Origin: Dehalococcoidia bacterium
GTDB taxonomy: Bacteria; Chloroflexota; Dehalococcoidia; SpSt-223
DNA length: 64,000 nucleotides
NCBI GenBank assembly: GCA_025054935.1
Contig: JANWZD010000009.1
Span: forward strand, 62,001 to 126,000
Reading direction: 5' to 3'
Shown here: positions 1 through 64,000 of the stretch, in pieces
Numbering within the stretch: position 1 is the stretch's first letter
How the letters are laid out: every line of letters starts with the position of its first letter
Notes under the pieces: generated by a model
The model's database searches: none
What the model saw: the letters and a program-made list of their open reading frames with translations, nothing else
What the model was told of the DNA's origin: nothing
Translations under genes and position numbers: made by a program

Positions 1-1
1 C

Positions 2-346
2 GTTGCCGACCCCGACGAGCGGACGGCGCTCCAGGGGGTCAAGTGGGGCTTGCTCGGCCACCTTGTCGCCGAGTACTTCTACCCGGTCTGGCGCGACGAC
101 GGCTTCGAGGCGGAGACGCGCCGCGCGCAGGCGCGGCTGCGTGCCGGCGACCCCGCCGGGGCAGTGGCCGAGCTGTCTGACGAGTTTGCCCGCACCGTCG
201 CCATTGTCGGCCGGCCAGACGACTGCCGCCGTCAGCTTGCTGCCTGGCTCGAGCTCGTCGATTTCGTTGCGCTCTGGGCCCCTCACCGCCCAGAAGCGCC
301 TCACGCCGCTACCCTCGATTTCCTGATCGATCTCGTCGCAGCCTGA
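2..346 (+). CDS. Luciferase-like (LLM class) oxidoreductase, C-terminal part
   Basis: The reading frame is open at the left edge, so this is the last ~114 codons of a longer gene. The tail is helical, with an Arg/Ala-rich stretch, then VAIVGRPDDC and an RQLAAW segment. That resembles the C-terminal end of flavin- or F420-dependent luciferase-like monooxygenases, where a G-x-P-x-x-C/V turn precedes the last helix of the barrel. The catalytic barrel lies outside the window, so substrate and cofactor cannot be judged. It ends 7 bp before the stop of the convergent inositol-monophosphatase gene. The family call rests on a short segment and is only moderately supported. Confidence 0.45.
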   Translation, partial: VADPDERTALQGVKWGLLGHLVAEYFYPVWRDDGFEAETRRAQARLRAGDPAGAVAELSDEFARTVAIVGRPDDCRRQLAAWLELVDFVALWAPHRPEAPHAATLDFLIDLVAA

Positions 347-352
347 CCGGCG

Positions 353-1165
353 TCACGCAGGCAGCGGGCCCAGACCCTCGGTCGCAGCGACGAAGGCGGT
401 CACATGGTCCGGATTGCCGGCGAGGATCGAACGCGAGCGGAGCGTGAGCGGCGCGCCGCCCTGCTCGCGCACCACGCCGCCGGCCTCTTCGATCAGCAGC
501 CAGGCCGCCGCGAAATCCCACGGCGCGAGAAAATGATGAAAGTAGAGGTCGAACCGACCAGCCGCTGTATAGGCGAGGCCGAGCGCCGCCGACCCGAGGC
601 AGCGGAACAGTTGGACCTGGCCCCAAAGATGCTGCTCGATCGCGATCGCGCGGCGCGCCCGCTCGTCGTGATAGCCGAGGTCATACCCGATCACGGCGTC
701 GCGGAAGCTGCGTCCGCTCGCGCTGCGGATCGGCTGTCCGTTCAGCGTGGCGCCGCGGCCGGCGGCGGCAGCGAACACCTCCTCATGGCACGGGTCGTAG
801 ACCACCCCCACCAACGGCCGGCCGTCAAGCACGAGCGCTACCGAGACGCTGAAGAGCGGGATTCCCAAGGCATAGTTGAAGGTGCCGTCGAGGGGGTCGA
901 TCACCCAGCGCAGCCGCCCGGAGCTGCCGAAGGCACCGGCTTCCTCGGAGAGCACGTCATGATCCGGGAATGCTGCCCGGAGCCGATCGAGGATTGCTGC
1001 TTCGGCGGCGAGGTCAGCGTCCGTGGTGACGTTTGCGCGGCCGTGCTGGTGCACCGCGACGGCGCGCGGGCGCCGCTCGAGGATGACGCGGCCCGCTGCC
1101 CGCGCCGCTCCCACCGCCACCTCCAGGGCGTCTTCCCCGGTTCGGCCGATCGGCAGCGCGGTCAC
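353..1165 (-). CDS. Inositol monophosphatase family protein
   Basis: A 270-residue protein of the Mg-dependent inositol-phosphatase superfamily, which hydrolyses inositol-1-phosphate or related sugar phosphates in the cytoplasm. The metal-binding motifs are present: SEEAG near residue 75, IDPLDGTFNYALG near residue 90 and PWDFAAAWLLIEEAGG near 205. Length fits the family. The GTG start at 1165 overlaps the stop of the upstream metallo-beta-lactamase gene (GTGA), so the two are probably translationally coupled. A longer frame exists upstream, but it runs antisense-like through the neighbour and has no family similarity. The exact substrate (inositol phosphate, fructose-1,6-bisphosphate or PAP) cannot be told from the sequence. 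Confidence 0.9.
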   Translation of the reverse strand: MTALPIGRTGEDALEVAVGAARAAGRVILERRPRAVAVHQHGRANVTTDADLAAEAAILDRLRAAFPDHDVLSEEAGAFGSSGRLRWVIDPLDGTFNYALGIPLFSVSVALVLDGRPLVGVVYDPCHEEVFAAAAGRGATLNGQPIRSASGRSFRDAVIGYDLGYHDERARRAIAIEQHLWGQVQLFRCLGSAALGLAYTAAGRFDLYFHHFLAPWDFAAAWLLIEEAGGVVREQGGAPLTLRSRSILAGNPDHVTAFVAATEGLGPLPA

Positions 1166-1929
1166 ACGACGTACCGCTGGCCGTCTTCGGGCGCCTCGAT
1201 CGTTGCGCCAAGCTCGGCAGCGAGCGCGGCCAGTTCCCGCACAATCTCGTCGTCGTAATCGGCGTTCCGGTGGATGGCGACCACGCGCGGAAGCGTGCCG
1301 TGGATGGCGCGGAACGCTTCGAGCTCCGCGCCGAGCCGACGCGGGGTCAGATGCTTCGCGTTCACGGCAGCGGCATCGAGGCGGTTCGGGAAGGTCACCT
1401 CGACGAGCAGCAGGTCCGGCCGGACCCGCTCCCACAAGCCGGGGACGCTCCCGTGAGTATCGCTCGTGTAGAAGAGCGAACGGCCGTCGCGTTCGATCAG
1501 CACGCCGACCGTCGGCGCCGAGTGATTTGCCGGGGCTGGCGTCAGGCGATACCCCGCGACCTCGACCGGCTGGTAGGGCGCAAGCTCCCAAAAGCGGACG
1601 GCGGGCGCCTCGCTGCTGGGAAGCTCATCCAGCTGCGGCCAGATCACGCCGTTGAAGAATGCCGAGCGCAGCACGGCGCGCACCTCAGGCAGGCAATAGA
1701 CCGGCAGCGGAGGGTATCCCCAGCGGCTGAACGCGACGGAGGGAAAATCGCGGATATGGTCGTAGTGGTAGTGCGTCAGCACAACCGCCTCAAGGGCGCG
1801 CTGCTGCTCGCGGCTCAGCGCCGCCGCGAGACAGCCTGCATCGATCGCGACCCGACCATCGACAAGAAAGGTGGTCGCGCGCCGACCGGCGCTCTCGGTT
1901 TGATAGGCGCCGACAATCTGTACGTCCAC
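1162..1929 (-). CDS. Metallo-beta-lactamase fold hydrolase (class II cAMP phosphodiesterase-like)
   Basis: A 255-residue metallo-beta-lactamase-fold protein. The metal motif is LTHYHYDH near residue 52, with further ligands in PANHSAP, YTSDTHG and the late AKHLTP motif. The combination SDTxG plus KHLTP is typical of the tRNase Z / cyclic-nucleotide phosphodiesterase branch, so a phosphodiesterase-like role is possible but unproven. The GTG start is preceded by GGAGGG at good spacing. It is the first gene of a two-gene operon with the inositol phosphatase (GTGA overlap). An inverted repeat lies just upstream of the start. Confidence 0.8.
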   Translation of the reverse strand: MDVQIVGAYQTESAGRRATTFLVDGRVAIDAGCLAAALSREQQRALEAVVLTHYHYDHIRDFPSVAFSRWGYPPLPVYCLPEVRAVLRSAFFNGVIWPQLDELPSSEAPAVRFWELAPYQPVEVAGYRLTPAPANHSAPTVGVLIERDGRSLFYTSDTHGSVPGLWERVRPDLLLVEVTFPNRLDAAAVNAKHLTPRRLGAELEAFRAIHGTLPRVVAIHRNADYDDEIVRELAALAAELGATIEAPEDGQRYVV

Positions 1930-1941
1930 CCAACCCTCCGC

Positions 1942-1984
1942 GGGACAGGGTGTCCCCTGAGATGGAGACGGCGGCCAAAGTCTA
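1942..1984 (-). promoter_or_regulatory. Putative promoter -10 and operator-like inverted repeat
   Basis: Read on the minus strand, a TAGACT -10-like hexamer (1979-1984) is followed by a perfect inverted repeat TGTCCC/GGGACA with a 3-base centre (1942-1956), located between the presumed start of transcription and the GTG of the metallo-beta-lactamase gene. The position would suit a repressor site or an mRNA hairpin. No clear -35 was identified. Confidence 0.3.
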
Positions 1985-2008
1985 CCAGATGGCCGGGTGC
2001 TGACATTC

Positions 2009-2038
2009 TTGCGGCCGCCGGAAGCGCGCCGCTATGAT
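2009..2038 (+). promoter_or_regulatory. Putative sigma70-type promoter of pyrK-pyrD
   Basis: TTGCGG (2009-2014) and TATGAT (2033-2038) are separated by 18 bp, a good match to a housekeeping promoter. Transcription from here would begin near 2045, which excludes the ATG at 2034 as the pyrK start and supports the ATG at 2064. Confidence 0.5.
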
Positions 2039-2063
2039 CCGCCCCATCGCCGAGCGGGAGAGC

Positions 2064-2828
2064 ATGCAGCAATTTGTCGGTCAAGTGGTAGCGGTCGAGC
2101 CGTTGGGCTCGGCGGGAACGATCCTCTGGCTGACGGCTCCTGCGCTGGCTACGATGACAAGCGGCCAATTCGTGCTGGCGCGCTGCGGCGACAGCTTCGA
2201 CCCCTTGCTGCGGCGCGGTCTCTCGCTCCATCACACCGCGCGCTCCGATGGCGCGGTCGGTTTTCTCGTCGGCAGCGGGAAACGCTGGACAGACTGGCTT
2301 GCTGCGCGCCGGCCGGGCGATGGCATCGATCTCATCGGTCCGCTCGGAAAAGGGTTCTCTCGGGAGAAAACCGCCCGCCGCCTCTTGATCGTCGCTGAGG
2401 GGCTGGGAATCGCGCCGATGGTTGCCCTTGGAGAAGAGGCAGTTGCTGCCGGGTGCGAGGTGCGGGTCGTTGTCGAAGCACCCTCGGCAGCTGCGCTCTA
2501 TCCCGTCGAGCGGCTCCCCGCCGCGGCCGAGGTCGTGGTGTTTACTCATGATGGAACAGCGGGACGGCGCGGCCGCGCCAGCGAAGGCGTCGCCGATCTG
2601 ATCGGCTGGGCCGATCAAGCGTTCCTTGCCGGCTCGCGCCGCCTGCTTGCCGATGCGCGCGCAGCCCTAGCGCGCCGGCAGTTGCGGACGCCGGTCCAAG
2701 TGATCGTCGAAGAGCGAATGGCCTGCGGCGTCGGCGCTTGTCTCGGCTGTGTCGTCTTCACGACCGAGGGACCTGTTCCCTCCTGTGTTGCTGGACCAGT
2801 GTTCGACCTGTGGGCGCTCACATGGTGA
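2064..2828 (+). CDS. pyrK: Dihydroorotate dehydrogenase electron-transfer subunit PyrK
   Basis: A 254-residue iron-sulfur flavoprotein of the ferredoxin-reductase family. It passes electrons from dihydroorotate dehydrogenase B to NAD in pyrimidine synthesis. Visible parts: an FAD-binding beta-barrel with RRGLSLH (residues ~51-57), the GLGIAPM nucleotide loop near residue 114, and a C-terminal [2Fe-2S] site MACGVGACLGCVV with a further Cys in PSCVAGP. The start at 2064 is preferred over an in-frame ATG at 2034 because the latter overlaps a promoter -10 box and lacks a ribosome site, while GGGAG precedes 2064. It overlaps pyrD by 7 bp, as expected for subunits of one heterotetramer. Confidence 0.9.
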   Translation: MQQFVGQVVAVEPLGSAGTILWLTAPALATMTSGQFVLARCGDSFDPLLRRGLSLHHTARSDGAVGFLVGSGKRWTDWLAARRPGDGIDLIGPLGKGFSREKTARRLLIVAEGLGIAPMVALGEEAVAAGCEVRVVVEAPSAAALYPVERLPAAAEVVVFTHDGTAGRRGRASEGVADLIGWADQAFLAGSRRLLADARAALARRQLRTPVQVIVEERMACGVGACLGCVVFTTEGPVPSCVAGPVFDLWALTW

Positions 2829-3757
2829 ACCTTGCGGTCGACCTCACCCCGCGGCTGCGGCTGGCCAACCCGGTCATCGCCGCTTCGGGCACCTTCGGCT
2901 ACGGCACAGAGTACGAGGACCTGATCGACCGGGAGCGGCTCGGCGCGATCGTGAGCAAGGCGGTTGGGCCGGCGCCGCGCCACGGCAATCCGCTCCCCCG
3001 CCTCTTCGAGACCCCAGCGGGGCTGCTCAACTCGATCGGCCTGCAGGGGATCGGGGTTGAGCGCGTTGCCGCCGAGAAAGCACCGCTGTGGGCGCGCTGG
3101 CGGGTGCCGGTGATTGTCAACGTCGTCGGCGAGCGGGTGGGCGATTTCTGCGCCGTTGTCGAGCGGCTGGACGGACTGCCAGGCGTTGCGGGCTTCGAGC
3201 TGAATATCAGCTGCCCCAATGTCGAGGGCGGGATGCTCTTTGGGCACGACGCGCGGATGGCCGCCGAACTGACCGCAGCCGTGCGCCGACGGACACAGCT
3301 TCCCCTGCTTGTCAAGCTGTCGCCGAACGCTCCCGACCCGCTCGCGGTCGCGCAGGCGACCGTGGCGGCAGGAGCGGATTGTCTTGTCGTTGCCAACACT
3401 TGGCTCGGCATGGCAATCGACCCGAAGCGGCGCCGCCCGGTCTTTTCGAACGTCTTTGCCGGCCTCTCCGGCCCGGCGATCCGGCCGCTCGCCGTCCGCC
3501 TGACCTACCAAGTCGCCCAAGTCGTCAACGTGCCGATCGTCGGCTGCGGCGGCATCGCCAGCGCGGCCGATGCGCTCGAATTTATCATGGCAGGCGCGAC
3601 GGCGGTGCAGGTTGGAACGATGACCTTCACCGAGCCTGGCACGATGGTCGCCGTGATCGAGGGGCTGCGCGACTTCTGCGAGCGCGAAGGGGTGACAACC
3701 CTGACCGAGCTTGTGGGAGCCGCGAACGACCGTTGCACTCCCGAAGGAGCCGCATGA
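2822..3757 (+). CDS. pyrD: Dihydroorotate dehydrogenase, class 1B catalytic subunit
   Basis: A 311-residue FMN-dependent TIM-barrel enzyme that oxidises dihydroorotate to orotate. Diagnostic segments: NPVIAASGTFGYG near the N terminus, AGLLNSIGLQG, the active-site region ELNISCPNV with the catalytic Cys, LLVKLSPN, and VGCGGI plus AVQVGTM at the phosphate-binding end. The class 1B assignment follows from the active-site Cys and the overlapping pyrK. The ATG at 2822 lies 7 bp inside pyrK. A longer upstream frame has no family similarity. The stop overlaps the start of the next gene (ATGA). Confidence 0.95.
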   Translation: MVNLAVDLTPRLRLANPVIAASGTFGYGTEYEDLIDRERLGAIVSKAVGPAPRHGNPLPRLFETPAGLLNSIGLQGIGVERVAAEKAPLWARWRVPVIVNVVGERVGDFCAVVERLDGLPGVAGFELNISCPNVEGGMLFGHDARMAAELTAAVRRRTQLPLLVKLSPNAPDPLAVAQATVAAGADCLVVANTWLGMAIDPKRRRPVFSNVFAGLSGPAIRPLAVRLTYQVAQVVNVPIVGCGGIASAADALEFIMAGATAVQVGTMTFTEPGTMVAVIEGLRDFCEREGVTTLTELVGAANDRCTPEGAA

Positions 3758-4725
3758 CCGTCTCTCTCCGACTTGGTCTCGCACTCGCCCTCCTGATCGC
3801 TGGCTCCGGCTGCCAGTATCTCGCGCGGCTGACGCCCGGGCGGACAGGCGCGCCCGGCACGCCGCTCCCCCAGATCGTTGTTGATACGCGGGGAACGGAG
3901 ATCAAGGTGCCGGGGAAGATCGCCTTCGCACGCGAGGGCAACCTCTGGATCCTCGCCGACGGCGTAACGACGCAGCTGACAAAAGGCGGCAAGGATATGC
4001 AGCCGGCGTGGTCGCCGGATGGCACCGTGATCGCCTACGTCAAGAAGGAGCAGGATTATTCGGACATCCTGCTCTATGTCGTCGGGACCGGCGATTTCAA
4101 GCCGCTCACCAACAACCGCTTGAACCGCTCGACGTGGGTCTTTCGCCCGACGTGGTCGCCGGACGGGAAGCAGATCGCCTATGTCAGCGACCAGTACAGT
4201 TGGGATATGGGCCTGTTCTTGATGAACGCGACCGGCACCGGTGCGCGACGGCTGACCCAAAGCGAAGGCGCCGGCGGGGTGGACAACCCGACGTGGTCTC
4301 CCGACGGCAAGACGATCGCGCTGGCCGCCTTTCGCGGCGGTGTTCAGCAGATCTGGCTCTACACTTTGGCCACCGGCCGCTGGACACAGGTGACCGCGCA
4401 TCCAGAAGGCGCCTACGATCCGCGCTGGTCGCCCGTTGACGACAAGATCGCCTATACCGCGCGCGAGGACAAGAAGCACGATATCTGGGTGACCGACCTC
4501 GAAGGCAAGAACAAGAAGCGCCTTACTACTCTCGGCGCGGCCCGCGCCCCTGCTTGGTCGCCCGACGGCAAGTTTCTCGCCTGGATTGCCGAGCAGCACG
4601 GCTCGTTTGATATCTGGGCTGCGACCGTCGACCGCGTCGACGGCGAGATCGTCCTCGGCACGCCCAGCAAGCTGACCAACGGCCTCCAAGTCGATCCCGT
4701 CAGCGGTCTCAGTTGGCTCTATTGA
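3754..4725 (+). CDS. TolB-like beta-propeller lipoprotein
   Basis: A 323-residue exported protein. The signal peptide ends in IAGSGC, a lipobox with Cys20 as the lipidation site. The body has at least five PD40/WD40-type blades, each carrying a W-S-P-D-G-K core (PAWSPDGTVIAYV, PTWSPDGKQIAYV, PTWSPDGKTIALA, PRWSPVDDKIAYT, PAWSPDGKFLAWI). Such propellers resemble TolB and usually bind proteins or glycans at the cell surface. The partner is unknown. The ATG overlaps the pyrD stop by ATGA, so it is translated with the pyrimidine genes although no functional link is obvious. Confidence 0.85.
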   Translation: MTVSLRLGLALALLIAGSGCQYLARLTPGRTGAPGTPLPQIVVDTRGTEIKVPGKIAFAREGNLWILADGVTTQLTKGGKDMQPAWSPDGTVIAYVKKEQDYSDILLYVVGTGDFKPLTNNRLNRSTWVFRPTWSPDGKQIAYVSDQYSWDMGLFLMNATGTGARRLTQSEGAGGVDNPTWSPDGKTIALAAFRGGVQQIWLYTLATGRWTQVTAHPEGAYDPRWSPVDDKIAYTAREDKKHDIWVTDLEGKNKKRLTTLGAARAPAWSPDGKFLAWIAEQHGSFDIWAATVDRVDGEIVLGTPSKLTNGLQVDPVSGLSWLY

Positions 4726-4738
4726 GCGCCGCGCCTTT

Positions 4739-5113
4739 CTAGGAGCGTCGCCGTTCCAGCTCACGCTCCTCTTCGATGGTGAAGCGCGCCCAGGGAATAG
4801 CGCGCAGCCGCTCGACCGGGATCGGTTTGCCGCTCTGCTCCGAAAAGCCGTAGGTGCCCTGCTCGATCTTCCAGAGAGCGTGGTTCACCTCATGAAGACG
4901 CTGCTCGAAGTCGTGCTCGAGCGAAAGCGCCTGCTCGCGGTCGTACAGGTCGGTGGCGATATCAGCGTAGTGCGCGGCGACCCCTCCGCCCTGGTTGTAC
5001 ACTTCGCTGGTGTCTTCGACGATGTCGCGCCGCGCGCCGGCGATCAGCATTTCGAGCCGCTTTCGCTCTGCGAGCAGCAATTGGCGGAATTCTTCAAGTT
5101 GACTCTGGTCCAT
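4739..5113 (-). CDS. DksA/TraR-like regulator lacking the zinc-finger cysteines
   Basis: A 124-residue protein with the DksA/TraR layout: a long N-terminal coiled coil, with an acidic DIVEDTSEVYN segment, then the conserved GTYGFSEQSGKPIPVERL block. In canonical members that block is GxYGxCxxCGxxIxxxRL followed by CxxC. Here the first pair is Ser/Ser and the second is Thr/Glu (WARFTIEE), so there is no cysteine to bind zinc. It is probably an RNA-polymerase secondary-channel binder that folds without metal. The ATG at 5113 is chosen because GGGGG lies 7 bp upstream. An in-frame ATG at 5143 is possible. Confidence 0.8.
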   Translation of the reverse strand: MDQSQLEEFRQLLLAERKRLEMLIAGARRDIVEDTSEVYNQGGGVAAHYADIATDLYDREQALSLEHDFEQRLHEVNHALWKIEQGTYGFSEQSGKPIPVERLRAIPWARFTIEEERELERRRS

Positions 5114-5253
5114 CGTTGACCCCCGTACTGCGCTCTTCTCCAAGCGTACACGCTCTGTCGGCGAGAGGCGAGCACACTGGCGGGCGAGGAGCGACCTAGC
5201 GTAGAGTTACTGGGCGGGAACCCGGGGAACGATTGCCTCAACAGCGAGGTGCG

Positions 5254-6504
5254 ATGAGCAACGAGGGCGACCTAGTTCTCCGACTGCACGGCGCAGAGAT
5301 GCAGGAGCTGCCCGGCCGGGTCGTTGCCGTCACCCTCCATACCTCCCGCGGCGACATTCAGGCGCTCCTCCATCCTGGCGAGAATGGGCGCGCCGCCGTC
5401 ATCTGGGCCGGCGGCGCAAATGGCGACATGAACGGGCCGGCTGGGGGGCTGTTCGCTGACCTCGCGGGCGACCTTGCTCCTCTTGGCGTCTCTTCGCTCC
5501 GGCTGCGGTATCGCAAGCCGCACTACTTCTACGAGTGCGTGCTCGATGTGCTGGCAGGGGTCTCCTTCCTCCGCGGCTTGGGTTCCGACGGCGTCGTGCT
5601 CGTCGGCCACGCGCAGGGCGGCGCAGCAGCGATCATGGCGGGGGTCCTCAGCGACCAGGTGAAGGCAGTGGCGGCGCTCGCCCCCCACGGCTTCGGAACC
5701 CATCTCGTTCATCAGTTGGCGCCGCGGCCGCTCCTCCTCATTCACGGCGAGAACGACGAGGTCTGCCGCCCTGAGATCTCGCTTGCGATCTTTCGCGACG
5801 CAGTTGAGCCAAAGCAGCTGATCCGCCTGCCCGGCGCGAGCCACTCGTTCATTGAACGCCGACAGGATCTCACGCTCATCCTCTCCGATTGGATCATCCA
5901 TCAGCTCGGTACGCGCCCGCTCGACCGAACTAACGGCGCGCCGACCATCATCCATCCCTTCGTCGTCGATGAGGACGGCCGACCGCGCATCAAAGAGCTC
6001 GTTCTCTACCAAGGGGATATCACCTCGCTCGAATGCGACGCGATCGTCTGTCCGAACAATGACCAGCTCTGGGTCACCGACGGCGTTGCCGGTGCCGTGC
6101 TGCGCCGCGCGGGCGAAAGCGTCTTGCGCGAAGCGGTAGCGGCCGGCCCGGCCCGCGTTGGGTCATGCGTCGTGACCAGCGCGGGCAAGCTCCCCGCCAA
6201 GCATGTCTTCCATGCCATCACGAGCGGCATAGCGAACGGCCTCATTCCTCCCTCGGTCGCGACGATCCAAGCAGCCACCCGCAGCTGCTTCGCCCGCGCC
6301 AATGAGCTCGGCCTGCGGAGCATCGCCTTTCCCGCCCTCGGCACTGGCGGCGCCGGGCTCCCGTTCGAGGCGGCGGCGGCGGCACTGCTGCCAGTCATTG
6401 AGGAGGAGCTGCGCAAACCGGGCACGGTCGAGAAGGTCGTGATTGCGCTGTTTGGCCCCGGCGCATTCCAAGCGTTTGCCAGCCGGCTGAACAGCAGGCG
6501 CTAG
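5254..6504 (+). CDS. Alpha/beta-hydrolase-like domain fused to a macro domain
   Basis: A 416-residue two-domain protein. Residues ~1-220 form an alpha/beta-hydrolase (dienelactone-hydrolase-like) domain with acid candidate D168 in HGENDEV and H197 in GASHSF. The nucleophile elbow, however, reads VGHAQGG, with Ala120 where serine is expected. Residues ~240-405 form a macro (ADP-ribose-binding) domain: YQGDITSLECDAIVCPNND, DGVAGAVLRRAG and FPALGTGGAGLP match the ligand loops. The fusion suggests sensing or processing of ADP-ribose-type ligands, with the hydrolase part probably inactive or using another nucleophile. The ATG at 5254 follows GAGGTG. A TTG at 5233 is less likely. Confidence 0.8.
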   Translation: MSNEGDLVLRLHGAEMQELPGRVVAVTLHTSRGDIQALLHPGENGRAAVIWAGGANGDMNGPAGGLFADLAGDLAPLGVSSLRLRYRKPHYFYECVLDVLAGVSFLRGLGSDGVVLVGHAQGGAAAIMAGVLSDQVKAVAALAPHGFGTHLVHQLAPRPLLLIHGENDEVCRPEISLAIFRDAVEPKQLIRLPGASHSFIERRQDLTLILSDWIIHQLGTRPLDRTNGAPTIIHPFVVDEDGRPRIKELVLYQGDITSLECDAIVCPNNDQLWVTDGVAGAVLRRAGESVLREAVAAGPARVGSCVVTSAGKLPAKHVFHAITSGIANGLIPPSVATIQAATRSCFARANELGLRSIAFPALGTGGAGLPFEAAAAALLPVIEEELRKPGTVEKVVIALFGPGAFQAFASRLNSRR

Positions 6505-6541
6505 CCGCCGCGTCTCTCCCGCTCGATCGCGCAACTTCCGA

Positions 6542-6547
6542 TATGAT
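6542..6547 (+). promoter_or_regulatory. Putative -10 element of the nuo operon
   Basis: TATGAT matches the -10 consensus at five of six positions and lies 61 bp upstream of the nuoA GTG. No good -35 hexamer is visible. Transcription from here would make an in-frame ATG at 6543 unusable and supports the nuoA start at 6609. Confidence 0.35.
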
Positions 6548-6608
6548 TGCTTCGCGGCAACCGGAATGGGCCTCGTGCGGGCGCTTCTCTCGAGGCGAGG
6601 AGGGGACG

Positions 6609-6977
6609 GTGACCGAGCGCTATGCCGTCGACTATCTGGCGGTTGTCCTCGCGATCGGCGTGCCGGTCGTCTTGCTCGGCGCGGCGCTCGCTGCTGCTTC
6701 CCTTCTCGCGCCGCGCGTCCGCACTGCCCGGATGGGAACCGCCTATGAGTGCGGCATGCCTCCCGCCCCCGGCTTCTCCCGCCAGATCAATGCCCGCTAT
6801 TTCCTCTTCGCCATCCTGTTCATGATCTTCGACGTGGAGGCGATCTTTCTCTTCCCGTGGGCAGTCATCTTCCCCGGCGCTGGACTGCTGATCTTTCTCG
6901 AGATGCTGCTCTTTGTCGCCATCCTGCTGTTCGGCTTGCTCTACACCATTCGCAAAGGGGTGCTGCGATGGAGCTGA
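6609..6977 (+). CDS. nuoA: NADH-quinone oxidoreductase subunit A
   Basis: A 122-residue membrane subunit of complex I with three transmembrane helices. Family signatures are [10 protein letters not shown] (the loop that contacts the quinone site), the [19 protein letters not shown] helix and FPWAVIF. The GTG at 6609 follows a strong GAGGAGGGG ribosome site. It is the first gene of an eleven-gene operon and overlaps nuoB by 10 bp. Confidence 0.93.
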
Positions 6978-7501
6978 TGCGCGACGGTCCGCCCCGGCCG
7001 ATTGACCAGATTGCGGGCCCCCTGCTTGGGCGGCTGCCGCCCGGCATCATCACGACCACCCTCGACGCGATCGTCGCGTGGGCGCGGAAGTCGTCACTCT
7101 GGCCGATGCAGTTCGGCCTCGCCTGCTGCGCCATCGAGATGATCTCGACCTACATGGCGCACCACGACTTCGACCGCTTCGGCGTCGTCACTTGGCCGTC
7201 GCCCCGCCAGTCGGATGTCATGATCGTCTCGGGAACGGTCGTCGCCAAGATGGCGCCGGCGATCGAAACCCTCTATGAGCAGATGCCGTACCCGAAGTGG
7301 GTGATCGCGATGGGCGCCTGCGCCGTTGATGGCGGGCCGTACGTCCGCTCCTACTCCGTCGTGATGGGGGTGGACAAGATCATCCCCGTCGATGTCTACG
7401 TCTCCGGCTGTCCGCCCCGGCCGGAAGCACTGCTCCACGGCGTGCTCAAGCTCCAAGAGAAGATCGCCCGCGAGGCGCGCTTCGCGAGGCAGCGCGCGTG
7501 A
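6968..7501 (+). CDS. nuoB: NADH-quinone oxidoreductase subunit B
   Basis: A 177-residue peripheral-arm subunit that holds the terminal [4Fe-4S] cluster N2 next to the quinone site. The cluster ligands are visible: the tandem cysteines in GLACCAIEM (near residue 55), the Cys in [10 protein letters not shown] and the Cys in VSGCPPRPE. The length matches the family. The ATG lies inside the end of nuoA and the TGA overlaps the nuoC GTG. Confidence 0.95.
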
Positions 7502-8007
7502 GCGTGCGGCTCGTCACTGTCGCGCCGTCGCCGCTTCGGCCGGCTGCCGAGGTGGCGCTGCTGCTGCGCGAGCGGCTTGGCGTCGAGGCGGCGGTCATCC
7601 TCGACGAGGCCGTCTTCTTCGTGCCGCCCGACGAGGTCGCCGCAACGGCCCGCCGCCTGCGCGACGACCCGGCGCTCGCCTTTGACTACCTGCGCTGCCT
7701 GTCGGCGGTGGACTACATCGACTATCTTGAGGTCGTCTACCACCTGCTGTCGCTCCGCGAGCGCCAGAAGGCGGTAATGAAGGCGCGGCTGGTCGAGCCA
7801 GACCTGACAGTCGACTCGGTGGTCGGCATCTGGCGCGGGGCCGACTGGCACGAGCGCGAGGCGGCCGACCTGTTCGGCATCACCTTCCGCGGCCATCCGA
7901 ACCTGCGCCGGCTGCTTCTGCCCGACGAGTTCGAAGGCTTTCCGCTCCGCAAGAGCTACCCTCTCGCGCCGCTGCCGAGCGAAGAGGTCGAGGAGGGCGA
8001 GGAGTGA
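7498..8007 (+). CDS. nuoC: NADH-quinone oxidoreductase subunit C
   Basis: A 169-residue peripheral subunit (30-kDa subunit family). The conserved block [20 protein letters not shown], then [27 protein letters not shown] in the C-terminal third, is diagnostic. It is a separate gene, not the nuoCD fusion of enterobacteria. The GTG start overlaps the nuoB stop (GTGA), and its own stop overlaps the nuoD GTG in the same way. Confidence 0.95.
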
Positions 8008-9137
8008 TCGAGCCCGGCCTGCAGATCGTCGCCCACGACACTGCCGACGGCGTCGACGTCGCCGTCAACATGGGGCCGCAGCACCCGAGCACCCACGGCG
8101 TCTTCCGGATGCTGCTGCGCGTCGACGGCGAGCGGATCACGGGCGTCGAGCCGTTCATCGGCTATCTCCACCGCGGCAGCGAAAAGCTGTGCGAGGTCGA
8201 GACCTACCGCCAGATTATTCCTCTCTTCGACCGGCTGGACTACCTCTCAGCGTTTAACAACGAACTGGCCTTCGTGATGGCGGTCGAAAAGCTGCTCGGC
8301 ACGACGGTCCCGGAGCGCGCCGAGTACGTCCGCATCATCCTCTGCGAACTGAACCGGATCGCCTCGCACTTTATGTTCTTCGGGGCGTTCGGCATCGACG
8401 CCGGCGCGATGACCCCCTTCATGTTCGGCTTCCGCGAGCGCGAGCGCATCCAGCAGCTGTTTGAGAGCGTCTCCGGCGCCCGGATGATGCACAACTATTT
8501 CCGTCCGGGCGGGCTGAACATGGATGTGCCGGACGATTTCGTCGACAATGTGCGCGCGCTGCTCCCCGTGCTCAAGCGCGGCCTCGACGACGCCAACCGC
8601 CTGCTCACCGGCAACGAGATCTTTATCGCCCGCACCAAGGGCATCGGCATCATCAGCGCCGAGGACGCGATCGCCTGGAGCCTCTCCGGTCCGATGCTGC
8701 GCGCTTCGGGCGTGGCGGTCGATGTCCGGCGCGACGAGCCCTACTCGCTCTACGACCGGTTTGACTTCGCCATCCCTGTTGGCGATGTCGGCGACTGCTA
8801 CGACCGCTACCTCGTTCGAATGGCCGAAATCGAGCAGTCAATCCGTATCGTTGAGCAGGCAATCGCTGACTTTCCGGGCGGTCCCTATCTGGGCAGCGTC
8901 CCGAAGCTGATCCGGCCGCCGGCTGGCGAGTGCTATGTCCGCACCGAAAACCCGCGCGGCGAACTCGGCGTCTATCTTGTCTCAACCGGCGAGCGCCGTC
9001 CCTACCGCGTCAAGGTGCGCGGTCCTTCCTTCGTCAACTTGAGCGCGATCCAGCAGCTGCTGGTCGGCAGCTACCTTGCCGATGCCGTGCTCATCCTCGG
9101 CTCGATCGACATCGTTCTCGGCGAGGTCGACCGGTGA
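8004..9137 (+). CDS. nuoD: NADH-quinone oxidoreductase subunit D
   Basis: A 377-residue 49-kDa subunit related to [NiFe]-hydrogenase large subunits. It forms the quinone pocket with NuoB. Diagnostic blocks: MGPQHPSTHGVFRMLL near residue 24, EPFIGYLHRGSEKLCE, the FIARTKGIGIISAEDA region and the C-terminal SIDIVLGEVDR, where the Asp terminates the fold. It is coupled on both sides by GTGA overlaps. No nuoE, nuoF or nuoG follows. The next gene is nuoH. Confidence 0.96.
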   Translation: MIEPGLQIVAHDTADGVDVAVNMGPQHPSTHGVFRMLLRVDGERITGVEPFIGYLHRGSEKLCEVETYRQIIPLFDRLDYLSAFNNELAFVMAVEKLLGTTVPERAEYVRIILCELNRIASHFMFFGAFGIDAGAMTPFMFGFRERERIQQLFESVSGARMMHNYFRPGGLNMDVPDDFVDNVRALLPVLKRGLDDANRLLTGNEIFIARTKGIGIISAEDAIAWSLSGPMLRASGVAVDVRRDEPYSLYDRFDFAIPVGDVGDCYDRYLVRMAEIEQSIRIVEQAIADFPGGPYLGSVPKLIRPPAGECYVRTENPRGELGVYLVSTGERRPYRVKVRGPSFVNLSAIQQLLVGSYLADAVLILGSIDIVLGEVDR

Positions 9138-10270
9138 TTGGAGAGGTGGTCCGAGCGGCGATCGGCGTCTTCGTCGTCTTCAATGTCGTAGCGATCTCGG
9201 TGCTCGTGCTGGTCCTCCTCGAGCGCAAGTTCCTCGGCCGGCTGCAGCAGCGCTTCGGCCCGACGCGCGTTGGTCCGCACGGCATTCTCCAGACCGTCGC
9301 CGATGCGCTGAAGCTGCTCTTGAAAGAAGACTTCACTCCGGCGCGCGCCGACCGCCTCCTGTTTCAAGCGGCGCCGTTCCTTGTCATCGTCCCGATCTTT
9401 CTCCCGTTCGTCGCGATCCCCTTCGCGCCCGGCCTTGTCGTTCGCAGTCTCGAGTTCGGCCTGCTCTATGTCGTCGCGATGCCGGTTGTGAGCGCGCTCG
9501 GCTTCTTCCTGGCCGGCTGGGCCTCCGACAACAAGTACGCGCTCATCGGCGCGGTGCGCTACGCGGCGGTGCTCGTCTCCTACGAGCTGCCGATGCTGAT
9601 TGGTGTCATCGGCGTCGTGATGGTGACGGGCACGCTCAACCTCGTCGAGATTGTCGAACAGCAGGCGGCGTGGCCGCTCCTCTTCGCGCAGCTGCCCGCC
9701 TTTCTCCTCTTCCTGATCGGCGGCATGACCGAGGGGAACCGGACCCCGTTCGACATCGCGATCGCGGAGTCGGAGGTGGTTGGCGGGCCGTTCGTCGAGT
9801 ACAGCGGGATGCGCTGGTCGATCTTCTACCTCGCCGAGTACGCCAGCATCTTCGCGACTGCCGCCCTGACGACGCTCCTCTTTCTCGGCGGCTGGCACGG
9901 GCCGCTGCTGCCGCCGCTCGCCTGGTTCCTCATCAAGACCTCTGCCGTCGTCATCATCATCTTCTGGATGCGGGGCACGATGCCGCGCCTGCGCATTGAT
10001 CAGCTGATGAGCCTCGCTTGGAAAGGCTTGATCCCGGTCGCGTTCCTGAACCTCGTGGTGACCGGGGTCGCCGTGCTTGTCGGCGGTCCCGGCCCCGGTT
10101 CGCCGCTCGTCATCCTCGGCGGTCTCGCGACCACTGCGGTCGCGCTCGCCGCGTTCACCGCCGCGCTCCGCCCACAAAGGAGGTCCGATGTTCGGCTCGG
10201 GACTGCTGCTTGGCCTCGCGACGACCTTGCGAACCGCCCTCCGGCGGCCCGTCACTATTCAATACCCTGA
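9134..10270 (+). CDS. nuoH: NADH-quinone oxidoreductase subunit H
   Basis: A 378-residue membrane subunit linking the quinone site to the proton pumps. Signatures: LERKFLGRLQQRFGPTRVGP near residue 30, the DNKYALIGAVRYAAVLVSYE loop, GMTEGNRTPFDIAIAESEVV and a late RGTMPRLRIDQLM segment. After the last expected helix the frame continues through an extra hydrophobic stretch and a charged tail, and runs 83 bp into nuoI. That is a much longer overlap than elsewhere in this operon, and the tail has no family match that I recognise. The GTG start overlaps the nuoD stop. Confidence 0.94.
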   Translation: MIGEVVRAAIGVFVVFNVVAISVLVLVLLERKFLGRLQQRFGPTRVGPHGILQTVADALKLLLKEDFTPARADRLLFQAAPFLVIVPIFLPFVAIPFAPGLVVRSLEFGLLYVVAMPVVSALGFFLAGWASDNKYALIGAVRYAAVLVSYELPMLIGVIGVVMVTGTLNLVEIVEQQAAWPLLFAQLPAFLLFLIGGMTEGNRTPFDIAIAESEVVGGPFVEYSGMRWSIFYLAEYASIFATAALTTLLFLGGWHGPLLPPLAWFLIKTSAVVIIIFWMRGTMPRLRIDQLMSLAWKGLIPVAFLNLVVTGVAVLVGGPGPGSPLVILGGLATTAVALAAFTAALRPQRRSDVRLGTAAWPRDDLANRPPAARHYSIP

Positions 10271-10679
10271 GGAACGGCGGGAACTGTCGCCGCGCACGCA
10301 CGGCGCGCCCGGCCTGATCTGGGACAACGAGGCGGATGAGCCGAAATGCACCGGCTGCGGCCTCTGCATGCGCGAATGCCCGGTCGGCGTCATCCATCTC
10401 ACCTCGGTCAACAACCCGAAGTTCAAGCGGGGCAGCACGCGCAAGCGCATCGTCGAAGATTTCACGATCGACCTCTACCGCTGCATCTACTGCGCCATCT
10501 GCGTCGATGTCTGCCCGTTCGAGGCGATCGAGATGACCCCGGTCTTCGAACTGGCGCGCTACAACAAAGGCCAAGTGGTCGCCTCGTTCGACGACCTAGT
10601 CGAATTCACCGGCACGCGCCGTCCGGATAGCACGTGGTCGCCCCATGCCGCGCCGGCCCCCGTCGGAGCGAAGGAGTGA
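10188..10679 (+). CDS. nuoI: NADH-quinone oxidoreductase subunit I
   Basis: A 163-residue ferredoxin-like subunit carrying clusters N6a and N6b. Two [4Fe-4S] motifs are intact: CTGCGLCMRECPVGVI and CIYCAICVDVCPFEAIEM. The ATG is fixed by a near-perfect AAGGAGGT ribosome site five bases upstream, although it lies 83 bp inside nuoH. A 66-bp gap separates it from nuoJ, the only real gap in the operon. Confidence 0.95.
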   Translation: MFGSGLLLGLATTLRTALRRPVTIQYPEERRELSPRTHGAPGLIWDNEADEPKCTGCGLCMRECPVGVIHLTSVNNPKFKRGSTRKRIVEDFTIDLYRCIYCAICVDVCPFEAIEMTPVFELARYNKGQVVASFDDLVEFTGTRRPDSTWSPHAAPAPVGAKE

Positions 10680-10745
10680 GCGCGCCCGTTCCTGCGCTGC
10701 GGCCGCGGGCATGGACGGGATGAGGGACGATGAGGGGGTGACGGC

Positions 10746-11249
10746 GTGACCACCGACGGGGTGCTTGTCGCCTTCGGCATTGTGGCGGCGGTGGCGATCG
10801 TCGCCAGTCTCGGCGTTGTCCTTGCCCGCAATGTCGTCCACGCCGCCGTCAGTCTGATCGTCTCGCTGATGGCGGTGGCGGGCGTCTACGTGCTGCTGCT
10901 GGCGGACTTTCTCGCGCTGGCGCAGGTGCTGATCTACGGCGGGGCGGTGACGATCCTGCTGCTGTTCGCGCTGATGCTCTACCGCACGGGCCGCGACCCC
11001 GGGCTGGACAACCGCCAGCGGCCACTGGCGGCCGTCGCCGCGCTGGCGGTGGCGGCGTTCCTCGGCTGGGCGATCGTCGCGACGGGCTGGCCCGCTATCC
11101 CCGACGCAGGGCTGCAGCGCATCGACCTGCCCGTTCTCGGGACGGCCTTGTTCACCACCTGGGCGCTGCCGTTCGAGGTCGTCTCGCTTGTCCTGCTGGT
11201 GGCGCTCATCGGCGCGGCGATCCTTTCGCGGTCAGGAGACGCCCCGTGA
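10746..11249 (+). CDS. nuoJ: NADH-quinone oxidoreductase subunit J
   Basis: A 167-residue membrane subunit with five hydrophobic helices. The GVVLARNVVHAAVSLIVSL and DFLALAQVLIYGGAVTILLL helices are typical of NuoJ, the latter including the pi-bulge helix involved in coupling. GTG start; the stop overlaps the nuoK GTG. Confidence 0.92.
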   Translation: MTTDGVLVAFGIVAAVAIVASLGVVLARNVVHAAVSLIVSLMAVAGVYVLLLADFLALAQVLIYGGAVTILLLFALMLYRTGRDPGLDNRQRPLAAVAALAVAAFLGWAIVATGWPAIPDAGLQRIDLPVLGTALFTTWALPFEVVSLVLLVALIGAAILSRSGDAP

Positions 11250-11548
11250 TCCCGGTCGAGGCGGTCGCGGGCCTGAGCGCCGTCCTTTTCGCGATCGGCC
11301 TGTACGGCGTCCTCGCCCGCCGGAATGCGGTGCTCATCCTCCTTGCCGTCGAGGTGATGCTCAACGCCGTCGCGCTCAACTTTGTCGCCTTCGGCGCCTT
11401 CCGCGGCGACCTGACCGGCCAAGTGGTGGCGATCTTCATCATCTGCGTCGCCGCCGCCGAGATCGGGCTGGCGCTCGGCATCCTCCTTCGGCTCCACCGC
11501 AACCGCCAGACAGTCGATGTCGACCAGTTGGACGAACTGAAATGGTGA
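11246..11548 (+). CDS. nuoK: NADH-quinone oxidoreductase subunit K
   Basis: A 100-residue MrpC-like subunit with three transmembrane helices. The two buried acidic residues of the proton path are present (VEVMLNAVALNF and the later AAAEIGLALGI). The GTG start overlaps nuoJ. The end overlaps nuoL by 7 bp. Confidence 0.94.
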   Translation: MIPVEAVAGLSAVLFAIGLYGVLARRNAVLILLAVEVMLNAVALNFVAFGAFRGDLTGQVVAIFIICVAAAEIGLALGILLRLHRNRQTVDVDQLDELKW

Positions 11549-13431
11549 CCACCGCGTGGGCCTGGCTGCTGCCGGCGCTGCCGCTGCTCGCCTTCGCCCT
11601 GATTGCGGCGGCGGGCCGGCGGCTGCCCGGCCAAGGCGCGGGGGGCGCCATCCTGCTCACCGGGGGGGGGGCAGCGCTCTGGCTCCCGCTGCTCGGCGCG
11701 CTCTTTGCCGACGGTCCCCGCCTCTATCGCCCGGTCTGGTTTTCCATCGGCGACGATGCCTTTCACGTCCCCTATATCGTCGACCCGCTCGCGGCGCTCG
11801 TTCTCGGCGTCGTCCTGCTCTGCTCGACGCTGATCCAAGTCTACTCGCTCGGCTACATGGCGGGCGAGGCGCGCTTCGGCTGGTTCTTCGCTGTCGTCGC
11901 CCTCTTCACCGCCGCCATGCTCGGCCTCGTGCTCTCGGCGAGCCTGCTGACGCTCTACGTCTGCTGGGAACTGGTCGGGCTCTGCTCCTACCTCTTGATC
12001 GGCTTCTGGTTCGACCGCCCAGCGGCAGTTGAGGCGGCGAAAAAGGCGTTCATCACGACCCGCGTCGGCGATGTCGGCCTCTTGATCGGCATCCTCCTCC
12101 TCTTCCGGGCGACCGGCACCTTCGACATCCCGGAGATCATCGCGGCGGCGCAGCGGGGAGCGATCGACGACGGCCTCCTGACTGCGGCAGTGCTGCTGAT
12201 GCTGCTCGGCGCGTTCGGCAAGTCCGGCCAGTTTCCACTCCACGTTTGGCTGCCGGACGCGATGGAAGGTCCGACGCCGGTCTCGGCACTTATCCACGCC
12301 GCGACGATGGTGACCGCCGGCGTCTATCTCGTCGCCCGCCTCTTCCCGCTGTTCGAGGCCGCGCCAGCGGCACTCGCCGTCGTCGCCACGGTCGGTCTTC
12401 TCAGCGCCGCCGGCGCCGCCCTGCTCGCGCTCGTCCAGACCGATATCAAGCGCATCCTCGCCTACTCGACGATCTCACAGCTCGGGCTGATGTTCCTCGC
12501 GCTGGGGGTCGGCGCGCTTCCTGCCGCGATCTTCCACCTAACGACCCACGCCGCCTTCAAGGCGCTGCTGTTTCTCGCCGCCGGGTCAGTTATCCACGGC
12601 ACGGGGCGCCAGAGCCTCGACCAAGTGGGCGGGCTGCGGCGCCTCCTGCCGGTAACGGCGCTGACAATGCTCGTCGGCGCGGCGGCGCTCGCCGGCATCC
12701 CCCTCACCAGCGGCTACTTTTCGAAGGACGAGATCCTGCTCGGCCTCCTCGACCGCAGCGCGCTTCTCTTCCTCGCCGCTCTCGCCGTCTCGCTGCTCAC
12801 CGCCTTCTACACCTTCCGTCTCTGGTTCCGTGTCTTTCTTGGCCCCGACCGAAGCCATGGCCACGCCCACGAGTCGCCTGCCGTGATGCTCGTGCCGCTC
12901 GCCGCCTTCGCCGTGCCGGCGCTGCTGCTCGGCGGGCTGCTCTACGTTCCCTTCGGTCCCGCGGCGAACGTGATTGCCTTCCTCAGCGGCGAGACCGGCC
13001 ATCCGCCGGCGCAGTACGCCGCTGTCGGCAGCTACTATCACGCCCACCATAAAGAGGCGCCGAATGTGCTGGTGCTCGGCGCGTCGGCGGCGGCTGCCCT
13101 TGCCGGGCTTGGCGCGGCCTGGGCGCTCTACCGGCGCGGCGCCCCGCTCGGCCGCCGGCTGCCGGGCGCGGCGCTGCTCGAGCGCGGTTTCTACGTCGAC
13201 GCGTTCTACGGCTGGCTGACGTCGCAGGTCGTGCTGCCGCTTTCGGCTTTCCTTGCCTGGTTCGACCGGCGCTGGGTGAACGACGCCGGAGTGAACGGCA
13301 CGGGCCGCCTGCCGGCGGTTGTCGGCGGCGCGCTGCGGCTCCTCCAGACCGGCAACCTCTCGAACTACGCCCTCGCAATCGTCGCCGGCCTCGCGCTCCT
13401 CGCGGCGGTCGCGCTCGGGACGGGGCGCTGA
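11542..13431 (+). CDS. nuoL: NADH-quinone oxidoreductase subunit L
   Basis: A 629-residue antiporter-like proton-pumping subunit with about sixteen membrane helices. Recognisable blocks: WELVGLCSYLLIGFW with the conserved Glu, FGKSGQFPLHVWLPDAMEGP with the conserved Lys, ALIHAATMVTAGVYLVAR, and KRILAYSTISQLGLM. The C-terminal part would form the lateral helix and its anchor. The ATG at 11542 overlaps nuoK by 7 bp. Length fits the family. Confidence 0.95.
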   Translation: MVTTAWAWLLPALPLLAFALIAAAGRRLPGQGAGGAILLTGGGAALWLPLLGALFADGPRLYRPVWFSIGDDAFHVPYIVDPLAALVLGVVLLCSTLIQVYSLGYMAGEARFGWFFAVVALFTAAMLGLVLSASLLTLYVCWELVGLCSYLLIGFWFDRPAAVEAAKKAFITTRVGDVGLLIGILLLFRATGTFDIPEIIAAAQRGAIDDGLLTAAVLLMLLGAFGKSGQFPLHVWLPDAMEGPTPVSALIHAATMVTAGVYLVARLFPLFEAAPAALAVVATVGLLSAAGAALLALVQTDIKRILAYSTISQLGLMFLALGVGALPAAIFHLTTHAAFKALLFLAAGSVIHGTGRQSLDQVGGLRRLLPVTALTMLVGAAALAGIPLTSGYFSKDEILLGLLDRSALLFLAALAVSLLTAFYTFRLWFRVFLGPDRSHGHAHESPAVMLVPLAAFAVPALLLGGLLYVPFGPAANVIAFLSGETGHPPAQYAAVGSYYHAHHKEAPNVLVLGASAAAALAGLGAAWALYRRGAPLGRRLPGAALLERGFYVDAFYGWLTSQVVLPLSAFLAWFDRRWVNDAGVNGTGRLPAVVGGALRLLQTGNLSNYALAIVAGLALLAAVALGTGR

Positions 13432-13432
13432 C

Positions 13433-14905
13433 GTGGCCATTCCGCTGCTCTCGCTGATGACGCTGACGCCGCTCGCCGGTGCGCTCGTCCTGTTCGCGGT
13501 GCCCAGGGAGCGTCACGGCCTGATCCGCGCCGTCGCGCTCGTTGCCGCCGGCATCTCCGCTGCCGCCGCCGCCGCGGTCTTTCTCGGCTACGACAGCAGC
13601 CGGGCCGGGTTCCAGTTCGTCGAGCGGCTGCCGTGGCTGCCGCAGCTCGGCATCGACTACGCTCTCGCCGTCGACGGATCGTCGGCCGTGATGGTGCTCC
13701 TGACCGGCGTCGTCATTGTCACCGGCGTTCTCGTCTCCTGGCGGATCGACTACCGGCCGAAGGACTTCTTCGCTCTCCTCCTGATCCTTGTCGCCGGTGT
13801 CTACGGCGTCTTCTGCTCGACCGACCTGTTCTTCTTTTTCTTCTGGTACGAGGTGGCGGTGCTGCCGATGTACCTGCTGATCGCCGTCTGGGGCAGCACG
13901 AACAAGGAGTACGGCGCGCTCAAGCTGACGCTGATGCTCGTCGCCGGCTCGATCCTGATCTGGGTCGGACTGCTGATCGTCTACGCCGCCAGCGGGATCA
14001 ATTCGTTTGACCTCTTCCGGCTGCAGCAGGTTGCTTTCGACCCGACGACGCAGTCGATCGCCTTTCTGCTGTTCATGATCGGCTTTGGCGTGCTTGCCGG
14101 CATGTGGCCGCTCCATACCTGGTCGCCGGACGGCCATGTCGCCGCGCCGACGGCGGTCAGTATGCTCCACGCCGGCGTCCTGATGAAGCTGGGCGCGTTC
14201 GGCATCCTGCGCATCGCGATGACGCTGCTGCCCGAGGGCGCGCGGGTCTGGCTGCCGGCACTGCTCGTGCTGGCGACGGTGAACGTGATCTACGGGGCGC
14301 TCAGCGCGATGGCCCAGCGCGACCTCAAGTACGTCGTCGGCTACTCCTCGGTGTCGCACATGGGCTACGTCCTGATGGGCCTCGCCTCGCTCTCGCTTGT
14401 CGGCACGACCGGCGCCGTGCTCCAGATGTTCTCGCACGGCATCATGACGGCGCTCTTCTTCGCAATGGTCGGCGTCATCTACGACCAAGCGCACACCCGC
14501 GATATCCGCGCCTTCGGCGGGCTGATCCGGACGATGCCGGCGGTGAGCATCCTGTTCATCCTCGCCGGGCTTGCCTCGCTCGGGCTGCCGGGGCTGTCCG
14601 GGTTTGTTGCCGAGGTCCTCGTCTTCAGCGGCCTCGCCCAAGCGCAGGGCTGGCTGTTCGTCGCCCTCGCTGTCGTCGGCGTCGCCATCACCGCGACCTA
14701 CATCTTGCGGCTGATCGCCCGCGTCTTCTTCGGCCCGCCGCGCGGCACGTCGCCGGCCCTCCAGGAGGGCTCGCGCCTCGATGTGGCCGCCGGCGCCGCC
14801 CTCGCCTTCTTCCTGATTGCGGTCGGACTTTATCCGGCGCCGCTGCTGACCCCGATCGTCAGCAGCGTCCTGCCGATCGTGCGGCGCTTGGGCGGCGTCG
14901 AATGA
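13433..14905 (+). CDS. nuoM: NADH-quinone oxidoreductase subunit M
   Basis: A 490-residue antiporter-like subunit. Signatures: FWYEVAVLPMYLLIAVWG with the conserved Glu, GMWPLHTWSPDGHVAAPTA (the Lys usual in this loop is replaced; the H-T-W-x-P-D core is kept), SMLHAGVLMKLGAFGILR and DLKYVVGYSSVSHMGYV. The GTG at 13433 starts one base after the nuoL stop. The end overlaps nuoN by ATGA. Confidence 0.95.
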   Translation: MAIPLLSLMTLTPLAGALVLFAVPRERHGLIRAVALVAAGISAAAAAAVFLGYDSSRAGFQFVERLPWLPQLGIDYALAVDGSSAVMVLLTGVVIVTGVLVSWRIDYRPKDFFALLLILVAGVYGVFCSTDLFFFFFWYEVAVLPMYLLIAVWGSTNKEYGALKLTLMLVAGSILIWVGLLIVYAASGINSFDLFRLQQVAFDPTTQSIAFLLFMIGFGVLAGMWPLHTWSPDGHVAAPTAVSMLHAGVLMKLGAFGILRIAMTLLPEGARVWLPALLVLATVNVIYGALSAMAQRDLKYVVGYSSVSHMGYVLMGLASLSLVGTTGAVLQMFSHGIMTALFFAMVGVIYDQAHTRDIRAFGGLIRTMPAVSILFILAGLASLGLPGLSGFVAEVLVFSGLAQAQGWLFVALAVVGVAITATYILRLIARVFFGPPRGTSPALQEGSRLDVAAGAALAFFLIAVGLYPAPLLTPIVSSVLPIVRRLGGVE

Positions 14906-16326
14906 ACGGGCTGCTCCTCCTGCTTCCCGAGCTGCTGATCGGCGCGCTCGCGTTCCTCGTCTTCAGCGCCGATCTCCTGCTTCCCTCCCGGCGCGCTCCG
15001 CTCGTCGGCTGGATCGCTGCGGTCGGGATGCTTGCGCTCGCGCTCTTCTGCGCCGCTTGGTGGGGCGTCAGCGGGAGGGTCGGCGACCTCTACGTCGTCG
15101 ACCGCTTCGCTGTGCTCTTCAAAGTGCTGGCGCTGCTGATGGGCGCGGCGGTCGTCCTGATGTCGGTCGACTATGCCCGCCGGCGGCTGCCGGGGGCGGG
15201 GGAGTATTACGGGCTGATCGTCTTCGCCGTGCTCGGCATCGTCATCATGACCGGCGCGACCGAGCTGCTGACAGCCTATATCGGCCTCGAACTGCTGAAC
15301 TTCAGCCTCTACGTGCTTGTCAGCTACCGCAAGTGGAACCCGAAGTCGAACGAGGCGGGCACGAAGTACATCCTGCTTGGCGCCCTCTCGTCGGCGGTGC
15401 TGCTCTACGGGCTGAGCCTGCTCTATGGGATTGCGGGCACGACCAGCTACGGCGGGATCGCCGCCGCTCTTGCCGGCAGTTCGCCCTCGCCGGCGCTGAA
15501 CGCCGCGCTCGTGCTGACGTTGGGCGGGCTCGGCTTCAAGGTCGCCGCTGTCCCCTTCCACATGTGGGCGCCGGACGCCTACGAGGGCGCGCCGACGCCG
15601 ATCACGGCGTTCCTCGCTGTTGCCGCCAAGGCCGCCGGGTTCGGACTGCTCCTCCGGCTGGTTGCGGAAGCGCTGCTGCCGGCGCTGCCGCTCGTCGTCG
15701 CGCCGCTCGCCGCGATCGCAACCGCGACGATGATCCTCGGCAACACGGTCGCGATCCGCCAGCGCAACATCAAGCGGCTGCTCGCCTACTCGTCCATCGG
15801 CCAAGTCGGCTATCTGCTGGTCGGGCTGGCGGCGTTCGGCGCCGGCGCAGCCGAGGCGATCGTCGTTCATCTCGTCGGCTATGCGGCTGCCTCTTTCGCC
15901 GCCTTTCTCGTCGTCGTCATCGTCGAGAACCGGACGGGCGACGAAGAGATCGCGGACTACGCCGGTCTCGCCGAGCGCGCGCCGTTCGCCGCCTTTGCCC
16001 TCACCGCCGCCTTCTTCTCGCTGACGGGCCTGCCGCTGCTGGCCGGCTTCGTGACCAAATTCGCCCTCTTTCTTGCTGCCGCCCAAGCGGGCTGGACGTG
16101 GCTGGTCGCGATCGGCATCACGACGAGCGTTGTCTCGCTCTACTACTACCTGATGGTGATCCGGCAACTGTATGTCGTTCCGCCGGCTAAGGTGGGCGCG
16201 CTCGGCATGACCGCCGCCGAGCGGGGTCTGCTCGCTGTCCTTCTCGCTGCCACGATCGCGATCGGCGTCGTCCCCGCGCCGCTCTTCGCCGTCATCCAGA
16301 GCGCGGTCGCGCCGCTCTTCAGCTAG
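14902..16326 (+). CDS. nuoN: NADH-quinone oxidoreductase subunit N
   Basis: A 474-residue antiporter-like subunit, last gene of the nuo operon. Signatures: YIGLELLNFSLYVLVSYRK, GFKVAAVPFHMWAPDAYEGA, NIKRLLAYSSIGQVGYLL and GLPLLAGFVTKFALF. The ATG overlaps the nuoM stop. No strong terminator follows directly. A separate small gene with its own promoter begins about 130 bp downstream. Confidence 0.95.
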   Translation: MNGLLLLLPELLIGALAFLVFSADLLLPSRRAPLVGWIAAVGMLALALFCAAWWGVSGRVGDLYVVDRFAVLFKVLALLMGAAVVLMSVDYARRRLPGAGEYYGLIVFAVLGIVIMTGATELLTAYIGLELLNFSLYVLVSYRKWNPKSNEAGTKYILLGALSSAVLLYGLSLLYGIAGTTSYGGIAAALAGSSPSPALNAALVLTLGGLGFKVAAVPFHMWAPDAYEGAPTPITAFLAVAAKAAGFGLLLRLVAEALLPALPLVVAPLAAIATATMILGNTVAIRQRNIKRLLAYSSIGQVGYLLVGLAAFGAGAAEAIVVHLVGYAAASFAAFLVVVIVENRTGDEEIADYAGLAERAPFAAFALTAAFFSLTGLPLLAGFVTKFALFLAAAQAGWTWLVAIGITTSVVSLYYYLMVIRQLYVVPPAKVGALGMTAAERGLLAVLLAATIAIGVVPAPLFAVIQSAVAPLFS

Positions 16327-16378
16327 CCGCGCGCATCACAACTGTCCTTTCGATCAGGGGAAAACTGGCCAGAATGCC

Positions 16379-16408
16379 TTGCTCGCATGCGCATACCGAT
16401 CCGATACT
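16379..16408 (+). promoter_or_regulatory. Putative promoter of the small zinc-ribbon gene
   Basis: TTGCTC (16379-16384) and GATACT (16403-16408) are 18 bp apart in an AT-richer patch after nuoN. A second AT-rich hexamer, TATAAC at 16410, overlaps. The fit is moderate, but the position between the nuo operon and the small gene is sensible. Confidence 0.35.
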
Positions 16409-16456
16409 TTATAACGACGGCGGCAGAGCAGCGCCCGCCACGGAGGAGGGACGACG

Positions 16457-16603
16457 ATGTCCGAGAAGTTGATCTGCCCGAAATGCCATCGGCCGGTGAT
16501 GATCCGCTTCGATTGGCGAGCCATTCCCTACGTTCAGTGCGTGTGCGGCTACGCACGCTATAACGCGCGCGATCTCGCGGAACGGGAGAAAGTCGCCGTC
16601 TAG
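16457..16603 (+). CDS. 48-residue zinc-ribbon protein
   Basis: A very small gene with a strong GGAGGAGGG ribosome site 7 bp before the ATG. The protein begins MSEKLICPKCHRPVMIRF and carries a second Cys pair in VQCVCGYARY, giving a CxxC-x19-CxC ribbon that could bind one zinc. The C terminus is charged and helical. It stands alone between the nuo operon and the flagellar operon, and has its own putative promoter and a hairpin terminator. The function is unknown. Such ribbons act as nucleic-acid or protein adaptors. Confidence 0.7.
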   Translation: MSEKLICPKCHRPVMIRFDWRAIPYVQCVCGYARYNARDLAEREKVAV

Positions 16604-16624
16604 CTGAGTGTTCTCATCAGACTG

Positions 16625-16658
16625 AAGGGTGGAGCAGCACGCTGCACCCTTTTCTTTT
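16625..16658 (+). terminator. Rho-independent terminator after the zinc-ribbon gene
   Basis: AAGGGTG and CACCCTT form a perfect seven-pair stem, extended inward by three more pairs after one mismatch, and followed by TTTTCTTTTT. It lies 21 bp after the stop of the 48-residue gene and would insulate the flagellar operon downstream. Confidence 0.8.
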
Positions 16659-16796
16659 TGGCCACCGGGATCCCTGCTGCGTAGGGATTTCCTCTAGGAC
16701 CGCTTTGCCAGCGTCGGCCGAATCCCGGGACAGCCGGGACCTCGCTCCGGCCAATTTCCCGACGATCGGCTCTACTGAGTCTCCTGCGCCGCCGAC

Positions 16797-16802
16797 CATA
16801 CT
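16797..16802 (+). promoter_or_regulatory. Putative -10 element of the flagellar operon (leaderless arrangement)
   Basis: CATACT lies seven bases before a GTG at 16810 that is in frame with fliO, so transcription would begin at or within a base or two of the start codon. No ribosome site precedes that GTG. I see no convincing -35 or sigma28-type element. Confidence 0.3.
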
Positions 16803-16809
16803 GAGCGGC

Positions 16810-17277
16810 GTGAATGGACCCGGCTCTCCCGACCTCATGACGCAGCTGCGCCGCCGCTGGGAACGGCTTTCGCCCCTCCAGCGCGCTCTGGTCGGCGGCG
16901 GCGCGATCCTCCTTGCCTGCGGCTATGTCCTGTTCTGGACCGCCGAAGGGGTGGCTGACGGACCGGGCGTGCTGACCGCTGTCGACCTCGGAGCGAAGCT
17001 GCTGATCGTCCTCGTCCTGATCGGGCTGAGCGCCCAGCTGCTCCGCGCCGTCCACGGCCGCTCAATGGCGCCGGGGCGCGCCCGCCAAGTGGATGTTCTC
17101 GAGGTGACGCATCTTGCCAGCAACCGCACCCTCTATCTCGTCCAAGTCGGCGACCAGACGCTCCTTCTCGGCGTGACGCCGCATCAGATCACGACCCTCA
17201 GCCGCCTCGACGGCGGCCGGGAGCGGCGGCCGTTTGCGGCAGCGCTCGAGCGGGCTGCCCGCGAGGAGGGCGAATGA
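16810..17277 (+). CDS. fliO: FliO-like flagellar export protein
   Basis: About 155 residues, with one clear membrane helix (GGAILLACGYVLFW), a second hydrophobic stretch (AKLLIVLVLIGLSAQLL), and a cytoplasmic domain of the FliO type. The latter has VDVLEVTHLASNRTLYLVQV then DQTLLLGVTPHQITTL, where the G-x-T-x-x-x-I-x-x-L motif is characteristic. FliO guides assembly of the FliP-FliQ-FliR export gate. The start is uncertain: GTG at 16810 fits a leaderless promoter, and ATG at 16837 is also possible. The stop overlaps fliP by ATGA. Confidence 0.8.
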   Translation: MNGPGSPDLMTQLRRRWERLSPLQRALVGGGAILLACGYVLFWTAEGVADGPGVLTAVDLGAKLLIVLVLIGLSAQLLRAVHGRSMAPGRARQVDVLEVTHLASNRTLYLVQVGDQTLLLGVTPHQITTLSRLDGGRERRPFAAALERAAREEGE

Positions 17278-18068
17278 GCTCGCGTCCCCGGCCGGCCTCC
17301 CGCCGCTGCGCCCGGGCGGCGGCCGGCGCCCTCCTCTTCCTCAGCGTCGCCCTCACCCTGTCGGGGTGCATCAGCGCGCCGGTCGAGGGCGTGCCGGCGC
17401 CGCGCGTGACCGTCGAGGTGGGGCAGGCGACCCGCCCGGCTGATGCCGCGCTCGGGCTGCAGATCGTCCTTCTTCTCACCGTGCTGGCGCTTGCGCCGGC
17501 CCTTTTGATCATGGTCACCTCGTTCACCCGGACGATTGTCGTTCTTGGTTTCGTCCGCAGCGCGATCGGCGTGCCGCAGCTGCCGCCGAACCAAGTCCTG
17601 ATCGGCCTCGCGCTGTTCCTGACCTTCTTTACGATGGCCCCCGTCTGGGCGGAGGTGAACGCGGTCGCGATCGAGCCCTATCTGAAAGGGGCGATCAGTC
17701 AGAGCGAGGCGATTAACCGCGCCATCGTGCCGATCCGAACGTTTATGGTGAAGCAGACGCGCGAGAAAGACCTCGCGCTCTTCATCCAGCTCTCCAAGAG
17801 CGAGCGGCCGCGCACGCCGGACGACTTGAGCCTGCACGTGGTCATTCCCGCCTTCATTATCAGCGAGCTGCGCACCGCGTTTCAGATGGGCTTTTTCATC
17901 TTTATCCCGTTTCTGATCATCGACCTTGTCGTTTCGAGCAGCTTGATGTCGATGGGCATGATGATGCTGCCCCCCTCGCTGATTTCGCTGCCGTTCAAGG
18001 TGCTGCTCTTCGTGCTGGCCGACGGCTGGTACCTGATCACCCGCTCGCTGGTGGCAAGCTTCGCCTAG
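17274..18068 (+). CDS. fliP: Flagellar export gate protein FliP
   Basis: A 264-residue core subunit of the flagellar type III export gate. Signatures: LLIMVTSFTRTIVVLGFVRSA, PPNQVLIGLALFLTFFTM, VVIPAFIISELRTAFQMGFF and SMGMMMLPPSLISLPFK. The N terminus is a signal peptide, as usual for FliP, but it ends in LTLSGC, a perfect lipobox with Cys31, so this FliP may be processed as a lipoprotein. Overlaps fliO by ATGA. Confidence 0.95.
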   Translation: MSSRPRPASRRCARAAAGALLFLSVALTLSGCISAPVEGVPAPRVTVEVGQATRPADAALGLQIVLLLTVLALAPALLIMVTSFTRTIVVLGFVRSAIGVPQLPPNQVLIGLALFLTFFTMAPVWAEVNAVAIEPYLKGAISQSEAINRAIVPIRTFMVKQTREKDLALFIQLSKSERPRTPDDLSLHVVIPAFIISELRTAFQMGFFIFIPFLIIDLVVSSSLMSMGMMMLPPSLISLPFKVLLFVLADGWYLITRSLVASFA

Positions 18069-18076
18069 GAGCCGCA

Positions 18077-18346
18077 ATGAGCGACCTGCTGGTCCTGCAA
18101 GCCGGACGCGACGCCCTAACCCTGACGCTGATGCTCACCGGCCCGATCCTGATCGTCGCGCTGGTCGTCGGGCTGGTCATTTCGGTCTTCCAAGCGGCCA
18201 CGCAGGTGAACGAAATGACCCTCGCCTACGTGCCGAAGATCCTCGCCGTCTTCGCGACGGTGGGCATCCTCGGCCCGTGGATGCTCGGGATGCTGGTCGG
18301 CTACACGAGCCGGCTGCTCGAGCGGCTGCCGGAGCTGATCCGGTGA
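18077..18346 (+). CDS. fliQ: Flagellar export gate protein FliQ
   Basis: An 89-residue protein with two membrane hairpin helices. The core GPILIVALVVGLVISVFQAATQVNEMTLAYVPK region (here residues ~21-54) is the FliQ signature. It packs around FliP/FliR in the export gate. The ATG follows an AGGAG site. The stop overlaps the fliR GTG. Confidence 0.94.
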   Translation: MSDLLVLQAGRDALTLTLMLTGPILIVALVVGLVISVFQAATQVNEMTLAYVPKILAVFATVGILGPWMLGMLVGYTSRLLERLPELIR

Positions 18347-19116
18347 TCCTCGCCGAGAGCGTCGCCGCCTACGTGACGGCCTTCGCGCTGGCGCTGGCGC
18401 GGGTGAGCGGGATGGTCGCCGCGTCGCCGATCTACAGCAGCCGCGCCCTTCCCGGGTCGGTCAAGATCGGCCTCGCGGTCGCCCTCACCATCGTTCTCGT
18501 TCCGCCCGGCAGCGCTCTGCCTCCAGGACTGCCGCGCGAACTGCTGCCGTTCCTCGGCCTGCTCGCGCTCAACACCGTCATCGGGCTGGCGATCGGGTTC
18601 GCCGCCTCGCTCGTCTTCGGCGCGATCCAGACGGGGGCAGGATTGATCGGCACGCAGATCGGCTTCGGTCTCTCGCAAGTGATCGACCCGATGTTCGAAG
18701 GGGCGTCGAACACGCTCGACACGTTCTACACCCTCTTCGCGACGATGGTGTTCCTGACGCTCTCCGGCCACCACTGGCTGATCGCGGCCCTCCAGCGCGC
18801 CTTCGAGACGATCCCGCTCACGGGCGCCGGCCTCTCTGCCGAACTGGCGGCCGGCCGCGTGCTGGCGCTGGCGGGCGAGCTGTGGGTGATCGCCTTTCAG
18901 ATCGCCTTGCCGGTCGTCGGCGCGCTGCTGCTGACCGATGTCGCGCTCGGCATCCTGACCCGCACCGTTCCCCAGATGAATGTCTTTGTCGTCTCGCTGC
19001 CGCTCAAAGTGACGGTCGGTTTGGTTGTCGTCCTGCTCACCTTGCCGGTAGTCGCCGCCTACCTTGACGGCGTCTTCCGGACGATGACCGCCCAAGCCGG
19101 AATGGTGGTGCGCTAG
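18343..19116 (+). CDS. fliR: Flagellar export gate protein FliR
   Basis: A 257-residue membrane protein with the FliR features ASPIYSSRALPGSVKIGLAV, GLAIGFAASLVFGAIQTGAG, IGTQIGFGLSQVIDP and LGILTRTVPQMNVFVVSLPL. It completes the FliPQR gate. The GTG at 18343 overlaps the fliQ stop. The TAG shares its last base with the flhB GTG. Confidence 0.94.
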   Translation: MILAESVAAYVTAFALALARVSGMVAASPIYSSRALPGSVKIGLAVALTIVLVPPGSALPPGLPRELLPFLGLLALNTVIGLAIGFAASLVFGAIQTGAGLIGTQIGFGLSQVIDPMFEGASNTLDTFYTLFATMVFLTLSGHHWLIAALQRAFETIPLTGAGLSAELAAGRVLALAGELWVIAFQIALPVVGALLLTDVALGILTRTVPQMNVFVVSLPLKVTVGLVVVLLTLPVVAAYLDGVFRTMTAQAGMVVR

Positions 19117-20168
19117 TGGCCGGCGAGCGGACCGAAGCTGCAACCCCGAAGCGACGCCAAGAGGCGCGGCGTGAAGGCCGGGTTGGCAAGAGTGTCGACC
19201 TGACGGTTGCGCCTGCGTTGCTCGGCGGCCTGCTCATCCTGCAGGCCACAGCCGGCGGCTTCCTGCCGAGCATGAGCGCTATCCTGCGCGAGTCGCTCGC
19301 CCTCGCCGGAAGCCGCGACCTGACGGCCGCCCAGCTGCAGCCGTTCGGCTGGTCGGTCGGGACGCAAGCGTTCGCGCTCGTCGCGCCGCTCATGCTCGGC
19401 GTCGTCGCTCTCACCCTGATCGCGGGGGGCGGTCAAGTCGGTGCGCTCTTCTCTGCCAAGGCGGTCGCGCCGCAGTTCTCGCGGCTGAACCCTCTCAGCG
19501 GCCTGCAGCGGCTTGTCTCGCCGCGCGGCCTTGTCGAACTCCTGAAGGCCATCGTCAAGGTGGTGCTGATCGGGGCGGTTGGCTCCAGCGTCCTCGCGGC
19601 CAATCAGGCGCAGCTCGTCTCGCTGATCGCGCTGCCGCCGGCGGCCGCTGCCGGCGCGATCGCCGCCATCGGCGCCGAGATCGCGCTCAAGTGCGGGGTC
19701 GTCTACCTCCTCCTCGCGGCGCTCGACTACTTCTACCAGCGGTTCGAGTTCGAGAAGAGCATCCGCATGAGCAAGGAGGAGGTCAAGCAGGAGATCAGGC
19801 AGCAGGAAGGGAACCCCGAGATTAAGGCGCGGATCAAGCGCATCCAGCGCGAGATGGCGACGCGCCGGATGATGGCGAAAGTGCCGAAGGCGGCCGTCGT
19901 CGTCACCAACCCGACGCACTACGCGGTGGCGCTCGCGTACGACGCGGTCACCGACGCCGCGCCGCGCGTGGTCGCGAAAGGGGTCGACCTGATCGCGCTC
20001 CAGATCAAGCGGGTCGCCGCCGAGCACAATGTGCCGTGCGTCGAGAACGTCGCGCTTGCGCGCGCCCTCTACGCGACGGTCGACCTCGACCAGGAGATCC
20101 CGTCCGAGCTGTACCAGGCGGTCGCGGAAGTGCTTGCCTATATCTACCGCCAGCGAGGCGCCCGATGA
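19116..20168 (+). CDS. flhB: Flagellar export switch protein FlhB
   Basis: A 350-residue protein that controls the hook-to-filament change in export specificity. It begins with the typical ERTEAATPKRRQEARREGRV, has four membrane helices, and contains the autocleavage motif NPTH in VVVTNPTHYAVAL near residue 267. The cytoplasmic helix MSKEEVKQEIRQQEGNPEIK precedes it. The GTG shares one base with the fliR stop. The stop overlaps flhA. Confidence 0.95.
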   Translation: MAGERTEAATPKRRQEARREGRVGKSVDLTVAPALLGGLLILQATAGGFLPSMSAILRESLALAGSRDLTAAQLQPFGWSVGTQAFALVAPLMLGVVALTLIAGGGQVGALFSAKAVAPQFSRLNPLSGLQRLVSPRGLVELLKAIVKVVLIGAVGSSVLAANQAQLVSLIALPPAAAAGAIAAIGAEIALKCGVVYLLLAALDYFYQRFEFEKSIRMSKEEVKQEIRQQEGNPEIKARIKRIQREMATRRMMAKVPKAAVVVTNPTHYAVALAYDAVTDAAPRVVAKGVDLIALQIKRVAAEHNVPCVENVALARALYATVDLDQEIPSELYQAVAEVLAYIYRQRGAR

Positions 20169-22246
20169 CCGCCACCTCCTTGCCGAGCGGCCTGCGGCGG
20201 CTGACGGCCAACAGCGACGTTGTTCTCGCCGTTGCGGTCGTCTTCATCGTCGCGATGCTGATCGTCCCGCTGCCGGACGTCCTCCTCGACCTGCTGATCA
20301 TCGTCAACATCGCGACCGCCCTCACGATCCTGATGGTCGCGATGTACATCACGCAGCCGCTCCAGTTCTCGGTCTTCCCGAGCATCCTGCTGGTCGCGAC
20401 GCTCTTTCGGCTCGGCCTCAACGTCTCGGCGACGCGGCTGATCCTGCTCCAAGGCGAAGCCGGCCGCGTCATCGAGGCGTTCGGGTCCTTCGTGGTCGGC
20501 GGCAACTACGTCGTCGGCGCGGTCGTCTTCATCATTCTGATCATCGTCCAGTTCGTCGTCATCACTCGCGGCGCTGAGCGCGTCGCCGAGGTTGCCGCCC
20601 GCTTCACCCTCGACGCGATGCCGGGCAAGCAGATGGCGATCGATGCCGACCTGAACGCCGGCCTGATCACGCAGGACGAGGCGCGCCGCCGCCGCCGCGA
20701 GATCGAGCGCGAGGCCGACTTCTACGGCGCGATGGATGGCGCGAGCAAGTTCGTCAAAGGCGATGCCATCGCCGCCATCCTGATCGCCATCGTCAACATC
20801 GTCGCCGGGGTCATCATCGGTATCACCCAGCTCGGCATCCCGCCGCTCCAAGCGCTCCAGCGGTTTGCGCTGCTCACGATCGGCGACGGCCTCGTCTCGC
20901 AGATCCCGGCGCTGATCATCTCGACCGCCACCGGCATCGTCGTGACGCGCGCTGCCTCCGACGCCAATCTCGGCACCGACGTCGGCGCGCAGCTGTTCAG
21001 CAACCCGAAGGCGCTCGCAATCGTTGCCGGGCTCCTCGGCGCGCTGGCCCTCGTTCCGGGCTTGCCGACGGTCTCGCTCGCCACGATCGCGCTGGGGCTG
21101 GGCGGCTTCGCCTTTCTGCTCAACCGCAGCCAGCGCCAGCAGCAGGCGCTGGTCGCCGCCCAAGAAGCGGCCGCGCTCGCCGCTCCGCCTGCGCCCGAGA
21201 ACCCCGTCGCGCTGCTCGCCGTCGACCCGATGGAGGTCGAGATCGGCTACGGTCTGATCAGCCTCGTCGACGCCGGCGAGCGCGGCAATCTGCTCGACCG
21301 CATCACCGCCATCCGGCGGCAGACAGCCCTCGAGCTCGGCTTCATCGTCCCGACAATCCGGATTCGCGACAACCTCCAGCTCGGACCGAACACCTATGTG
21401 GTCAAACTGCGCGGCGTCGAGATCGCCCGCGGCGAGCTGCTCGCCAACCACTATCTCGCGATGAACAGCGGCGTCGCTTCGGAGGAGATCGAAGGGATCG
21501 AAGCGCGCGAGCCGGCGTTCGGGCTGCCGGCGCTCTGGATCACGGGCAGCCAGCGCGAGCGCGCCGAACTGCTCGGCTACACCGTCGTCGACCCGGCCTC
21601 AGTGCTCGCGACCCATCTGACCGAGGTGATCCGCTCCCATGCCGCCGACATCTTCAGCCGGCAGGACCTCCAGACGCTGCTGACGTCGCTCAAGAACGAC
21701 TATCCGGCGGTCGTCGACGACCTCATCCCGGGCATCCTCTCGACGAGCGAGGTCCACCGCGTCCTGCAGAACCTGCTCCGCGAGCGGGTCTCGATCCGGG
21801 ACTTGGTGACGATCCTTGAAACGTTGGCGGCGCGCGGGCGCCAGACCCGCGACACCGATCTGCTGACCGAGTATGTCCGGCAAGCGCTCTCCCGCGCTAT
21901 CTGCCAGCAGTACCGCGAGCCGGATGGCCAGCTGTACGTCCTCACCCTCGCGCCGCAGCTCGAGCAGCGGCTGGCCGCCGGCCTGCAGGGGACTGACCAA
22001 GGGCTGGTGATCAGCATCGAGCCGACGCTTGCCCAGCGGCTGCTGCAGGACCTCGTGGCCGCGCTCGAGCGGATGGTTGCTCAGGGGCATCAGCCGATTG
22101 TCGTCTGTTCGCCGCGGATCCGGCTGCCTTTCAAACGCCTGACCGAGCGCGTTGTTCCCCATCTGACCGTGCTCGCCTACAGCGAACTGAACCCCAAGAT
22201 CGAGGTGAACGCCGTCGGCATCGTGGGAGGCGACTATGACGACTAG
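20165..22246 (+). CDS. flhA: Flagellar export protein FlhA
   Basis: A 693-residue export-gate ring protein with eight N-terminal membrane helices and a large cytoplasmic domain that docks substrate-chaperone complexes. Signatures: PSILLVATLFRLGLNVSATR, the FHIPEP-region segment MPGKQMAIDADLNAGLI, GDGLVSQIPALIISTATGI, and DPASVLATHLTEVIRSHA in the cytoplasmic domain. The ATG overlaps flhB. The end overlaps the next small gene by 11 bp. No flhF or flhG follows. Confidence 0.96.
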   Translation: MTATSLPSGLRRLTANSDVVLAVAVVFIVAMLIVPLPDVLLDLLIIVNIATALTILMVAMYITQPLQFSVFPSILLVATLFRLGLNVSATRLILLQGEAGRVIEAFGSFVVGGNYVVGAVVFIILIIVQFVVITRGAERVAEVAARFTLDAMPGKQMAIDADLNAGLITQDEARRRRREIEREADFYGAMDGASKFVKGDAIAAILIAIVNIVAGVIIGITQLGIPPLQALQRFALLTIGDGLVSQIPALIISTATGIVVTRAASDANLGTDVGAQLFSNPKALAIVAGLLGALALVPGLPTVSLATIALGLGGFAFLLNRSQRQQQALVAAQEAAALAAPPAPENPVALLAVDPMEVEIGYGLISLVDAGERGNLLDRITAIRRQTALELGFIVPTIRIRDNLQLGPNTYVVKLRGVEIARGELLANHYLAMNSGVASEEIEGIEAREPAFGLPALWITGSQRERAELLGYTVVDPASVLATHLTEVIRSHAADIFSRQDLQTLLTSLKNDYPAVVDDLIPGILSTSEVHRVLQNLLRERVSIRDLVTILETLAARGRQTRDTDLLTEYVRQALSRAICQQYREPDGQLYVLTLAPQLEQRLAAGLQGTDQGLVISIEPTLAQRLLQDLVAALERMVAQGHQPIVVCSPRIRLPFKRLTERVVPHLTVLAYSELNPKIEVNAVGIVGGDYDD

Positions 22247-22514
22247 CGCTGCCCCGCTTTCGACCGTCGTCGGCGCGCTGGCGCTCGGCCTTGCCGCTCT
22301 CGCGCTCGCCACGAGCGGCGACTTCTTCCGCGCTGCCCTGCTCGGGATTGCTGCCTATCTAGTCTTCAATGTCCTGCTGTGGGTGGCGGTCCAGGCGTGG
22401 TCAGCGTCCCCGCCGCCGCCAGCGCCGCGCGTCAGCGCTGCCCCCGATGTCGGGAACGACGAAGCCGAAGACGATCCCGCCGCTTCGCCTCCTGCCGCGG
22501 AGGGAGGAGCGTGA
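22236..22514 (+). CDS. Small two-helix membrane protein in the flagellar operon
   Basis: A 92-residue protein of unknown function, starting inside the end of flhA after a GGAGG ribosome site. Two hydrophobic helices (residues ~9-27 and ~31-53) are followed by a Pro/Ala/Glu-rich, acidic tail that is probably cytoplasmic. I recognise no family. Its place between flhA and fliA is where flhF/flhG lie in many bacteria, but it is neither of these. Tight coupling to flhA suggests a role in the export apparatus or its membrane assembly. Confidence 0.65.
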   Translation: MTTSAAPLSTVVGALALGLAALALATSGDFFRAALLGIAAYLVFNVLLWVAVQAWSASPPPPAPRVSAAPDVGNDEAEDDPAASPPAAEGGA

Positions 22515-22581
22515 ACGTCCAGCCTGCTGCGCCATTGTGCCCCTCGCGCCGCCGCCGAACGTCTCGGCAAGGAGATGAGCC

Positions 22582-23361
22582 ATGGTCGTGACCGCTGACA
22601 CCGCCGCTCTCTGGCCCCGCTATGTCCGCACTCGCGATCCTCGCCTGCGGGAAACGCTCATTCTCGCCTACACGCCGCTCGTCAAATACGTCGTCGACCG
22701 GCTCGCAATCAGCCTTCCGGCCGTGCTCGACACCGACGACTTGATCAGCTACGGCATCATCGGCCTGATCGACGCTGTCGAGCGGTTCGATCCCGACCGG
22801 GGCTTCAAATTTGAGACGTTCGCCATCCCGCGCATCCGCGGCACGATCATCGACCAGCTGCGGGCGCTCGACTGGCTGCCCCGCTCAGCACGTCAGCGCG
22901 CCAAGGAGATCGAGCGCGGCATCCAAGACCTGCGCTCCACGCTTGGCCGGATGCCGACGGACGAAGAGGTCGCCGCTCATCTGAACATGGACCTCGAGCG
23001 CTACCACGCCGCGGTCCAGGAGGCGGCGACAGTCACTCTCTCGCTCGACCATGTGCTCTCAACCGATGATGACGACAGCCCCCTCTCGCTTGCCGACCTC
23101 GTCGAAGATCGCGAGGCGGTCAGTCTGCCCGGACAGGCCGAGCGCAACGAACTGTTAGGGGCGTTGATCCGCGCAATTGAGGAGCTTCCCGAGCGCGATC
23201 GCCTCGTGATTGCGCTGTACTACAACGAAGAATTGACGATGAAAGAGATTAGTAGGGTACTTGAGATCTCGGAGTCGCGTGTGTGCCAACTGCACGCCCG
23301 CGCGGTGCTGAAACTGCGTGCCGCGCTCGCCAGCTTCCGCGAGCCGGTGGGGGCGCGCTGA
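22582..23361 (+). CDS. fliA: Flagellar sigma factor sigma28 (FliA)
   Basis: A 259-residue sigma70-family protein. Region 2 is clear (YTPLVKYVVDRLAI, DDLISYGIIGLIDAVERFDP, GFKFETFAIPRIRGTIID), as is WLPRSARQRA in region 3. Region 4 has ELPERDRLVIALYYNEELTM and EISRVLEISESRVCQLHARA as the helix-turn-helix. This layout is typical of FliA/WhiG. An AAGGAG site lies 8 bp upstream of the ATG. The cognate anti-sigma gene flgM is three genes downstream. The stop overlaps the next gene by TGATG. Confidence 0.95.
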   Translation: MVVTADTAALWPRYVRTRDPRLRETLILAYTPLVKYVVDRLAISLPAVLDTDDLISYGIIGLIDAVERFDPDRGFKFETFAIPRIRGTIIDQLRALDWLPRSARQRAKEIERGIQDLRSTLGRMPTDEEVAAHLNMDLERYHAAVQEAATVTLSLDHVLSTDDDDSPLSLADLVEDREAVSLPGQAERNELLGALIRAIEELPERDRLVIALYYNEELTMKEISRVLEISESRVCQLHARAVLKLRAALASFREPVGAR

Positions 23362-24374
23362 TGCTCCGCGGGCTGTATACCGCCGCTTCATCGCTGCTGC
23401 GGATGCAGCGGCGCCAAGAAGTGATCGCCGGCAACCTCGCGAACGCGACGACAACCGGCTATCGGGCGGACGTTCCGGAAGCGACAGGCTTTGTCGCCGT
23501 CCTCCAAGAGAAATTAGGCGAGAGCCTGCCCGTGCCGCCGGGATGGACCGGCGAGGGGATCGGCCTTGTCGGAACCGGCGTCCAGCCAGACCGCTATCTT
23601 GTCGACACCCGGCAGGGGCCCCTCCGCCAGACTGATCATCCCTTCGACCTTGCCCTTGCCGGGCGCGGCTTCTTCGCCGTTGAGACGCCCGAGGGGATCG
23701 CCTACACCCGCGACGGCAGCTTCCGCCGCTCGGCGGCGGGACAGCTGGTCACTGCGCACGGCTATCCCGTGCTCGGCGTGGACGGTCCGATCCAGCTCGG
23801 TCCCGAGCCGTTCACTGTCGCCCGCGACGGCACGATCGAGCAGAACGGCCAAGCAGTCGGCCGGCTTCAGGTTGTCGACTTCGCTCCCCGCTTCTCGCTG
23901 CCCGCCGCCGAGGGCGCGGTGCGGCTCGCCGCTGGCGCATACACGCTCGGCGCGGATGGGCTGCTCACCCGCGACGGCGCAGCGGTCGCTCGGCTCTCCT
24001 CGCTCCAGGTGCCCGGTGTCGCGGGGACGATCCAGCTTGCGCCGGGTGCGCTCGTCATCGCTCCAGATGGAAGCGTCACCGTCAACGGTGCGCTGGCGGG
24101 ACGCCTGCGCGCGGCAGCCGGGCTTGATCCTGCGCAAGCGCGGCGAACGACCGGCACGCTGCTGCGCGTGCCGGAGGGGGGCGAAGCGCCCGCGCCGGTG
24201 GATGACCCCCAAATCGCGCAGTATGCCCTTGAAGGGAGCAACGTTGACCTCACGAAGACGATGACCGACATGCTCGCTGTCGCCCGGATCTACGAAGCGA
24301 GCCAGCGCGCGCTCAAGCTTGCTGACGAGGCTGCTCAGCGCGCAGTCTCCGAGGTCGGGCGGCTGAGCGCGTGA
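23361..24374 (+). CDS. Flagellar hook-basal body (FlgF/FlgG-type) protein
   Basis: A 337-residue axial rod-type protein. The N-terminal rod motif is LRMQRRQEVIAGNLANATTT near residue 13, the central part has FDLALAGRGFFAVETPEGIAYTRDGSF, and the C-terminal half of the bipartite domain is ALEGSNVDLTKTMTDMLAVA. It is longer than usual FlgF/FlgG through an internal repeat-like beta region (VARDGTIEQNGQ and VIAPDGSVTVNGALAG look like two versions of the same fold). FlgF and FlgG cannot be separated with certainty. The ATG overlaps the fliA stop. Confidence 0.85.
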   Translation: MLRGLYTAASSLLRMQRRQEVIAGNLANATTTGYRADVPEATGFVAVLQEKLGESLPVPPGWTGEGIGLVGTGVQPDRYLVDTRQGPLRQTDHPFDLALAGRGFFAVETPEGIAYTRDGSFRRSAAGQLVTAHGYPVLGVDGPIQLGPEPFTVARDGTIEQNGQAVGRLQVVDFAPRFSLPAAEGAVRLAAGAYTLGADGLLTRDGAAVARLSSLQVPGVAGTIQLAPGALVIAPDGSVTVNGALAGRLRAAAGLDPAQARRTTGTLLRVPEGGEAPAPVDDPQIAQYALEGSNVDLTKTMTDMLAVARIYEASQRALKLADEAAQRAVSEVGRLSA

Positions 24375-24395
24375 TGAAGGAGAGAGGAACCGCCG

Positions 24396-25145
24396 ATGAT
24401 CTCTGCACTGCGCGTTGCCGGGTCGGGGCTGACCGCCCAGCAGACAGCCCTTGATGTCATCAGCCACAACCTCGCGAACGTCAACACGCCCGGCTTCAAG
24501 CGGTCGCGGGTCAATTTCGAGGATGTTGGTGTCCCGCAAGAGAGCGCCGCGCCGGCAACGGCTCCGATAGGGCGCGGCGTGATGGTGCGCGACATCCAGC
24601 GGATCGAGACGGCCGGCGCCTTCGAGTCGACGGGGCTGCCCTTCGACCTTGCAATCGCCGGCGCCGGCTTTTTCGTCGTCACGCGCCCCGACGGCAGCGC
24701 CGGCTACACCCATGACGGCTCGTTTCGGCTCACTGCGGCGGGAACGCTTGTCAACAGCAGCGGCGACACGCTCGCCGGGGTGCAGATCCCGGCAGGCGCG
24801 AGCTCGGTGAGCATCGCCCGCGACGGCACGGTGATCGCGCAGGTCAACGGCGAGTCGCAGCTCGCTGGCCGGATCGGCGTTGCGGTCTTTCCAAACCCCG
24901 CCGGCCTTGAGGCGGCCGGGGGCGGCATCTTCCTGCCGACCCCGGCGTCCGGCGAGCCGGCCGTCGTCGCTCCAGGCACAGGCGGAGCCGGCGAGATCGT
25001 CGCCGGCGTGCGCGAAATGGCAAACATCTCGATTGGCGATGAGATGGTCGCGCTGCTGATCGCGCGGCGCGCCTACTCGGCGAGCGCGCGGTCGGTGCAG
25101 GCGGTCGACGAAATGCTGCAGCAGGCGACCACACTGAATGCGTAG
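24396..25145 (+). CDS. Flagellar basal-body rod protein, FlgG/FlgE-type
   Basis: A 249-residue second axial protein with the same bipartite rod/hook domain: LDVISHNLANVNTPGFKRSR at the N terminus, GLPFDLAIAGAGFFVV in the middle, and a C-terminal helix with LLIARRAYSASARSVQAVDE. It most resembles FlgG. The ATG follows GGAGAGAGG. The end runs 8 bp past an ATG in the frame of flgM, so the two are effectively coupled. Confidence 0.85.
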   Translation: MISALRVAGSGLTAQQTALDVISHNLANVNTPGFKRSRVNFEDVGVPQESAAPATAPIGRGVMVRDIQRIETAGAFESTGLPFDLAIAGAGFFVVTRPDGSAGYTHDGSFRLTAAGTLVNSSGDTLAGVQIPAGASSVSIARDGTVIAQVNGESQLAGRIGVAVFPNPAGLEAAGGGIFLPTPASGEPAVVAPGTGGAGEIVAGVREMANISIGDEMVALLIARRAYSASARSVQAVDEMLQQATTLNA

Positions 25146-25155
25146 AGAGGATGGC

Positions 25156-25449
25156 ATGGCGATCGAACGTATGAGCCTCAATCTCACCCGGCTGGCCGCA
25201 AGTCATGCGTACGGTGTCCCTGCGCCTGCCGGCGCGCCCTCCAGCACGGTCGAGCGCTCGCCAGCGCCGCGCCGGGATGGCGTCGAGCTTTCGGCAACAG
25301 GCCGCGATCTTCAAGCCGCGCGTGCCGCCATCGCCAGCCTTCCGGAGGTGCGCGAGGACCGCGTTGCCCAGATCAAAGCTGCTCTCGCTGCCGGGACGTA
25401 TCACGTCTCCAGCGCGGCTCTCGCTCAGAAGCTGCTCGGGTTGGCGTGA
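25156..25449 (+). CDS. flgM: Anti-sigma28 factor FlgM
   Basis: A 97-residue protein with the FlgM layout. The N-terminal half is disordered and Pro/Ala-rich. The C-terminal half carries RDGVELSATGRDLQAARAAI then a LPEVREDRVAQIKAALAAG helix and a YHVSSAALAQKLL helix. It would hold FliA inactive until exported through the completed hook. The start at 25156 has GAGAGG at good spacing. An earlier ATG at 25138 is less likely. Co-transcription with fliA allows stoichiometric control. Confidence 0.88.
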   Translation: MAIERMSLNLTRLAASHAYGVPAPAGAPSSTVERSPAPRRDGVELSATGRDLQAARAAIASLPEVREDRVAQIKAALAAGTYHVSSAALAQKLLGLA

Positions 25450-25922
25450 TGACCACCGCCGAGTCGGCCGACCCGCCCATCGCCGCCCTTGCCGCCATCC
25501 TCGACGAGGAGATGGCCCTCTACCGCCGGCTCGAGGCGCTTGCTGCCGCCCAAGCCGAGGCGCTGCGCGAGGATGCGCTCGACCGGCTTGGCGCGATCAG
25601 CGCCGAGCAGCTGGCGCTGATCGCCGAGCTCCATGAGCAGGAGCGCAGACGGCGTGACCTAGTCGAGCCGGGAGCGACCCTCACCGACCTGATTGCCGCG
25701 TGGGGCGCGCCGGCAGACGTCCTTGCCGCGCGTCGGGATGCGCTTCTTGCGCAGATCGAGCGCGTCCGCGAGGCGAACGCGCGCAACCGAGCGCTTATCG
25801 CGACCTTGCTCGACTATCAGCGCGAGCGCCTTCAGCTTGCGCTCCACGAGCAAGCGCTCTACGACGCGGACGGGCAGGTTCGGCCGGCGCCGCTGCGTGG
25901 CCTCGTCGATCGGCGCGCTTGA
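25449..25922 (+). CDS. flgN: FlgN-type flagellar export chaperone
   Basis: A 157-residue, almost wholly helical coiled-coil protein with long Ala/Leu/Glu/Arg heptads, one central loop (VEPGATLTDLIAAWG) and a C-terminal DYQRERLQLALHEQALYDADGQV that matches FlgN proteins, in which a final helix is followed by Y-x-x-x-G. It sits between flgM and its expected clients flgK and flgL. The ATG overlaps the flgM stop (TGATG). A GTG three bases earlier is equally possible. Confidence 0.8.
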   Translation: MTTAESADPPIAALAAILDEEMALYRRLEALAAAQAEALREDALDRLGAISAEQLALIAELHEQERRRRDLVEPGATLTDLIAAWGAPADVLAARRDALLAQIERVREANARNRALIATLLDYQRERLQLALHEQALYDADGQVRPAPLRGLVDRRA

Positions 25923-25931
25923 GGAGGTAGG

Positions 25932-27365
25932 ATGGCAAACGGCTTCAGCGCGATCGAGAACGGGCTCAGCGCCTTGCGCGCCTTCCGCGCCGCGACTGAG
26001 ACGATCAGCCACAACCTCGCGAACGCGGCGACGGAGGGCTACTCGCGCCAAGAGGTGATGCTCGCTGCCCGTCCTGCGGTGACCTATCTTGGCTACGGCG
26101 CGATCAGCGGCCCGATGCCGGGCAATGGCGTCGAGGTGGAGAGCATCCGCCGCCACCGCGATGCGTTCCTCGACCGCCGCTACCGCGCCGCCTTCGCCGA
26201 GTATGGCCGGCTGGACATCACTGCCGACACCCTCGCCCGCCTTGAACTGCTCTTTAACGAACCGACCGACAGCGGCATCGCGGCCCATCTGAACCGCTTC
26301 TTCCATGCGTGGCAAGAGGTTGCCAACGCCCCTGAGGCGCGAAGCAGCCGGACAGTGCTGCTCCAGCGTGCCCAGAGCCTTGCTCTGCGGTTCAATCAAG
26401 CAGCAGGCGCCATCCGTGAGGAACAGACTACTCTCGACCTGATCGTGGGCGAGCGGGTCCGCGAAGTGAACGAGCTTGCCGCCCAGATCGCTACGCTCAA
26501 CGGCAAGATCATCATCGCTCGCGGCCTTGGGCAGTCGCCGAACGACTTGATGGACCAGCGCGACCGTCTCCTCGACGCGCTCAGTAAGCTTGTCGGGATC
26601 ACGACGACCGAGCAGGCGAACGGGGCGGTCGATGTCGAGGTCGGCGGACGGGCGCTCGTTGCCGGCACTGCCGCGAACGCTATCGCAGCGGTGCCGCCGG
26701 CGCCCGGCGCCTTTCGTCAAGTCGTCTGGGTGGCGGACAATGCCGCCGTTGCCGTTACTACCGGCGAGATTGCCGGGGCTGTCGCCCTGCGCGATGCCGA
26801 CCTGCCGGGACGATTGGCAACGCTCAACGCGCTTGCCGGCGCGATTATCGCCCAAGTCAACGCGCTCCATACCACCGGAACGGACCTGACCGGCGCGGCT
26901 GGGCTGCCGTTTTTCACGGGCACCGATGCGGCGACGATGGCGCTCAACCCCGCTCTCGCGAGCGCGCCGGAGCGGGTTGCGGCGGCCGATCTTGTCGGCG
27001 CGCCCGGACCGCCGCCCCTGCCGCCAGAGTCGCTGCCCGGAGGCAACCGGGTCGCCCTCCGCTTGGCCGCGCTCGCCGAAGCGGCGACCATGCCCGGAGG
27101 AGCGACGTTCAACGGCTACTGGAACACCGCGCTCGCCCAGCTCGGCGTTGCGGTGAACGCCGCCAAGACCGATGCCGCCAGCCAAGAGGCGCTTCACGCC
27201 CAACTGACACGGGAGCGGCAGTCGAAGTCGGGGGTCTCGCTCGACGAGGAGGCAGCGAACTTGGTCCGCTTTCAGCGTGCGTTTGAGGCGGTCTCCCATG
27301 TCATCTCGGTCGTCGACTCGATGCTCGCGACCATCATCAACGAGATGGGCCGGACTGGCCGCTAA
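25932..27365 (+). CDS. flgK: Flagellar hook-associated protein 1 (FlgK)
   Basis: A 477-residue junction protein. N-terminal TISHNLANAATEGYSRQEV and PGNGVEVESIRRHRDAFLD are the HAP1 signature. The middle has LNGKIIIARGLGQSPNDLMD and QRDRLLDALSKLVGI. The C-terminal coil is SGVSLDEEAANLVRFQRAFE with SVVDSMLATIINEMG. The hypervariable central domain is short, giving a protein smaller than enterobacterial FlgK. A GGAGGT site precedes the ATG. Confidence 0.95.
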   Translation: MANGFSAIENGLSALRAFRAATETISHNLANAATEGYSRQEVMLAARPAVTYLGYGAISGPMPGNGVEVESIRRHRDAFLDRRYRAAFAEYGRLDITADTLARLELLFNEPTDSGIAAHLNRFFHAWQEVANAPEARSSRTVLLQRAQSLALRFNQAAGAIREEQTTLDLIVGERVREVNELAAQIATLNGKIIIARGLGQSPNDLMDQRDRLLDALSKLVGITTTEQANGAVDVEVGGRALVAGTAANAIAAVPPAPGAFRQVVWVADNAAVAVTTGEIAGAVALRDADLPGRLATLNALAGAIIAQVNALHTTGTDLTGAAGLPFFTGTDAATMALNPALASAPERVAAADLVGAPGPPPLPPESLPGGNRVALRLAALAEAATMPGGATFNGYWNTALAQLGVAVNAAKTDAASQEALHAQLTRERQSKSGVSLDEEAANLVRFQRAFEAVSHVISVVDSMLATIINEMGRTGR

Positions 27366-27377
27366 GAGGAGAAGCCG

Positions 27378-28256
27378 ATGCGCGTCACCCAAAGCATGCT
27401 GATCGGCTCGGTCATCCGCAACTTGAGCCAATCGCGCACGAAGCTGGACGACCTGAACGATCAGATCACGTCTGGCAAGCGCATCCGCAAGCCGTCGGAC
27501 GACCCGACCGGAGCGGCAGTCGCGCTTTCCCTGCGGGCGCGACAGGCACAGCTCGAGGCACAAGCGCGCGGGCGCAGCGCCGCGGTTGCTTGGCTGAATG
27601 CGACCGAAACCGCGCTGGCCGATGTCTCCGCAGCGCTGATCCGGGTCAAGGAGTTGTCGGTGCAAGCGTCGAACGCGACCCTCGACCAAGCGGCCCGGCA
27701 GCATATCGCCAGCGAACTCGACCAGATCCTCAACCATCTCGTCCAGGTCGGCAATGCCCGGCTCGGCGACCGGTTCCTCTTCGCTGGCGACCGCACCGAC
27801 ACCGCACCGTTCACGCGGGACTTCTCGCCGGCCGGCGCGACCTACAGCGGCACGACCAACGCTGTGACGATGCGCGTCGACGTCGGCGTTGAGATGGAGG
27901 TGGGGATCCCCGGCAACCAGCTGCTTCCTGTCTTCGCTGCGGTTGCGGGCGTGATCGCCGATCTGCAGACCCCGGGGGCGACGATCGAGCCGGCGCGGCT
28001 TCAAGCGGTGGAAGATGCGCACGACGCTGTGCTGACCTTGCTGGCGACGGTTGGGGCGAAAACGAACCGGCTTCAGGCGATGGAAGAGCGGGCCGGGCTT
28101 GACAACGTCACGCTCGCGGCCCAGCTGTCGACCCTCGAGGATACCGACTTCGTCGAGGCAGTGCTCGACTTCCGCACCCGCCAGACGGTGTATGAAGCAG
28201 CGATGGCCGCCGGCGCCAAAATCATTCAGCCCTCGCTGCTGGACTTTCTCCGCTGA
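27378..28256 (+). CDS. flgL: Flagellar hook-associated protein 3 (FlgL)
   Basis: A 292-residue flagellin-family junction protein. N-terminal MRVTQSMLIGSVIRNLSQSR then LNDQITSGKRIRKPSDDPTG is the FlgL signature. The C-terminal LEDTDFVEAVLDFRTRQTVY and AAMAAGAKIIQPSLLDFL close the coiled coil. An AGAGGAG site precedes the ATG 12 bp after flgK. No flagellin gene follows in this window. Confidence 0.94.
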   Translation: MRVTQSMLIGSVIRNLSQSRTKLDDLNDQITSGKRIRKPSDDPTGAAVALSLRARQAQLEAQARGRSAAVAWLNATETALADVSAALIRVKELSVQASNATLDQAARQHIASELDQILNHLVQVGNARLGDRFLFAGDRTDTAPFTRDFSPAGATYSGTTNAVTMRVDVGVEMEVGIPGNQLLPVFAAVAGVIADLQTPGATIEPARLQAVEDAHDAVLTLLATVGAKTNRLQAMEERAGLDNVTLAAQLSTLEDTDFVEAVLDFRTRQTVYEAAMAAGAKIIQPSLLDFLR

Positions 28257-28271
28257 GCGCCGGGAGGAACG

Positions 28272-28733
28272 GTGAACATCGTAACGACTCGTTTCGGGCA
28301 GCCGGAGATCGTTGATGTCGATGAGCGCCATCTTGTCGCGCTGTCGATCGTCGGCTATGGCGAAGGACGTCTTTTTGCCCGGATCGACAACGAGGACAAC
28401 CCAGCCCTCGGCTGGCTCCAATCGCTCGACGATCCCGCCACCTGCTTTGTTGTCGCCGACCCGGCAGCATTCTTCTCTGACTATGCGTTCGACGTCACCG
28501 AGGACGTTGTCGTCGCCTTAGACTTACAGACGGCCGAGGAGGTGGATGTCCTCGTCATCTTACGCTTGGGGGCGACGCCGTTCGAGACCACGGCCAACCT
28601 CGCAGCGCCAATCGTCGTGAACCGCCGCACAGGTCGGGGGAGGCAAATTATTCTCACCGCCCCGCTTCAAAGCGGCTGGTCGGTGCGAACGCCGCTCCTT
28701 CCTGCTGACAGCACCGCCCCGGCCGGGGTATAA
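28272..28733 (+). CDS. fliW: Flagellar assembly factor FliW
   Basis: A 153-residue beta-barrel protein that binds flagellin and, when freed, sequesters CsrA. Recognisable parts: an N-terminal RFGQPEIVDVD, the FARIDNEDNPALGWLQSLDD block (usually F-x-x-L-Q-S), and ANLAAPIVVNRRTGRGRQII near residue 110. The GTG start follows GGGAGGAA. It is immediately followed by csrA, the usual regulatory pair. Confidence 0.93.
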   Translation: MNIVTTRFGQPEIVDVDERHLVALSIVGYGEGRLFARIDNEDNPALGWLQSLDDPATCFVVADPAAFFSDYAFDVTEDVVVALDLQTAEEVDVLVILRLGATPFETTANLAAPIVVNRRTGRGRQIILTAPLQSGWSVRTPLLPADSTAPAGV

Positions 28734-28735
28734 CG

Positions 28736-29020
28736 ATGCTGGTCTTAACGAGAAAGGCCGGCGAGTCCATAGTCATCGGCGGCGAGATCGAACTGACCGT
28801 TCTGGAGATCGACGGCGATCACATTCGACTTGGCATTCGGGCTCCGCGTTCGGTCCCGGTCTACCGTACCGAACTGTGGGCGGAGATCCAGCGGGAGAAC
28901 GCGCTTGCCGCGAGTTCGGCGACCCAGAGCCGCCTTCCGCTCGCTGCGCTACCGGCGGCTCGCGCTGACCGTCGGCCGCGTGTCCGCCTGCCGCGTCCCG
29001 CGCCCGAGCCGCTTTCGTAG
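28736..29020 (+). CDS. csrA: Carbon storage regulator CsrA with a long C-terminal tail
   Basis: A 94-residue protein. The first ~60 residues are a standard CsrA (MLVLTRKAGESIVIGGEIEL, then IRLGIRAPRSVPVYRTELW), a dimeric RNA-binding protein that represses flagellin translation. CsrA normally ends soon after the EI/EIQ-EN helix. Here a further ~35 residues, rich in Ala, Arg and Pro, follow with no clear fold. The gene begins 3 bp after fliW, so FliW antagonism is likely. Confidence 0.93.
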   Translation: MLVLTRKAGESIVIGGEIELTVLEIDGDHIRLGIRAPRSVPVYRTELWAEIQRENALAASSATQSRLPLAALPAARADRRPRVRLPRPAPEPLS

Positions 29021-29110
29021 CGTCGCGGCTGCGCTCCGCGCTGCGCAATCACGCAGGCGCCGAGCGGGCACGAGCGCGTGCTCCTGCTGGCAATGCCGGG
29101 AGCGCCGGGC

Positions 29111-29761
29111 ATGATGCCCGATCTCTCCTTCCTCGCTCCCGGGCAGGCCGCTCGGCTTCGCTGGACCGCCGGGCAAGGGCCGGAGCACACCCTGCGCGTG
29201 CGCATCGCTGCCGTCCAGCGTACCCATGTCGTTGTGACGCCGATCGCAAGCGGTCCGAGCCCGCGGCTCGGCCAGACGCTCGATCTCGAAGTCGGGCTGC
29301 CGACCGGCTTCTTTGTCCTTCGCAGCGAGGTGATCGGCCACACCGTCGGCGCGTCCGACCTCGTGCTTGAGGTCGCGCGCGTTGAGCGCATTCAGCGCCG
29401 CGCCTTTGTGCGCGCGCCGGTCGACCTGAACACGATGCCAGCCTATCTCCTCGGGGCGGACGGCGAGCCGACGACCCGGTTCGCCGTCCGCCTGCTCGAC
29501 CTGAGCGGCGGCGGGGTTGGCTTCGAATGCCTCGAGCCGCTCCTGCCGGGGCAGCTGTTCACGATCGTCCTGCAGCTCGACGGCAGCAGCCCGATCCGCC
29601 CAGTCGTCCGCGTGCTTGAGGTCTCGGCCCGGGAGCGGGGCGACCCGGCAATTCGGCGCGTGCGCGCTGTCTTCGAGGCGATCGCCGAGCGCGACCGACA
29701 GCGCATTATTCAGTTTGTCTATCGCCTTCTTGCTGATGAGCGACGCAGGAACAATGACTGA
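29111..29761 (+). CDS. PilZ-domain (YcgR-like) protein
   Basis: About 216 residues. An N-terminal YcgR-type beta domain (residues ~1-95) is followed by a PilZ domain with the c-di-GMP motif [14 protein letters not shown] (RxxxR) and [16 protein letters not shown] (D/N-x-S-x-x-G). It probably brakes the flagellar motor or alters motility on c-di-GMP binding. The start is uncertain: ATG 29111 has GGGAG at good spacing, while earlier GTG/ATG codons at 29078 and 29093 lack one. The last codons overlap trmD. Confidence 0.85.
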
Positions 29762-30530
29762 CGCCTCGCCGCTGCAGATCGACATCATTACGATCTTCCC
29801 GGGGATGTTCCGTGGCCCCTTCGACGAAAGCATCATCCGCCGGGCGATTGCGCGCGGCAGCGTGCGAATTACGGTCCACGATCTTCGCGACTGGGCGACC
29901 GACCGCCATCGCACCGTAGACGACTACCCCTTCGGGGGGGGGCCGGGGATGGTGATGAAGCCCGAACCGATCTTTGCCGCCGTCGAGTCGATCCTCGCCG
30001 GCGAGCGGGGACGGATCATTCTCCTCTCCCCCGCGGGGCGGCGCTTCACGCAGGCGGTCGCCGAAGAACTGGCGCGTGAGCGGCGGCTGCTCTTGATCTG
30101 CGGTCATTACGAAGGCGTTGACGACCGCGTGCGCGAACATCTGGCGACCGACGAGATTTCGATCGGCGATTTCGTGCTGACCGGCGGTGAACTGGCGGCG
30201 ATGGTGATCGTCGATGCTGTCGTGCGGCTCCTGCCGGGGGTTATCGCCGGCGAGTCGCTCGCCGCCGAGTCGCACAGCAGCGGCCTGCTCGAATATCCGC
30301 AGTACACGCGCCCTGCCGAATTTCGCGGCTGGCGCGTTCCCGAGGTGCTGCTCTCGGGCAATCATGCGGCGATCGCGGCGTGGCGGCGTCAGCAAGCGAT
30401 CCTTCGCACTGCGCGCCAGCGTCCGGATCTCCTCGCTCAGGCGGACCTGAGCCCGACCGAGCGCGCCTGGCTTGCTGAGCAGCTCGCCGGCGGCGACCAG
30501 CCGGCGCCTACTCGAGAAGAAACGCCGTGA
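29754..30530 (+). CDS. trmD: tRNA (guanine-37-N1)-methyltransferase
   Basis: A 258-residue SPOUT-family methyltransferase that makes m1G37 and prevents frameshifting. Signatures: [40 protein letters not shown], the knot segment [15 protein letters not shown], and [20 protein letters not shown]. The ATG at 29754 has AGGA upstream and overlaps the end of the PilZ gene by 8 bp. This places an essential translation gene at the end of the flagellar operon rather than with rpsP-rimM-rplS. It overlaps the convergent hydrolase gene by 23 bp. Confidence 0.95.
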
Positions 30531-31296
30531 TCAGCGCGCAGCTTGCCGCCGGCTGAGTGACAAGGGGAAACTTCTCGCTCTCCTCGATCACGGCGGTGCG
30601 GACAGTCCGAAACAGCCGCGCCAATTCGGGCTGAACATGAGCGAAGGCGTCATCGCGCGAGCAGAAGAGCAGCGTCGGGGCGGCGATCAGCGGGATGCGC
30701 TCGCGGATGCGCTGCTCGTACACGGCACGGTGGCCCCAGTGGGTGTTCGGCATCGCCTTCAGAAAATCGATGCCGTAGCGGTGACCATAGTCGGTCCCCC
30801 AGTAGCGGCTGGCGTATGAGGCGAGGCCGGCGGCAAGCTCGTTGAGATAGCGAAATTCAGGGTCCGGGAACGTCGGGCGGAGCGCGGCCAGCTTCCGCTC
30901 GCGCTCCTCCTCGGCGACATCGGGCAGACCGCAGAGGACCAGTTTGTCGACCCGGTCGGGGAAGGCGGCGGCGACCTCGGCGGCAACGGCTGCGCCGGTG
31001 TGAAAGCCGAGCAGATGCGTCCGCGCGAGGCCGACTGCGTCGAAGAAGTCGACCACTGCGCGCGCGTAGCCCGGCATGCCCGGGTAGTCCGCAGGATGGT
31101 AGGAGTCGCCGTACCCCGGCAGGTCCATCGCAAGGCAGCGGAAGCGCGCGGCAAGGCACGGCAGCACTTCCGAGAAGCCGTCCGAAGAGCGTGCCACCTC
31201 ATGCAGGAGGACGAGCGGCGGCCCCGCGCCAAGCTCGCGGTAGTGGATCGGACCGGCAGGAGTGGCAGCAAACGCGCGGCGGGGCGAGGATGCCAT
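30508..31296 (-). CDS. Alpha/beta-hydrolase fold protein with GxHTG elbow
   Basis: A 262-residue alpha/beta-hydrolase-fold protein: [14 protein letters not shown] oxyanion region, [18 protein letters not shown] after strand 4, and [12 protein letters not shown] as acid loop. The nucleophile elbow reads GFHTGA, with His99 where Ser is expected, and no late catalytic His is obvious. The fused protein at 37177-38883 has the same G-x-H-T-G elbow at the same spacing, so these are paralogues. The activity is unknown. The ATG at 31296 follows GGAG. A longer frame to 31350 is less likely. Confidence 0.8.
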
Positions 31297-31371
31297 AGCC
31301 CATCTCCAAGGAGAGGATGGCGCATCGTAGCACGCGGGCGCCGCGGCCACAGCGCCTGCGGAGAGGGCTGC

Positions 31372-31377
31372 TAGAAT
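31372..31377 (+). promoter_or_regulatory. Putative -10 element with leaderless start
   Basis: TAGAAT lies eight bases before the ATG of the methyltransferase gene, which has no ribosome site. Transcription would start at or next to the ATG. No -35 hexamer is clear. Confidence 0.3.
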
Positions 31378-31385
31378 CCGCGGCG

Positions 31386-32297
31386 ATGGTCACCCTCGTC
31401 TGTCCGGACTGCCGGACACCCCTCGACCGCCGGACCGACGTCCTCTGGTGCGCCCCCTGCGGACAGGAGTACCCGATCGTCAACGGCATCCCTCGCTTCG
31501 AGCCGGAGGACCCGTTCTACCGCAACGAGGAGCGGTGGTCGCACCCCGACCGCGCGACCGGCGGACTGCGCATTTGGCTCGTCCGCAAACAGCGCTTCTT
31601 CGTGCGGCGGCTTGCCGGGCGCGGCGGAACGCTGCTCGATCTCGGCTGCGGCGGCGGCTGGGCGCTGTTTGCCCAGGGACGCGAGGCGGTCGGGGTCGAT
31701 ATCGCCCAGCGCTCGCTCGAAGCTGCGCGGACGCTCTATCCGCTGACTGTTGCGGCCCACTGGACAAAGCTGCCTTTCCCCGACAACAGCTTTGACCTTG
31801 TTGTCTCCTCGGATGTGCTCGGCCACGTGCCTTTCGAGGAGAAAGACCGTGTGTTCAGCGAGCTCTATCGTGTCCTCAAGCCGGGCGGGCGGACCCTGCA
31901 CTACATTGAGGCAGAAGGTGTCGACCCCCTGACGCGGTTTGCGCGCCGCTGGCCGGCGGCGTATCGGAAGCATTTCATCGAGCCCGAAGGGCATATCGGG
32001 ATGGAGCGGCCGACAGCGATCTTCGCGCGCTTCCGCCGGCATGGCTTCAAGCCCTGCCACGAGGAGGGCGCCTACAAAGTTCTCGTCTACGTCAACCGAA
32101 CGGTCCAGCTGTACGACGGCGACTACGCCCGGCGCTCGCGGCTGCTCGCGCTCTGGGTCTGGGCCGCGAAGGCGGCGTTGCGCACCCGGGCGACAGAGAC
32201 GCTGGGCAATCTTGCCGTTGCTGCCGCGCTCGAGATTGGCGATCGCCTTCTGCCTGTCGACTGGGGGAGCGGCGTGCTTGTCGAGTACGAGAAATAG
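31386..32297 (+). CDS. Class I methyltransferase with N-terminal zinc ribbon
   Basis: A 303-residue protein. Residues 1-35 form a Trm112-like zinc ribbon (VCPDCRTPLDRR, then WCAPCGQEYPIVNGIPRF). Then comes a class I SAM-dependent fold with TLLDLGCGGGWALFAQG as motif I, AVGVDIAQRSLE as motif II, FDLVVSSDVLGHVPFEEKD and LYRVLKPGGRTLHY. The substrate is unknown; similar proteins methylate lipids, quinones or sugars. It is followed 8 bp later by a Wzz-like gene, which hints at cell-envelope glycan work. The C-terminal ~90 residues are an uncharacterised helical extension. Confidence 0.8.
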   Translation: MVTLVCPDCRTPLDRRTDVLWCAPCGQEYPIVNGIPRFEPEDPFYRNEERWSHPDRATGGLRIWLVRKQRFFVRRLAGRGGTLLDLGCGGGWALFAQGREAVGVDIAQRSLEAARTLYPLTVAAHWTKLPFPDNSFDLVVSSDVLGHVPFEEKDRVFSELYRVLKPGGRTLHYIEAEGVDPLTRFARRWPAAYRKHFIEPEGHIGMERPTAIFARFRRHGFKPCHEEGAYKVLVYVNRTVQLYDGDYARRSRLLALWVWAAKAALRTRATETLGNLAVAAALEIGDRLLPVDWGSGVLVEYEK

Positions 32298-32305
32298 GAG
32301 GACGG

Positions 32306-33016
32306 ATGGAACTGCGGCAATACTGGGCGATCTTCCGTCGTTGGTTCTGGATCCCCCTTGGGCTTACCTTGCTCGCCGGCGGACTGAGCATTCTGCTCGC
32401 GCCGAAGCCGCAAACGACCTACACCGCCACCCTGCGCGCCATCGTCTCCGTTCCTCCCGAGCCCCGGCATCCCGGCACCTTCGCGTATGAGGGCTATTAC
32501 GCCTGGGTCGCCTCCGAATATCTCGTCGATGATCTCGCGGAACTGGTGAAGAGCCAGATGTTCGCCCAAGATGTGGCGCGCGAGCTGAACGACCCGACGA
32601 TCACCAGCGCCCAGATCTCCGGACAGCAGTCGACGCGGCGCACCCACCGCCTGCTCTCGATCACGGTCACCGGCAGCGACGCGGCGCAAGTCGAGAAGAT
32701 CGCGAAGGCCACCGCGACGGTGCTCGACCGGAACAGTGCCCGCTACATCGCTCAGCTCTCGCTCGGTCCCGCGAAGATCGAAGTCGTCGACCCGCCAGTC
32801 GTGACGGCGCAGGTTGCAGGAGTGCGCGGCAACCTCGACATTCTCGTCCGTGCCGCGCTCGGCTTCGCGGCCGGCTTTGCGATCATGGTGCTCCTTGCCT
32901 ATCTGGACAACCGCGTGCACGACGCAGCGGAGGTCGAAAAGCTGCTCGGGCTGCCGGTGCTGGGCGAGATCCCGCGCGAAAAGCGGGCCCTGTTTAAGCG
33001 GCAGGCGAAGGCATAG
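32306..33016 (+). CDS. Wzz/YveK-like polysaccharide co-polymerase
   Basis: A 236-residue inner-membrane protein with helices at residues ~14-32 and ~180-200, a periplasmic domain between them, and a short cytoplasmic tail. The tail AEVEKLLGLPVLGEIPREK is the part that links such proteins to a BY-kinase (as in YveK/CapA). No kinase domain or adjacent kinase gene is present, so partner and polymer are unknown. A GGAGGA site precedes the ATG. The end overlaps the convergent dehydrogenase by 23 bp. Confidence 0.8.
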   Translation: MELRQYWAIFRRWFWIPLGLTLLAGGLSILLAPKPQTTYTATLRAIVSVPPEPRHPGTFAYEGYYAWVASEYLVDDLAELVKSQMFAQDVARELNDPTITSAQISGQQSTRRTHRLLSITVTGSDAAQVEKIAKATATVLDRNSARYIAQLSLGPAKIEVVDPPVVTAQVAGVRGNLDILVRAALGFAAGFAIMVLLAYLDNRVHDAAEVEKLLGLPVLGEIPREKRALFKRQAKA

Positions 33017-33992
33017 TCAGCACCGCTGCTCCCTTCACCTGCCCGGCGGCCAGCCGAGCGAGCGCCTCGTTCGCTGCCTCCAGCGGAAACACGTCGACCG
33101 CTGTTCGGAGAGGAATGGTCGCGGCGAGGGCGAGAAACTCTTCTGCGTCGGCGCGGGTGAAATTCGCGACGCTCCGGATGCTGCGTTCCAGCCAGAGCAG
33201 GTCATAGGAAAACTCGGGCATCCGGTCGAGGTGGATGGCGTTGATGGCGACGGTGCCGCCGCGATCGAGTGCGCGCAGCGCCGCAACGACGACCGCGCCG
33301 GCGGGGGCAAACGTGATCGCCGCATCGAGCGGGAAGGGCGGCTGCTCATCGTAATTTCCTGCCCAGACTGCGCCGAGCGCGGCGGCACGCGCCCGCTCCT
33401 CCGGCGAGCGCGTGGCAACGGCGACCTCGCAGCCCCAAAAGCGGGCGACTTGGATCGTCAGGAGCGCTGATGCGCCGAAGCCATACAGGCCCAACCGTCC
33501 TCCGGGCTGGATCCCCGCGATCTTCAGCGAACGGTATCCGATGACGCCGCCGCACAGCAGCGGTGCGGCGGCGAGGTCATCGAAGCCGGGAGGAAGGCGA
33601 AGGGCGAAGTCAGCGCGGACGGTCATCCGGGTGGCGTAGCCGCCATCGCGATCCCAGCCGGTGAAGCGCGCGTCGGGACAGAGGTTCTCCCGGCCGGAGC
33701 GGCAAAAGCGGCAGGTACCGTCGGTGCCGCCGAGCCAGGCAACCCCAGCGCGCTCGCCCACCTGCCAGCCCGTGACCTCAGCCCCAACCGCAATCACCCG
33801 GCCAACCGCTTGGTGCCCCGGTATGATTGGCAGCCGCCGAGCGGTGAGGTCTCCCTGCGCAAGCTGAAGGTCGGTCCGGCAGACAGCGCAGGCGGCGACC
33901 TCGAGCAGGATCTCGTCTGCTGCCGGCGTTGGGTCGGGGCGCTCTATCCTGACAAGCGGCTCGCCCGGCCGCTCCAACACCATTCCGCGCAT
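32994..33992 (-). CDS. Zinc-dependent alcohol dehydrogenase (MDR family)
   Basis: A 332-residue medium-chain dehydrogenase. The catalytic-zinc site is seen in CAVCRTDLQLAQGD and PGHQAVGRV. The structural-zinc loop is GTDGTCRFCRSGRENLC, in which the first of the four usual cysteines is Asp. The nucleotide fold has LGLYGFGASALLTIQVA. FTGWDRDGGYA identifies the AdhA-like subgroup. It probably interconverts an alcohol and aldehyde with NAD(P). The ATG follows AGAGGTGAGCG and lies 3 bp after the stop of the degenerate frame upstream. Confidence 0.88.
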   Translation of the reverse strand: MRGMVLERPGEPLVRIERPDPTPAADEILLEVAACAVCRTDLQLAQGDLTARRLPIIPGHQAVGRVIAVGAEVTGWQVGERAGVAWLGGTDGTCRFCRSGRENLCPDARFTGWDRDGGYATRMTVRADFALRLPPGFDDLAAAPLLCGGVIGYRSLKIAGIQPGGRLGLYGFGASALLTIQVARFWGCEVAVATRSPEERARAAALGAVWAGNYDEQPPFPLDAAITFAPAGAVVVAALRALDRGGTVAINAIHLDRMPEFSYDLLWLERSIRSVANFTRADAEEFLALAATIPLRTAVDVFPLEAANEALARLAAGQVKGAAVLTMPSPAA

Positions 33993-33995
33993 CGC

Positions 33996-35977
<1,982 letters not shown>

Positions 35978-35978
35978 G

Positions 35979-37010
35979 ATGCAGCGCGTCGGCGTTATCG
36001 ACGACCCCATTTTCGATAGCCACCGCACGGGCTCGCATCCGGAAAATGCCGGCCGGCTTGCCGCCATTCGGATGGCGATCGCGAACAGCGAAGCGCGCCG
36101 GGCGATTGTCCCGCTCGCCTTCCGCCCTGCCACAGAGGAGGAGCTGGCGCTCGCCCACGCCGAGCGGCATATCGCTCGGATCCGCCAGATTGCCGATCGC
36201 GGCGGCGCATGGATAGATGGGGATACGATCGTGACGGAGGCGTCGTACGACGTTGCGGTCCACGCCGCGGGCGCGGCGGCCCGCGCGGTTGAAGCGGTGC
36301 TCTCCGGCGAGCTGCCGACGGCATTCGCGCTCGTTCGCCCGCCTGGGCACCACGCCACGCCCGACCGCGCGATGGGCTTCTGCCTCTTCAACAACGCCGC
36401 CATCGCCGCTCTGGTCGCCCGCGAACGGTTCGGCATCGAGCGCACTCTCCTGATCGACTTCGACGTTCACCACGGCAACGGCACGCAAGACATCTTCTAT
36501 CGCGACCCGTCGGTCTTCTACTTCTCGGTGCACCAATGGCCGCTCTTCCCCGGCACTGGGCGCGTCGACGAGGTCGGCGAAGGCGCAGGCTATCGGACGA
36601 CGGCGAATGTGCCGCTTCCGCCGAACTGCGGCGACGATGTCTACCGCGCCGTCTTCGACGACGTTCTTGTCCCTCTCGCGCGGCGCTATCATCCCCAGCT
36701 GGTGATTGTCTCGGCAGGGTACGACGCCTACTGGGCCGATCCGCTCGCGAGCGAGCGCTTGACGATCGAGGGGTTTGCGCACCTTGTCCGGGTCTGTCGT
36801 GCCATCGCCGAGGAGCACTGCGGCGGCCGGCTTGCCGTCACCCTCGAAGGCGGCTACAACCCGAAAGGCCTAGGCGCTGGGGTGGTGGCGACGATCGCCG
36901 AGCTTGCCGGCTGCCGCGAAGTCAACGAGCCGATCCCGCCGCCTGACCTGCGCGGCGCTCCTGACGTCCGCGGCCTCATCGACCGCGTCCGTGCCCTCCA
37001 CGGCGTGTAG
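35979..37010 (+). CDS. Histone-deacetylase-family (AcuC/acetylpolyamine amidohydrolase-like) hydrolase
   Basis: A 343-residue zinc hydrolase of the arginase/deacetylase fold. The active-site motifs are complete: LVRPPGHHATPDRAMGFCLF with the tandem His, LIDFDVHHGNGTQDIFY with the zinc ligands D and H, VSAGYDAYWADPL and LEGGYNPKG. Bacterial members remove acyl groups from polyamines, acetyl-lysines or small amides. The substrate here is unknown. It starts 1 bp after gmd and is probably co-transcribed. Confidence 0.9.
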   Translation: MQRVGVIDDPIFDSHRTGSHPENAGRLAAIRMAIANSEARRAIVPLAFRPATEEELALAHAERHIARIRQIADRGGAWIDGDTIVTEASYDVAVHAAGAAARAVEAVLSGELPTAFALVRPPGHHATPDRAMGFCLFNNAAIAALVARERFGIERTLLIDFDVHHGNGTQDIFYRDPSVFYFSVHQWPLFPGTGRVDEVGEGAGYRTTANVPLPPNCGDDVYRAVFDDVLVPLARRYHPQLVIVSAGYDAYWADPLASERLTIEGFAHLVRVCRAIAEEHCGGRLAVTLEGGYNPKGLGAGVVATIAELAGCREVNEPIPPPDLRGAPDVRGLIDRVRALHGV

Positions 37011-37144
37011 CGTTTGCCTTCCCTCCGGTGTCCGGCGCGGGCAGAGCGCGCCCGCTGGCAGCATCCCCAGCGCTGGGCGCCGCGCCGAGAGCATGATGGG
37101 GAGGATGCCGCCGCGCAGCGAGAGAGACACGCCTGCGCAAGCGC

Positions 37145-37150
37145 TATGCT
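37145..37150 (+). promoter_or_regulatory. Putative -10 element of the fused hydrolase gene
   Basis: TATGCT, 26 bp before the ATG at 37177, in the 166-bp gap after the deacetylase gene. No good -35 is visible. The position leaves room for the GAGAGGAAG ribosome site. Confidence 0.25.
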
Positions 37151-37176
37151 GGCGCAGCGAGCGAGAGGAAGAGACC

Positions 37177-38883
37177 ATGCTGCCCGTTCGCCACTACGCC
37201 TCCACCAGCAGAGGGCGCCGCATCCACTACCGCCGCCTTGGCGAGGGGCCGCCCCTCGTCATGCTCCATTCCTCGCCCAGCAGCTCGCAGGGGCTCGTCC
37301 CCCGCATGCTCCAGCTTGCTCGCGGCCACACCTGCATCGCGATCGACACCCCGGGGTACGGCGAGTCGGAAGGGCTGGCTGCTGACCAGCCGACGATTGC
37401 TGACTACGCCGACGCCCTCTGCGAGACGCTCGACGCGCTCGGCTTGCCGGTCGTCGACCTCTACGGAACGCACACCGGCGCGACAATCGCGCTCGATTTC
37501 GCAGTGCGCCACCGCAAGCGTGTCCGCCGTCTCGTCCTTGATGGCGTGGCGGTGTACAGTGAGGAAGAGAAAGCGCGCCATCGTGCGCACTACACTCCCT
37601 CGCTTGCCCCGCAGGACTACGGCGAGCACCTGCTGCGCTACTGGAATATGCGGCGCGACATGGCGATGTTCAGCCCGTGGTATGCGCGCCGGCCGGAGAA
37701 CCGTCTCCGGAGGCCGCTGCCGACGCCGGAGCAGCTGCACCAGAGCGTTGTCGACTTTCTGCGCGCCGGCGAGGAGTATTGGAAGGGCTATCACGCCGTC
37801 TTTCGCTACGACACCGCTGCCGCGCTCGCGCAGCTCGCCGTTCCCACGCTCATCACGGCCGCGCCGACCGACACCCTCAGTCGTCACATCGAGCGCGCCG
37901 TCGGCCTCTCGGAAAGGATCGTGACCGTTCCAGCCAGCGAGGATTCCCAGGAGCGGATCCTAGAGTTCCTCGCGGGCGAGCCGCTGCCCGACGCGCCGCC
38001 GCCCGTTGTCTCCAGCTCCCCTCCGGGTGTTCCCCGGCGCGAGTACGTCGCGACCTCAATCGGCCAACTGCTCCTTCGGCGTGCTGAGGGCGGCCCTCGC
38101 CGGCCGCTTGTGCTGCTCCATGCGATGCCGGGGTCAAGCGCGTACCATGAGCGGCTGATGCCTGACCTCGCGAAGGACCGCCCTGTTCTTACCTTCGACC
38201 TCCCCGGCAACGGCGACTCGGCGCCGCTGCCGGGCGAGCCGGAAATTGGGGACTTTGCGCGCGTGATGTGGGAGGCGCTCGACGCGCTCGGGGTCGACGC
38301 GTGTGACCTCTACGGCGCGCATACCGGCGCCCTGATCGGGATGGAGATGGCGATCGCGCGGCCGCAGCGGGTGCGCCATCTCCTCCTTGATGGGATCACG
38401 CTCTTCACGCCGGAGCAGACGGCCGAGTATCTCGCGCGCTACTGCCCGCCGCTGGTCCCGACGGCAGAGGGCACCCATCTCATCTGGGCGTGGAACTTCC
38501 GGCGCGACATGCTGCTCTGGTGGCCCTGGTACGACCACAGCGTGGAAGGGCTGCGTCTAGAAGGCAGCGTCCCGTCCGCAGCGGCGCTTCATTCCGGGTT
38601 CGTCGAGTTCATCAAAGGCGGCTTGACATACCATCTTGCCTATCGTGCGGCCTTCGCCTACCCGACGCGCGAGCGGCTGCCGCTCGTTCCTGTCCCCATG
38701 CTCCACCTCTGCAGCGAGGTCGACCCGCTGCGCGCCTGCGTACCGGAAGCGCGCCGCCTGACACCGCAGACAACGTCCCGCATCCACCGGGGGACGGGGA
38801 CGCCCGAGGCCATGGCGGAGACGCTCGCGCTCTGGCGCGCCTTCCTCGACGATGAGCCGCTGCCGCCCGGCCCGGAATTCTGA
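37177..38883 (+). CDS. Tandem alpha/beta-hydrolase fusion, both elbows GxHTG
   Basis: A 568-residue protein made of two homologous alpha/beta-hydrolase domains (residues ~1-270 and ~287-560). Each repeats the same landmarks: PPLVMLHSSPSSS / RPLVLLHAMPGSS, AIDTPGYGESEGL / TFDLPGNGDSAPL, DLYGTHTGATIAL / DLYGAHTGALIGM, LRYWNMRRDMAMFSPWY / IWAWNFRRDMLLWWPWY. In both, the position of the nucleophile is His (H99 and H382) followed by Thr. The product is probably a pseudo-dimer. The function is unknown, but strict conservation of GxHTG and NxRRDM in both halves argues against simple decay. The start at 37177 has GAGAGGAAG upstream. Confidence 0.8.
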   Translation: MLPVRHYASTSRGRRIHYRRLGEGPPLVMLHSSPSSSQGLVPRMLQLARGHTCIAIDTPGYGESEGLAADQPTIADYADALCETLDALGLPVVDLYGTHTGATIALDFAVRHRKRVRRLVLDGVAVYSEEEKARHRAHYTPSLAPQDYGEHLLRYWNMRRDMAMFSPWYARRPENRLRRPLPTPEQLHQSVVDFLRAGEEYWKGYHAVFRYDTAAALAQLAVPTLITAAPTDTLSRHIERAVGLSERIVTVPASEDSQERILEFLAGEPLPDAPPPVVSSSPPGVPRREYVATSIGQLLLRRAEGGPRRPLVLLHAMPGSSAYHERLMPDLAKDRPVLTFDLPGNGDSAPLPGEPEIGDFARVMWEALDALGVDACDLYGAHTGALIGMEMAIARPQRVRHLLLDGITLFTPEQTAEYLARYCPPLVPTAEGTHLIWAWNFRRDMLLWWPWYDHSVEGLRLEGSVPSAAALHSGFVEFIKGGLTYHLAYRAAFAYPTRERLPLVPVPMLHLCSEVDPLRACVPEARRLTPQTTSRIHRGTGTPEAMAETLALWRAFLDDEPLPPGPEF

Positions 38884-39513
38884 CGGCGGGCAATCGCCGG
38901 CACGCCGGCGCGCCCGGGCGGCCCGGTCCAAGACCGCGCGGAACTGCAGCGTGCACCCCGCTTGCAGGCAGGGGAACAGATCGATCTCGCGCAGGAATTC
39001 CGCCAAGGAGGTGACCACCGCTTCAGCTGGTCGCGCCGGGCGGCGCTCGCGTTCAGGGAGCTCCCCCCTACGGCAGGATGCCGACAGCGCCGCGGGCGGC
39101 GGCCGACTGTCGGCGCTCAGCGCGGCGAGCGAGCGGAGCGCTCCGCGCAGCTCCTGCTTGGTGATCACGCGCCTGCTGCGCCCGGCTCGCAATGACGGCC
39201 GAACGAGAGGCGCGTGGCCGGCGCCGTCGACCACTGGCGCAGGCTGCGCAAGCGGTACTCGCAATGACAGTCAACGGGAAGTCGCGCGGCTGAGGCGTTT
39301 GTCTTGGCGAGGGGAGCGCTCCGTTGTTGGCGGTGACCGCGCGCTCCGCCGCACCGTCGTTGCGAGCGAGGCGAAAGCGAGGCGAAGCCGAGCGCGGCAC
39401 CCTCGATCGAGCGAGAACGCTGCCCGCCGGGCGTAGCCTCGGTCCGTCGGCGGCTGGGGCACCGCGCCGCCCTGATGGTGCGGGCGGCGCCCCCTTCCTC
39501 AGCGAGAAGACCC
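38884..39513 (+). repeat. Repeat-rich intergenic region with CTCGCAATGAC / GTCGTTGCGAG elements
   Basis: No credible gene is seen in these 630 bp; open frames here are Arg/Ala/Ser-rich and lack ribosome sites. CTCGCAATGAC occurs at 39186-39196 and 39258-39268, and a one-mismatch inverted copy, GTCGTTGCGAG, at 39356-39366. The palindrome GGAGCGCTCC occurs at 39135-39144 and 39313-39322. This looks like degenerate copies of a dispersed intergenic element whose edge is TCATTGCGAG, a type common in many environmental genomes. Confidence 0.5.
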
Positions 39514-40428
39514 CTAGCGCGCGATCGGCGTATCTGGGCGATTGCCGTACTCGGCCCACGAGCCGTCGTAGGTGCGGACGTTCTTGTAACCGAGGAGGCG
39601 CAGCGTGAAGAGGGTATGCGCGGCGCGCACCGCCGTCTGGCAGTAGGTGATCACTTCCTTCTCTGGGGTCACGCCCGCCGCTTCGTACAGCTGGCGCAGT
39701 TCGGCAGCCGGCTTCCAGACCCGAACATCATCGTTGGTGACGGTGCGCTGCCAGTCGATATTGACGGCGTTCGGGATGTGGCCGCCGCGAGCGGCGCGCA
39801 CGTCGGTGCCGTTGTACTCGGCAGCAGTTCGGGCATCGACGATGACAACATCCGACCGCTTGGTCGCGTTCAAGACATAATCGAGTGCGCAGACGACGGT
39901 GTCATTCAGCTTCGGCGTGAACGTCGCCGGGGCGACGGAGGGGACCTCCGTCTCGATTGGCCGGCCTTCTTTCGCCCACTTGTTCCAGCCGCCGTTGAGC
40001 ACTTGGGCGTTGGAGTGGCCGTAATAGTCGAGCACCCACCAGAGGCGAGCAGCCCACAGACCGCCTTGATCGTCGTAGGCGACGACATGCGTCTCGTTCG
40101 CGATCCCATGCTCGCCCATGATCTTGGCGACGTTGGCGGGCGATGGCGCGTACAGCTTATCGACAGGGTCTTTGAGGAGCGCCGTGTCGAACCAAACAGC
40201 GCCGGGGATGTGGCCGGCGTGATACTTCTCCTTGCTCCGGAGGTCAACGATGCGGAGGCGGGGGTGCTGGAGCCGGCTTGCCAGCTGGTCGGTTTCGATC
40301 AGCAGGTCAGGGTTGGCGTAGCGGGTTCGATCCTCCGCGGCAACGCTAGGGCCGCCTGTCGGCGTAGCGGGGGCGCAGCCGGTCACGACGAGGGTGACGG
40401 CGAGGAACGAGAGGACCAGTCCTTTCAT
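39514..40428 (-). CDS. Two-domain rhodanese-type sulfurtransferase lipoprotein
   Basis: A 304-residue exported sulfurtransferase. The signal peptide ends in LVVTGC (lipobox). Two rhodanese domains follow. The first has RIVDLRSKEKYHAGHIPGAV and an inactive-type loop (VVAYDDQGGLWAARL). The second has VVIVDARTAAEYNG, GGHIPNAVNID and the active loop ITYCQTAVRAAHT with the catalytic Cys. It probably moves sulfane sulfur at the outer face of the membrane. AGGAG precedes the ATG. It is the last gene of a cassette with tusA-like and yeeE-like genes. Confidence 0.88.
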   Translation of the reverse strand: MKGLVLSFLAVTLVVTGCAPATPTGGPSVAAEDRTRYANPDLLIETDQLASRLQHPRLRIVDLRSKEKYHAGHIPGAVWFDTALLKDPVDKLYAPSPANVAKIMGEHGIANETHVVAYDDQGGLWAARLWWVLDYYGHSNAQVLNGGWNKWAKEGRPIETEVPSVAPATFTPKLNDTVVCALDYVLNATKRSDVVIVDARTAAEYNGTDVRAARGGHIPNAVNIDWQRTVTNDDVRVWKPAAELRQLYEAAGVTPEKEVITYCQTAVRAAHTLFTLRLLGYKNVRTYDGSWAEYGNRPDTPIAR

Positions 40429-40430
40429 TC

Positions 40431-40712
40431 TTACTCCTGTCCAAGCTCGCGCAGCCGGTTGGCGACCTGCGCCATCGCGCGGCGCGCGTCGAATGCCCCG
40501 TGCTGGCGCACAAGGGTGATCTTCCACTCCCCAGGGCCGGCCACTTCGATCTCGGCGGCAAAGCCGGCCTTCGCGCCTTCCCAGGGGACCGTTGAGAGCG
40601 CAGGGGGGTGATCGGTCAGGACGACCAGCGTCTCGCCCGTGAGCCGTTTCAGCGCCTCTTTGGTCTTCAGCGCGGGGTAGGGACACATCTCTCCGCGAAC
40701 ATCCAGTTCCAT
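40431..40712 (-). CDS. TusA-like sulfur carrier protein
   Basis: A 93-residue protein of the TusA/SirA family. The signature LDVRGEMCPYPALKTKEALK has the sulfur-carrying Cys10 followed by Pro. The second half is a beta strand and a helix with a somewhat longer C terminus than usual (AMAQVANRLRELGQE). It would accept persulfide sulfur in the cytoplasm. It lies between the membrane transporter and the sulfurtransferase, a common arrangement. Confidence 0.9.
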   Translation of the reverse strand: MELDVRGEMCPYPALKTKEALKRLTGETLVVLTDHPPALSTVPWEGAKAGFAAEIEVAGPGEWKITLVRQHGAFDARRAMAQVANRLRELGQE

Positions 40713-40743
40713 CGCTCCTCCTGTTGGTGTTGGTGAAGGGGAA

Positions 40744-41979
40744 TTAGGGCAAGCGCCGGATGATGAGCGTGCCGAGAAAGGCGCCAGCAGCGAGGGAGAC
40801 CCCGAAGACCCACCCGTTGAGCGCGAGCGAAGGGATCGCTGAGAAGAACGCGCCGATCGTGCAGCCGACCGCGATGCCAGCGCCGTAGCCCATCAGCACT
40901 CCGCCGCCGATCGCTTGGAGATAGCGGGCAGGACGGCGCGGCGTCCGCAGCTTGAATTCTGACGAAGCGAGCGCGGCAAGGAAGGCGCCAACGATCAGCC
41001 CGGCGTCGAGCGTGAACGCGGAGGTCAGCCAGCCGCCATCGCCGACTGCGAGATTGCAGCCTGCGAAAAGGTCGACGCCGAGCAAGGGGCCGGCGCTCAG
41101 GCCGACAAGGCCGGTCAGCCGCTCCGCCCACGCCGACAGCTCGCCGGTAACGCCCAGCGGGTGGTCGTAGATGAAGGCGAAGACGTTCAGCATCGCGAGC
41201 GCGACGGCGCCGGCCCACGCCGGCCATCCGCGCACAACGATCCGGTGAGAGAGCGCGCGGAGATGGTCGCCGACGCTGAAGGCGGGAGGGAGCGGCTGGT
41301 CTGGAGGCGGTGGCGGCGGAGGCCCTTCCCGCATCTCCCACCAAACGACGACAAGGTAAACCGCGGCGAGCGCGAGGATGCTTCCCACCAGCGCCCACCA
41401 GTGCCCGACCAGTCCCGGCAGCCAGACGAGCGGCATGGCAGCGATGTGGGTCGTCCACCACCAGTTCCAGGTGTGAGCGGCAAGGGAGAGGCCGCCGAGA
41501 ATGCCGAGGAGGGCGACCATCGAGGCGACATACCCTTCGCCGATGCGAAAGAGCGTGCCGGAGACGCAGCCGCCCGCCAGCACCATGCCGAGACCGAAGA
41601 GTACGCCGCCGACGACGAGATGCAGCCCGACCGGAGTGACGTGCGCGCCCGGGGGGAGCGTGCCGAACGAGGGGTCGGGCACAAGGCGCGCCATCAGCAG
41701 CCAGAAGCCGACGGTTGCGCCCATCATTGCGACGATCAGACCGCGCAGGAGGCGGCCGTCGTGGGCCAAGAAGAGATCGCGAAAGGCGCCGGCGAAACAG
41801 AGGCGGCTGCGCTGAAGGATGATGCCGAACGCGATACCGATCCCCCAGAACACGCCGAGGTCCGGGTCGACAGCCCAGAACGCGGCAAAAGCGACGAGAA
41901 CGAGCGCGGCAACGAGGAGAGCGCCAGCCCCAGCCCAACGCGGCCGGGTGGTCGAGGAGGCTGCAGCGACACCGATCAT
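40744..41979 (-). CDS. YeeE/YedE-family thiosulfate/sulfur transporter
   Basis: A 411-residue membrane protein with about ten to twelve helices arranged as two similar halves. Conserved cysteine motifs, typical of the thiosulfate uptake protein TsuA: LQRSRLCFAGAFRDLFL, VLAGGCVSGTLFRIGEG, LFAGCNLAVGDG and AVGCTIGAFFSAIPSL. A Pro-rich linker (residues ~225-235) joins the halves. It probably imports thiosulfate or another sulfur species for the TusA-like carrier encoded next. GGAG precedes the ATG. Confidence 0.9.
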   Translation of the reverse strand: MIGVAAASSTTRPRWAGAGALLVAALVLVAFAAFWAVDPDLGVFWGIGIAFGIILQRSRLCFAGAFRDLFLAHDGRLLRGLIVAMMGATVGFWLLMARLVPDPSFGTLPPGAHVTPVGLHLVVGGVLFGLGMVLAGGCVSGTLFRIGEGYVASMVALLGILGGLSLAAHTWNWWWTTHIAAMPLVWLPGLVGHWWALVGSILALAAVYLVVVWWEMREGPPPPPPPDQPLPPAFSVGDHLRALSHRIVVRGWPAWAGAVALAMLNVFAFIYDHPLGVTGELSAWAERLTGLVGLSAGPLLGVDLFAGCNLAVGDGGWLTSAFTLDAGLIVGAFLAALASSEFKLRTPRRPARYLQAIGGGVLMGYGAGIAVGCTIGAFFSAIPSLALNGWVFGVSLAAGAFLGTLIIRRLP

Positions 41980-41994
41980 CCCCGCTCCAGATAG

Positions 41995-42031
41995 TTGACT
42001 AAATCAATCTCGTTAGTAATGCAGCAGCATA
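41995..42031 (-). promoter_or_regulatory. Putative promoter and operator of the sulfur cassette
   Basis: An AT-rich island upstream of the yeeE-like gene. On the minus strand a TATGCT -10 candidate (42026-42031) is followed by a palindrome TTGA-TTTAG-TCAA (41995-42007), placed downstream of the expected transcription start. It resembles an FNR/CRP half-site pair or an ArsR-type operator, and could bind a sulfur- or redox-sensing repressor. No regulator gene is adjacent. Confidence 0.35.
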
Positions 42032-42310
42032 GCGCAGCGGCGCCTGCGCGTCAAGCCGCGTTTGCGGCCTCGCGCTGGGGAGTGGCCGTGAGGGCAGGCT
42101 GCGCAAGAGGAAGGAGCAGCGGCAGGCGAGCAGCGGCTGCCCGCGTGTTCTCTTCGCTGGCAGCGCGCAAAATGGCCGGTTGCACTCGCTTCCTGCGCCG
42201 TTTGGCCGTGGCGGCCCTGCTCATCAAGATAGGCGGGCTAGGAAGCGCGGCCGCCAGCGGAGCGCGGATGGAGACAGCGCCGGACGAGTGCCGGGCGCTC
42301 GCGCTTTTGC
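42032..42310. other. Gap without a supported gene
   Basis: About 280 bp between the sulfur-cassette promoter and the fluoride-riboswitch promoter. Frames on both strands are open, but they have no ribosome site and no family resemblance; one encodes a signal-peptide-like stretch near 42172-42250 that I do not trust. I see no terminator or strong repeat. Confidence 0.4.
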
Positions 42311-42316
42311 TATATT
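42311..42316 (+). promoter_or_regulatory. -10 element upstream of the fluoride riboswitch
   Basis: TATATT (five of six to consensus) ends 9 bp before the riboswitch aptamer, so transcription would start just before the aptamer. The expected -35 region has no good match. Confidence 0.5.
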
Positions 42317-42325
42317 GACTCAAAC

Positions 42326-42429
42326 GGCGATGGGTCCCGCCGGGGCCAGCGATGGCCCGAACCGCCCTGCTGGGCTGATGGCTCCTAGAGCGAACCGCAC
42401 CGGTTGCGCCTAGGAGCATTTTCTTCTTC
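42326..42429 (+). promoter_or_regulatory. Fluoride riboswitch (crcB motif) with terminator platform
   Basis: The aptamer runs from GGCGATGG (42326) through CCCGCC and GAACCGCC to GGGCTGATGGCTCCTAG (ending 42388), matching the conserved bases and order of the crcB-motif fluoride riboswitch. The 3' end of the aptamer, GCTCCTAG (42381-42388), is also one arm of a terminator: it pairs with CTAGGAGC (42410-42417), encloses an inner hairpin, and is followed by a T-rich run. Fluoride binding would therefore hold back the terminator and switch on the downstream crcB operon. Confidence 0.9.
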
Positions 42430-42474
42430 GCCGAGCTTCCACGGCGCAGCCGAGCGAGCAGCGTGGAGGCTGAT

Positions 42475-42852
42475 ATGCATTTCGCCGTGATCGCGGGCGG
42501 CGCCGCGATCGGCGCCGTCCTTCGCTATCTCGTCGTCACGCACACCGCCGCCTGGCTGGGCGGAGCGTTTCCTTACGGAACGCTCATTGTCAACGCGACA
42601 GGCGCCTTCGCTCTCGGCCTCATCGCGGAATGGATCGGAGCGCATGCCTCCGTCGATCCGCACGTTCGCCTCTTCTTCGTCACAGGCGTGCTCGGCGGCT
42701 ACACCACCTTCAGCAGCTATGCCTGGGAAGCGCTCGAACTGACCCAGTCGGGATTGTGGCTTCGCGCATTGCTCTATGCTGCCGCGAGCAACGTTGCCGG
42801 GTTCATCGGGGTCGCACTCGGCGCGCTCATCGCGCGCAGCGCGTCGCTGTAG
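42475..42852 (+). CDS. crcB: Fluoride channel FluC/CrcB
   Basis: A 125-residue protein with four membrane helices that exports fluoride as a dual-topology dimer. Signatures: GGAAIGAVLRYLVV, GTLIVNATGAFALG with the conserved Asn, and GVLGGYTTFSSYAWE with the pore Phe/Thr residues. The ATG at 42475 has GGAGG five bases upstream; the GTG at 42463 lies within that region and is less likely. The fluoride riboswitch lies directly upstream. Confidence 0.95.
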   Translation: MHFAVIAGGAAIGAVLRYLVVTHTAAWLGGAFPYGTLIVNATGAFALGLIAEWIGAHASVDPHVRLFFVTGVLGGYTTFSSYAWEALELTQSGLWLRALLYAAASNVAGFIGVALGALIARSASL

Positions 42853-42864
42853 AAGGGAGAACGC

Positions 42865-44148
42865 ATGAATGGCGCTGCCGTCGGGAAACGAGTTCGGATC
42901 TATCTCAGTGAACGCGACCGCGCCCCGGGACGCCACGAGCCGCTCTGGGAAACTGTCCTCGACCTTCTCCGGCGGGAAGGCGCCGCCGGCGCAACCGTCT
43001 TCCGCGCTCTTGCCGGGTTCGGCGCGCACGGCGCGCTTCGGCTCGCCCGTCTCGTTGATGTCATTCCCGACCTCCCGGTCGTCATCGAATGGCTCGATGG
43101 CCCGCAGCGCGTCGAGCGCCTCCTGCCGAAGGTCCGCGACCTCGTGACAGACGGCACGATCACGGTCGAAGAGATCGCCGTTGTCGCCTTCCCTCACCGC
43201 GCGCCGCGCAGCATCCCCGCCATTCCCGTCGCCGAGGTCATGACCCGCCACGTCGAGACGGTGCAGCCCGAGACACCGGCGGCGGAGGTCGTTCGCCTTC
43301 TGCTCGGCCGCAGCTTCCGCGCTGTGCCGGTCGTCGACCGCGAAGGACGCCTGCTCGGCATCGTGACCAACCACGATCTCATCGAGCGCGGTGGGCTCGG
43401 CGCTCGGATCGAACTGCTTGCGGTGCTTGCGCGCGACGCCCGCGACCGCGAGCTCGCTCGGCTGCAGGCTGCGCCAACCACCGCGATCGATCTGGCCTCC
43501 CGCGAGGTGATCACCATCGCCCCTGACGCCTCGCTGGCCGAAGCTGCTCATCTGATGGCAAGCCGCGGGCTGAAGCGTCTTCCTGTCGTCGACCGCGAGC
43601 GCCGCCTCCTTGGCCTGCTCAGCCGCGTCGACGTCCTCCGCACGGTTGGGGAGGATTTTCGCTTTCCCGCGCCCGCGCCGCTCTCGGCGGGCGACGGCGG
43701 CCGCGCCGTCCGCGACGTGATGCGCCGCGCCGTGCCGGTCGTCCGCGAGAACGCGCCGCTCGGCGAGGTGATCGACGCCGTCACCGCGACCGACCTCCAT
43801 CGGGCGATCGTCGTCGACCCGGCCGGCCGCGTCGTCGGCATCATCTCCGACGCCGACGTGCTCGCTCGGCTCGACCCGCTGGGACAGCATGAGCTACTCT
43901 CCTCCCTGATGCGGCGCGCGCGTCCCGCTGCCGAGGTGACGGCGCAGGCGCGCGATGTCATGCGCTCGCCGGCCTTGACGGTTCCTCCCGACCTCTCGCT
44001 TGCCGCTGCCGCCCAGCGCCTGATCGCCGGGAAGCGCAAGGTCGCGGTGGTTGTGGATGAGAACGGGCGATTTCTTGGCGCCCTTGATCGCGCCGAACTC
44101 CTCCTCCAGCTCGTTGCGGGCCGTGAGGCGCAAGGAGAAGAGCAATGA
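42865..44148 (+). CDS. DUF190 domain fused to four CBS domains
   Basis: A 427-residue cytoplasmic protein. Residues ~1-105 are a DUF190 domain (RVRIYLSERDRAPGRHEPLW, GAAGATVFRALAGFGAHG, DLPVVIEWLDG), a PII-like fold often found beside crcB. Four CBS motifs follow (starting near VAEVMTRHVETV, LASREVITIAPD, VRDVMRRAVPVV and ARDVMRSPALTV), forming two Bateman modules that normally bind adenine nucleotides. A role as an energy- or fluoride-linked regulator of the channel or transporter is an inference from the operon. It starts 12 bp after crcB and overlaps the MFS gene by ATGA. Confidence 0.88.
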   Translation: MNGAAVGKRVRIYLSERDRAPGRHEPLWETVLDLLRREGAAGATVFRALAGFGAHGALRLARLVDVIPDLPVVIEWLDGPQRVERLLPKVRDLVTDGTITVEEIAVVAFPHRAPRSIPAIPVAEVMTRHVETVQPETPAAEVVRLLLGRSFRAVPVVDREGRLLGIVTNHDLIERGGLGARIELLAVLARDARDRELARLQAAPTTAIDLASREVITIAPDASLAEAAHLMASRGLKRLPVVDRERRLLGLLSRVDVLRTVGEDFRFPAPAPLSAGDGGRAVRDVMRRAVPVVRENAPLGEVIDAVTATDLHRAIVVDPAGRVVGIISDADVLARLDPLGQHELLSSLMRRARPAAEVTAQARDVMRSPALTVPPDLSLAAAAQRLIAGKRKVAVVVDENGRFLGALDRAELLLQLVAGREAQGEEQ

Positions 44149-45338
44149 ACCAAGCGCTTCGCCAGACTCGGCCGGCGGTCATTTTCATCGTGCTGCTCGG
44201 CATCGTCAGCCTGCTTGCCGACATGACCTATGAGGGGGCGCGCGGCATTGTCGGCGCGTATCTCGGGCAGCTCGGGGCAACCGCCGTTGCCGTCGGCCTA
44301 GTTGCCGGCCTTGCCGAACTGCTCGGCTATGTGCTGCGGCTTGTTTTCGGGCTGCTGACCGACCGGCTGCGCCGTCCTTGGGACCTTGTCATCCTCGGCT
44401 ACGTGGTCAACCTTGGCGCGGTGCCGCTGCTCGCTCTCGCCGGACGCTGGGAAGCCGCTGTCGTCTTGGTTATCGCCGAGCGGGTGGGCAAGGCGATCCG
44501 GACGCCCGGCCGCGACGCGATGCTCGCCCACGCGAGCGCGACAACCGGTCACGGCTGGGGGTTCGGCCTCCACGAAGCGCTTGACCAAATTGGCGCGGTG
44601 CTCGGGCCGCTCCTCGTCGCCGCGATTGTGGCGGCGCGGGGCGAAATGCGCCCAGCGCTTGCCGCGCTCGCAATCCCGGCTGCGCTCGCGCTGGCGGTGC
44701 TCCTCTTCGCGCGGCTGCGCTACCCGAACCCGAGCCACCTTGGTCTCGCGGCCGCGCTTCCCGAGACAACGGGGTTCTCCCGCCGCTACTGGATCTATCT
44801 CGGCGGCGCGGCGCTGTTCGCGGCGGGCTTTGTCGACTTCGCGCTCGTCGCTTACCACGTCGATCGCGCCGCGATTGCTGACCCGAGCGTTATCGCGCTG
44901 TTCTACGCCCTCGCGATGGGCGTCGACGCCGCCGCGGCGCTGCTGTGCGGCATGCTGTTTGACCGGATCGGCTTTGCGGTCGTGCCGCTCTCGGCGGCCG
45001 TATCCGCGATTGCGGCGCCGCTGCTCTTTCTCGGGGGGGGCGAACTTGTACTCCTCGGCGTGGCGCTTTGGGGGTTCGGCCTCGGGGCGCAGGAGTCGGT
45101 GCTGCGCGCAGGGATCGCCGCGCTCGCTCCGCCCAGCCGCCGCGGCGCCGCCTACGGCACGTTCAGCGCCCTCTTCGGCATTGCTTGGTTTGCCGGCAGC
45201 GCGCTCTTCGGGCTGCTCTACGGCGCGTCGATCGTTGCGCTCGTTGCTGCTTCGATCGGGCTCCAACTTGCTGCCACTGCCGTCCTCACCCTTGCTGCCC
45301 GCGCGAACGGAACGCCTTCTGCGCCGGCAGCAGGCTAG
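44145..45338 (+). CDS. MFS transporter in the fluoride-riboswitch operon
   Basis: A 397-residue major-facilitator protein with twelve predicted helices. The loop 2-3 motif appears as LVFGLLTDRLRRPWDL, and RVGKAIRTPGRDAMLA and GFGLHEALDQIGAVLGPLLV match the subgroup of predicted transporters that includes YfcJ-like and Fosmidomycin-type exporters. The substrate is unknown. The ATG overlaps the CBS gene, so expression probably depends on the fluoride riboswitch. It ends 4 bp inside the convergent M24 gene. Confidence 0.85.
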   Translation: MNQALRQTRPAVIFIVLLGIVSLLADMTYEGARGIVGAYLGQLGATAVAVGLVAGLAELLGYVLRLVFGLLTDRLRRPWDLVILGYVVNLGAVPLLALAGRWEAAVVLVIAERVGKAIRTPGRDAMLAHASATTGHGWGFGLHEALDQIGAVLGPLLVAAIVAARGEMRPALAALAIPAALALAVLLFARLRYPNPSHLGLAAALPETTGFSRRYWIYLGGAALFAAGFVDFALVAYHVDRAAIADPSVIALFYALAMGVDAAAALLCGMLFDRIGFAVVPLSAAVSAIAAPLLFLGGGELVLLGVALWGFGLGAQESVLRAGIAALAPPSRRGAAYGTFSALFGIAWFAGSALFGLLYGASIVALVAASIGLQLAATAVLTLAARANGTPSAPAAG

Positions 45339-46438
45339 AGCGGCGCGCTCGCCGTCGGGAAGTCGGTCAGCACTTCGACGCCGCGGCTGGTGAAGGCGAT
45401 CGAGTCCTCGATGAGCAGCGCGCCGCCCAGACCAGGCGCGAGGGTGAACGCCATGTTCGGGCGCACCGCGTCGATCGAGCCGGGCGCGATCGTCGGACGG
45501 GCGAGGGGACTGTCGGCGTGGAAGCCGACGCCGTGGCCGGTCCACGGGACATAGGGGGACTCGGCGCGCTCCGCGACGGCGCGGGCGGCGGCGTCGATCT
45601 CGCTGCCGAGCGCGCCGTTCTGGATGGCAGCGATGGCCGCGGCGCGGGCCTCGAGGATCAGGTCGAGCTGGCGGGCAAGCGTCGTCGACGGCGGACGCGG
45701 GCAGAACACCCGCGTTGCCGCGGCCCACAGGCCATTCACGGCCACTCGGATGCGTACGATCGCTGCCTCCTCCGGGCCTCGGCTGACGTCGCAGAAGGGA
45801 AGGACCTCCTCGTCGGCGGTCGCTGAGGCGGCCATCGCGCCGAGCGCCGCCCCCGCGATCACGCCGGGCGGCACCCCCGGCGCCGTCATCTCGCGCGCTG
45901 CAGCGAGACCGGCAGCGGCGACCTCCCCGGCGCGGCGCAGCCGGCTCATCTCGCGAGCGGTTTTCCAGAGCGCGCCTGCTTCTGTCAGGTCGGAGCAGTC
46001 GTACCAGGTCGCGCCGTGGCCGGCGACCTTCAGCACGTCGCCCGAGCCGCCGTCGGGCAGCCCGAGGTCGGGGCCGTAGGCAGCGAACGGCAGCGGCCCG
46101 TGCTCATAGCCCAGTTTGCTGAAGCGATCGTAGCCGCCCAGCAGTTCGCGCAAGTGCGGCAGCGCGCCTTCGCTCGCCGGCTGGAGGATGCCGTCAACGA
46201 AGCGGCTGAACGTGCGGAGGTGATCCGCCCAGCCTCGTGATGCGCGCTCCGCTTCGTCCTCCGGGACGATGAGCGTCACCTCGCCCGACTGCTTGAAGAA
46301 GCAGAAGGAATCGCCGCGCCGAGGCAGATAGCCGGAGAAGAGCAGCACATTCGCCGGCGCGCGGACGACGACCCCGTCGTAGCCTTGTGCGGCAAGCAGC
46401 TGCCGCATCAATCCGACGCGCTGACTATCTCGATCCAT
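45335..46438 (-). CDS. M24 (pita-bread) family protein lacking metal ligands
   Basis: A 367-residue creatinase/Xaa-Pro-peptidase-like protein. An N-terminal creatinase domain (LFSGYLPRRGDSFCFFKQSG) is followed by a pita-bread domain with REMSRLRRAGEVAAAGLAAA, VPWTGHGVGFHADSP and LLIEDSIAFTSRGVEVLTD. The metal-binding Asp pair is missing where it should be (IRIRVAVNGLWAAATRVF), and the usual E in FTIEPG is Ala (FTLAPG). It is probably a non-peptidase member, as creatinase is, or inactive. The ATG at 46438 follows GAGGAAA. An earlier ATG at 46456 is possible. Confidence 0.8.
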   Translation of the reverse strand: MDRDSQRVGLMRQLLAAQGYDGVVVRAPANVLLFSGYLPRRGDSFCFFKQSGEVTLIVPEDEAERASRGWADHLRTFSRFVDGILQPASEGALPHLRELLGGYDRFSKLGYEHGPLPFAAYGPDLGLPDGGSGDVLKVAGHGATWYDCSDLTEAGALWKTAREMSRLRRAGEVAAAGLAAAREMTAPGVPPGVIAGAALGAMAASATADEEVLPFCDVSRGPEEAAIVRIRVAVNGLWAAATRVFCPRPPSTTLARQLDLILEARAAAIAAIQNGALGSEIDAAARAVAERAESPYVPWTGHGVGFHADSPLARPTIAPGSIDAVRPNMAFTLAPGLGGALLIEDSIAFTSRGVEVLTDFPTASAPL

Positions 46439-46591
46439 TGCTTTCCTCGCCCCCACGAGGGCCTTGCCTAGGAGGGCGCCTCAGGCTCGCGCGGACACCG
46501 GCCCGCTTCGGCTGCCGCGCCGAAGCTCCCGCTTGTCTCGCTGGGCCGGGAACAGCGGCCAGCGGCTCCCGCGCGGTCGCGACGGGCATAG

Positions 46592-47791
46592 TCATCCGCT
46601 CTTCCCTTCCAGCCGCGCCAGAAAGCGGCCGATCCGGCGCAGAGCCTCTTCGATCTCGCCGAGCGAGGTGGCGTAGCAGCAGCGGATGTGGCCCTCGCCC
46701 TGCTCGCCGAAGGCGGAGCCGGGGACGACCGCGACGCGCTCTTCGTTCAGCAGCCGTTCGGCGAACGCTTCGCTTGAGAGACCGGTTCGGGCGATCGAGG
46801 GGAAAACATAAAACGCGCCGCGCGGCTCGGAACAGTCGAGGCCGAGGCGGCGAAAGCCGTCGAGCATCACCCGCCGCCGCCGGTCATATTCCTCTACCAT
46901 CGCTTGGACATCGCGCTCGCCGTAGCGCAGCGCCTCAATTGCGGCGATCTGCGCGATCACTGGCGCGCACAGCATGGTGTATTGGTGGATCTTCATCATC
47001 GCTTCGATCAAGTCGGGCCGAGCGCAGGCGTAGCCGATACGCCAGCCGGTCATCGCGTATGACTTGGAAAAGCCGCCGAGCAGGATTGTCCGGTCACGCG
47101 CGCCGGGCAGGCTGCTGAAGCAGGTGTGTTCGACCCCGTAGACGAGCCGGTCGTAGATCTCGTCGGCGACGACGATCAGGTCGTGGCGCTCGGCGACGCG
47201 GGCGATCGCGGCGAGCTCGTCGCGGGAGAGCACCGCTCCAGTCGGGTTGCTCGGATAGCCGAGCAGGATTGCCTTCGTCCGCGGCGTGACCCGCTCCTCG
47301 ATCTCCTCGGCGCGCACCTTGAAGCCGTTGGCGAAGGTGGTCGGCACCGGCACAACCGTTCCGCCGGCGAGCATGATGCACGGCCGGTAGGAGACATAGC
47401 CCGGGTCGGGGCAGAGCACTTCGTCGCCGGGGTCGAGGATCGCCCGCATCGCAAGGTCGAGACCTTCGCTCACGCCGACCGTGACGAGGATCTCGCGGGT
47501 CGGGTCGTAGCGCACCTGGTACAGCCGTTCGAGATGACGGGCGATCTCGACGCGCAGCTCAATTAGGCCGTAGTTCGAGGTATACGACGTTTCGCCGCGC
47601 TCGAGGCCGTACATCGCGGCTTCGCGGATGTGCCACGGCGTGACGAAGTCCGGCTCGCCGACGCCGAGCGAGATGACGTTGTCGAGCGAGGCGAGCAGGT
47701 CAAAGAACTTGCGAATGCCCGAGGGCGGAATGCTGCTGACCAGCTTGGCGACCTGGTTTCGGTTGGCGATGCTCTCTAGGCGAGTCGCCAT
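46592..47791 (-). CDS. PLP-dependent aminotransferase, class I/II
   Basis: A 399-residue fold-type I aminotransferase. Visible: VISLGVGEPDFVTPWHIREA, SYTSNYGLIELR, YPSNPTGAVLSRDEL, VVADEIYDRLVY, the PLP lysine in LLGGFSKSYAMTGWRIGYA, and PRGAFYVFPSI. It resembles aspartate/aromatic aminotransferases of the AlaT/PatA group. The substrate is not certain. It is the third gene of an operon behind an Lrp-type regulator and a metallo-beta-lactamase gene, which it overlaps by 16 bp. Confidence 0.92.
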   Translation of the reverse strand: MATRLESIANRNQVAKLVSSIPPSGIRKFFDLLASLDNVISLGVGEPDFVTPWHIREAAMYGLERGETSYTSNYGLIELRVEIARHLERLYQVRYDPTREILVTVGVSEGLDLAMRAILDPGDEVLCPDPGYVSYRPCIMLAGGTVVPVPTTFANGFKVRAEEIEERVTPRTKAILLGYPSNPTGAVLSRDELAAIARVAERHDLIVVADEIYDRLVYGVEHTCFSSLPGARDRTILLGGFSKSYAMTGWRIGYACARPDLIEAMMKIHQYTMLCAPVIAQIAAIEALRYGERDVQAMVEEYDRRRRVMLDGFRRLGLDCSEPRGAFYVFPSIARTGLSSEAFAERLLNEERVAVVPGSAFGEQGEGHIRCCYATSLGEIEEALRRIGRFLARLEGKSG

Positions 47792-48675
47792 CGGCGGTCC
47801 TCCCCCTCGCCGTCCGCGACGACGCGGCCCTCACGGGCGAGTTTGGTCAAGATTGACGTTACCTGACGGCAGGCCAGCTCGACCAGCTTCTCCTCGAGCG
47901 CCGGATAGACCCGCGCCACGATCGCGGCCGGCTGGTCGTCTCCCGCGCCGAGCGCGGCCAGCACCTGCTCCTCGCGCGCGCGCCGGTGGGCGATCACCCC
48001 GGCCACAGCCGCCCTGGGGTCGCGGACGAGCGGACCGTGCGCCGGCACGATCAGCGTCATTGGAAAGTCGAGCAGCCGGGTGAGCGAGCGCAGCAGGTCG
48101 GCCATGTCGCCGTGCGGCGGGCTGACGGAGGTTGTCGCGTTGCCGAGGACGAGGTCGCCGGTCAGCATCAGCCCGCTCTCCGGCAGGAAAAAGCAGCAAT
48201 GGCCCGGAGAATGGCCGGGCGTGTGGACGACGCGGATGGCAACGCCGCCGGCGGTGAGCACGGCGCCGTCCTCGATCGTTCCGTCGACGACCGTGCCCGG
48301 GAGCGCCGGCTGGCCGTCCTCCCCGTCAACGGCAGTCGCCTCAGCGACAAGCGGCGCCTCGCGCGGGTGACAGAGGATCGGCGCGCCGGTCGCGGCGCGC
48401 AGCCGGGCCGCGCCGCCGCTGTGGTCGCGGTGGTGATGCGTGAGCAGGATCGCTTTCACGGTCGGGTTGCCCATTCCCGCGAGATAGCCAGCGATGAAGC
48501 TGGCGGGCGCGTCGTGGTCATAGGCGCTGTCGATGACGATCGCTTCCTTAGGGCTGCCGACAATGACGACATGGGCGCCGAGGCTAGTCTCCCAGGCGGC
48601 ATCGGCGATCTGGAGCCAGTGGACGCCCGGCGCGATCTGCTCGCCGCGCAGCTGCGGCCAGCGCCGACCGCTCAC
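47776..48675 (-). CDS. Metallo-beta-lactamase fold hydrolase, LACTB2-like
   Basis: A 299-residue protein with the full metal site: ILLTHHHRDHSGGAARL near residue 77, VVHTPGHSPGHCCFFLP, LTGDLVLGNATT and LIVPAHGPLVRDP. The C-terminal ~70 residues form a winged helix (AIVARVYPALEEKLVELACR), as in LACTB2-like endoribonucleases and related hydrolases. Whether the substrate is RNA or a thioester cannot be told. Overlaps the Lrp-type gene by ATGA. Confidence 0.88.
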   Translation of the reverse strand: MSGRRWPQLRGEQIAPGVHWLQIADAAWETSLGAHVVIVGSPKEAIVIDSAYDHDAPASFIAGYLAGMGNPTVKAILLTHHHRDHSGGAARLRAATGAPILCHPREAPLVAEATAVDGEDGQPALPGTVVDGTIEDGAVLTAGGVAIRVVHTPGHSPGHCCFFLPESGLMLTGDLVLGNATTSVSPPHGDMADLLRSLTRLLDFPMTLIVPAHGPLVRDPRAAVAGVIAHRRAREEQVLAALGAGDDQPAAIVARVYPALEEKLVELACRQVTSILTKLAREGRVVADGEGEDRRWRLA

Positions 48676-49154
48676 GGGGTGACCGCGAGCCGATGGGCGG
48701 TCGGCTCGTCGCCGTCGAGGATCGCGCCATCCTCTTTGTAGCGTTTCATGATGAAGTAGGTTGCGGTTCCCTGAACGGCGTCGATCGTTGCCAGCCGCTC
48801 CGAGACGAAGAGGCTGACCTCGCGCATCGACTTGGCGACGACCATGACAGCGAGGTCGAAGGTGCCGGAGACGAGCCAGACCGAGCGCACCTCGGGATAG
48901 CGGTAGATTCGGCGGGCGACGGCGTCGAAGCCGGTTTCGCGCTGGGGGGCGCAGCGCACCTCGATCAGGGCGGCGACTTCGTCCTCGCCGGCGCGCTCCC
49001 AGTTGATGACGGTGCGGTAGCCGAGGATGATGCGGTCGGCCTCGGCGCGGGCGATGGCAGCGGCCACCTCCTCTTCGGTCTGGCCGGTCATCACCGCGAT
49101 CTCAGCCGGTGTCAGGCGCGGATTGCGTTCGATCGCTTTCAAGATCGCTTTCAT
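48672..49154 (-). CDS. Lrp/AsnC-family regulator
   Basis: A 160-residue protein with an N-terminal winged helix-turn-helix (ERNPRLTPAEIAVMTGQTEE, then ILGYRTVINW) and a C-terminal RAM domain (YPEVRSVWLVSGTFDLAVMV) that usually binds amino acids. As the first gene of an operon with an aminotransferase it may regulate that operon by an amino acid. GGAG precedes the ATG and a -10-like AATACT lies at 49181-49186. Confidence 0.92.
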   Translation of the reverse strand: MKAILKAIERNPRLTPAEIAVMTGQTEEEVAAAIARAEADRIILGYRTVINWERAGEDEVAALIEVRCAPQRETGFDAVARRIYRYPEVRSVWLVSGTFDLAVMVVAKSMREVSLFVSERLATIDAVQGTATYFIMKRYKEDGAILDGDEPTAHRLAVTP

Positions 49155-49211
49155 GCGGCTCCAAGCAGCGGCGTGGAGACAGTATTCCCGCCTCCGCGCT
49201 AGTGGATCGAA

Positions 49212-50675
<1,464 letters not shown>

Positions 50676-50714
50676 GCTCGCGCTCCCGTGCCGGCCTCGG
50701 TCGAGGCGGGCGGA

Positions 50715-51104
50715 CTAGTCTTTGCTCAAGAGATACTGAATCGTCGGCCAATTGCGGTCGAGCACCTTGCGAAACCGCTTGGCGAGGAGGTCTTGGAACT
50801 GGCGCGGGGTCTGGCCGAAATACTCGGCGAGGCGCGGCCAGTTCGGGCGGATGATGATCGAATCGCCGGCGATATCGGCGGAGGCGAGATTGGGGGCGAG
50901 GCCGGGGTCGAGGAGGTAGCGGAGCAGCCGGCGGCGGTCTTTGTCGGTCGGGCGGACGACGAACTCGCGGTCGCGGGTGGTGAGGCCGCGCTTGACGAGC
51001 AGAGCGAGGAGGATGCCGCCCTCGATCATGACGTCCTCGGCGCTGCTGCGGGCGTGGGCGTCGAGATAGCGCTGGATCTCGCGGAACAGTCCTTCGCTGC
51101 TCAT
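50715..51104 (-). CDS. Uncharacterised 129-residue protein between gatC and gatA
   Basis: A protein of mixed helix and strand with no family that I recognise. It begins MSSEGLFREIQRYLDAHARS, has a central RDREFVVRPTDKDRRRLLRY and ends with QFQDLLAKRFRKVLDRNWPT. The pattern of conserved-looking Arg/Asp residues and a compact length suggest a real, folded cytoplasmic protein. The ATG overlaps the stop of the 52-residue gene upstream (ATGA), and gatA begins 39 bp downstream. Co-expression with the amidotransferase is very likely. A function in tRNA amidation is only an inference. Confidence 0.7.
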   Translation of the reverse strand: MSSEGLFREIQRYLDAHARSSAEDVMIEGGILLALLVKRGLTTRDREFVVRPTDKDRRRLLRYLLDPGLAPNLASADIAGDSIIIRPNWPRLAEYFGQTPRQFQDLLAKRFRKVLDRNWPTIQYLLSKD

Positions 51105-51259
51105 CGGCCGGCTGGTTTCTGGAGCGCTGCTTGAAGCAGCCGCACCAGCTCCTCTTGGTCGGAGCGCGGCAGGTCGGTCACCCGGCGGACGCCGGCGGCC
51201 TCCATCCGCTCTTGGATGAGGCGGATGATCTCCTCGATCTGGTCGCGCCGCCCGTTCAT
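51101..51259 (-). CDS. 52-residue helical protein coupled to gatC
   Basis: A very small gene with ATGA overlaps on both sides: its ATG lies in the gatC stop and its TGA in the start of the 129-residue gene. The product begins MNGRRDQIEEIIRLIQERME and continues with a second amphipathic helix (SDQEELVRLLQAALQK) after a short VRRVTDLPR link. It looks like a helical hairpin, perhaps a subunit or chaperone for its neighbour. I recognise no family. Double coupling is the main evidence that it is real. Confidence 0.65.
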   Translation of the reverse strand: MNGRRDQIEEIIRLIQERMEAAGVRRVTDLPRSDQEELVRLLQAALQKPAGR

Positions 51260-51546
51260 TCCTCGAGCACGGCCCGAACGCGGAAGTAGTCGCCCTCGCG
51301 CAGCGGCGCGTTCTGCAGCACCTCCTCGACCGGGAAAGACGGCCGCGGCTCGTCCTCGCGGAAGACGTTCGTGGCCGCGAACACTTGGAAGGTCGGCGGC
51401 ACGTCATCGGTGTCGAGGCGGCGCAGCATTTCGAAATGCTCGAGGATGAGGCTGAGCTGGCGCTGCATCCGTTCGACCTCCTCATCGCTGAGGCCGAGGC
51501 GCGCCAGCCGCGCCACATGGAGGACGTCGTCGCGCGTCAGGCTCAT
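51256..51546 (-). CDS. gatC: Aspartyl/glutamyl-tRNA amidotransferase subunit C
   Basis: A 96-residue protein that wraps around GatA and GatB. Signatures: MSLTRDDVLHVARLARLGLS, EEVERMQRQLSLILEHFEML, and the later PSFPVEEVLQNAP, where the usual LR-x-D-x-x residues follow. The start at 51546 is favoured because a TATACT -10 box lies just upstream; the earlier in-frame codons to 51597 would lie upstream of the transcription start. First gene of the gat operon. Confidence 0.93.
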   Translation of the reverse strand: MSLTRDDVLHVARLARLGLSDEEVERMQRQLSLILEHFEMLRRLDTDDVPPTFQVFAATNVFREDEPRPSFPVEEVLQNAPLREGDYFRVRAVLEE

Positions 51547-51552
51547 GCCAGA

Positions 51553-51558
51553 AGTATA
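51553..51558 (-). promoter_or_regulatory. -10 element of the gat operon (leaderless)
   Basis: On the minus strand TATACT ends six bases before the gatC ATG, so the mRNA would begin at or within a base or two of the start codon. There is no ribosome site in between. No -35 is convincing. Confidence 0.4.
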
Positions 51559-51671
51559 CCCCGCTCTCGGCTGGAGGGAGGGCGGCTTGCTGCTCACGGG
51601 GGAAGGAGCGCCTTAAGGTCTCCCGTGGCAGGCTTCTAAGATGCTTGGTTCGCTGCTAGGTGTTGACCTTC

Positions 51672-51718
51672 ATGTCTAACTTATGACATTCTTGGAATAA
51701 CTTCTCGAATAACTTCTC
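51672..51718 (+). repeat. Inverted repeat and perfect 12-bp tandem repeat upstream of the Hsp70 gene
   Basis: ATGTC/GACAT (51672-51676 and 51685-51689) form a short inverted repeat around TAACTTAT. Directly after, GAATAACTTCTC occurs twice in tandem without mismatch (51695-51706 and 51707-51718), ending 12 bp before the ATG. A TTGACC hexamer lies at 51663. The layout resembles a regulated promoter or leader. No usual ribosome site precedes the ATG. Confidence 0.6.
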
Positions 51719-51730
51719 TTGGTTCAATAA

Positions 51731-54142
51731 ATGGACAAGACCGCCATCCCGATGAAGTTCATACAACCGACGAGCATTCCTGAGAACATTCGTTCGCCTA
51801 TTCGTGTCGTTGGTATTGACTTAGGAACGACGAACTCGACGGTTGCGGAAATCATCTGGAGACCCGGCCAAGCCGAGCCGCCTATTGCGCGCTGCCTCGA
51901 AGTCGAGCAGCCGACCGATACTGGTCCCTACACTCACGTGCTTGTCCCCTCAGTAGTGGCAATCCGCGGGTCGCAGACATGGGTTGGAGAAGGTGCGAAA
52001 AGACTGCGAGCAGATCCGAAACTTCGTAGGAATAAAGATATCTTCTATGAAACTAAGAATGATATCGGTTCGCGACGTACCTATCATCTGGCGCCCGAAG
52101 GTTTCCAAAGCGCTGCACAAATTGGAGCGAAGATCCTCGCTTTTCTAAAGACCGAAGTCGAGGCAGCGGATGCGCTGCCAATAGCTCGAACGGTGATAAC
52201 GGTACCAGCATCGTTCCAGCTATCCCAACGAAATGACACATTGCTTGCTGCTAAACTTGCAGGATTAACCTTGCAACCGGGGGATCTTCTGGACGAGCCA
52301 GTAGCTGCCTTTCTCGACTATTTGATGTCGAACCACGATTCTTTGTTGCCAGAATTGGACCAGCCTAAAAACCTCTTAGTATTTGATTTTGGTGGAGGAA
52401 CATGTGATGTTGCGATTTTTCGAGTCAGATTCTTTGAAGGTCACCTTGAAGTTGCTCCTATTTCCGTTTCTCGCTACCATCGCTTAGGAGGAGGGGATAT
52501 CGACTCCGTTATTGTCCATGAAGAGCTGATACCGCAGCTTTTGGAGCAAAATAATATCGATCCGAAAAAGATCGAATTTGACGAAAGAAAGCGACATCTT
52601 GAACCTGCCTTGCTAAGTATTGCAGAGGCCTTAAAAATAGGTCTTTGTACCGAATTATTGCGCCTAGAACAATTTAATCGCCATCCGAGTTCTGATAAGG
52701 ACTTAATAGTTAAGACCCTTTCTGGAGCGTGGCCTTGTCCGTGTCCCGGCTATCCCTCGCTAAAAATTCATTCGCCGCAATTGTCCGCTAAGCGATTCGC
52801 CGAGCTACTAAAGCCGTTTCTCGACAGAGATCTTCTCTATACTCGCGAAACAGAGTATTACTTGACGTGTTCGATCTTTGCGCCGTTGCAAGATGCTCTT
52901 GATAGGGCTGAGATTAATCGTGAACAAATCTCGCTCTGTCTAATGGTGGGTGGGAGTAGTCTGATTCCTCAAGTTGTAGAGTCGATCAAAATGTTTTTGC
53001 CTAGGGCGAGAATCCTCACTTATGCCGATCAATTGTCTGCTCAAGTGGCAGTTGCGCGTGGAGCTGCATATCATGCGCTATCTGTTGCTCTCTTTGGGCG
53101 TGGTCTTGTGCTTCCAGTTGCATCTGACACCGTTTCGATTCGAGTTGCATCTGGCTTGCTCGAACTAGTACCTAGAGGTGCTTTATTGCCGTTTCCGGGC
53201 CCAAACCAGTTCTCCGAACGACTGGAACTTGTTGTGCCAGCTTCTTCGGTTATTGACTCGGTTCCGCTTCGCGTTGAGCTAGTTTCTGGCGAGGATCAGC
53301 GTCCGCTATTTACTGCGATATGGGACATAAGTGGTCCAGTTAATCGAGGTGATCCTTTGAGTCTCAAATTTCAAATGGATACGAATCAGTGTTTGAGACT
53401 TGAGCTTTCTCTGCGAGACCAGCCGAATAAGTCACCTTTTCTCTGTCAAATCGAAAATCCGTTGACTTTAGTTGCAGATCGGAATGAAATTCGCGAACGG
53501 ATAGAAGAGCGCGAAGAACTGCTTCGTGTAGGGAAAGTACCCCGCAATGAAATTCCAGATAATCTAGTTGATTTGTCTGAAGATTATTTTGAACTTGGTC
53601 ATATCGATAAATCTATCGATTATCTCAAGCAGGCTCTCAGGATTAAGGGGCGCCCGGACGCAGCGATTCTGAATCTCTTGGGAATACGCTACGGGTATAA
53701 GCGGGATTGGGAGCAAGAGGAGAGAATGTATCGGGAAGCTTCTCAGGCGTCGCCATCCTGGGCTACGCCCTTGTTCAACTTGGCTCTCTCGCAGTTCCAT
53801 CGCGCTAACATCGATGCTGCTGAAAAAACTATTTGCGAAGCACTTACGATAGAACAGGATCCTCCTTATTTGGTTCTGTATGCGCTAATCTTGAGAAAGC
53901 AAGGTAAAATTGATGAAGCCGAGAGTATAATTAAAGAGGCCATTGTTCAGTTTGGCCCGATTCGTGCTCTAAGTGACTGGGAACTAGACTGGCTCCTGAC
54001 AGCGGCGAAGACAGTATCTAACCAAGCGCTTCTTGATTCAATATCTGAAGAAAAGCGGAGAAGAAGGCGAGTTGGAGATCTCCAAGGCGCAGAACAAGGC
54101 GGTCTTCTTCCTGAGATTGCGCCAAAACTTCAAAGATTATGA
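51731..54142 (+). CDS. Hsp70-family ATPase with C-terminal TPR repeats
   Basis: An 803-residue protein in AT-rich DNA unlike its neighbours. Residues ~25-430 are an Hsp70/actin-type ATPase: GIDLGTTNSTVAE (phosphate 1), VPASFQLSQRNDT, FDFGGGTCDVAIF (~218, phosphate 2), RLGGGDIDSVI and MVGGSSLIPQV (~405, adenosine loop). Residues ~450-600 look like a beta-rich stretch in the place of the substrate domain. Residues ~610-760 are about four TPR units (ALRIKGRPDAAILNLLG, YREASQASPSWATPLFNLAL). It lacks a DnaK-type helical lid. It is likely to be a specialised chaperone or scaffold. The ATG at 51731 is used; 51752 is an alternative. Overlaps the helicase gene by ATGA. Confidence 0.88.
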   Translation: MDKTAIPMKFIQPTSIPENIRSPIRVVGIDLGTTNSTVAEIIWRPGQAEPPIARCLEVEQPTDTGPYTHVLVPSVVAIRGSQTWVGEGAKRLRADPKLRRNKDIFYETKNDIGSRRTYHLAPEGFQSAAQIGAKILAFLKTEVEAADALPIARTVITVPASFQLSQRNDTLLAAKLAGLTLQPGDLLDEPVAAFLDYLMSNHDSLLPELDQPKNLLVFDFGGGTCDVAIFRVRFFEGHLEVAPISVSRYHRLGGGDIDSVIVHEELIPQLLEQNNIDPKKIEFDERKRHLEPALLSIAEALKIGLCTELLRLEQFNRHPSSDKDLIVKTLSGAWPCPCPGYPSLKIHSPQLSAKRFAELLKPFLDRDLLYTRETEYYLTCSIFAPLQDALDRAEINREQISLCLMVGGSSLIPQVVESIKMFLPRARILTYADQLSAQVAVARGAAYHALSVALFGRGLVLPVASDTVSIRVASGLLELVPRGALLPFPGPNQFSERLELVVPASSVIDSVPLRVELVSGEDQRPLFTAIWDISGPVNRGDPLSLKFQMDTNQCLRLELSLRDQPNKSPFLCQIENPLTLVADRNEIRERIEEREELLRVGKVPRNEIPDNLVDLSEDYFELGHIDKSIDYLKQALRIKGRPDAAILNLLGIRYGYKRDWEQEERMYREASQASPSWATPLFNLALSQFHRANIDAAEKTICEALTIEQDPPYLVLYALILRKQGKIDEAESIIKEAIVQFGPIRALSDWELDWLLTAAKTVSNQALLDSISEEKRRRRRVGDLQGAEQGGLLPEIAPKLQRL

Positions 54143-55350
54143 CTATTTGGTTACTGTCTCGTCGTGAACTCACTCCAGAGCAAATACGTGCCATCGAGCT
54201 GCCACATGACCGGCACCAGGTCATTTTTGGGGCTCCCGGTTCTGGGAAGACTCAAATTTTGCTTCATCGTGCCGCAGAGCTGAAGAAAAGGATCGGCTCT
54301 TCGCCTGATCGGTTTCTCATTCTAGTTTATACCAATGTCTTGAAGTCTTATATCCGTTCGGCGCTTGATCTGCTCGGTCTGCCGGAAAACGCAGTAACTA
54401 CGTTCGACGATTGGTGTAAGACGTTTTACGAGCAATATATTAGCCGACGAGTACCTTGGAATACCTCTGCCGGTCGACCTGACTTTGATGCCATCCGTCG
54501 CTCTGTCTCGCAGGCGATTAGTTCAAATTTCGTCCCTCTTCCCCTGTATGACTTCATATTGGTAGACGAAGGTCAAGATCTTGACCCGTTGTGTTTTGAT
54601 ATAATACGACGGATCGCGCGTCATGTGACAGTATGTCTTGACCAGAAGCAGCAGATTTATGAACATGGTAGCACAGAAGCCGAAATTCTCTCTATACTTG
54701 GCTTGCGTCGGAAAAATGTCTCTCTTCTCGATGCTTATCGTTGTTCGCCATATGTTGCGCGTTTAGCTGCTCAATTTCTTAGCGATCCAAGCGAGCGTCA
54801 ATATTACCTCCGGCAGCTTCGCACGGAACAAATTGGTCGTGAGCCTCCACTTCTTTATGTTGCGGCAAGTTTCCAAACCGAAAAGCAACGTCTTATAGAA
54901 GTAATGCGTCAGCGGCTGCTTGCTAATCAGCAAATAGGGGTACTATTCCACCTAAAAAGACAGGTTTTTGGATTTGCGCAGGCTTTGCAGTCGAATGGCA
55001 TCGATGTTGAAGTTGCTCCTAATCTTGACTTTGCTTCAAATAAACCAAAGATCACAACCATCCATAGTGCTAAGGGCCTTACTTTCGACTCGGTTTTCCT
55101 TCCTCGCTTAGTTGTTGCCTCTTTTCCTCGGGCAACGGTTGAGAGAATTCGCAACTTGCTTTTTGTCGCGGTGACTCGGGCAAGGAGCTGGGTTTATCTT
55201 AGTACCACTCGGAATGACATGCTCCCGATCCTCGAGTTTCTGAAGACGTTGGTTGCAGAGGGGGCAATCGTAGTGCAGGAGGGAGAAGAGTCGTATCAGA
55301 GCGAACCGCCTCTAGTTTCGACCCCGTCGAGCGACCTAGACTTTCTCTAG
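54139..55350 (+). CDS. Short superfamily-1 (UvrD/Rep-like) helicase-type ATPase
   Basis: A 403-residue ATPase with SF1 motifs: Q-motif-like LTPEQIRAIELP, Walker A GAPGSGKTQILLH (~31-38), LVYTNVLKSYIR, motif II ILVDEGQDLDP (~141-149), motif III LDQKQQIYE, motif IV DAYRCSPYVARLA, motif V TIHSAKGLTFDSVFL (~305) and motif VI LLFVAVTRARSWVYL (~342). It is much shorter than UvrD (~700 residues), without room for full 1B/2B domains or a nuclease, so it may be a minimal translocase or a regulatory NTPase. Composition and codon use match the Hsp70-TPR gene, which it overlaps by ATGA, so the two form one unit. Confidence 0.85.
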   Translation: MTIWLLSRRELTPEQIRAIELPHDRHQVIFGAPGSGKTQILLHRAAELKKRIGSSPDRFLILVYTNVLKSYIRSALDLLGLPENAVTTFDDWCKTFYEQYISRRVPWNTSAGRPDFDAIRRSVSQAISSNFVPLPLYDFILVDEGQDLDPLCFDIIRRIARHVTVCLDQKQQIYEHGSTEAEILSILGLRRKNVSLLDAYRCSPYVARLAAQFLSDPSERQYYLRQLRTEQIGREPPLLYVAASFQTEKQRLIEVMRQRLLANQQIGVLFHLKRQVFGFAQALQSNGIDVEVAPNLDFASNKPKITTIHSAKGLTFDSVFLPRLVVASFPRATVERIRNLLFVAVTRARSWVYLSTTRNDMLPILEFLKTLVAEGAIVVQEGEESYQSEPPLVSTPSSDLDFL

Positions 55351-55363
55351 ACAAGAATGTATC

Positions 55364-55384
55364 TCGATATCCCTTATCGATTTG
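55364..55384 (+). terminator. Weak hairpin after the helicase gene
   Basis: TCGATA and TATCGA form a six-pair stem with a five-base loop, 13 bp after the helicase stop and followed by only TTTGG. It may end transcription of the island weakly. The rest of the gap to 55450 shows nothing else of note. Confidence 0.3.
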
Positions 55385-55450
55385 GTATGTAGTCTGCTCT
55401 CGATTGATGCCTTAATTGCGCTCTAGTCCTAGGCGCCCTGACGAAGGAGG

Positions 55451-56587
55451 TCAGCCGAGCGCAGCGCGGACCGCGACCTTGGCGAGCGTTTTCGGGTCCA
55501 TCAGCATCGTGGTGTAGAAGGCGTTCGCCATAGGGCAGGCGCACTCCCCGGCGGCGATGCTCGCGCGCATCTTGTCGGCGAGATAGCCGCGCCAGACCCG
55601 GCCGAAGTCATAGTCCACCGCCCGCACATTGCCGATCGGCTCGGCGCGCACGCAGCACGCCCAGACATCCCCATCCGGCGCAACATGCCCGCTCGCCACT
55701 CCCGCATAGCAGGGCAGCGCCTGCTTCCCCTCGCGCAGCGCCTTCGCCGCAAGCTGGTAATACTCGGCGCGGAACGCCGCCGTTATCCGCGCAAACCCGC
55801 GCGCCTTTCGCCGCGCCGCCTTGCGCGACAGTTCGGCGGCAACGCGGCCATACGTCTCCGGGTCGGGCGTGATGCCGCTGTTGCGGTTGCCCATCTCCAG
55901 CCGCTCTTCTGCCACCTCAGTAATGACGCTGTCCGGCTCCAGCGACTCCAGATGGTCGACGATCGCGAGCGCGCGGTCGACGTTCAGGCTCGAAATAACG
56001 GCGTGGAGGCCGATGACGAGATTGTCCGGCTTGTTCTCCTTCAGCCGTTCGAACGTCTTCAGCGCCAGTTCGTAGTTGCGCGGCACGCCGCGGATCCGGT
56101 CGTGCTCCTCCCCGATGCCGTCGAGCGAAATGTTCAGGATCACCTCGGTATCGCGGCAGGCGCGGGCAATGGCGTGGACCCGCCCCGGCGTCGTCTTCCA
56201 GTACATCCCGCTCGTCGGGATCGTGATCACCTTCGGCCGGCAGCGCTCCCACGCCGCGACCACGATCTCTTCGAGATCCTCGCGCAGGAACGGCTCGCCG
56301 CCGGTGAAAGTGAGGTAGAACGGCGCTCGACCGAGGCTGTCGAAGACACGCTTGAACTCGTCGAGCGTCAGTTCCGGCCGCGTCTCGAGCTGCGAGGCAT
56401 CGTACGGCCACTCTTGGCCCGGCGGCGGCGCGTACGCCTTCTTGGTGTACATCCAAATGTTGCAGCTCTGGCAGCGCGAGTTGCAGCGGTACGTGACGGC
56501 GAAGACAAGATTGAGCGGCAGGAGTTTCGGCCCAATGCCGCGCCGCATCGCCATATACCGCGGGATCTGCGGCAGGATCTCCAGCAT
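55451..56587 (-). CDS. Radical SAM protein with SPASM-like C terminus
   Basis: A 378-residue radical SAM enzyme. The cluster motif is YRCNSRCQSCNIW near residue 36 (CxxxCxxC), followed by FYLTFTGGEPFLREDLEE, TIPTSGMYW and ILNISLDGIGEEHDRIRG, the usual SAM-binding strands. The C-terminal part has CYAGVASGHVAPDGDVWACC and a late CACPM, suggesting an auxiliary iron-sulfur site. The substrate is unknown. It follows two methyltransferase genes in the same operon, which suggests a small-molecule, lipid or peptide modification pathway. The ATG at 56587 is two bases after the upstream stop. Confidence 0.88.
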   Translation of the reverse strand: MLEILPQIPRYMAMRRGIGPKLLPLNLVFAVTYRCNSRCQSCNIWMYTKKAYAPPPGQEWPYDASQLETRPELTLDEFKRVFDSLGRAPFYLTFTGGEPFLREDLEEIVVAAWERCRPKVITIPTSGMYWKTTPGRVHAIARACRDTEVILNISLDGIGEEHDRIRGVPRNYELALKTFERLKENKPDNLVIGLHAVISSLNVDRALAIVDHLESLEPDSVITEVAEERLEMGNRNSGITPDPETYGRVAAELSRKAARRKARGFARITAAFRAEYYQLAAKALREGKQALPCYAGVASGHVAPDGDVWACCVRAEPIGNVRAVDYDFGRVWRGYLADKMRASIAAGECACPMANAFYTTMLMDPKTLAKVAVRAALG

Positions 56588-56589
56588 CG

Positions 56590-57408
56590 TCAGTCCTCCC
56601 GCCGAGCGAGCACGTAGTGATGATGCGCCCAGACGGTCTTCAGCTGCCACGGCAGCGGCGCGCGGTCGAGCAGTGCCAGCTTGTCGACCGTCGCCCGCAC
56701 GCCCGGCGCGAGACCGGCGTAGTAGTCGAGCGTCGACCACGTCCAGCCGTCGCCCTCGAAGCGCGACCGGATCGGCAGCGCTCCCAGCCCGACCCGGCGC
56801 AGAAACTCGCTCGCCGGCATGCAGGTGTCCGGCCACGGCGGCACGTCGAGCACGCCTTCTTCGACAATCCGGCAGCCCGCCTCGCGCAGCGTCCGCTTGA
56901 TCCGCCTCACCGACACCCACCGCTCATCGACCTTCGCGAAGAACTCCTTGTCGATCGCGTACTTGCGGAGAAGATAGCCCAGCTGCGCCTGGTTCGGCAT
57001 TGCGATGAAGACGAGGTCTCGGCTGACGCGAACCAGCTCGCGGATGAGCGCGCCCGCCCCGCCTCGCACGTGCCAGAGCGCGGCGAAGTTCCAGACGAAG
57101 TCGAAGCGGCGGTCGGCGAAGGGGAGACGGCGCGGGTCGCTGCAAAAGACGAGGTCGACCGGCAGCCCGAGGCTGTCCCAGTGGGTTCGGATTTCGGCGA
57201 GCCGGTCGCGGTCAACATCGAGGAGGGTGACGCGCTTGCCCAGCTGCGCTAGCCGAACGCTGTTGATGCCGTCGACACCGGCCATGCCGTAGACCGGTGC
57301 TTCCAGCACCGTCGCGAACGGGAAGCGGCGGTCGATCCGCTCGAGGAGATCGTTCAGGATCAGCCGCTCATAGACGACGCCGAGCCCTTCCGCGGTCGTG
57401 GCGCTCAC
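56590..57408 (-). CDS. SAM-dependent methyltransferase-like protein
   Basis: A 272-residue protein with a class I methyltransferase core: VLEAPVYGMAGVDGINSVRL in the place of motif I, VTLLDVDRDRLAEIRTHW, then FDFVWNFAALWHVRGGAGAL and LVRVSRDLVFIAMPN. Motif I is atypical (E-A-P-V-Y-G-M-A-G instead of D-x-G-x-G-x-G). The GTG start overlaps the stop of the upstream methyltransferase gene (GTGA). The substrate is unknown. Confidence 0.75.
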   Translation of the reverse strand: MSATTAEGLGVVYERLILNDLLERIDRRFPFATVLEAPVYGMAGVDGINSVRLAQLGKRVTLLDVDRDRLAEIRTHWDSLGLPVDLVFCSDPRRLPFADRRFDFVWNFAALWHVRGGAGALIRELVRVSRDLVFIAMPNQAQLGYLLRKYAIDKEFFAKVDERWVSVRRIKRTLREAGCRIVEEGVLDVPPWPDTCMPASEFLRRVGLGALPIRSRFEGDGWTWSTLDYYAGLAPGVRATVDKLALLDRAPLPWQLKTVWAHHHYVLARRED

Positions 57409-58193
57409 GATGCCCGCTCCGCGACGGCAAGGAGGCCCGTGCCCACCGGCAGGTCGAACCGACGGAGGAGCACCGCCTCGAGCCGTCCGATGACGTCGAG
57501 GATGAGGTTCACAGGCGGCGACGCCGGCTCCATCTCCACCTGATAGGCCCCATCGGTTATCGGGGCGGAGAGGCGGCGGGTCGGCCGCCTGCCCCGCGCC
57601 AGCAGCAGCGGCGCCGCGAGCGGGAAGATCAGGCAGTTGGTGTAGGTCAGGCGGCGGACCGCAAAGCCCGCTTCCTCCAGCCGCGTCCGCAGCTGCTCGG
57701 CGGTGTAGCGCCGGCGATGCCGGTTGATCGTGTCGTTGTAGGTCCACAGCCATTGAAACGCCGGCACCGTGATCGCCACCAGCCCGCCCGGACGCAGCAC
57801 GCGCTGGCTCTCGCAGAGGACAGCGAAATCGTCGTCGCAGTGCTCGATGACATCGAGCGCCGCCACGAGGTCAAACGCGCTCTCCGGGAAGGGAAACGCC
57901 GCGGCGTCCGCCTGCACAACGATGCACTTCCGCTCCCGGGCAACGGCGAGGGCGCCCCGGTGCGGGTCGAACCCGATCACCTCGCCATACTGAGCGAGAT
58001 GGTGCGCCATGTTGCCGGCGCCGCAGCCGACATCGAGGATGCGCAGCGGCCCGCTGCGGCCAGCAATGTGCGGTTCGAGGATCGCTTGGAGCGCGCGGGT
58101 CCGGCTCGCAAACCACCAGTGCCGGTCTTCGGGAAGGAGCTGCAGCACGAGCCGATCGTAGGCGATCCCCGCAGGCGGTGCCAGCGAGAACAA
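57405..58193 (-). CDS. Class I SAM-dependent methyltransferase
   Basis: A 262-residue methyltransferase: LRILDVGCGAGNMAHHLAQY (motif I), VIGFDPHRGALAVARER, FDLVAALDVIEHCDDDFAVL and VLRPGGLVAITVPAF. The N-terminal LLPEDRHWWFASRTRALQAI is typical of the group that methylates lipids or glycans (the H-W-W-F motif). It starts 9 bp after the small membrane protein gene and overlaps the next gene. Confidence 0.85.
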   Translation of the reverse strand: MFSLAPPAGIAYDRLVLQLLPEDRHWWFASRTRALQAILEPHIAGRSGPLRILDVGCGAGNMAHHLAQYGEVIGFDPHRGALAVARERKCIVVQADAAAFPFPESAFDLVAALDVIEHCDDDFAVLCESQRVLRPGGLVAITVPAFQWLWTYNDTINRHRRRYTAEQLRTRLEEAGFAVRRLTYTNCLIFPLAAPLLLARGRRPTRRLSAPITDGAYQVEMEPASPPVNLILDVIGRLEAVLLRRFDLPVGTGLLAVAERAS

Positions 58194-58202
58194 CCCCTGC
58201 CG

Positions 58203-58505
58203 CTAGGCGCGCTTCACGAGCCGATTGTCGCGGAGCACCTTGACGAGCGCAGGAATGTTCACCGACCAGCCGACGCCGACGGCGCGCGGCGTCAGAATGC
58301 GCGGGTCCGACGGGTTCCAGAACGCGCGGCGCACCTGCTCGAAGCTCGGCGGGCGAAAATCGTACGGAACGACCCCAAACACCGTGCCGTGCCAAGTGCG
58401 GCGATCCTTGGGCGTTCTCAGCTCTTGGATGAGCGCGGCAAGGAGCACAAGCAGCGCAGTCGCGATCAGAAAGCGGTTCAGAGTAGCGCGCGCTTCCTTG
58501 GACAT
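58203..58505 (-). CDS. Small DUF5808-like membrane protein
   Basis: A 100-residue protein with one N-terminal membrane helix (FLIATALLVLLAALIQEL) and a C-terminal segment WNPSDPRILTPRAVGVGWSV, then NIPAL, which resembles the DUF5808 motif (NPxDPR...GxGWxxN). The role is unknown. First gene of the operon with two methyltransferases and the radical SAM gene. Confidence 0.65.
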   Translation of the reverse strand: MSKEARATLNRFLIATALLVLLAALIQELRTPKDRRTWHGTVFGVVPYDFRPPSFEQVRRAFWNPSDPRILTPRAVGVGWSVNIPALVKVLRDNRLVKRA

Positions 58506-58590
58506 GCCGACACCTCGCGGGAGCCTCGGTAAAGGATAGCCGCTCTGCTCTCCGCGCGTCGGAGCGCCCGCCGTTCCTGACGCAGGCCGC

Positions 58591-58596
58591 TATACT
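58591..58596 (+). promoter_or_regulatory. Putative -10 element of the NarL-type kinase gene
   Basis: TATACT lies only four bases before an in-frame ATG at 58601. Transcription from here would begin at or after that ATG, so a downstream start codon is more likely. No -35 is clear. Confidence 0.3.
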
Positions 58597-58723
58597 TGGA
58601 ATGCTCGGCTGCTGCCGCGCCATCGTCCGCAGCGGCCAGCAACGGGAGTTGTGCCATCGTCCCGAAGGCGCCCTTGAACCGGTCTCGCGCCGGGTCGACC
58701 CTTGCGCCACTGGTCCGGCGGTC

Positions 58724-60691
58724 GTGACTCTGTTTCCCCCGCTCTTCCCGCAGGTCCTCCGCCGGCGAGCCTCGGTGCGCGCGCGGTTGCTCCTCGGCAT
58801 CGCCCTCTGTTCGATCCTCGCGCTTGCCGTCGCGCTCGGCGCGCTTGCCAGCGTCGACATCGTCACCGCGCAGGCGATGCCCGATGCTGACCGCGCGCGG
58901 GCGGTCGCCGGCGAGGTGTACGTCCTTCGCGCCGATGCCCTCCGCCAGTTGGAGGCGCTGCGCCGTGCCGCGCTGCTCCCCGCAGAAGAGGAGGCGCTCA
59001 CCGCGATCGCCGCGGCGCAGCGCAGCGCGCAGCAGTCCCATGCTGCCCTCCGCCGGCTCCGCGAGCTCGCCCCCCCTCCCGAGGCGCAGGAGCGGCTTGA
59101 TCAGATCGAGCGCCTGCATGCCGCCCTCGTCCAGCTCGCCGCCGAGGCCGAGCAAGCCCACGCTCGTGGCGCGCCGCTCGCCTGGCTGGAGAGCGGCCAG
59201 CAGCGGATTGCCGAGATGCTTGCTGTGCTCGACGAGTATGCCGCCCTCGAACAGCAGCAGCTGCTCGACCGGACCGCCCAGACGCGCCAGCAGATGCGGT
59301 CGACGCTGCTCCTCAGCGCGGGGGCCATCGCCGCAGCAGTCCTCGCCGGCGCGGTGGGCGGGGCTGCGCTGACCGGCCAAGTGCGCCGCCGCCTAGGCGA
59401 GGTCACGCGCGTCGTGCGCTTGATCGCCGCGTCCGATTTCACGGTGCGCCTGCCACCGCTTGGCGACGACGAGGTTGGGGCGCTTGCTGCCGCCATCAAC
59501 CAGCTGGCTGACTCGCTTGCCGAAGGACGCGCCCGCCTCGAGGCGAGCGCCGCTCGGCTCGTTACCGTCAATGAGGCGGCCGCGGCGGTCACTTCGACGC
59601 TGCAGCTCGATGAACTCGTGAGCACAATCCTGGACCGCCTCACGCGCGTCGTCGCCGTCCAGAGAGCAGCGGTCTTTCTCAACCGCGACGATGGGCCAGT
59701 GCGTCTCGCGAGCCGACATTGGACGGACGCCGATGATGCGCTGTTCAGCGCGCTTGTCGCGAGCGCGGCCTCACCGCTCGCGCGCGGCGTCGTCGCTCTG
59801 CCGGCGGACCACTCCGCGAAAGTCGGCGTTCTCGCCGCCTCCGACCGGACCTTCGTCGCCCAGCCACTGATCGTGCGCGGGCAGCATGTCGGCTTTCTCG
59901 CCCTTGCCGCGCCGCCCGACGCGCCCTTTGACGACGATGACTGCCGCGCAATCGCGCTGTTCGGCGCCCATGTCGCGGCAGCGATCCATAACGCGCGTCT
60001 CTATGAAGCGAGCAAGCAGGCTGGCGTGACCGAAGAGCGCTCCCGCTTGGCGCGCGAGATCCACGACACGCTCGCCCAAGGACTTTCAGCGATCATCCTT
60101 CACCTAGAAGCGGCCGATGCGCTGCTCGACCGCGCCGGCGATGGCCCGAGCGATCAAGCGCGTCAGCATGTCCGTCGCGCCGGCGAGCTCGCTCGCGCCA
60201 ATCTCGACGAAGCGCGGCGCTCGCTCCTAGATCTGCGCGCAGCCCCGCTCGAAGGGCTGGACCTTCCCAGCGCTCTCCAGCAGCTCGCCCAGACAACAGC
60301 GCAGGAAACCGGCATCCCTATCCGCTTCGAGGCCGAAGGCGCGTTCGACCGCTATCCTGCGCGCGTCGAGGCGGGGCTCTACCGCATTGCGCAAGAAGCG
60401 CTTGCCAATGCTGTCCGGCACGCTGCTCCCAGCGCGGTGACGATCCGTCTCGTGGCTGAGGGGCCGATGCTGCATCTCACTGTCGCCGACGACGGCCGCG
60501 GCTTCGACCCGGACGCAGTCCGCGCGACGGGAGGCGGCGGCTTCGGGATCACCGGGATGCGGGAGCGTGCCGCCCTGCTCGGCGGGACGCTCGCCGTCGA
60601 GAGCCGGCCTCACGCCGGAACGCGCATTCTCGTCACCGTGCCGAGCGGGCTGCCGACCCTCGCTCGCCCGCCGGTCGCGCGCTGCCGCTGA
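58724..60691 (+). CDS. NarL-type sensor histidine kinase (HAMP-GAF-HisKA_3)
   Basis: About 655 residues. Two membrane helices (near residues 22-45 and 195-220) flank a helical extracellular domain. Then come HAMP (VVRLIAASDFTVRLPPLGDD), a coiled link, a GAF domain (VVAVQRAAVFLNRDDGP to GAHVAAAIHNARLYE), the HisKA_3 phosphoacceptor RSRLAREIHDTLAQGLSAII with His, and an ATPase domain with ALANAVRHAA, VADDGRGFDPD and GGFGITGMRERA. Such kinases pair with LuxR-type regulators, but none is adjacent. The start is uncertain (GTG 58724 used; the frame is open to 58601). Confidence 0.9.
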   Translation: MTLFPPLFPQVLRRRASVRARLLLGIALCSILALAVALGALASVDIVTAQAMPDADRARAVAGEVYVLRADALRQLEALRRAALLPAEEEALTAIAAAQRSAQQSHAALRRLRELAPPPEAQERLDQIERLHAALVQLAAEAEQAHARGAPLAWLESGQQRIAEMLAVLDEYAALEQQQLLDRTAQTRQQMRSTLLLSAGAIAAAVLAGAVGGAALTGQVRRRLGEVTRVVRLIAASDFTVRLPPLGDDEVGALAAAINQLADSLAEGRARLEASAARLVTVNEAAAAVTSTLQLDELVSTILDRLTRVVAVQRAAVFLNRDDGPVRLASRHWTDADDALFSALVASAASPLARGVVALPADHSAKVGVLAASDRTFVAQPLIVRGQHVGFLALAAPPDAPFDDDDCRAIALFGAHVAAAIHNARLYEASKQAGVTEERSRLAREIHDTLAQGLSAIILHLEAADALLDRAGDGPSDQARQHVRRAGELARANLDEARRSLLDLRAAPLEGLDLPSALQQLAQTTAQETGIPIRFEAEGAFDRYPARVEAGLYRIAQEALANAVRHAAPSAVTIRLVAEGPMLHLTVADDGRGFDPDAVRATGGGGFGITGMRERAALLGGTLAVESRPHAGTRILVTVPSGLPTLARPPVARCR

Positions 60692-60787
60692 CCGCGCCGG
60701 CGCGTCTTCCCGCTCGTACTATTGGCACGACGCGGGGCGTCGCCGTCCCCGCGACCGACGCTATCCTGCCGCCCCGGAGGGAATGCT

Positions 60788-61609
60788 GTGGCTTGGGAGA
60801 CCATCCTGTTCGAACGCGACGGCCCGCTACGCCTGATCACGCTCAATCGGCCGCGCGTCCTCAACGCAATTTCGCGCCGCATGGTCGAGGAGCTGGCCGA
60901 GGCGTTCGCCGCCGTCGAGGCCGACCGAGAGGCGCGCGTGCTGCTGATCACCGGCGCGCCGCGACCAGACGGCCGCCCCTGCTTCTCCGCCGGCGCTGAC
61001 CTGACCGAAGCGCGCGCCCAGCCGCTCTCGCCGAAGGACGACCTTGTCCGGCGCGCCCTCGAGTCGGCGTGGGAAGTCGCGCAGAACGACGGCCCCCGCC
61101 ACGGTTCGATCTATCACACCCTCTTCGCTCGGCTCGAACGGATGCCTATCCCGAGCATCGCCGTTGTCGACGGCATTTGCACCACCGGCGCTCTCGAACT
61201 GATCCTCGCCTGCGACCTGCGCGTCGTCGCCGACACTGCCGAGATCAGCGACTGGCATCTCAAAAATCTCGGCGTCATCGGCGGCGCCGGCGTAACGACA
61301 CGGCTGCCGCATCTCATCGGCGCGGCGCGCGCCAAAGAACTGATGTGGACTGGCGCCCCCCTCTCGGGCGAGGAAGCCTATCGGATCGGGCTCGCCAATC
61401 GCGTCTTCCCCTCCGCCGAACTGCTGCCACGCGCGAAGGACTTGGCGCGGACTATCGCTGCGCGGCCGCCCGCGGCGCTCGCGGCTAGCAAGGCAGTCAT
61501 CAATGCCGCTCTCCGCCATACGCCCGCCGACGGTATCCGCTATAGCGCGCTCTGGTCGGCGTTGATTGCGCTCCAGCGCGAACTGGAAGGCGGGCCGCCG
61601 GCGGAGTAA
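60788..61609 (+). CDS. Enoyl-CoA hydratase/isomerase family protein
   Basis: A 273-residue crotonase-fold protein: LRLITLNRPRVLNAISRRMV, CFSAGADLTEARA (oxyanion hole), VDGICTTGALELILACDLRV with one catalytic Glu, and GVIGGAGVTTRLPHLIGAAR. The second catalytic Glu of true hydratases (usually in PE-x-x-LG) is replaced (DWHLKNLG), so it may be an isomerase, hydrolase or a different crotonase. The GTG at 60788 follows GGAGGG. It stands alone. Confidence 0.88.
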   Translation: MAWETILFERDGPLRLITLNRPRVLNAISRRMVEELAEAFAAVEADREARVLLITGAPRPDGRPCFSAGADLTEARAQPLSPKDDLVRRALESAWEVAQNDGPRHGSIYHTLFARLERMPIPSIAVVDGICTTGALELILACDLRVVADTAEISDWHLKNLGVIGGAGVTTRLPHLIGAARAKELMWTGAPLSGEEAYRIGLANRVFPSAELLPRAKDLARTIAARPPAALAASKAVINAALRHTPADGIRYSALWSALIALQRELEGGPPAE

Positions 61610-61684
61610 GCTGCGGGCGGTCCTCCCCGGCGTGCTCAGGGCGTCGAACCGGGACTATCCGGCAGAGAGGCGCGATGCTCCGCC

Positions 61685-61713
61685 TTGCGATTACGCTGTT
61701 ACGCAATTACAAT
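61685..61713 (+). promoter_or_regulatory. Promoter of the ribbon-helix-helix gene
   Basis: TTGCGA (61685-61690) and TACAAT (61708-61713) are separated by exactly 17 bp in a locally AT-rich patch. The expected transcription start is about 14 bp before the ATG at 61734, leaving room for the AAGGAGG site. This is the best housekeeping promoter seen in the window. Confidence 0.6.
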
Positions 61714-61733
61714 GCTCCGGAAGGAGGAAGGCG

Positions 61734-62213
61734 ATGGCTCAGCACAGTTCCAACCCAGGAGGCGGCTTCGACCCGCAGCGCTCGATCAACGAGCTTGGCG
61801 ATCTCTTGCAGGGCATCGGGCGGACGATCGAGGAGGGGATCAACCGCATCGGCACCCGCGTCAATGTCATCACGGTTCGGGTCGATGACAAGGCGATCGA
61901 AGCGATCGACGCCCTCATCTCCGCGGGCGTGTTCAAGACCCGGTCTGAAGCGGCGGCCTACCTGATCGATGAGGGGATCGCTGCCAAGGCGTCGGTCTTC
62001 GAGGAAGTGAACGCCACCGCTCGGCGCATCAACGAGCTGCGCGACCAGATGAAAGATATTCTGCGGCAGGGGGTCGGCCGGCGGGCGAGCAGCGGGACGG
62101 CAAGCCGCGGCGCGCCGGCCAGCGCGCATGTCCCGAGCGGCGGGCATCCCAGTTCGACTTCCGATATCAACCCCGGCGAGACCCGGCCTGCTGGCGAGCC
62201 GTTCGACGACTGA
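61734..62213 (+). CDS. Ribbon-helix-helix domain protein
   Basis: A 159-residue protein. An N-terminal linker is followed by an RHH (CopG/Arc-type) DNA-binding unit: VNVITVRVDDKAIEAIDALI, then GVFKTRSEAAAYLIDEGI (strand, helix A, helix B). A coiled helix (ATARRINELRDQMKDILRQG) and a disordered Ser/Gly/Pro-rich tail complete it. It is probably a transcription regulator. No partner toxin gene is adjacent, so a toxin-antitoxin role is not supported. A strong promoter and AAGGAGG site precede the ATG. Confidence 0.8.
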   Translation: MAQHSSNPGGGFDPQRSINELGDLLQGIGRTIEEGINRIGTRVNVITVRVDDKAIEAIDALISAGVFKTRSEAAAYLIDEGIAAKASVFEEVNATARRINELRDQMKDILRQGVGRRASSGTASRGAPASAHVPSGGHPSSTSDINPGETRPAGEPFDD

Positions 62214-62819
62214 GCACGCATTGCCGTCGCGCTCGCGCGAAGACCGAAGGGCGGCGAACGCCTGCGCCGAGGAGAATACTCGGTGGTCCGCCCGTTCCTT
62301 CTCCCCTGCCAGCGGCGACCTCATGCGGAAATGCCTGCCGTGGCGGTCCCCGCGGCTTGTCAGAGCGGGCGAGGCCGCTCGTGGGGCAGAGCAGCCGGCT
62401 GCCGCTGCGTTCACTGGCGCAGCCGTGCCGTTACCCGACGGGATCTCCTTGCCCGCTCGCGGAGGGCGGGCAGGGCAGCCTGCCGGGGGGCTGAGCGTCG
62501 CTTGGCGCTGCCGCGAAAGCGTCGTGCTCGGGCGGGATGAAACTTCTCTGGATTGTCCGCGGCGCAGCGGCTCCGCTCTCGCTGCGGCACGTTAGAGCGG
62601 CGAGAGGGCCAGTGTCGGGAGCGGGCACGCTGACGGAAGGAGCTGCCCCGCCGCGCAGCTCTCGGCTGGGCGGTCAGCAGCGAAGAGCGCCGCTCAGCCG
62701 CGCGACAGCGGCACCCCTGCGACCCGGCTGTTCCCCGTTCGAGAGGAGTTCGGCGCAGCGCCTCATCACCCGCGCGCATGCGCGCGGCGATCGGGGCGCC
62801 TGCCAAGCGCACCATACGC
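62214..62819. other. Gap of about 600 bp without a supported gene
   Basis: Frames on both strands are open but read as Arg/Ala/Ser/Pro-rich shadow sequence without ribosome sites. The stretch has several local inverted repeats and, near its right end, a long palindrome listed separately. Short runs resemble the repeat-rich gap at 38.9-39.5 kb in style, but I could not match a defined unit. Confidence 0.4.
62770..62787. repeat. 18-bp perfect palindrome
   Basis: CCGCGCGCATGCGCGCGG is a perfect palindrome, 32 bp beyond the stop of the minus-strand response-regulator gene. With no loop bases and no T run it is not a typical terminator. It could be a protein-binding site or a weak hairpin. Confidence 0.6.
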
Positions 62820-63179
62820 TTATCGAACCGCCTCGTCGATCACGCGCGTCAGCTCATCGATCGAGAACGGCTTGTTCAGCCATCCTGCCGCGTTGATATC
62901 GCTCGCTTTCTCCGGCGCTCGTCCGTCGGCGGTGAGCAGGACGATCGGGATTGCGGCGTAGCGCGGATGGCGCGCCACGGCCGCGGCAAACTGATAGCCG
63001 TTCATCCGGGGCATCATCAGGTCGAGCAGGATGACGTTTGGCGCGGCCCGGTCAAGCTGCGCGAGCGCTTCCTCGCCGTCGGCCGCCGTCACCACGCGGT
63101 AGCCCTCGATTTCGAGCACTTCTTGGATCGTTTGCCGCAGCGGCGCGTCGTCCTCAATCACCAGCACCGTCTTCGTCAT
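62820..63179 (-). CDS. Single-domain response regulator
   Basis: A 119-residue receiver domain with no output domain. Phosphorylation site and switch residues are intact: VLVIEDDAPLRQ (acidic pair), ILLDLMMPRMNGYQ with the phospho-acceptor Asp, VLLTADGRAP with Thr, and LNKPFSIDEL with Lys. It lies 3 bp after the histidine kinase gene upstream on the same strand, so the two form a two-component pair. It probably acts through protein contact, as CheY or Spo0F do. Confidence 0.93.
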   Translation of the reverse strand: MTKTVLVIEDDAPLRQTIQEVLEIEGYRVVTAADGEEALAQLDRAAPNVILLDLMMPRMNGYQFAAAVARHPRYAAIPIVLLTADGRAPEKASDINAAGWLNKPFSIDELTRVIDEAVR

Positions 63180-63182
63180 CGG

Positions 63183-64000
63183 TTAGCCCGCCTCGCGCGG
63201 CAGCGTGATCGTCACGGTCGTGCCCCTGCCTTCGACACTCTCGACAGTGAGGGTCCCGCCGTGCGCTTCGACGATGGCGCGGCTGAGGAAAAGTCCGAGC
63301 CCGAGCCCGGGATAGGACGCCGCCGCGTTCGAGGCGCGGAAGAACGGCGTGGTCAAGAGCGGGAGGTCGCTCGCGGGGATTCCGATACCGCTGTCGCGAA
63401 CGCGCAGGACAATCGTGTCCGCGCTCTCCGCAACCGAGACCTGCACTGGCTGGTCGGGGCGGGAGAATTTCCTCGCGTTCGCAACGAGGTTGTCCAGCGC
63501 TTGGTGGAGCCGACGACGGTCGGCGTTGACCCACACCGGCGCTTCCGGCGCCGTGACCGCGACCGTCGGCGCTGCCGCACCGCCAAAAGCCGGCGGAGAC
63601 GCAACCTCGTCCAGCACGGTCCGGAGGTCGAACCGTTCGCGGGTGAGCCGAAGCGAGCCTTCGCGCGCGCGGGCGGCATCGACGAGGTCGGCCCCGAACG
63701 CAGTCAGGCGGTCCGCTTCGCGCAGGATGATATCGACTGCGCGGCCGAACCGCTCGGCCGAGATGGCGGCAGGATGCTGCAGCGATCGCTTCAGCAGCTC
63801 GGCATTCGCGCGGATCGAGGCGAGCGGGGTGCGCATCTCATGCGAGGCGGCAGCAAGCAAGTGCTCCTTCATGCGCGCCGCTTGCCGCTCGTCGGTGACG
63901 TCGTGGAGAACGACGACAGCGCCGCTGAGCTGCCCTGCCTCGTCGCGAAGGGGGCCGGCGCTCAGGTCGACCTCGCGGTAGCTGCCGCTTCGATGGCGCA
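63183..64000 (-). CDS. PAS-domain sensor histidine kinase, C-terminal part
   Basis: A partial gene that is open at the right edge of the window (its 5' end is outside). The visible ~272 residues start inside the end of a PAS/PAC domain (SYREVDLSAGPLRDEAGQ, then VVLHDVTDERQ), followed by HisKA with the phospho-acceptor His in AAASHEMRTPLASIRA, and an ATPase domain: ALDNLVANARKFS (N box), VRDSGIGIPASDL (G1), YPGLGLGLFLSRAIV (G2). The receptor part is unknown. It is encoded just upstream of its likely partner, a single-domain response regulator. Confidence 0.9.
   Translation of the reverse strand, partial: RHRSGSYREVDLSAGPLRDEAGQLSGAVVVLHDVTDERQAARMKEHLLAAASHEMRTPLASIRANAELLKRSLQHPAAISAERFGRAVDIILREADRLTAFGADLVDAARAREGSLRLTRERFDLRTVLDEVASPPAFGGAAAPTVAVTAPEAPVWVNADRRRLHQALDNLVANARKFSRPDQPVQVSVAESADTIVLRVRDSGIGIPASDLPLLTTPFFRASNAAASYPGLGLGLFLSRAIVEAHGGTLTVESVEGRGTTVTITLPREAG

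Follow-up and report, generated by a model that had tools for sequence, protein, structure and literature searches.

Introduction

Two overlapping genes, which encode an Hsp70 ATPase joined to TPR repeats and a short UvrD-type motor, form an island in a 64,000-nucleotide stretch of DNA from a Dehalococcoidia bacterium (hereafter the window), and the locus raises the question of why a chaperone-type ATPase is coupled to a minimal helicase and what the two proteins do together. Here we analyzed the composition of the island, the architecture of both products and the distribution and neighbourhood of their relatives. Judged from sequence comparison, this fixed pair moves between distant bacteria and often stands among antivirus genes, and it is therefore probably a so far undescribed antiviral defence module. 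Indirect sensing of infection is a role now emerging for chaperones, as in bNACHT25 with DnaJ and the Hsp70-like CnuD of CoCoNuTs, and a widespread pair of an active-looking Hsp70 and a minimal SF1 motor would provide a simple two-protein test of a chaperone cycle switching a helicase, for which the conserved helicase tail yields a direct biochemical prediction.

Features of the locus

The island comprises two overlapping genes at window positions 51731-55350, and its features are as follows.

51256-51597, minus strand: gatC, left of the island
51640..51730, no strand: AT-rich left edge of the island
51731..54142, plus strand: Hsp70-TPR gene, 803 aa (ORF, Pfam, AF2 model)
51800..53095, plus strand: Hsp70 nucleotide-binding domain (NBD), residues 24-455, with D30, T33, K90, E189, D219, T224, D226 and GGS 407-409 conserved in the window's clade
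53132..53455, plus strand: SBD-beta-like beta-sandwich, residues 468-575
53486..54091, plus strand: helical TPR array, residues 586-787, standing where DnaK has its SBD-alpha lid
54139..54142, plus strand: ATGA overlap of the two genes
54139..55350, plus strand: minimal UvrD-type SF1 motor gene, 403 aa (ORF, Pfam, AF2 model)
54154..55287, plus strand: RecA-like 1A/2A motor core, residues 6-383, with no 1B or 2B
55294..55347, plus strand: helicase tail, low-confidence and probably disordered, with the conserved tip SDLDFL-COOH at residues 398-403
55351..55430, no strand: AT-rich right edge of the island
55451-56920, minus strand: radical SAM gene, right of the island

A first-pass annotation of this DNA had described an ATGA-overlapping, AT-rich gene pair set between gatC and a radical SAM gene on the other strand, and the ORFs, composition and coordinates agree with it on each point. 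The GC content of the island in 1-kb windows is 46-48% against 64-73% in the rest of the window; both genes have a GC of 0.48 and a GC3 of 0.42-0.45, compared with a GC3 of 0.83-0.91 in gatA, gatC, lrp and the radical SAM gene. The 4-bp ATGA overlap is also present in 15 of 29 pairs of the window's clade. The two-gene unit holds no nuclease, toxin or other effector, and the space at its right edge before the radical SAM gene is too small for a third gene.

Neither an integrase nor terminal repeats or an att site were found at the island, the best match between its ends being a 9-bp inverted repeat, and an integrative element with att sites was rejected as no flanking repeat was found. The host genome is a draft assembly of 93 contigs with 3.9% estimated contamination, which would fit foreign DNA being joined into the contig as an artefact of assembly; this is extremely improbable, as the island lies within one contig with host sequence on either side, both junctions are clean and lie between genes, and the two genes are intact and also occur in other genomes.

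The two proteins

The joining of an Hsp70 ATPase to TPR repeats, as first annotated, is seen in both the Pfam matches (HSP70 5.7e-34 plus TPR families) and a confident AF2 model (pLDDT 90.6, pTM 0.86), whose fold matches DnaK in structure comparison. The protein falls within the Hsp70 superfamily, having an NBD with phosphate and adenosine motifs and the catalytic D/K/E/T; D30, K90, E189, T224, D226 and GGS 407-409 are 94-100% conserved in the window's clade. It shares the NBD fold, catalytic residues and SBD-beta sandwich with DnaK/Hsp70 chaperones and differs from them in having a TPR array and no SBD-alpha lid, and in Pro462 (92% conserved), which stands at the position of the J-domain-contacting linker Asp393 of DnaK and makes coupling to the normal DnaJ cycle doubtful. 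For these differences, and with 110.5 bits against an NCBIfam equivalog cut-off of 822.55, assignment as a DnaK orthologue was rejected. In the TPR array N683 is invariant (52/52), although this is also a common TPR consensus residue.

The second product was described in the same annotation as a UvrD-like ATPase of about 400 residues with the helicase motifs and without room for accessory domains, which is upheld by Pfam (UvrD-helicase 2.3e-15, UvrD_C 1.4e-15) and by superposition of a confident AF2 model (pLDDT 92.1, pTM 0.88) on UvrD (4c2t), where 362 residues superpose (Z 36.1, 2.9 A) and UvrD has 645 residues. G31, G34, G36, K37, D143, E144, Q146, D147, D168, Q171, R201, K312 and R347 are invariant (48/48). 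The mini-helicase has the 1A/2A motor and SF1A motifs in common with UvrD/PcrA/Rep and differs in lacking 1B/2B and in carrying a conserved flexible C-terminal tip; assignment as a full UvrD/PcrA/Rep helicase was rejected, since the 403-aa protein lacks the part of UvrD that lies beyond the common core and scores far below the equivalog cut-offs of that group. A search of Chloroflexota genomes and viral contigs with the helicase profile A1 returned mainly larger HelD/UvrD-type frames.

By sequence or model, the pair thus consists of an Hsp70 with intact catalytic residues, an SBD sandwich and TPRs in place of the lid, and of an SF1 motor with a 1A/2A core and a flexible tail having a conserved tip.

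Comparison with known systems

The best PADLOC matches of the helicase are defence UvrDs, namely C3a187 (1.9e-30) and GajB (7.5e-23). C3a187 (NERD+UvrD) aligns to helicase residues 24-359, but the match starts at profile position 210 of 559 and the N-terminal half with the NERD nuclease, which takes up the first ~210 positions, is missing, so this system was rejected. Gabija resembles the pair as a two-gene defence unit with a UvrD-type motor, GajB; it was likewise rejected, as the partner of GajB is the OLD/TOPRIM nuclease GajA whereas the gene adjoining the helicase here encodes Hsp70-TPR.

CnuD of CoCoNuT, a predicted defence system, is an Hsp70-like unit with HEAT-like helical repeats which serves McrB/McrC-type partners and whose Walker A-like motif is reported to be degenerate (PMC11090510). 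Hsp70-TPR has a similar build of Hsp70-like unit plus helical repeats, but it keeps its catalytic residues and its partner is a UvrD; the McrB-type GTPase with coiled coil and the McrC homologue of CoCoNuT are not found in the two-gene island, nor among ten flanking proteins, in which PADLOC matches only a generic methyltransferase. DISARM and ARMADA have an SNF2 helicase and a PglX-like methyltransferase, and ARMADA includes a GajB-like UvrD protein (PMC12458937), in which they resemble the neighbours of some relatives of the pair; the pair differs in being without YprA/DrmA or DrmB, Hsp70 is unmentioned in that paper, and an SNF2 or YprA helicase with DrmB or a PglX-like methyltransferase is absent near the window pair, so both were rejected. 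Phage sensing by bNACHT25 involves host DnaJ and is a precedent for a chaperone in this role, although bNACHT25 is an NLR-like protein unrelated to the pair and the DnaJ is the host's own (PMC12169576).

No paper on the pair was found in the open-access literature and no library model of PADLOC 2023, Pfam or NCBIfam names it, in line with the earlier statement that no named system with exactly this pair is known. As the Hsp70-TPR protein in addition has no PADLOC match whatsoever, scans by those models would miss the pair.

Distribution and neighbourhood

Loci for the pairing test were selected by Hsp70 search alone, the helicase not being used, and this search gave 80 further genomes from more than 15 phyla. 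Among 70 loci with readable sequence of at least 900 b downstream of the Hsp70, the mini-helicase stands directly behind it in 64 (65 counting L117, by tblastn). The two proteins also co-diverge, with a Mantel r of 0.939 for 29 pairs and 0.975 for 34 pairs, and 0 of 1000 permutations was as high. One relative has an N-terminal HEPN_Swt1-like domain, and a viral scan for the Hsp70 returned a single locus. In the sister clade (clade B) there is a third gene, for which Pfam, NCBIfam, PADLOC and PDB gave no convincing match; a third gene common to Hsp70-, kinase- and DrmB-linked mini-UvrDs was looked for and not found.

The pair occurs in one of the 301 genomes sampled from the host phylum and is missing from two congeners examined, phyla are mixed in the Hsp70 tree, near-identical proteins occur across different phyla (e.g. 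L057/L067, L058/L060) and some copies are on plasmids. The checks proposed in the first-pass annotation, co-occurrence elsewhere and absence from close relatives, thus came out in its favour, and its reading of the island as transferred DNA is strengthened by this distribution together with the composition. A vertically inherited housekeeping pair was rejected on the sparse distribution, the absence from congeners and the mixed tree.

At a cut-off of 1e-15, 88 neighbour genes of the relatives have matches to 106 PADLOC families, compared with 23 families for an equal number of genes (88) taken from other parts of those genomes; this is a tally of families and not of genes, in which a single SNF2 protein can match ten models. 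Recurrent neighbours are an SNF2 helicase of DrmD/HKD-Snf2 type (DrmD, C3a139) and a type IIG-like methyltransferase. At the window, no convincing defence gene was found by PADLOC among ten flanking proteins within ~10 kb, the sole match being the generic methyltransferase (mad2). The proximity to defence genes, which the earlier annotation had proposed to check, therefore holds for the relatives and fails for the window copy, and the accessory or anti-phage reading gains from the enrichment, the plasmids and the non-housekeeping distribution while lacking a convincing defence neighbour at the window itself.

A self-serving module for maintenance or transfer of a plasmid or integrative element, with no defence role, would agree with the plasmid copies, the AT-rich acquired DNA and two phage-integrase genes near relatives' pairs; it is very improbable, given the window island without att-like repeat and the recurrence of defence genes although flanking genes vary by locus. 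A non-immune accessory module for stress or repair deserves more weight and is still unlikely; here the Hsp70 would load the helicase, or recycle it, on RNA or at stalled forks, and transfer of the genes would do no more than spread a niche trait. Both Hsp70 and UvrD/HelD have classical roles in stress, repair and transcription, the window copy is alone among ordinary genes, and SNF2 or methyltransferase partners occur in a minority of relatives only; this explanation is opposed by the very sparse distribution and plasmid carriage, the defence-enriched neighbours, the defence helicases as best helicase matches, and Pro462 with its doubtful DnaJ coupling. On balance we favour an accessory module of two proteins that was acquired horizontally and whose likeliest role is to defend the cell against phages or other mobile DNA.

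Helicase tail and proposed mechanism

The terminal residue is F or L in 61 of 63 paired helicases, compared with 61 of 499 background genes (12%) and 8 of 83 Hsp70s, and acidic residues usually surround this Phe/Leu; the definition of the tail motif was post hoc, from sequences already inspected. As a stricter motif is present in only 43/63 helicases and 11/499 background genes, the claim is limited to a terminal F or L in acidic surroundings. The majority of tips read LDFL, ILDLL, LTDLF or FDF and several are SSB-like (DDYDMPF, DDYDAPF, LEQDAPF, TEFDDIPL). The EEVD tails of Hsp70/Hsp90 bind TPR co-chaperones, and E. coli SSB ends in DDDIPF.

The conservation of this tail suggests that it docks on the TPR array of the partner Hsp70, and 12 related UvrD proteins away from this Hsp70 are without the acidic tip, which indicates the partner as the receptor. 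The tip may alternatively be a mimic of the SSB tail which binds SSB-interacting proteins or competes with SSB at the replication fork, the TPR having another role; the SSB-like tips point this way, but we regard it as improbable, as the majority of tips do not end in PF and the tip was unseen in the related UvrDs checked.

For the favoured docking on the TPR array, the arrangement would be the mirror image of EEVD-tail binding by TPR co-chaperones and would keep the helicase held on the chaperone. The Hsp70 may sense an infection cue, for example phage proteins or assemblies at its substrate domain, and its ATP cycle would bring a conformational change by which the motor is freed or activated; the motor would then translocate on phage nucleic acid and block replication or pass the nucleic acid to nucleases. 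We put forward tentatively, as plausible but short of likely, that the pair is an immune module of a new class, with the Hsp70 acting both to sense infection and to switch a nucleic-acid motor, the helicase being tethered through its EEVD- or SSB-like tip and released or fired when phage proteins are recognised. At loci with an adjoining SNF2 helicase and type IIG-like methyltransferase, the pair may feed that restriction machinery.

Three features are additions to the first-pass annotation, which did not contain them: the conserved tail of the helicase, the third gene found in the sister clade, and the SNF2 and methyltransferase partners.

Organization of the island

The AT-rich island of two overlapping genes that the first-pass annotation had placed between gatC and a radical SAM gene, both on the opposite strand, was recovered as described:

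51731-54142, + strand, Hsp70-TPR gene, 803 aa
54139-55350, + strand, UvrD-type helicase (mini-helicase) gene, 403 aa

The genes are joined by an ATGA overlap, and GC3 is 42-45% in the 3.7-kb island against 83-91% in the flanking genes, with no comparable GC drop elsewhere in the window. The proposed products agree with the Pfam matches, which are HSP70 and TPR for the 803-aa protein and the N- and C-terminal parts of UvrD for the 403-aa protein. The assembly is a draft of 93 contigs and the window copy is internal to its contig.

Distribution of the pair

Two plasmid matches, from Persicobacter and Antarctobacter, carried the pair with a third gene. One genome per species was scanned with search patterns built from Hsp70 alone, which gave 80 loci from more than 15 phyla. 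The pair recurs in other genomes. Counting the window, two pair-bearing plasmid loci and an outgroup plasmid (L005), 70 loci extend 900 b or more downstream of Hsp70, and in 64 of them the mini-helicase immediately follows; it was detected by tblastn in another, L117, and does not adjoin in L072, L073, L083, L097 and the outgroup. Clade A, with the window-like Hsp70s, is a two-gene unit of many phyla in which the 4-bp overlap of the window is the commonest spacing (15/29 pairs). Its sister, clade B, is mostly from Bacteroidota and adds a third gene; 30 loci share one recurrent family of it and two loci another. The products appear largely helical and carry a variable, low-complexity tail, no convincing match was found in the databases, and they are candidate adaptors or effectors. 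The two types of this conserved gene are unrelated (L003:9173-10963, L114:11522-13186 and homologues). Divergence between any two Hsp70s correlates strongly with that between their helicases (r 0.939 and 0.975 in the two clades; 0 of 1000 permutations as high), and identity decays alike in both proteins (clade A medians 42% and 41%); the pair is conserved and co-diverging.

Accessory status and mobility

Hsp70 was found in neither of two congeneric genomes. In the first (G301) the gatC-radical SAM gap spans only about 1 kb and is occupied by a different oxidoreductase-like ORF; the site itself is therefore variable. In the second (G302) more than 280 kb separates gatC from the radical SAM gene. 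The congener's gap gene is FAD-oxidoreductase-like (L137:3321-4265). Among 301 sampled Chloroflexota genomes, the window's own Hsp70 was the only match at E <= 1e-40. In the Hsp70 tree the window protein falls in a group with Anaerolineales, Methylohalobius and Chthonomonadaceae sequences, and highly similar proteins of different phyla are joined; the taxon names come from metagenome bins, and isolated mixed-phylum cases may therefore be binning errors, which are not likely to have produced the overall mixing. The pair is accessory and mobile. An IMG/VR contig (L132:7482-10361) holds a 959-aa homologue, equal in length to the Antarctobacter plasmid protein, and the pair may therefore also move on phage-like or plasmid-like elements.

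Features of the two proteins

The AF2 models of both proteins are confident, and that of Hsp70 has the following parts:

residues 24-455, NBD
residues 468-575, beta-sandwich resembling SBD-beta
residues 586-787, TPR array, at the place of the alpha lid of DnaK

The DnaK catalytic residues D8, K70, E171 and T199 correspond to D30, K90, E189 and T224, all kept in clade A, the K90 position being variable in clade B; the active site is conserved. The linker Asp of DnaK, which is important as the contact of J-domains, is replaced by Pro462, and the protein is probably independent of DnaJ. The Antarctobacter plasmid Hsp70 (L004:7482-10358) has an N-terminal HEPN_Swt1-like domain (E 0.0015), possibly an RNase fused to the chaperone.

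The helicase model aligns with the far longer UvrD (4c2t) over 362 residues (Z 36.1, 2.9 A) and lacks 1B and 2B, as had been foreseen from its having no room for the usual accessory domains. Fifteen positions are invariant in 48 helicase sequences, including Walker A/B residues and the motif VI arginine. In the final 18 residues pLDDT is mostly <50, and across the family this tail varies in length and sequence and keeps a tip that is acidic and hydrophobic (window, DLDFL; elsewhere DILDLL, LTDLF, DDYDMPF, FDF). C-terminal F or L occurs in 61/63 complete helicases (30/32 after 50% identity reduction), against 61/499 other genes of the same loci and 8/83 Hsp70s; a terminal hydrophobic residue with an acid within the three preceding positions occurs in 52/63 against 37/499. 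Among 12 related UvrD proteins unlinked to Hsp70-TPR, the acidic tip was not found and two have the F/L end. The motif was drawn up once the sequences had been inspected, and these counts are therefore descriptive and do not test a prior hypothesis; the contrast with the background is too large for chance, and the motif is real. C-terminal acidic peptides are common ligands of TPR arrays, as established for EEVD tails. The helicase tail may dock on the TPR array of Hsp70, which would act as sensor and gate.

Defence context

Around the pair in 18 clade-A loci, 88 neighbouring genes matched 106 PADLOC families, and 88 genes elsewhere in the same genomes matched 23; the tally counts families, not genes, and a single protein can match many, therefore more weight was given to named recurrent genes. 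An SNF2 helicase of DrmD/HKD-Snf2 type (~1,050-1,160 aa) occurs in L056, L062, L066, L067, L072, L083, L084 and L088 (five of these eight loci were scanned singly with PADLOC), and a type IIG-like methyltransferase was called by PADLOC in L056, L058, L060 and L083, with homologues in further loci. The surroundings of the relatives are defence-rich. Nearness to known defence genes, which the first-pass annotation proposed to check, holds in relatives and fails at the window copy, beside which no such SNF2, type IIG-like methyltransferase, DrmB or kinase gene was found. In L083:6102-15399 Hsp70-TPR is followed by the SNF2 helicase and IIG-like methyltransferase, without mini-helicase; a second, longer UvrD-type helicase (~612 aa) directly follows the mini-helicase in L057:8873-10714 and L067:11704-13542.

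We infer a role in defence; the strongest alternative is an accessory role in stress or repair. In the open-access literature searched, no name for this pair was found. As a defence system, it would belong with the already known kind of predicted defence modules combining ATPases and helicases, and there is a real chance that its proposed chaperone-gated mechanism is new.

Close mini-helicase relatives lie on other plasmids with DrmB or with protein kinases. On Streptomyces and Deinococcus plasmids (L006:8001-9086, L007:5980-7101) they come after DrmB or a DUF1998 protein and a large helicase-related gene, in DISARM/ARMADA-like loci; on Rhizobium and Cupriavidus plasmids (L008:4589-7149, L009:4582-7146) the partner is a PD-T4-6/mad6-like kinase, with a third protein shared by both. 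The mini-helicase may accept either Hsp70 or kinase as its partner. The Priestia megaterium plasmid (L005:4624-14814) has an Hsp70 protein beside MBL-fold, HEAT-repeat and DprA-type genes, possibly another Hsp70-based defence locus, and on a Nostoc plasmid (L161:1960-6131) a prokaryotic viperin, a UvrD protein and a longer UvrD-type 3'-5' exonuclease adjoin.
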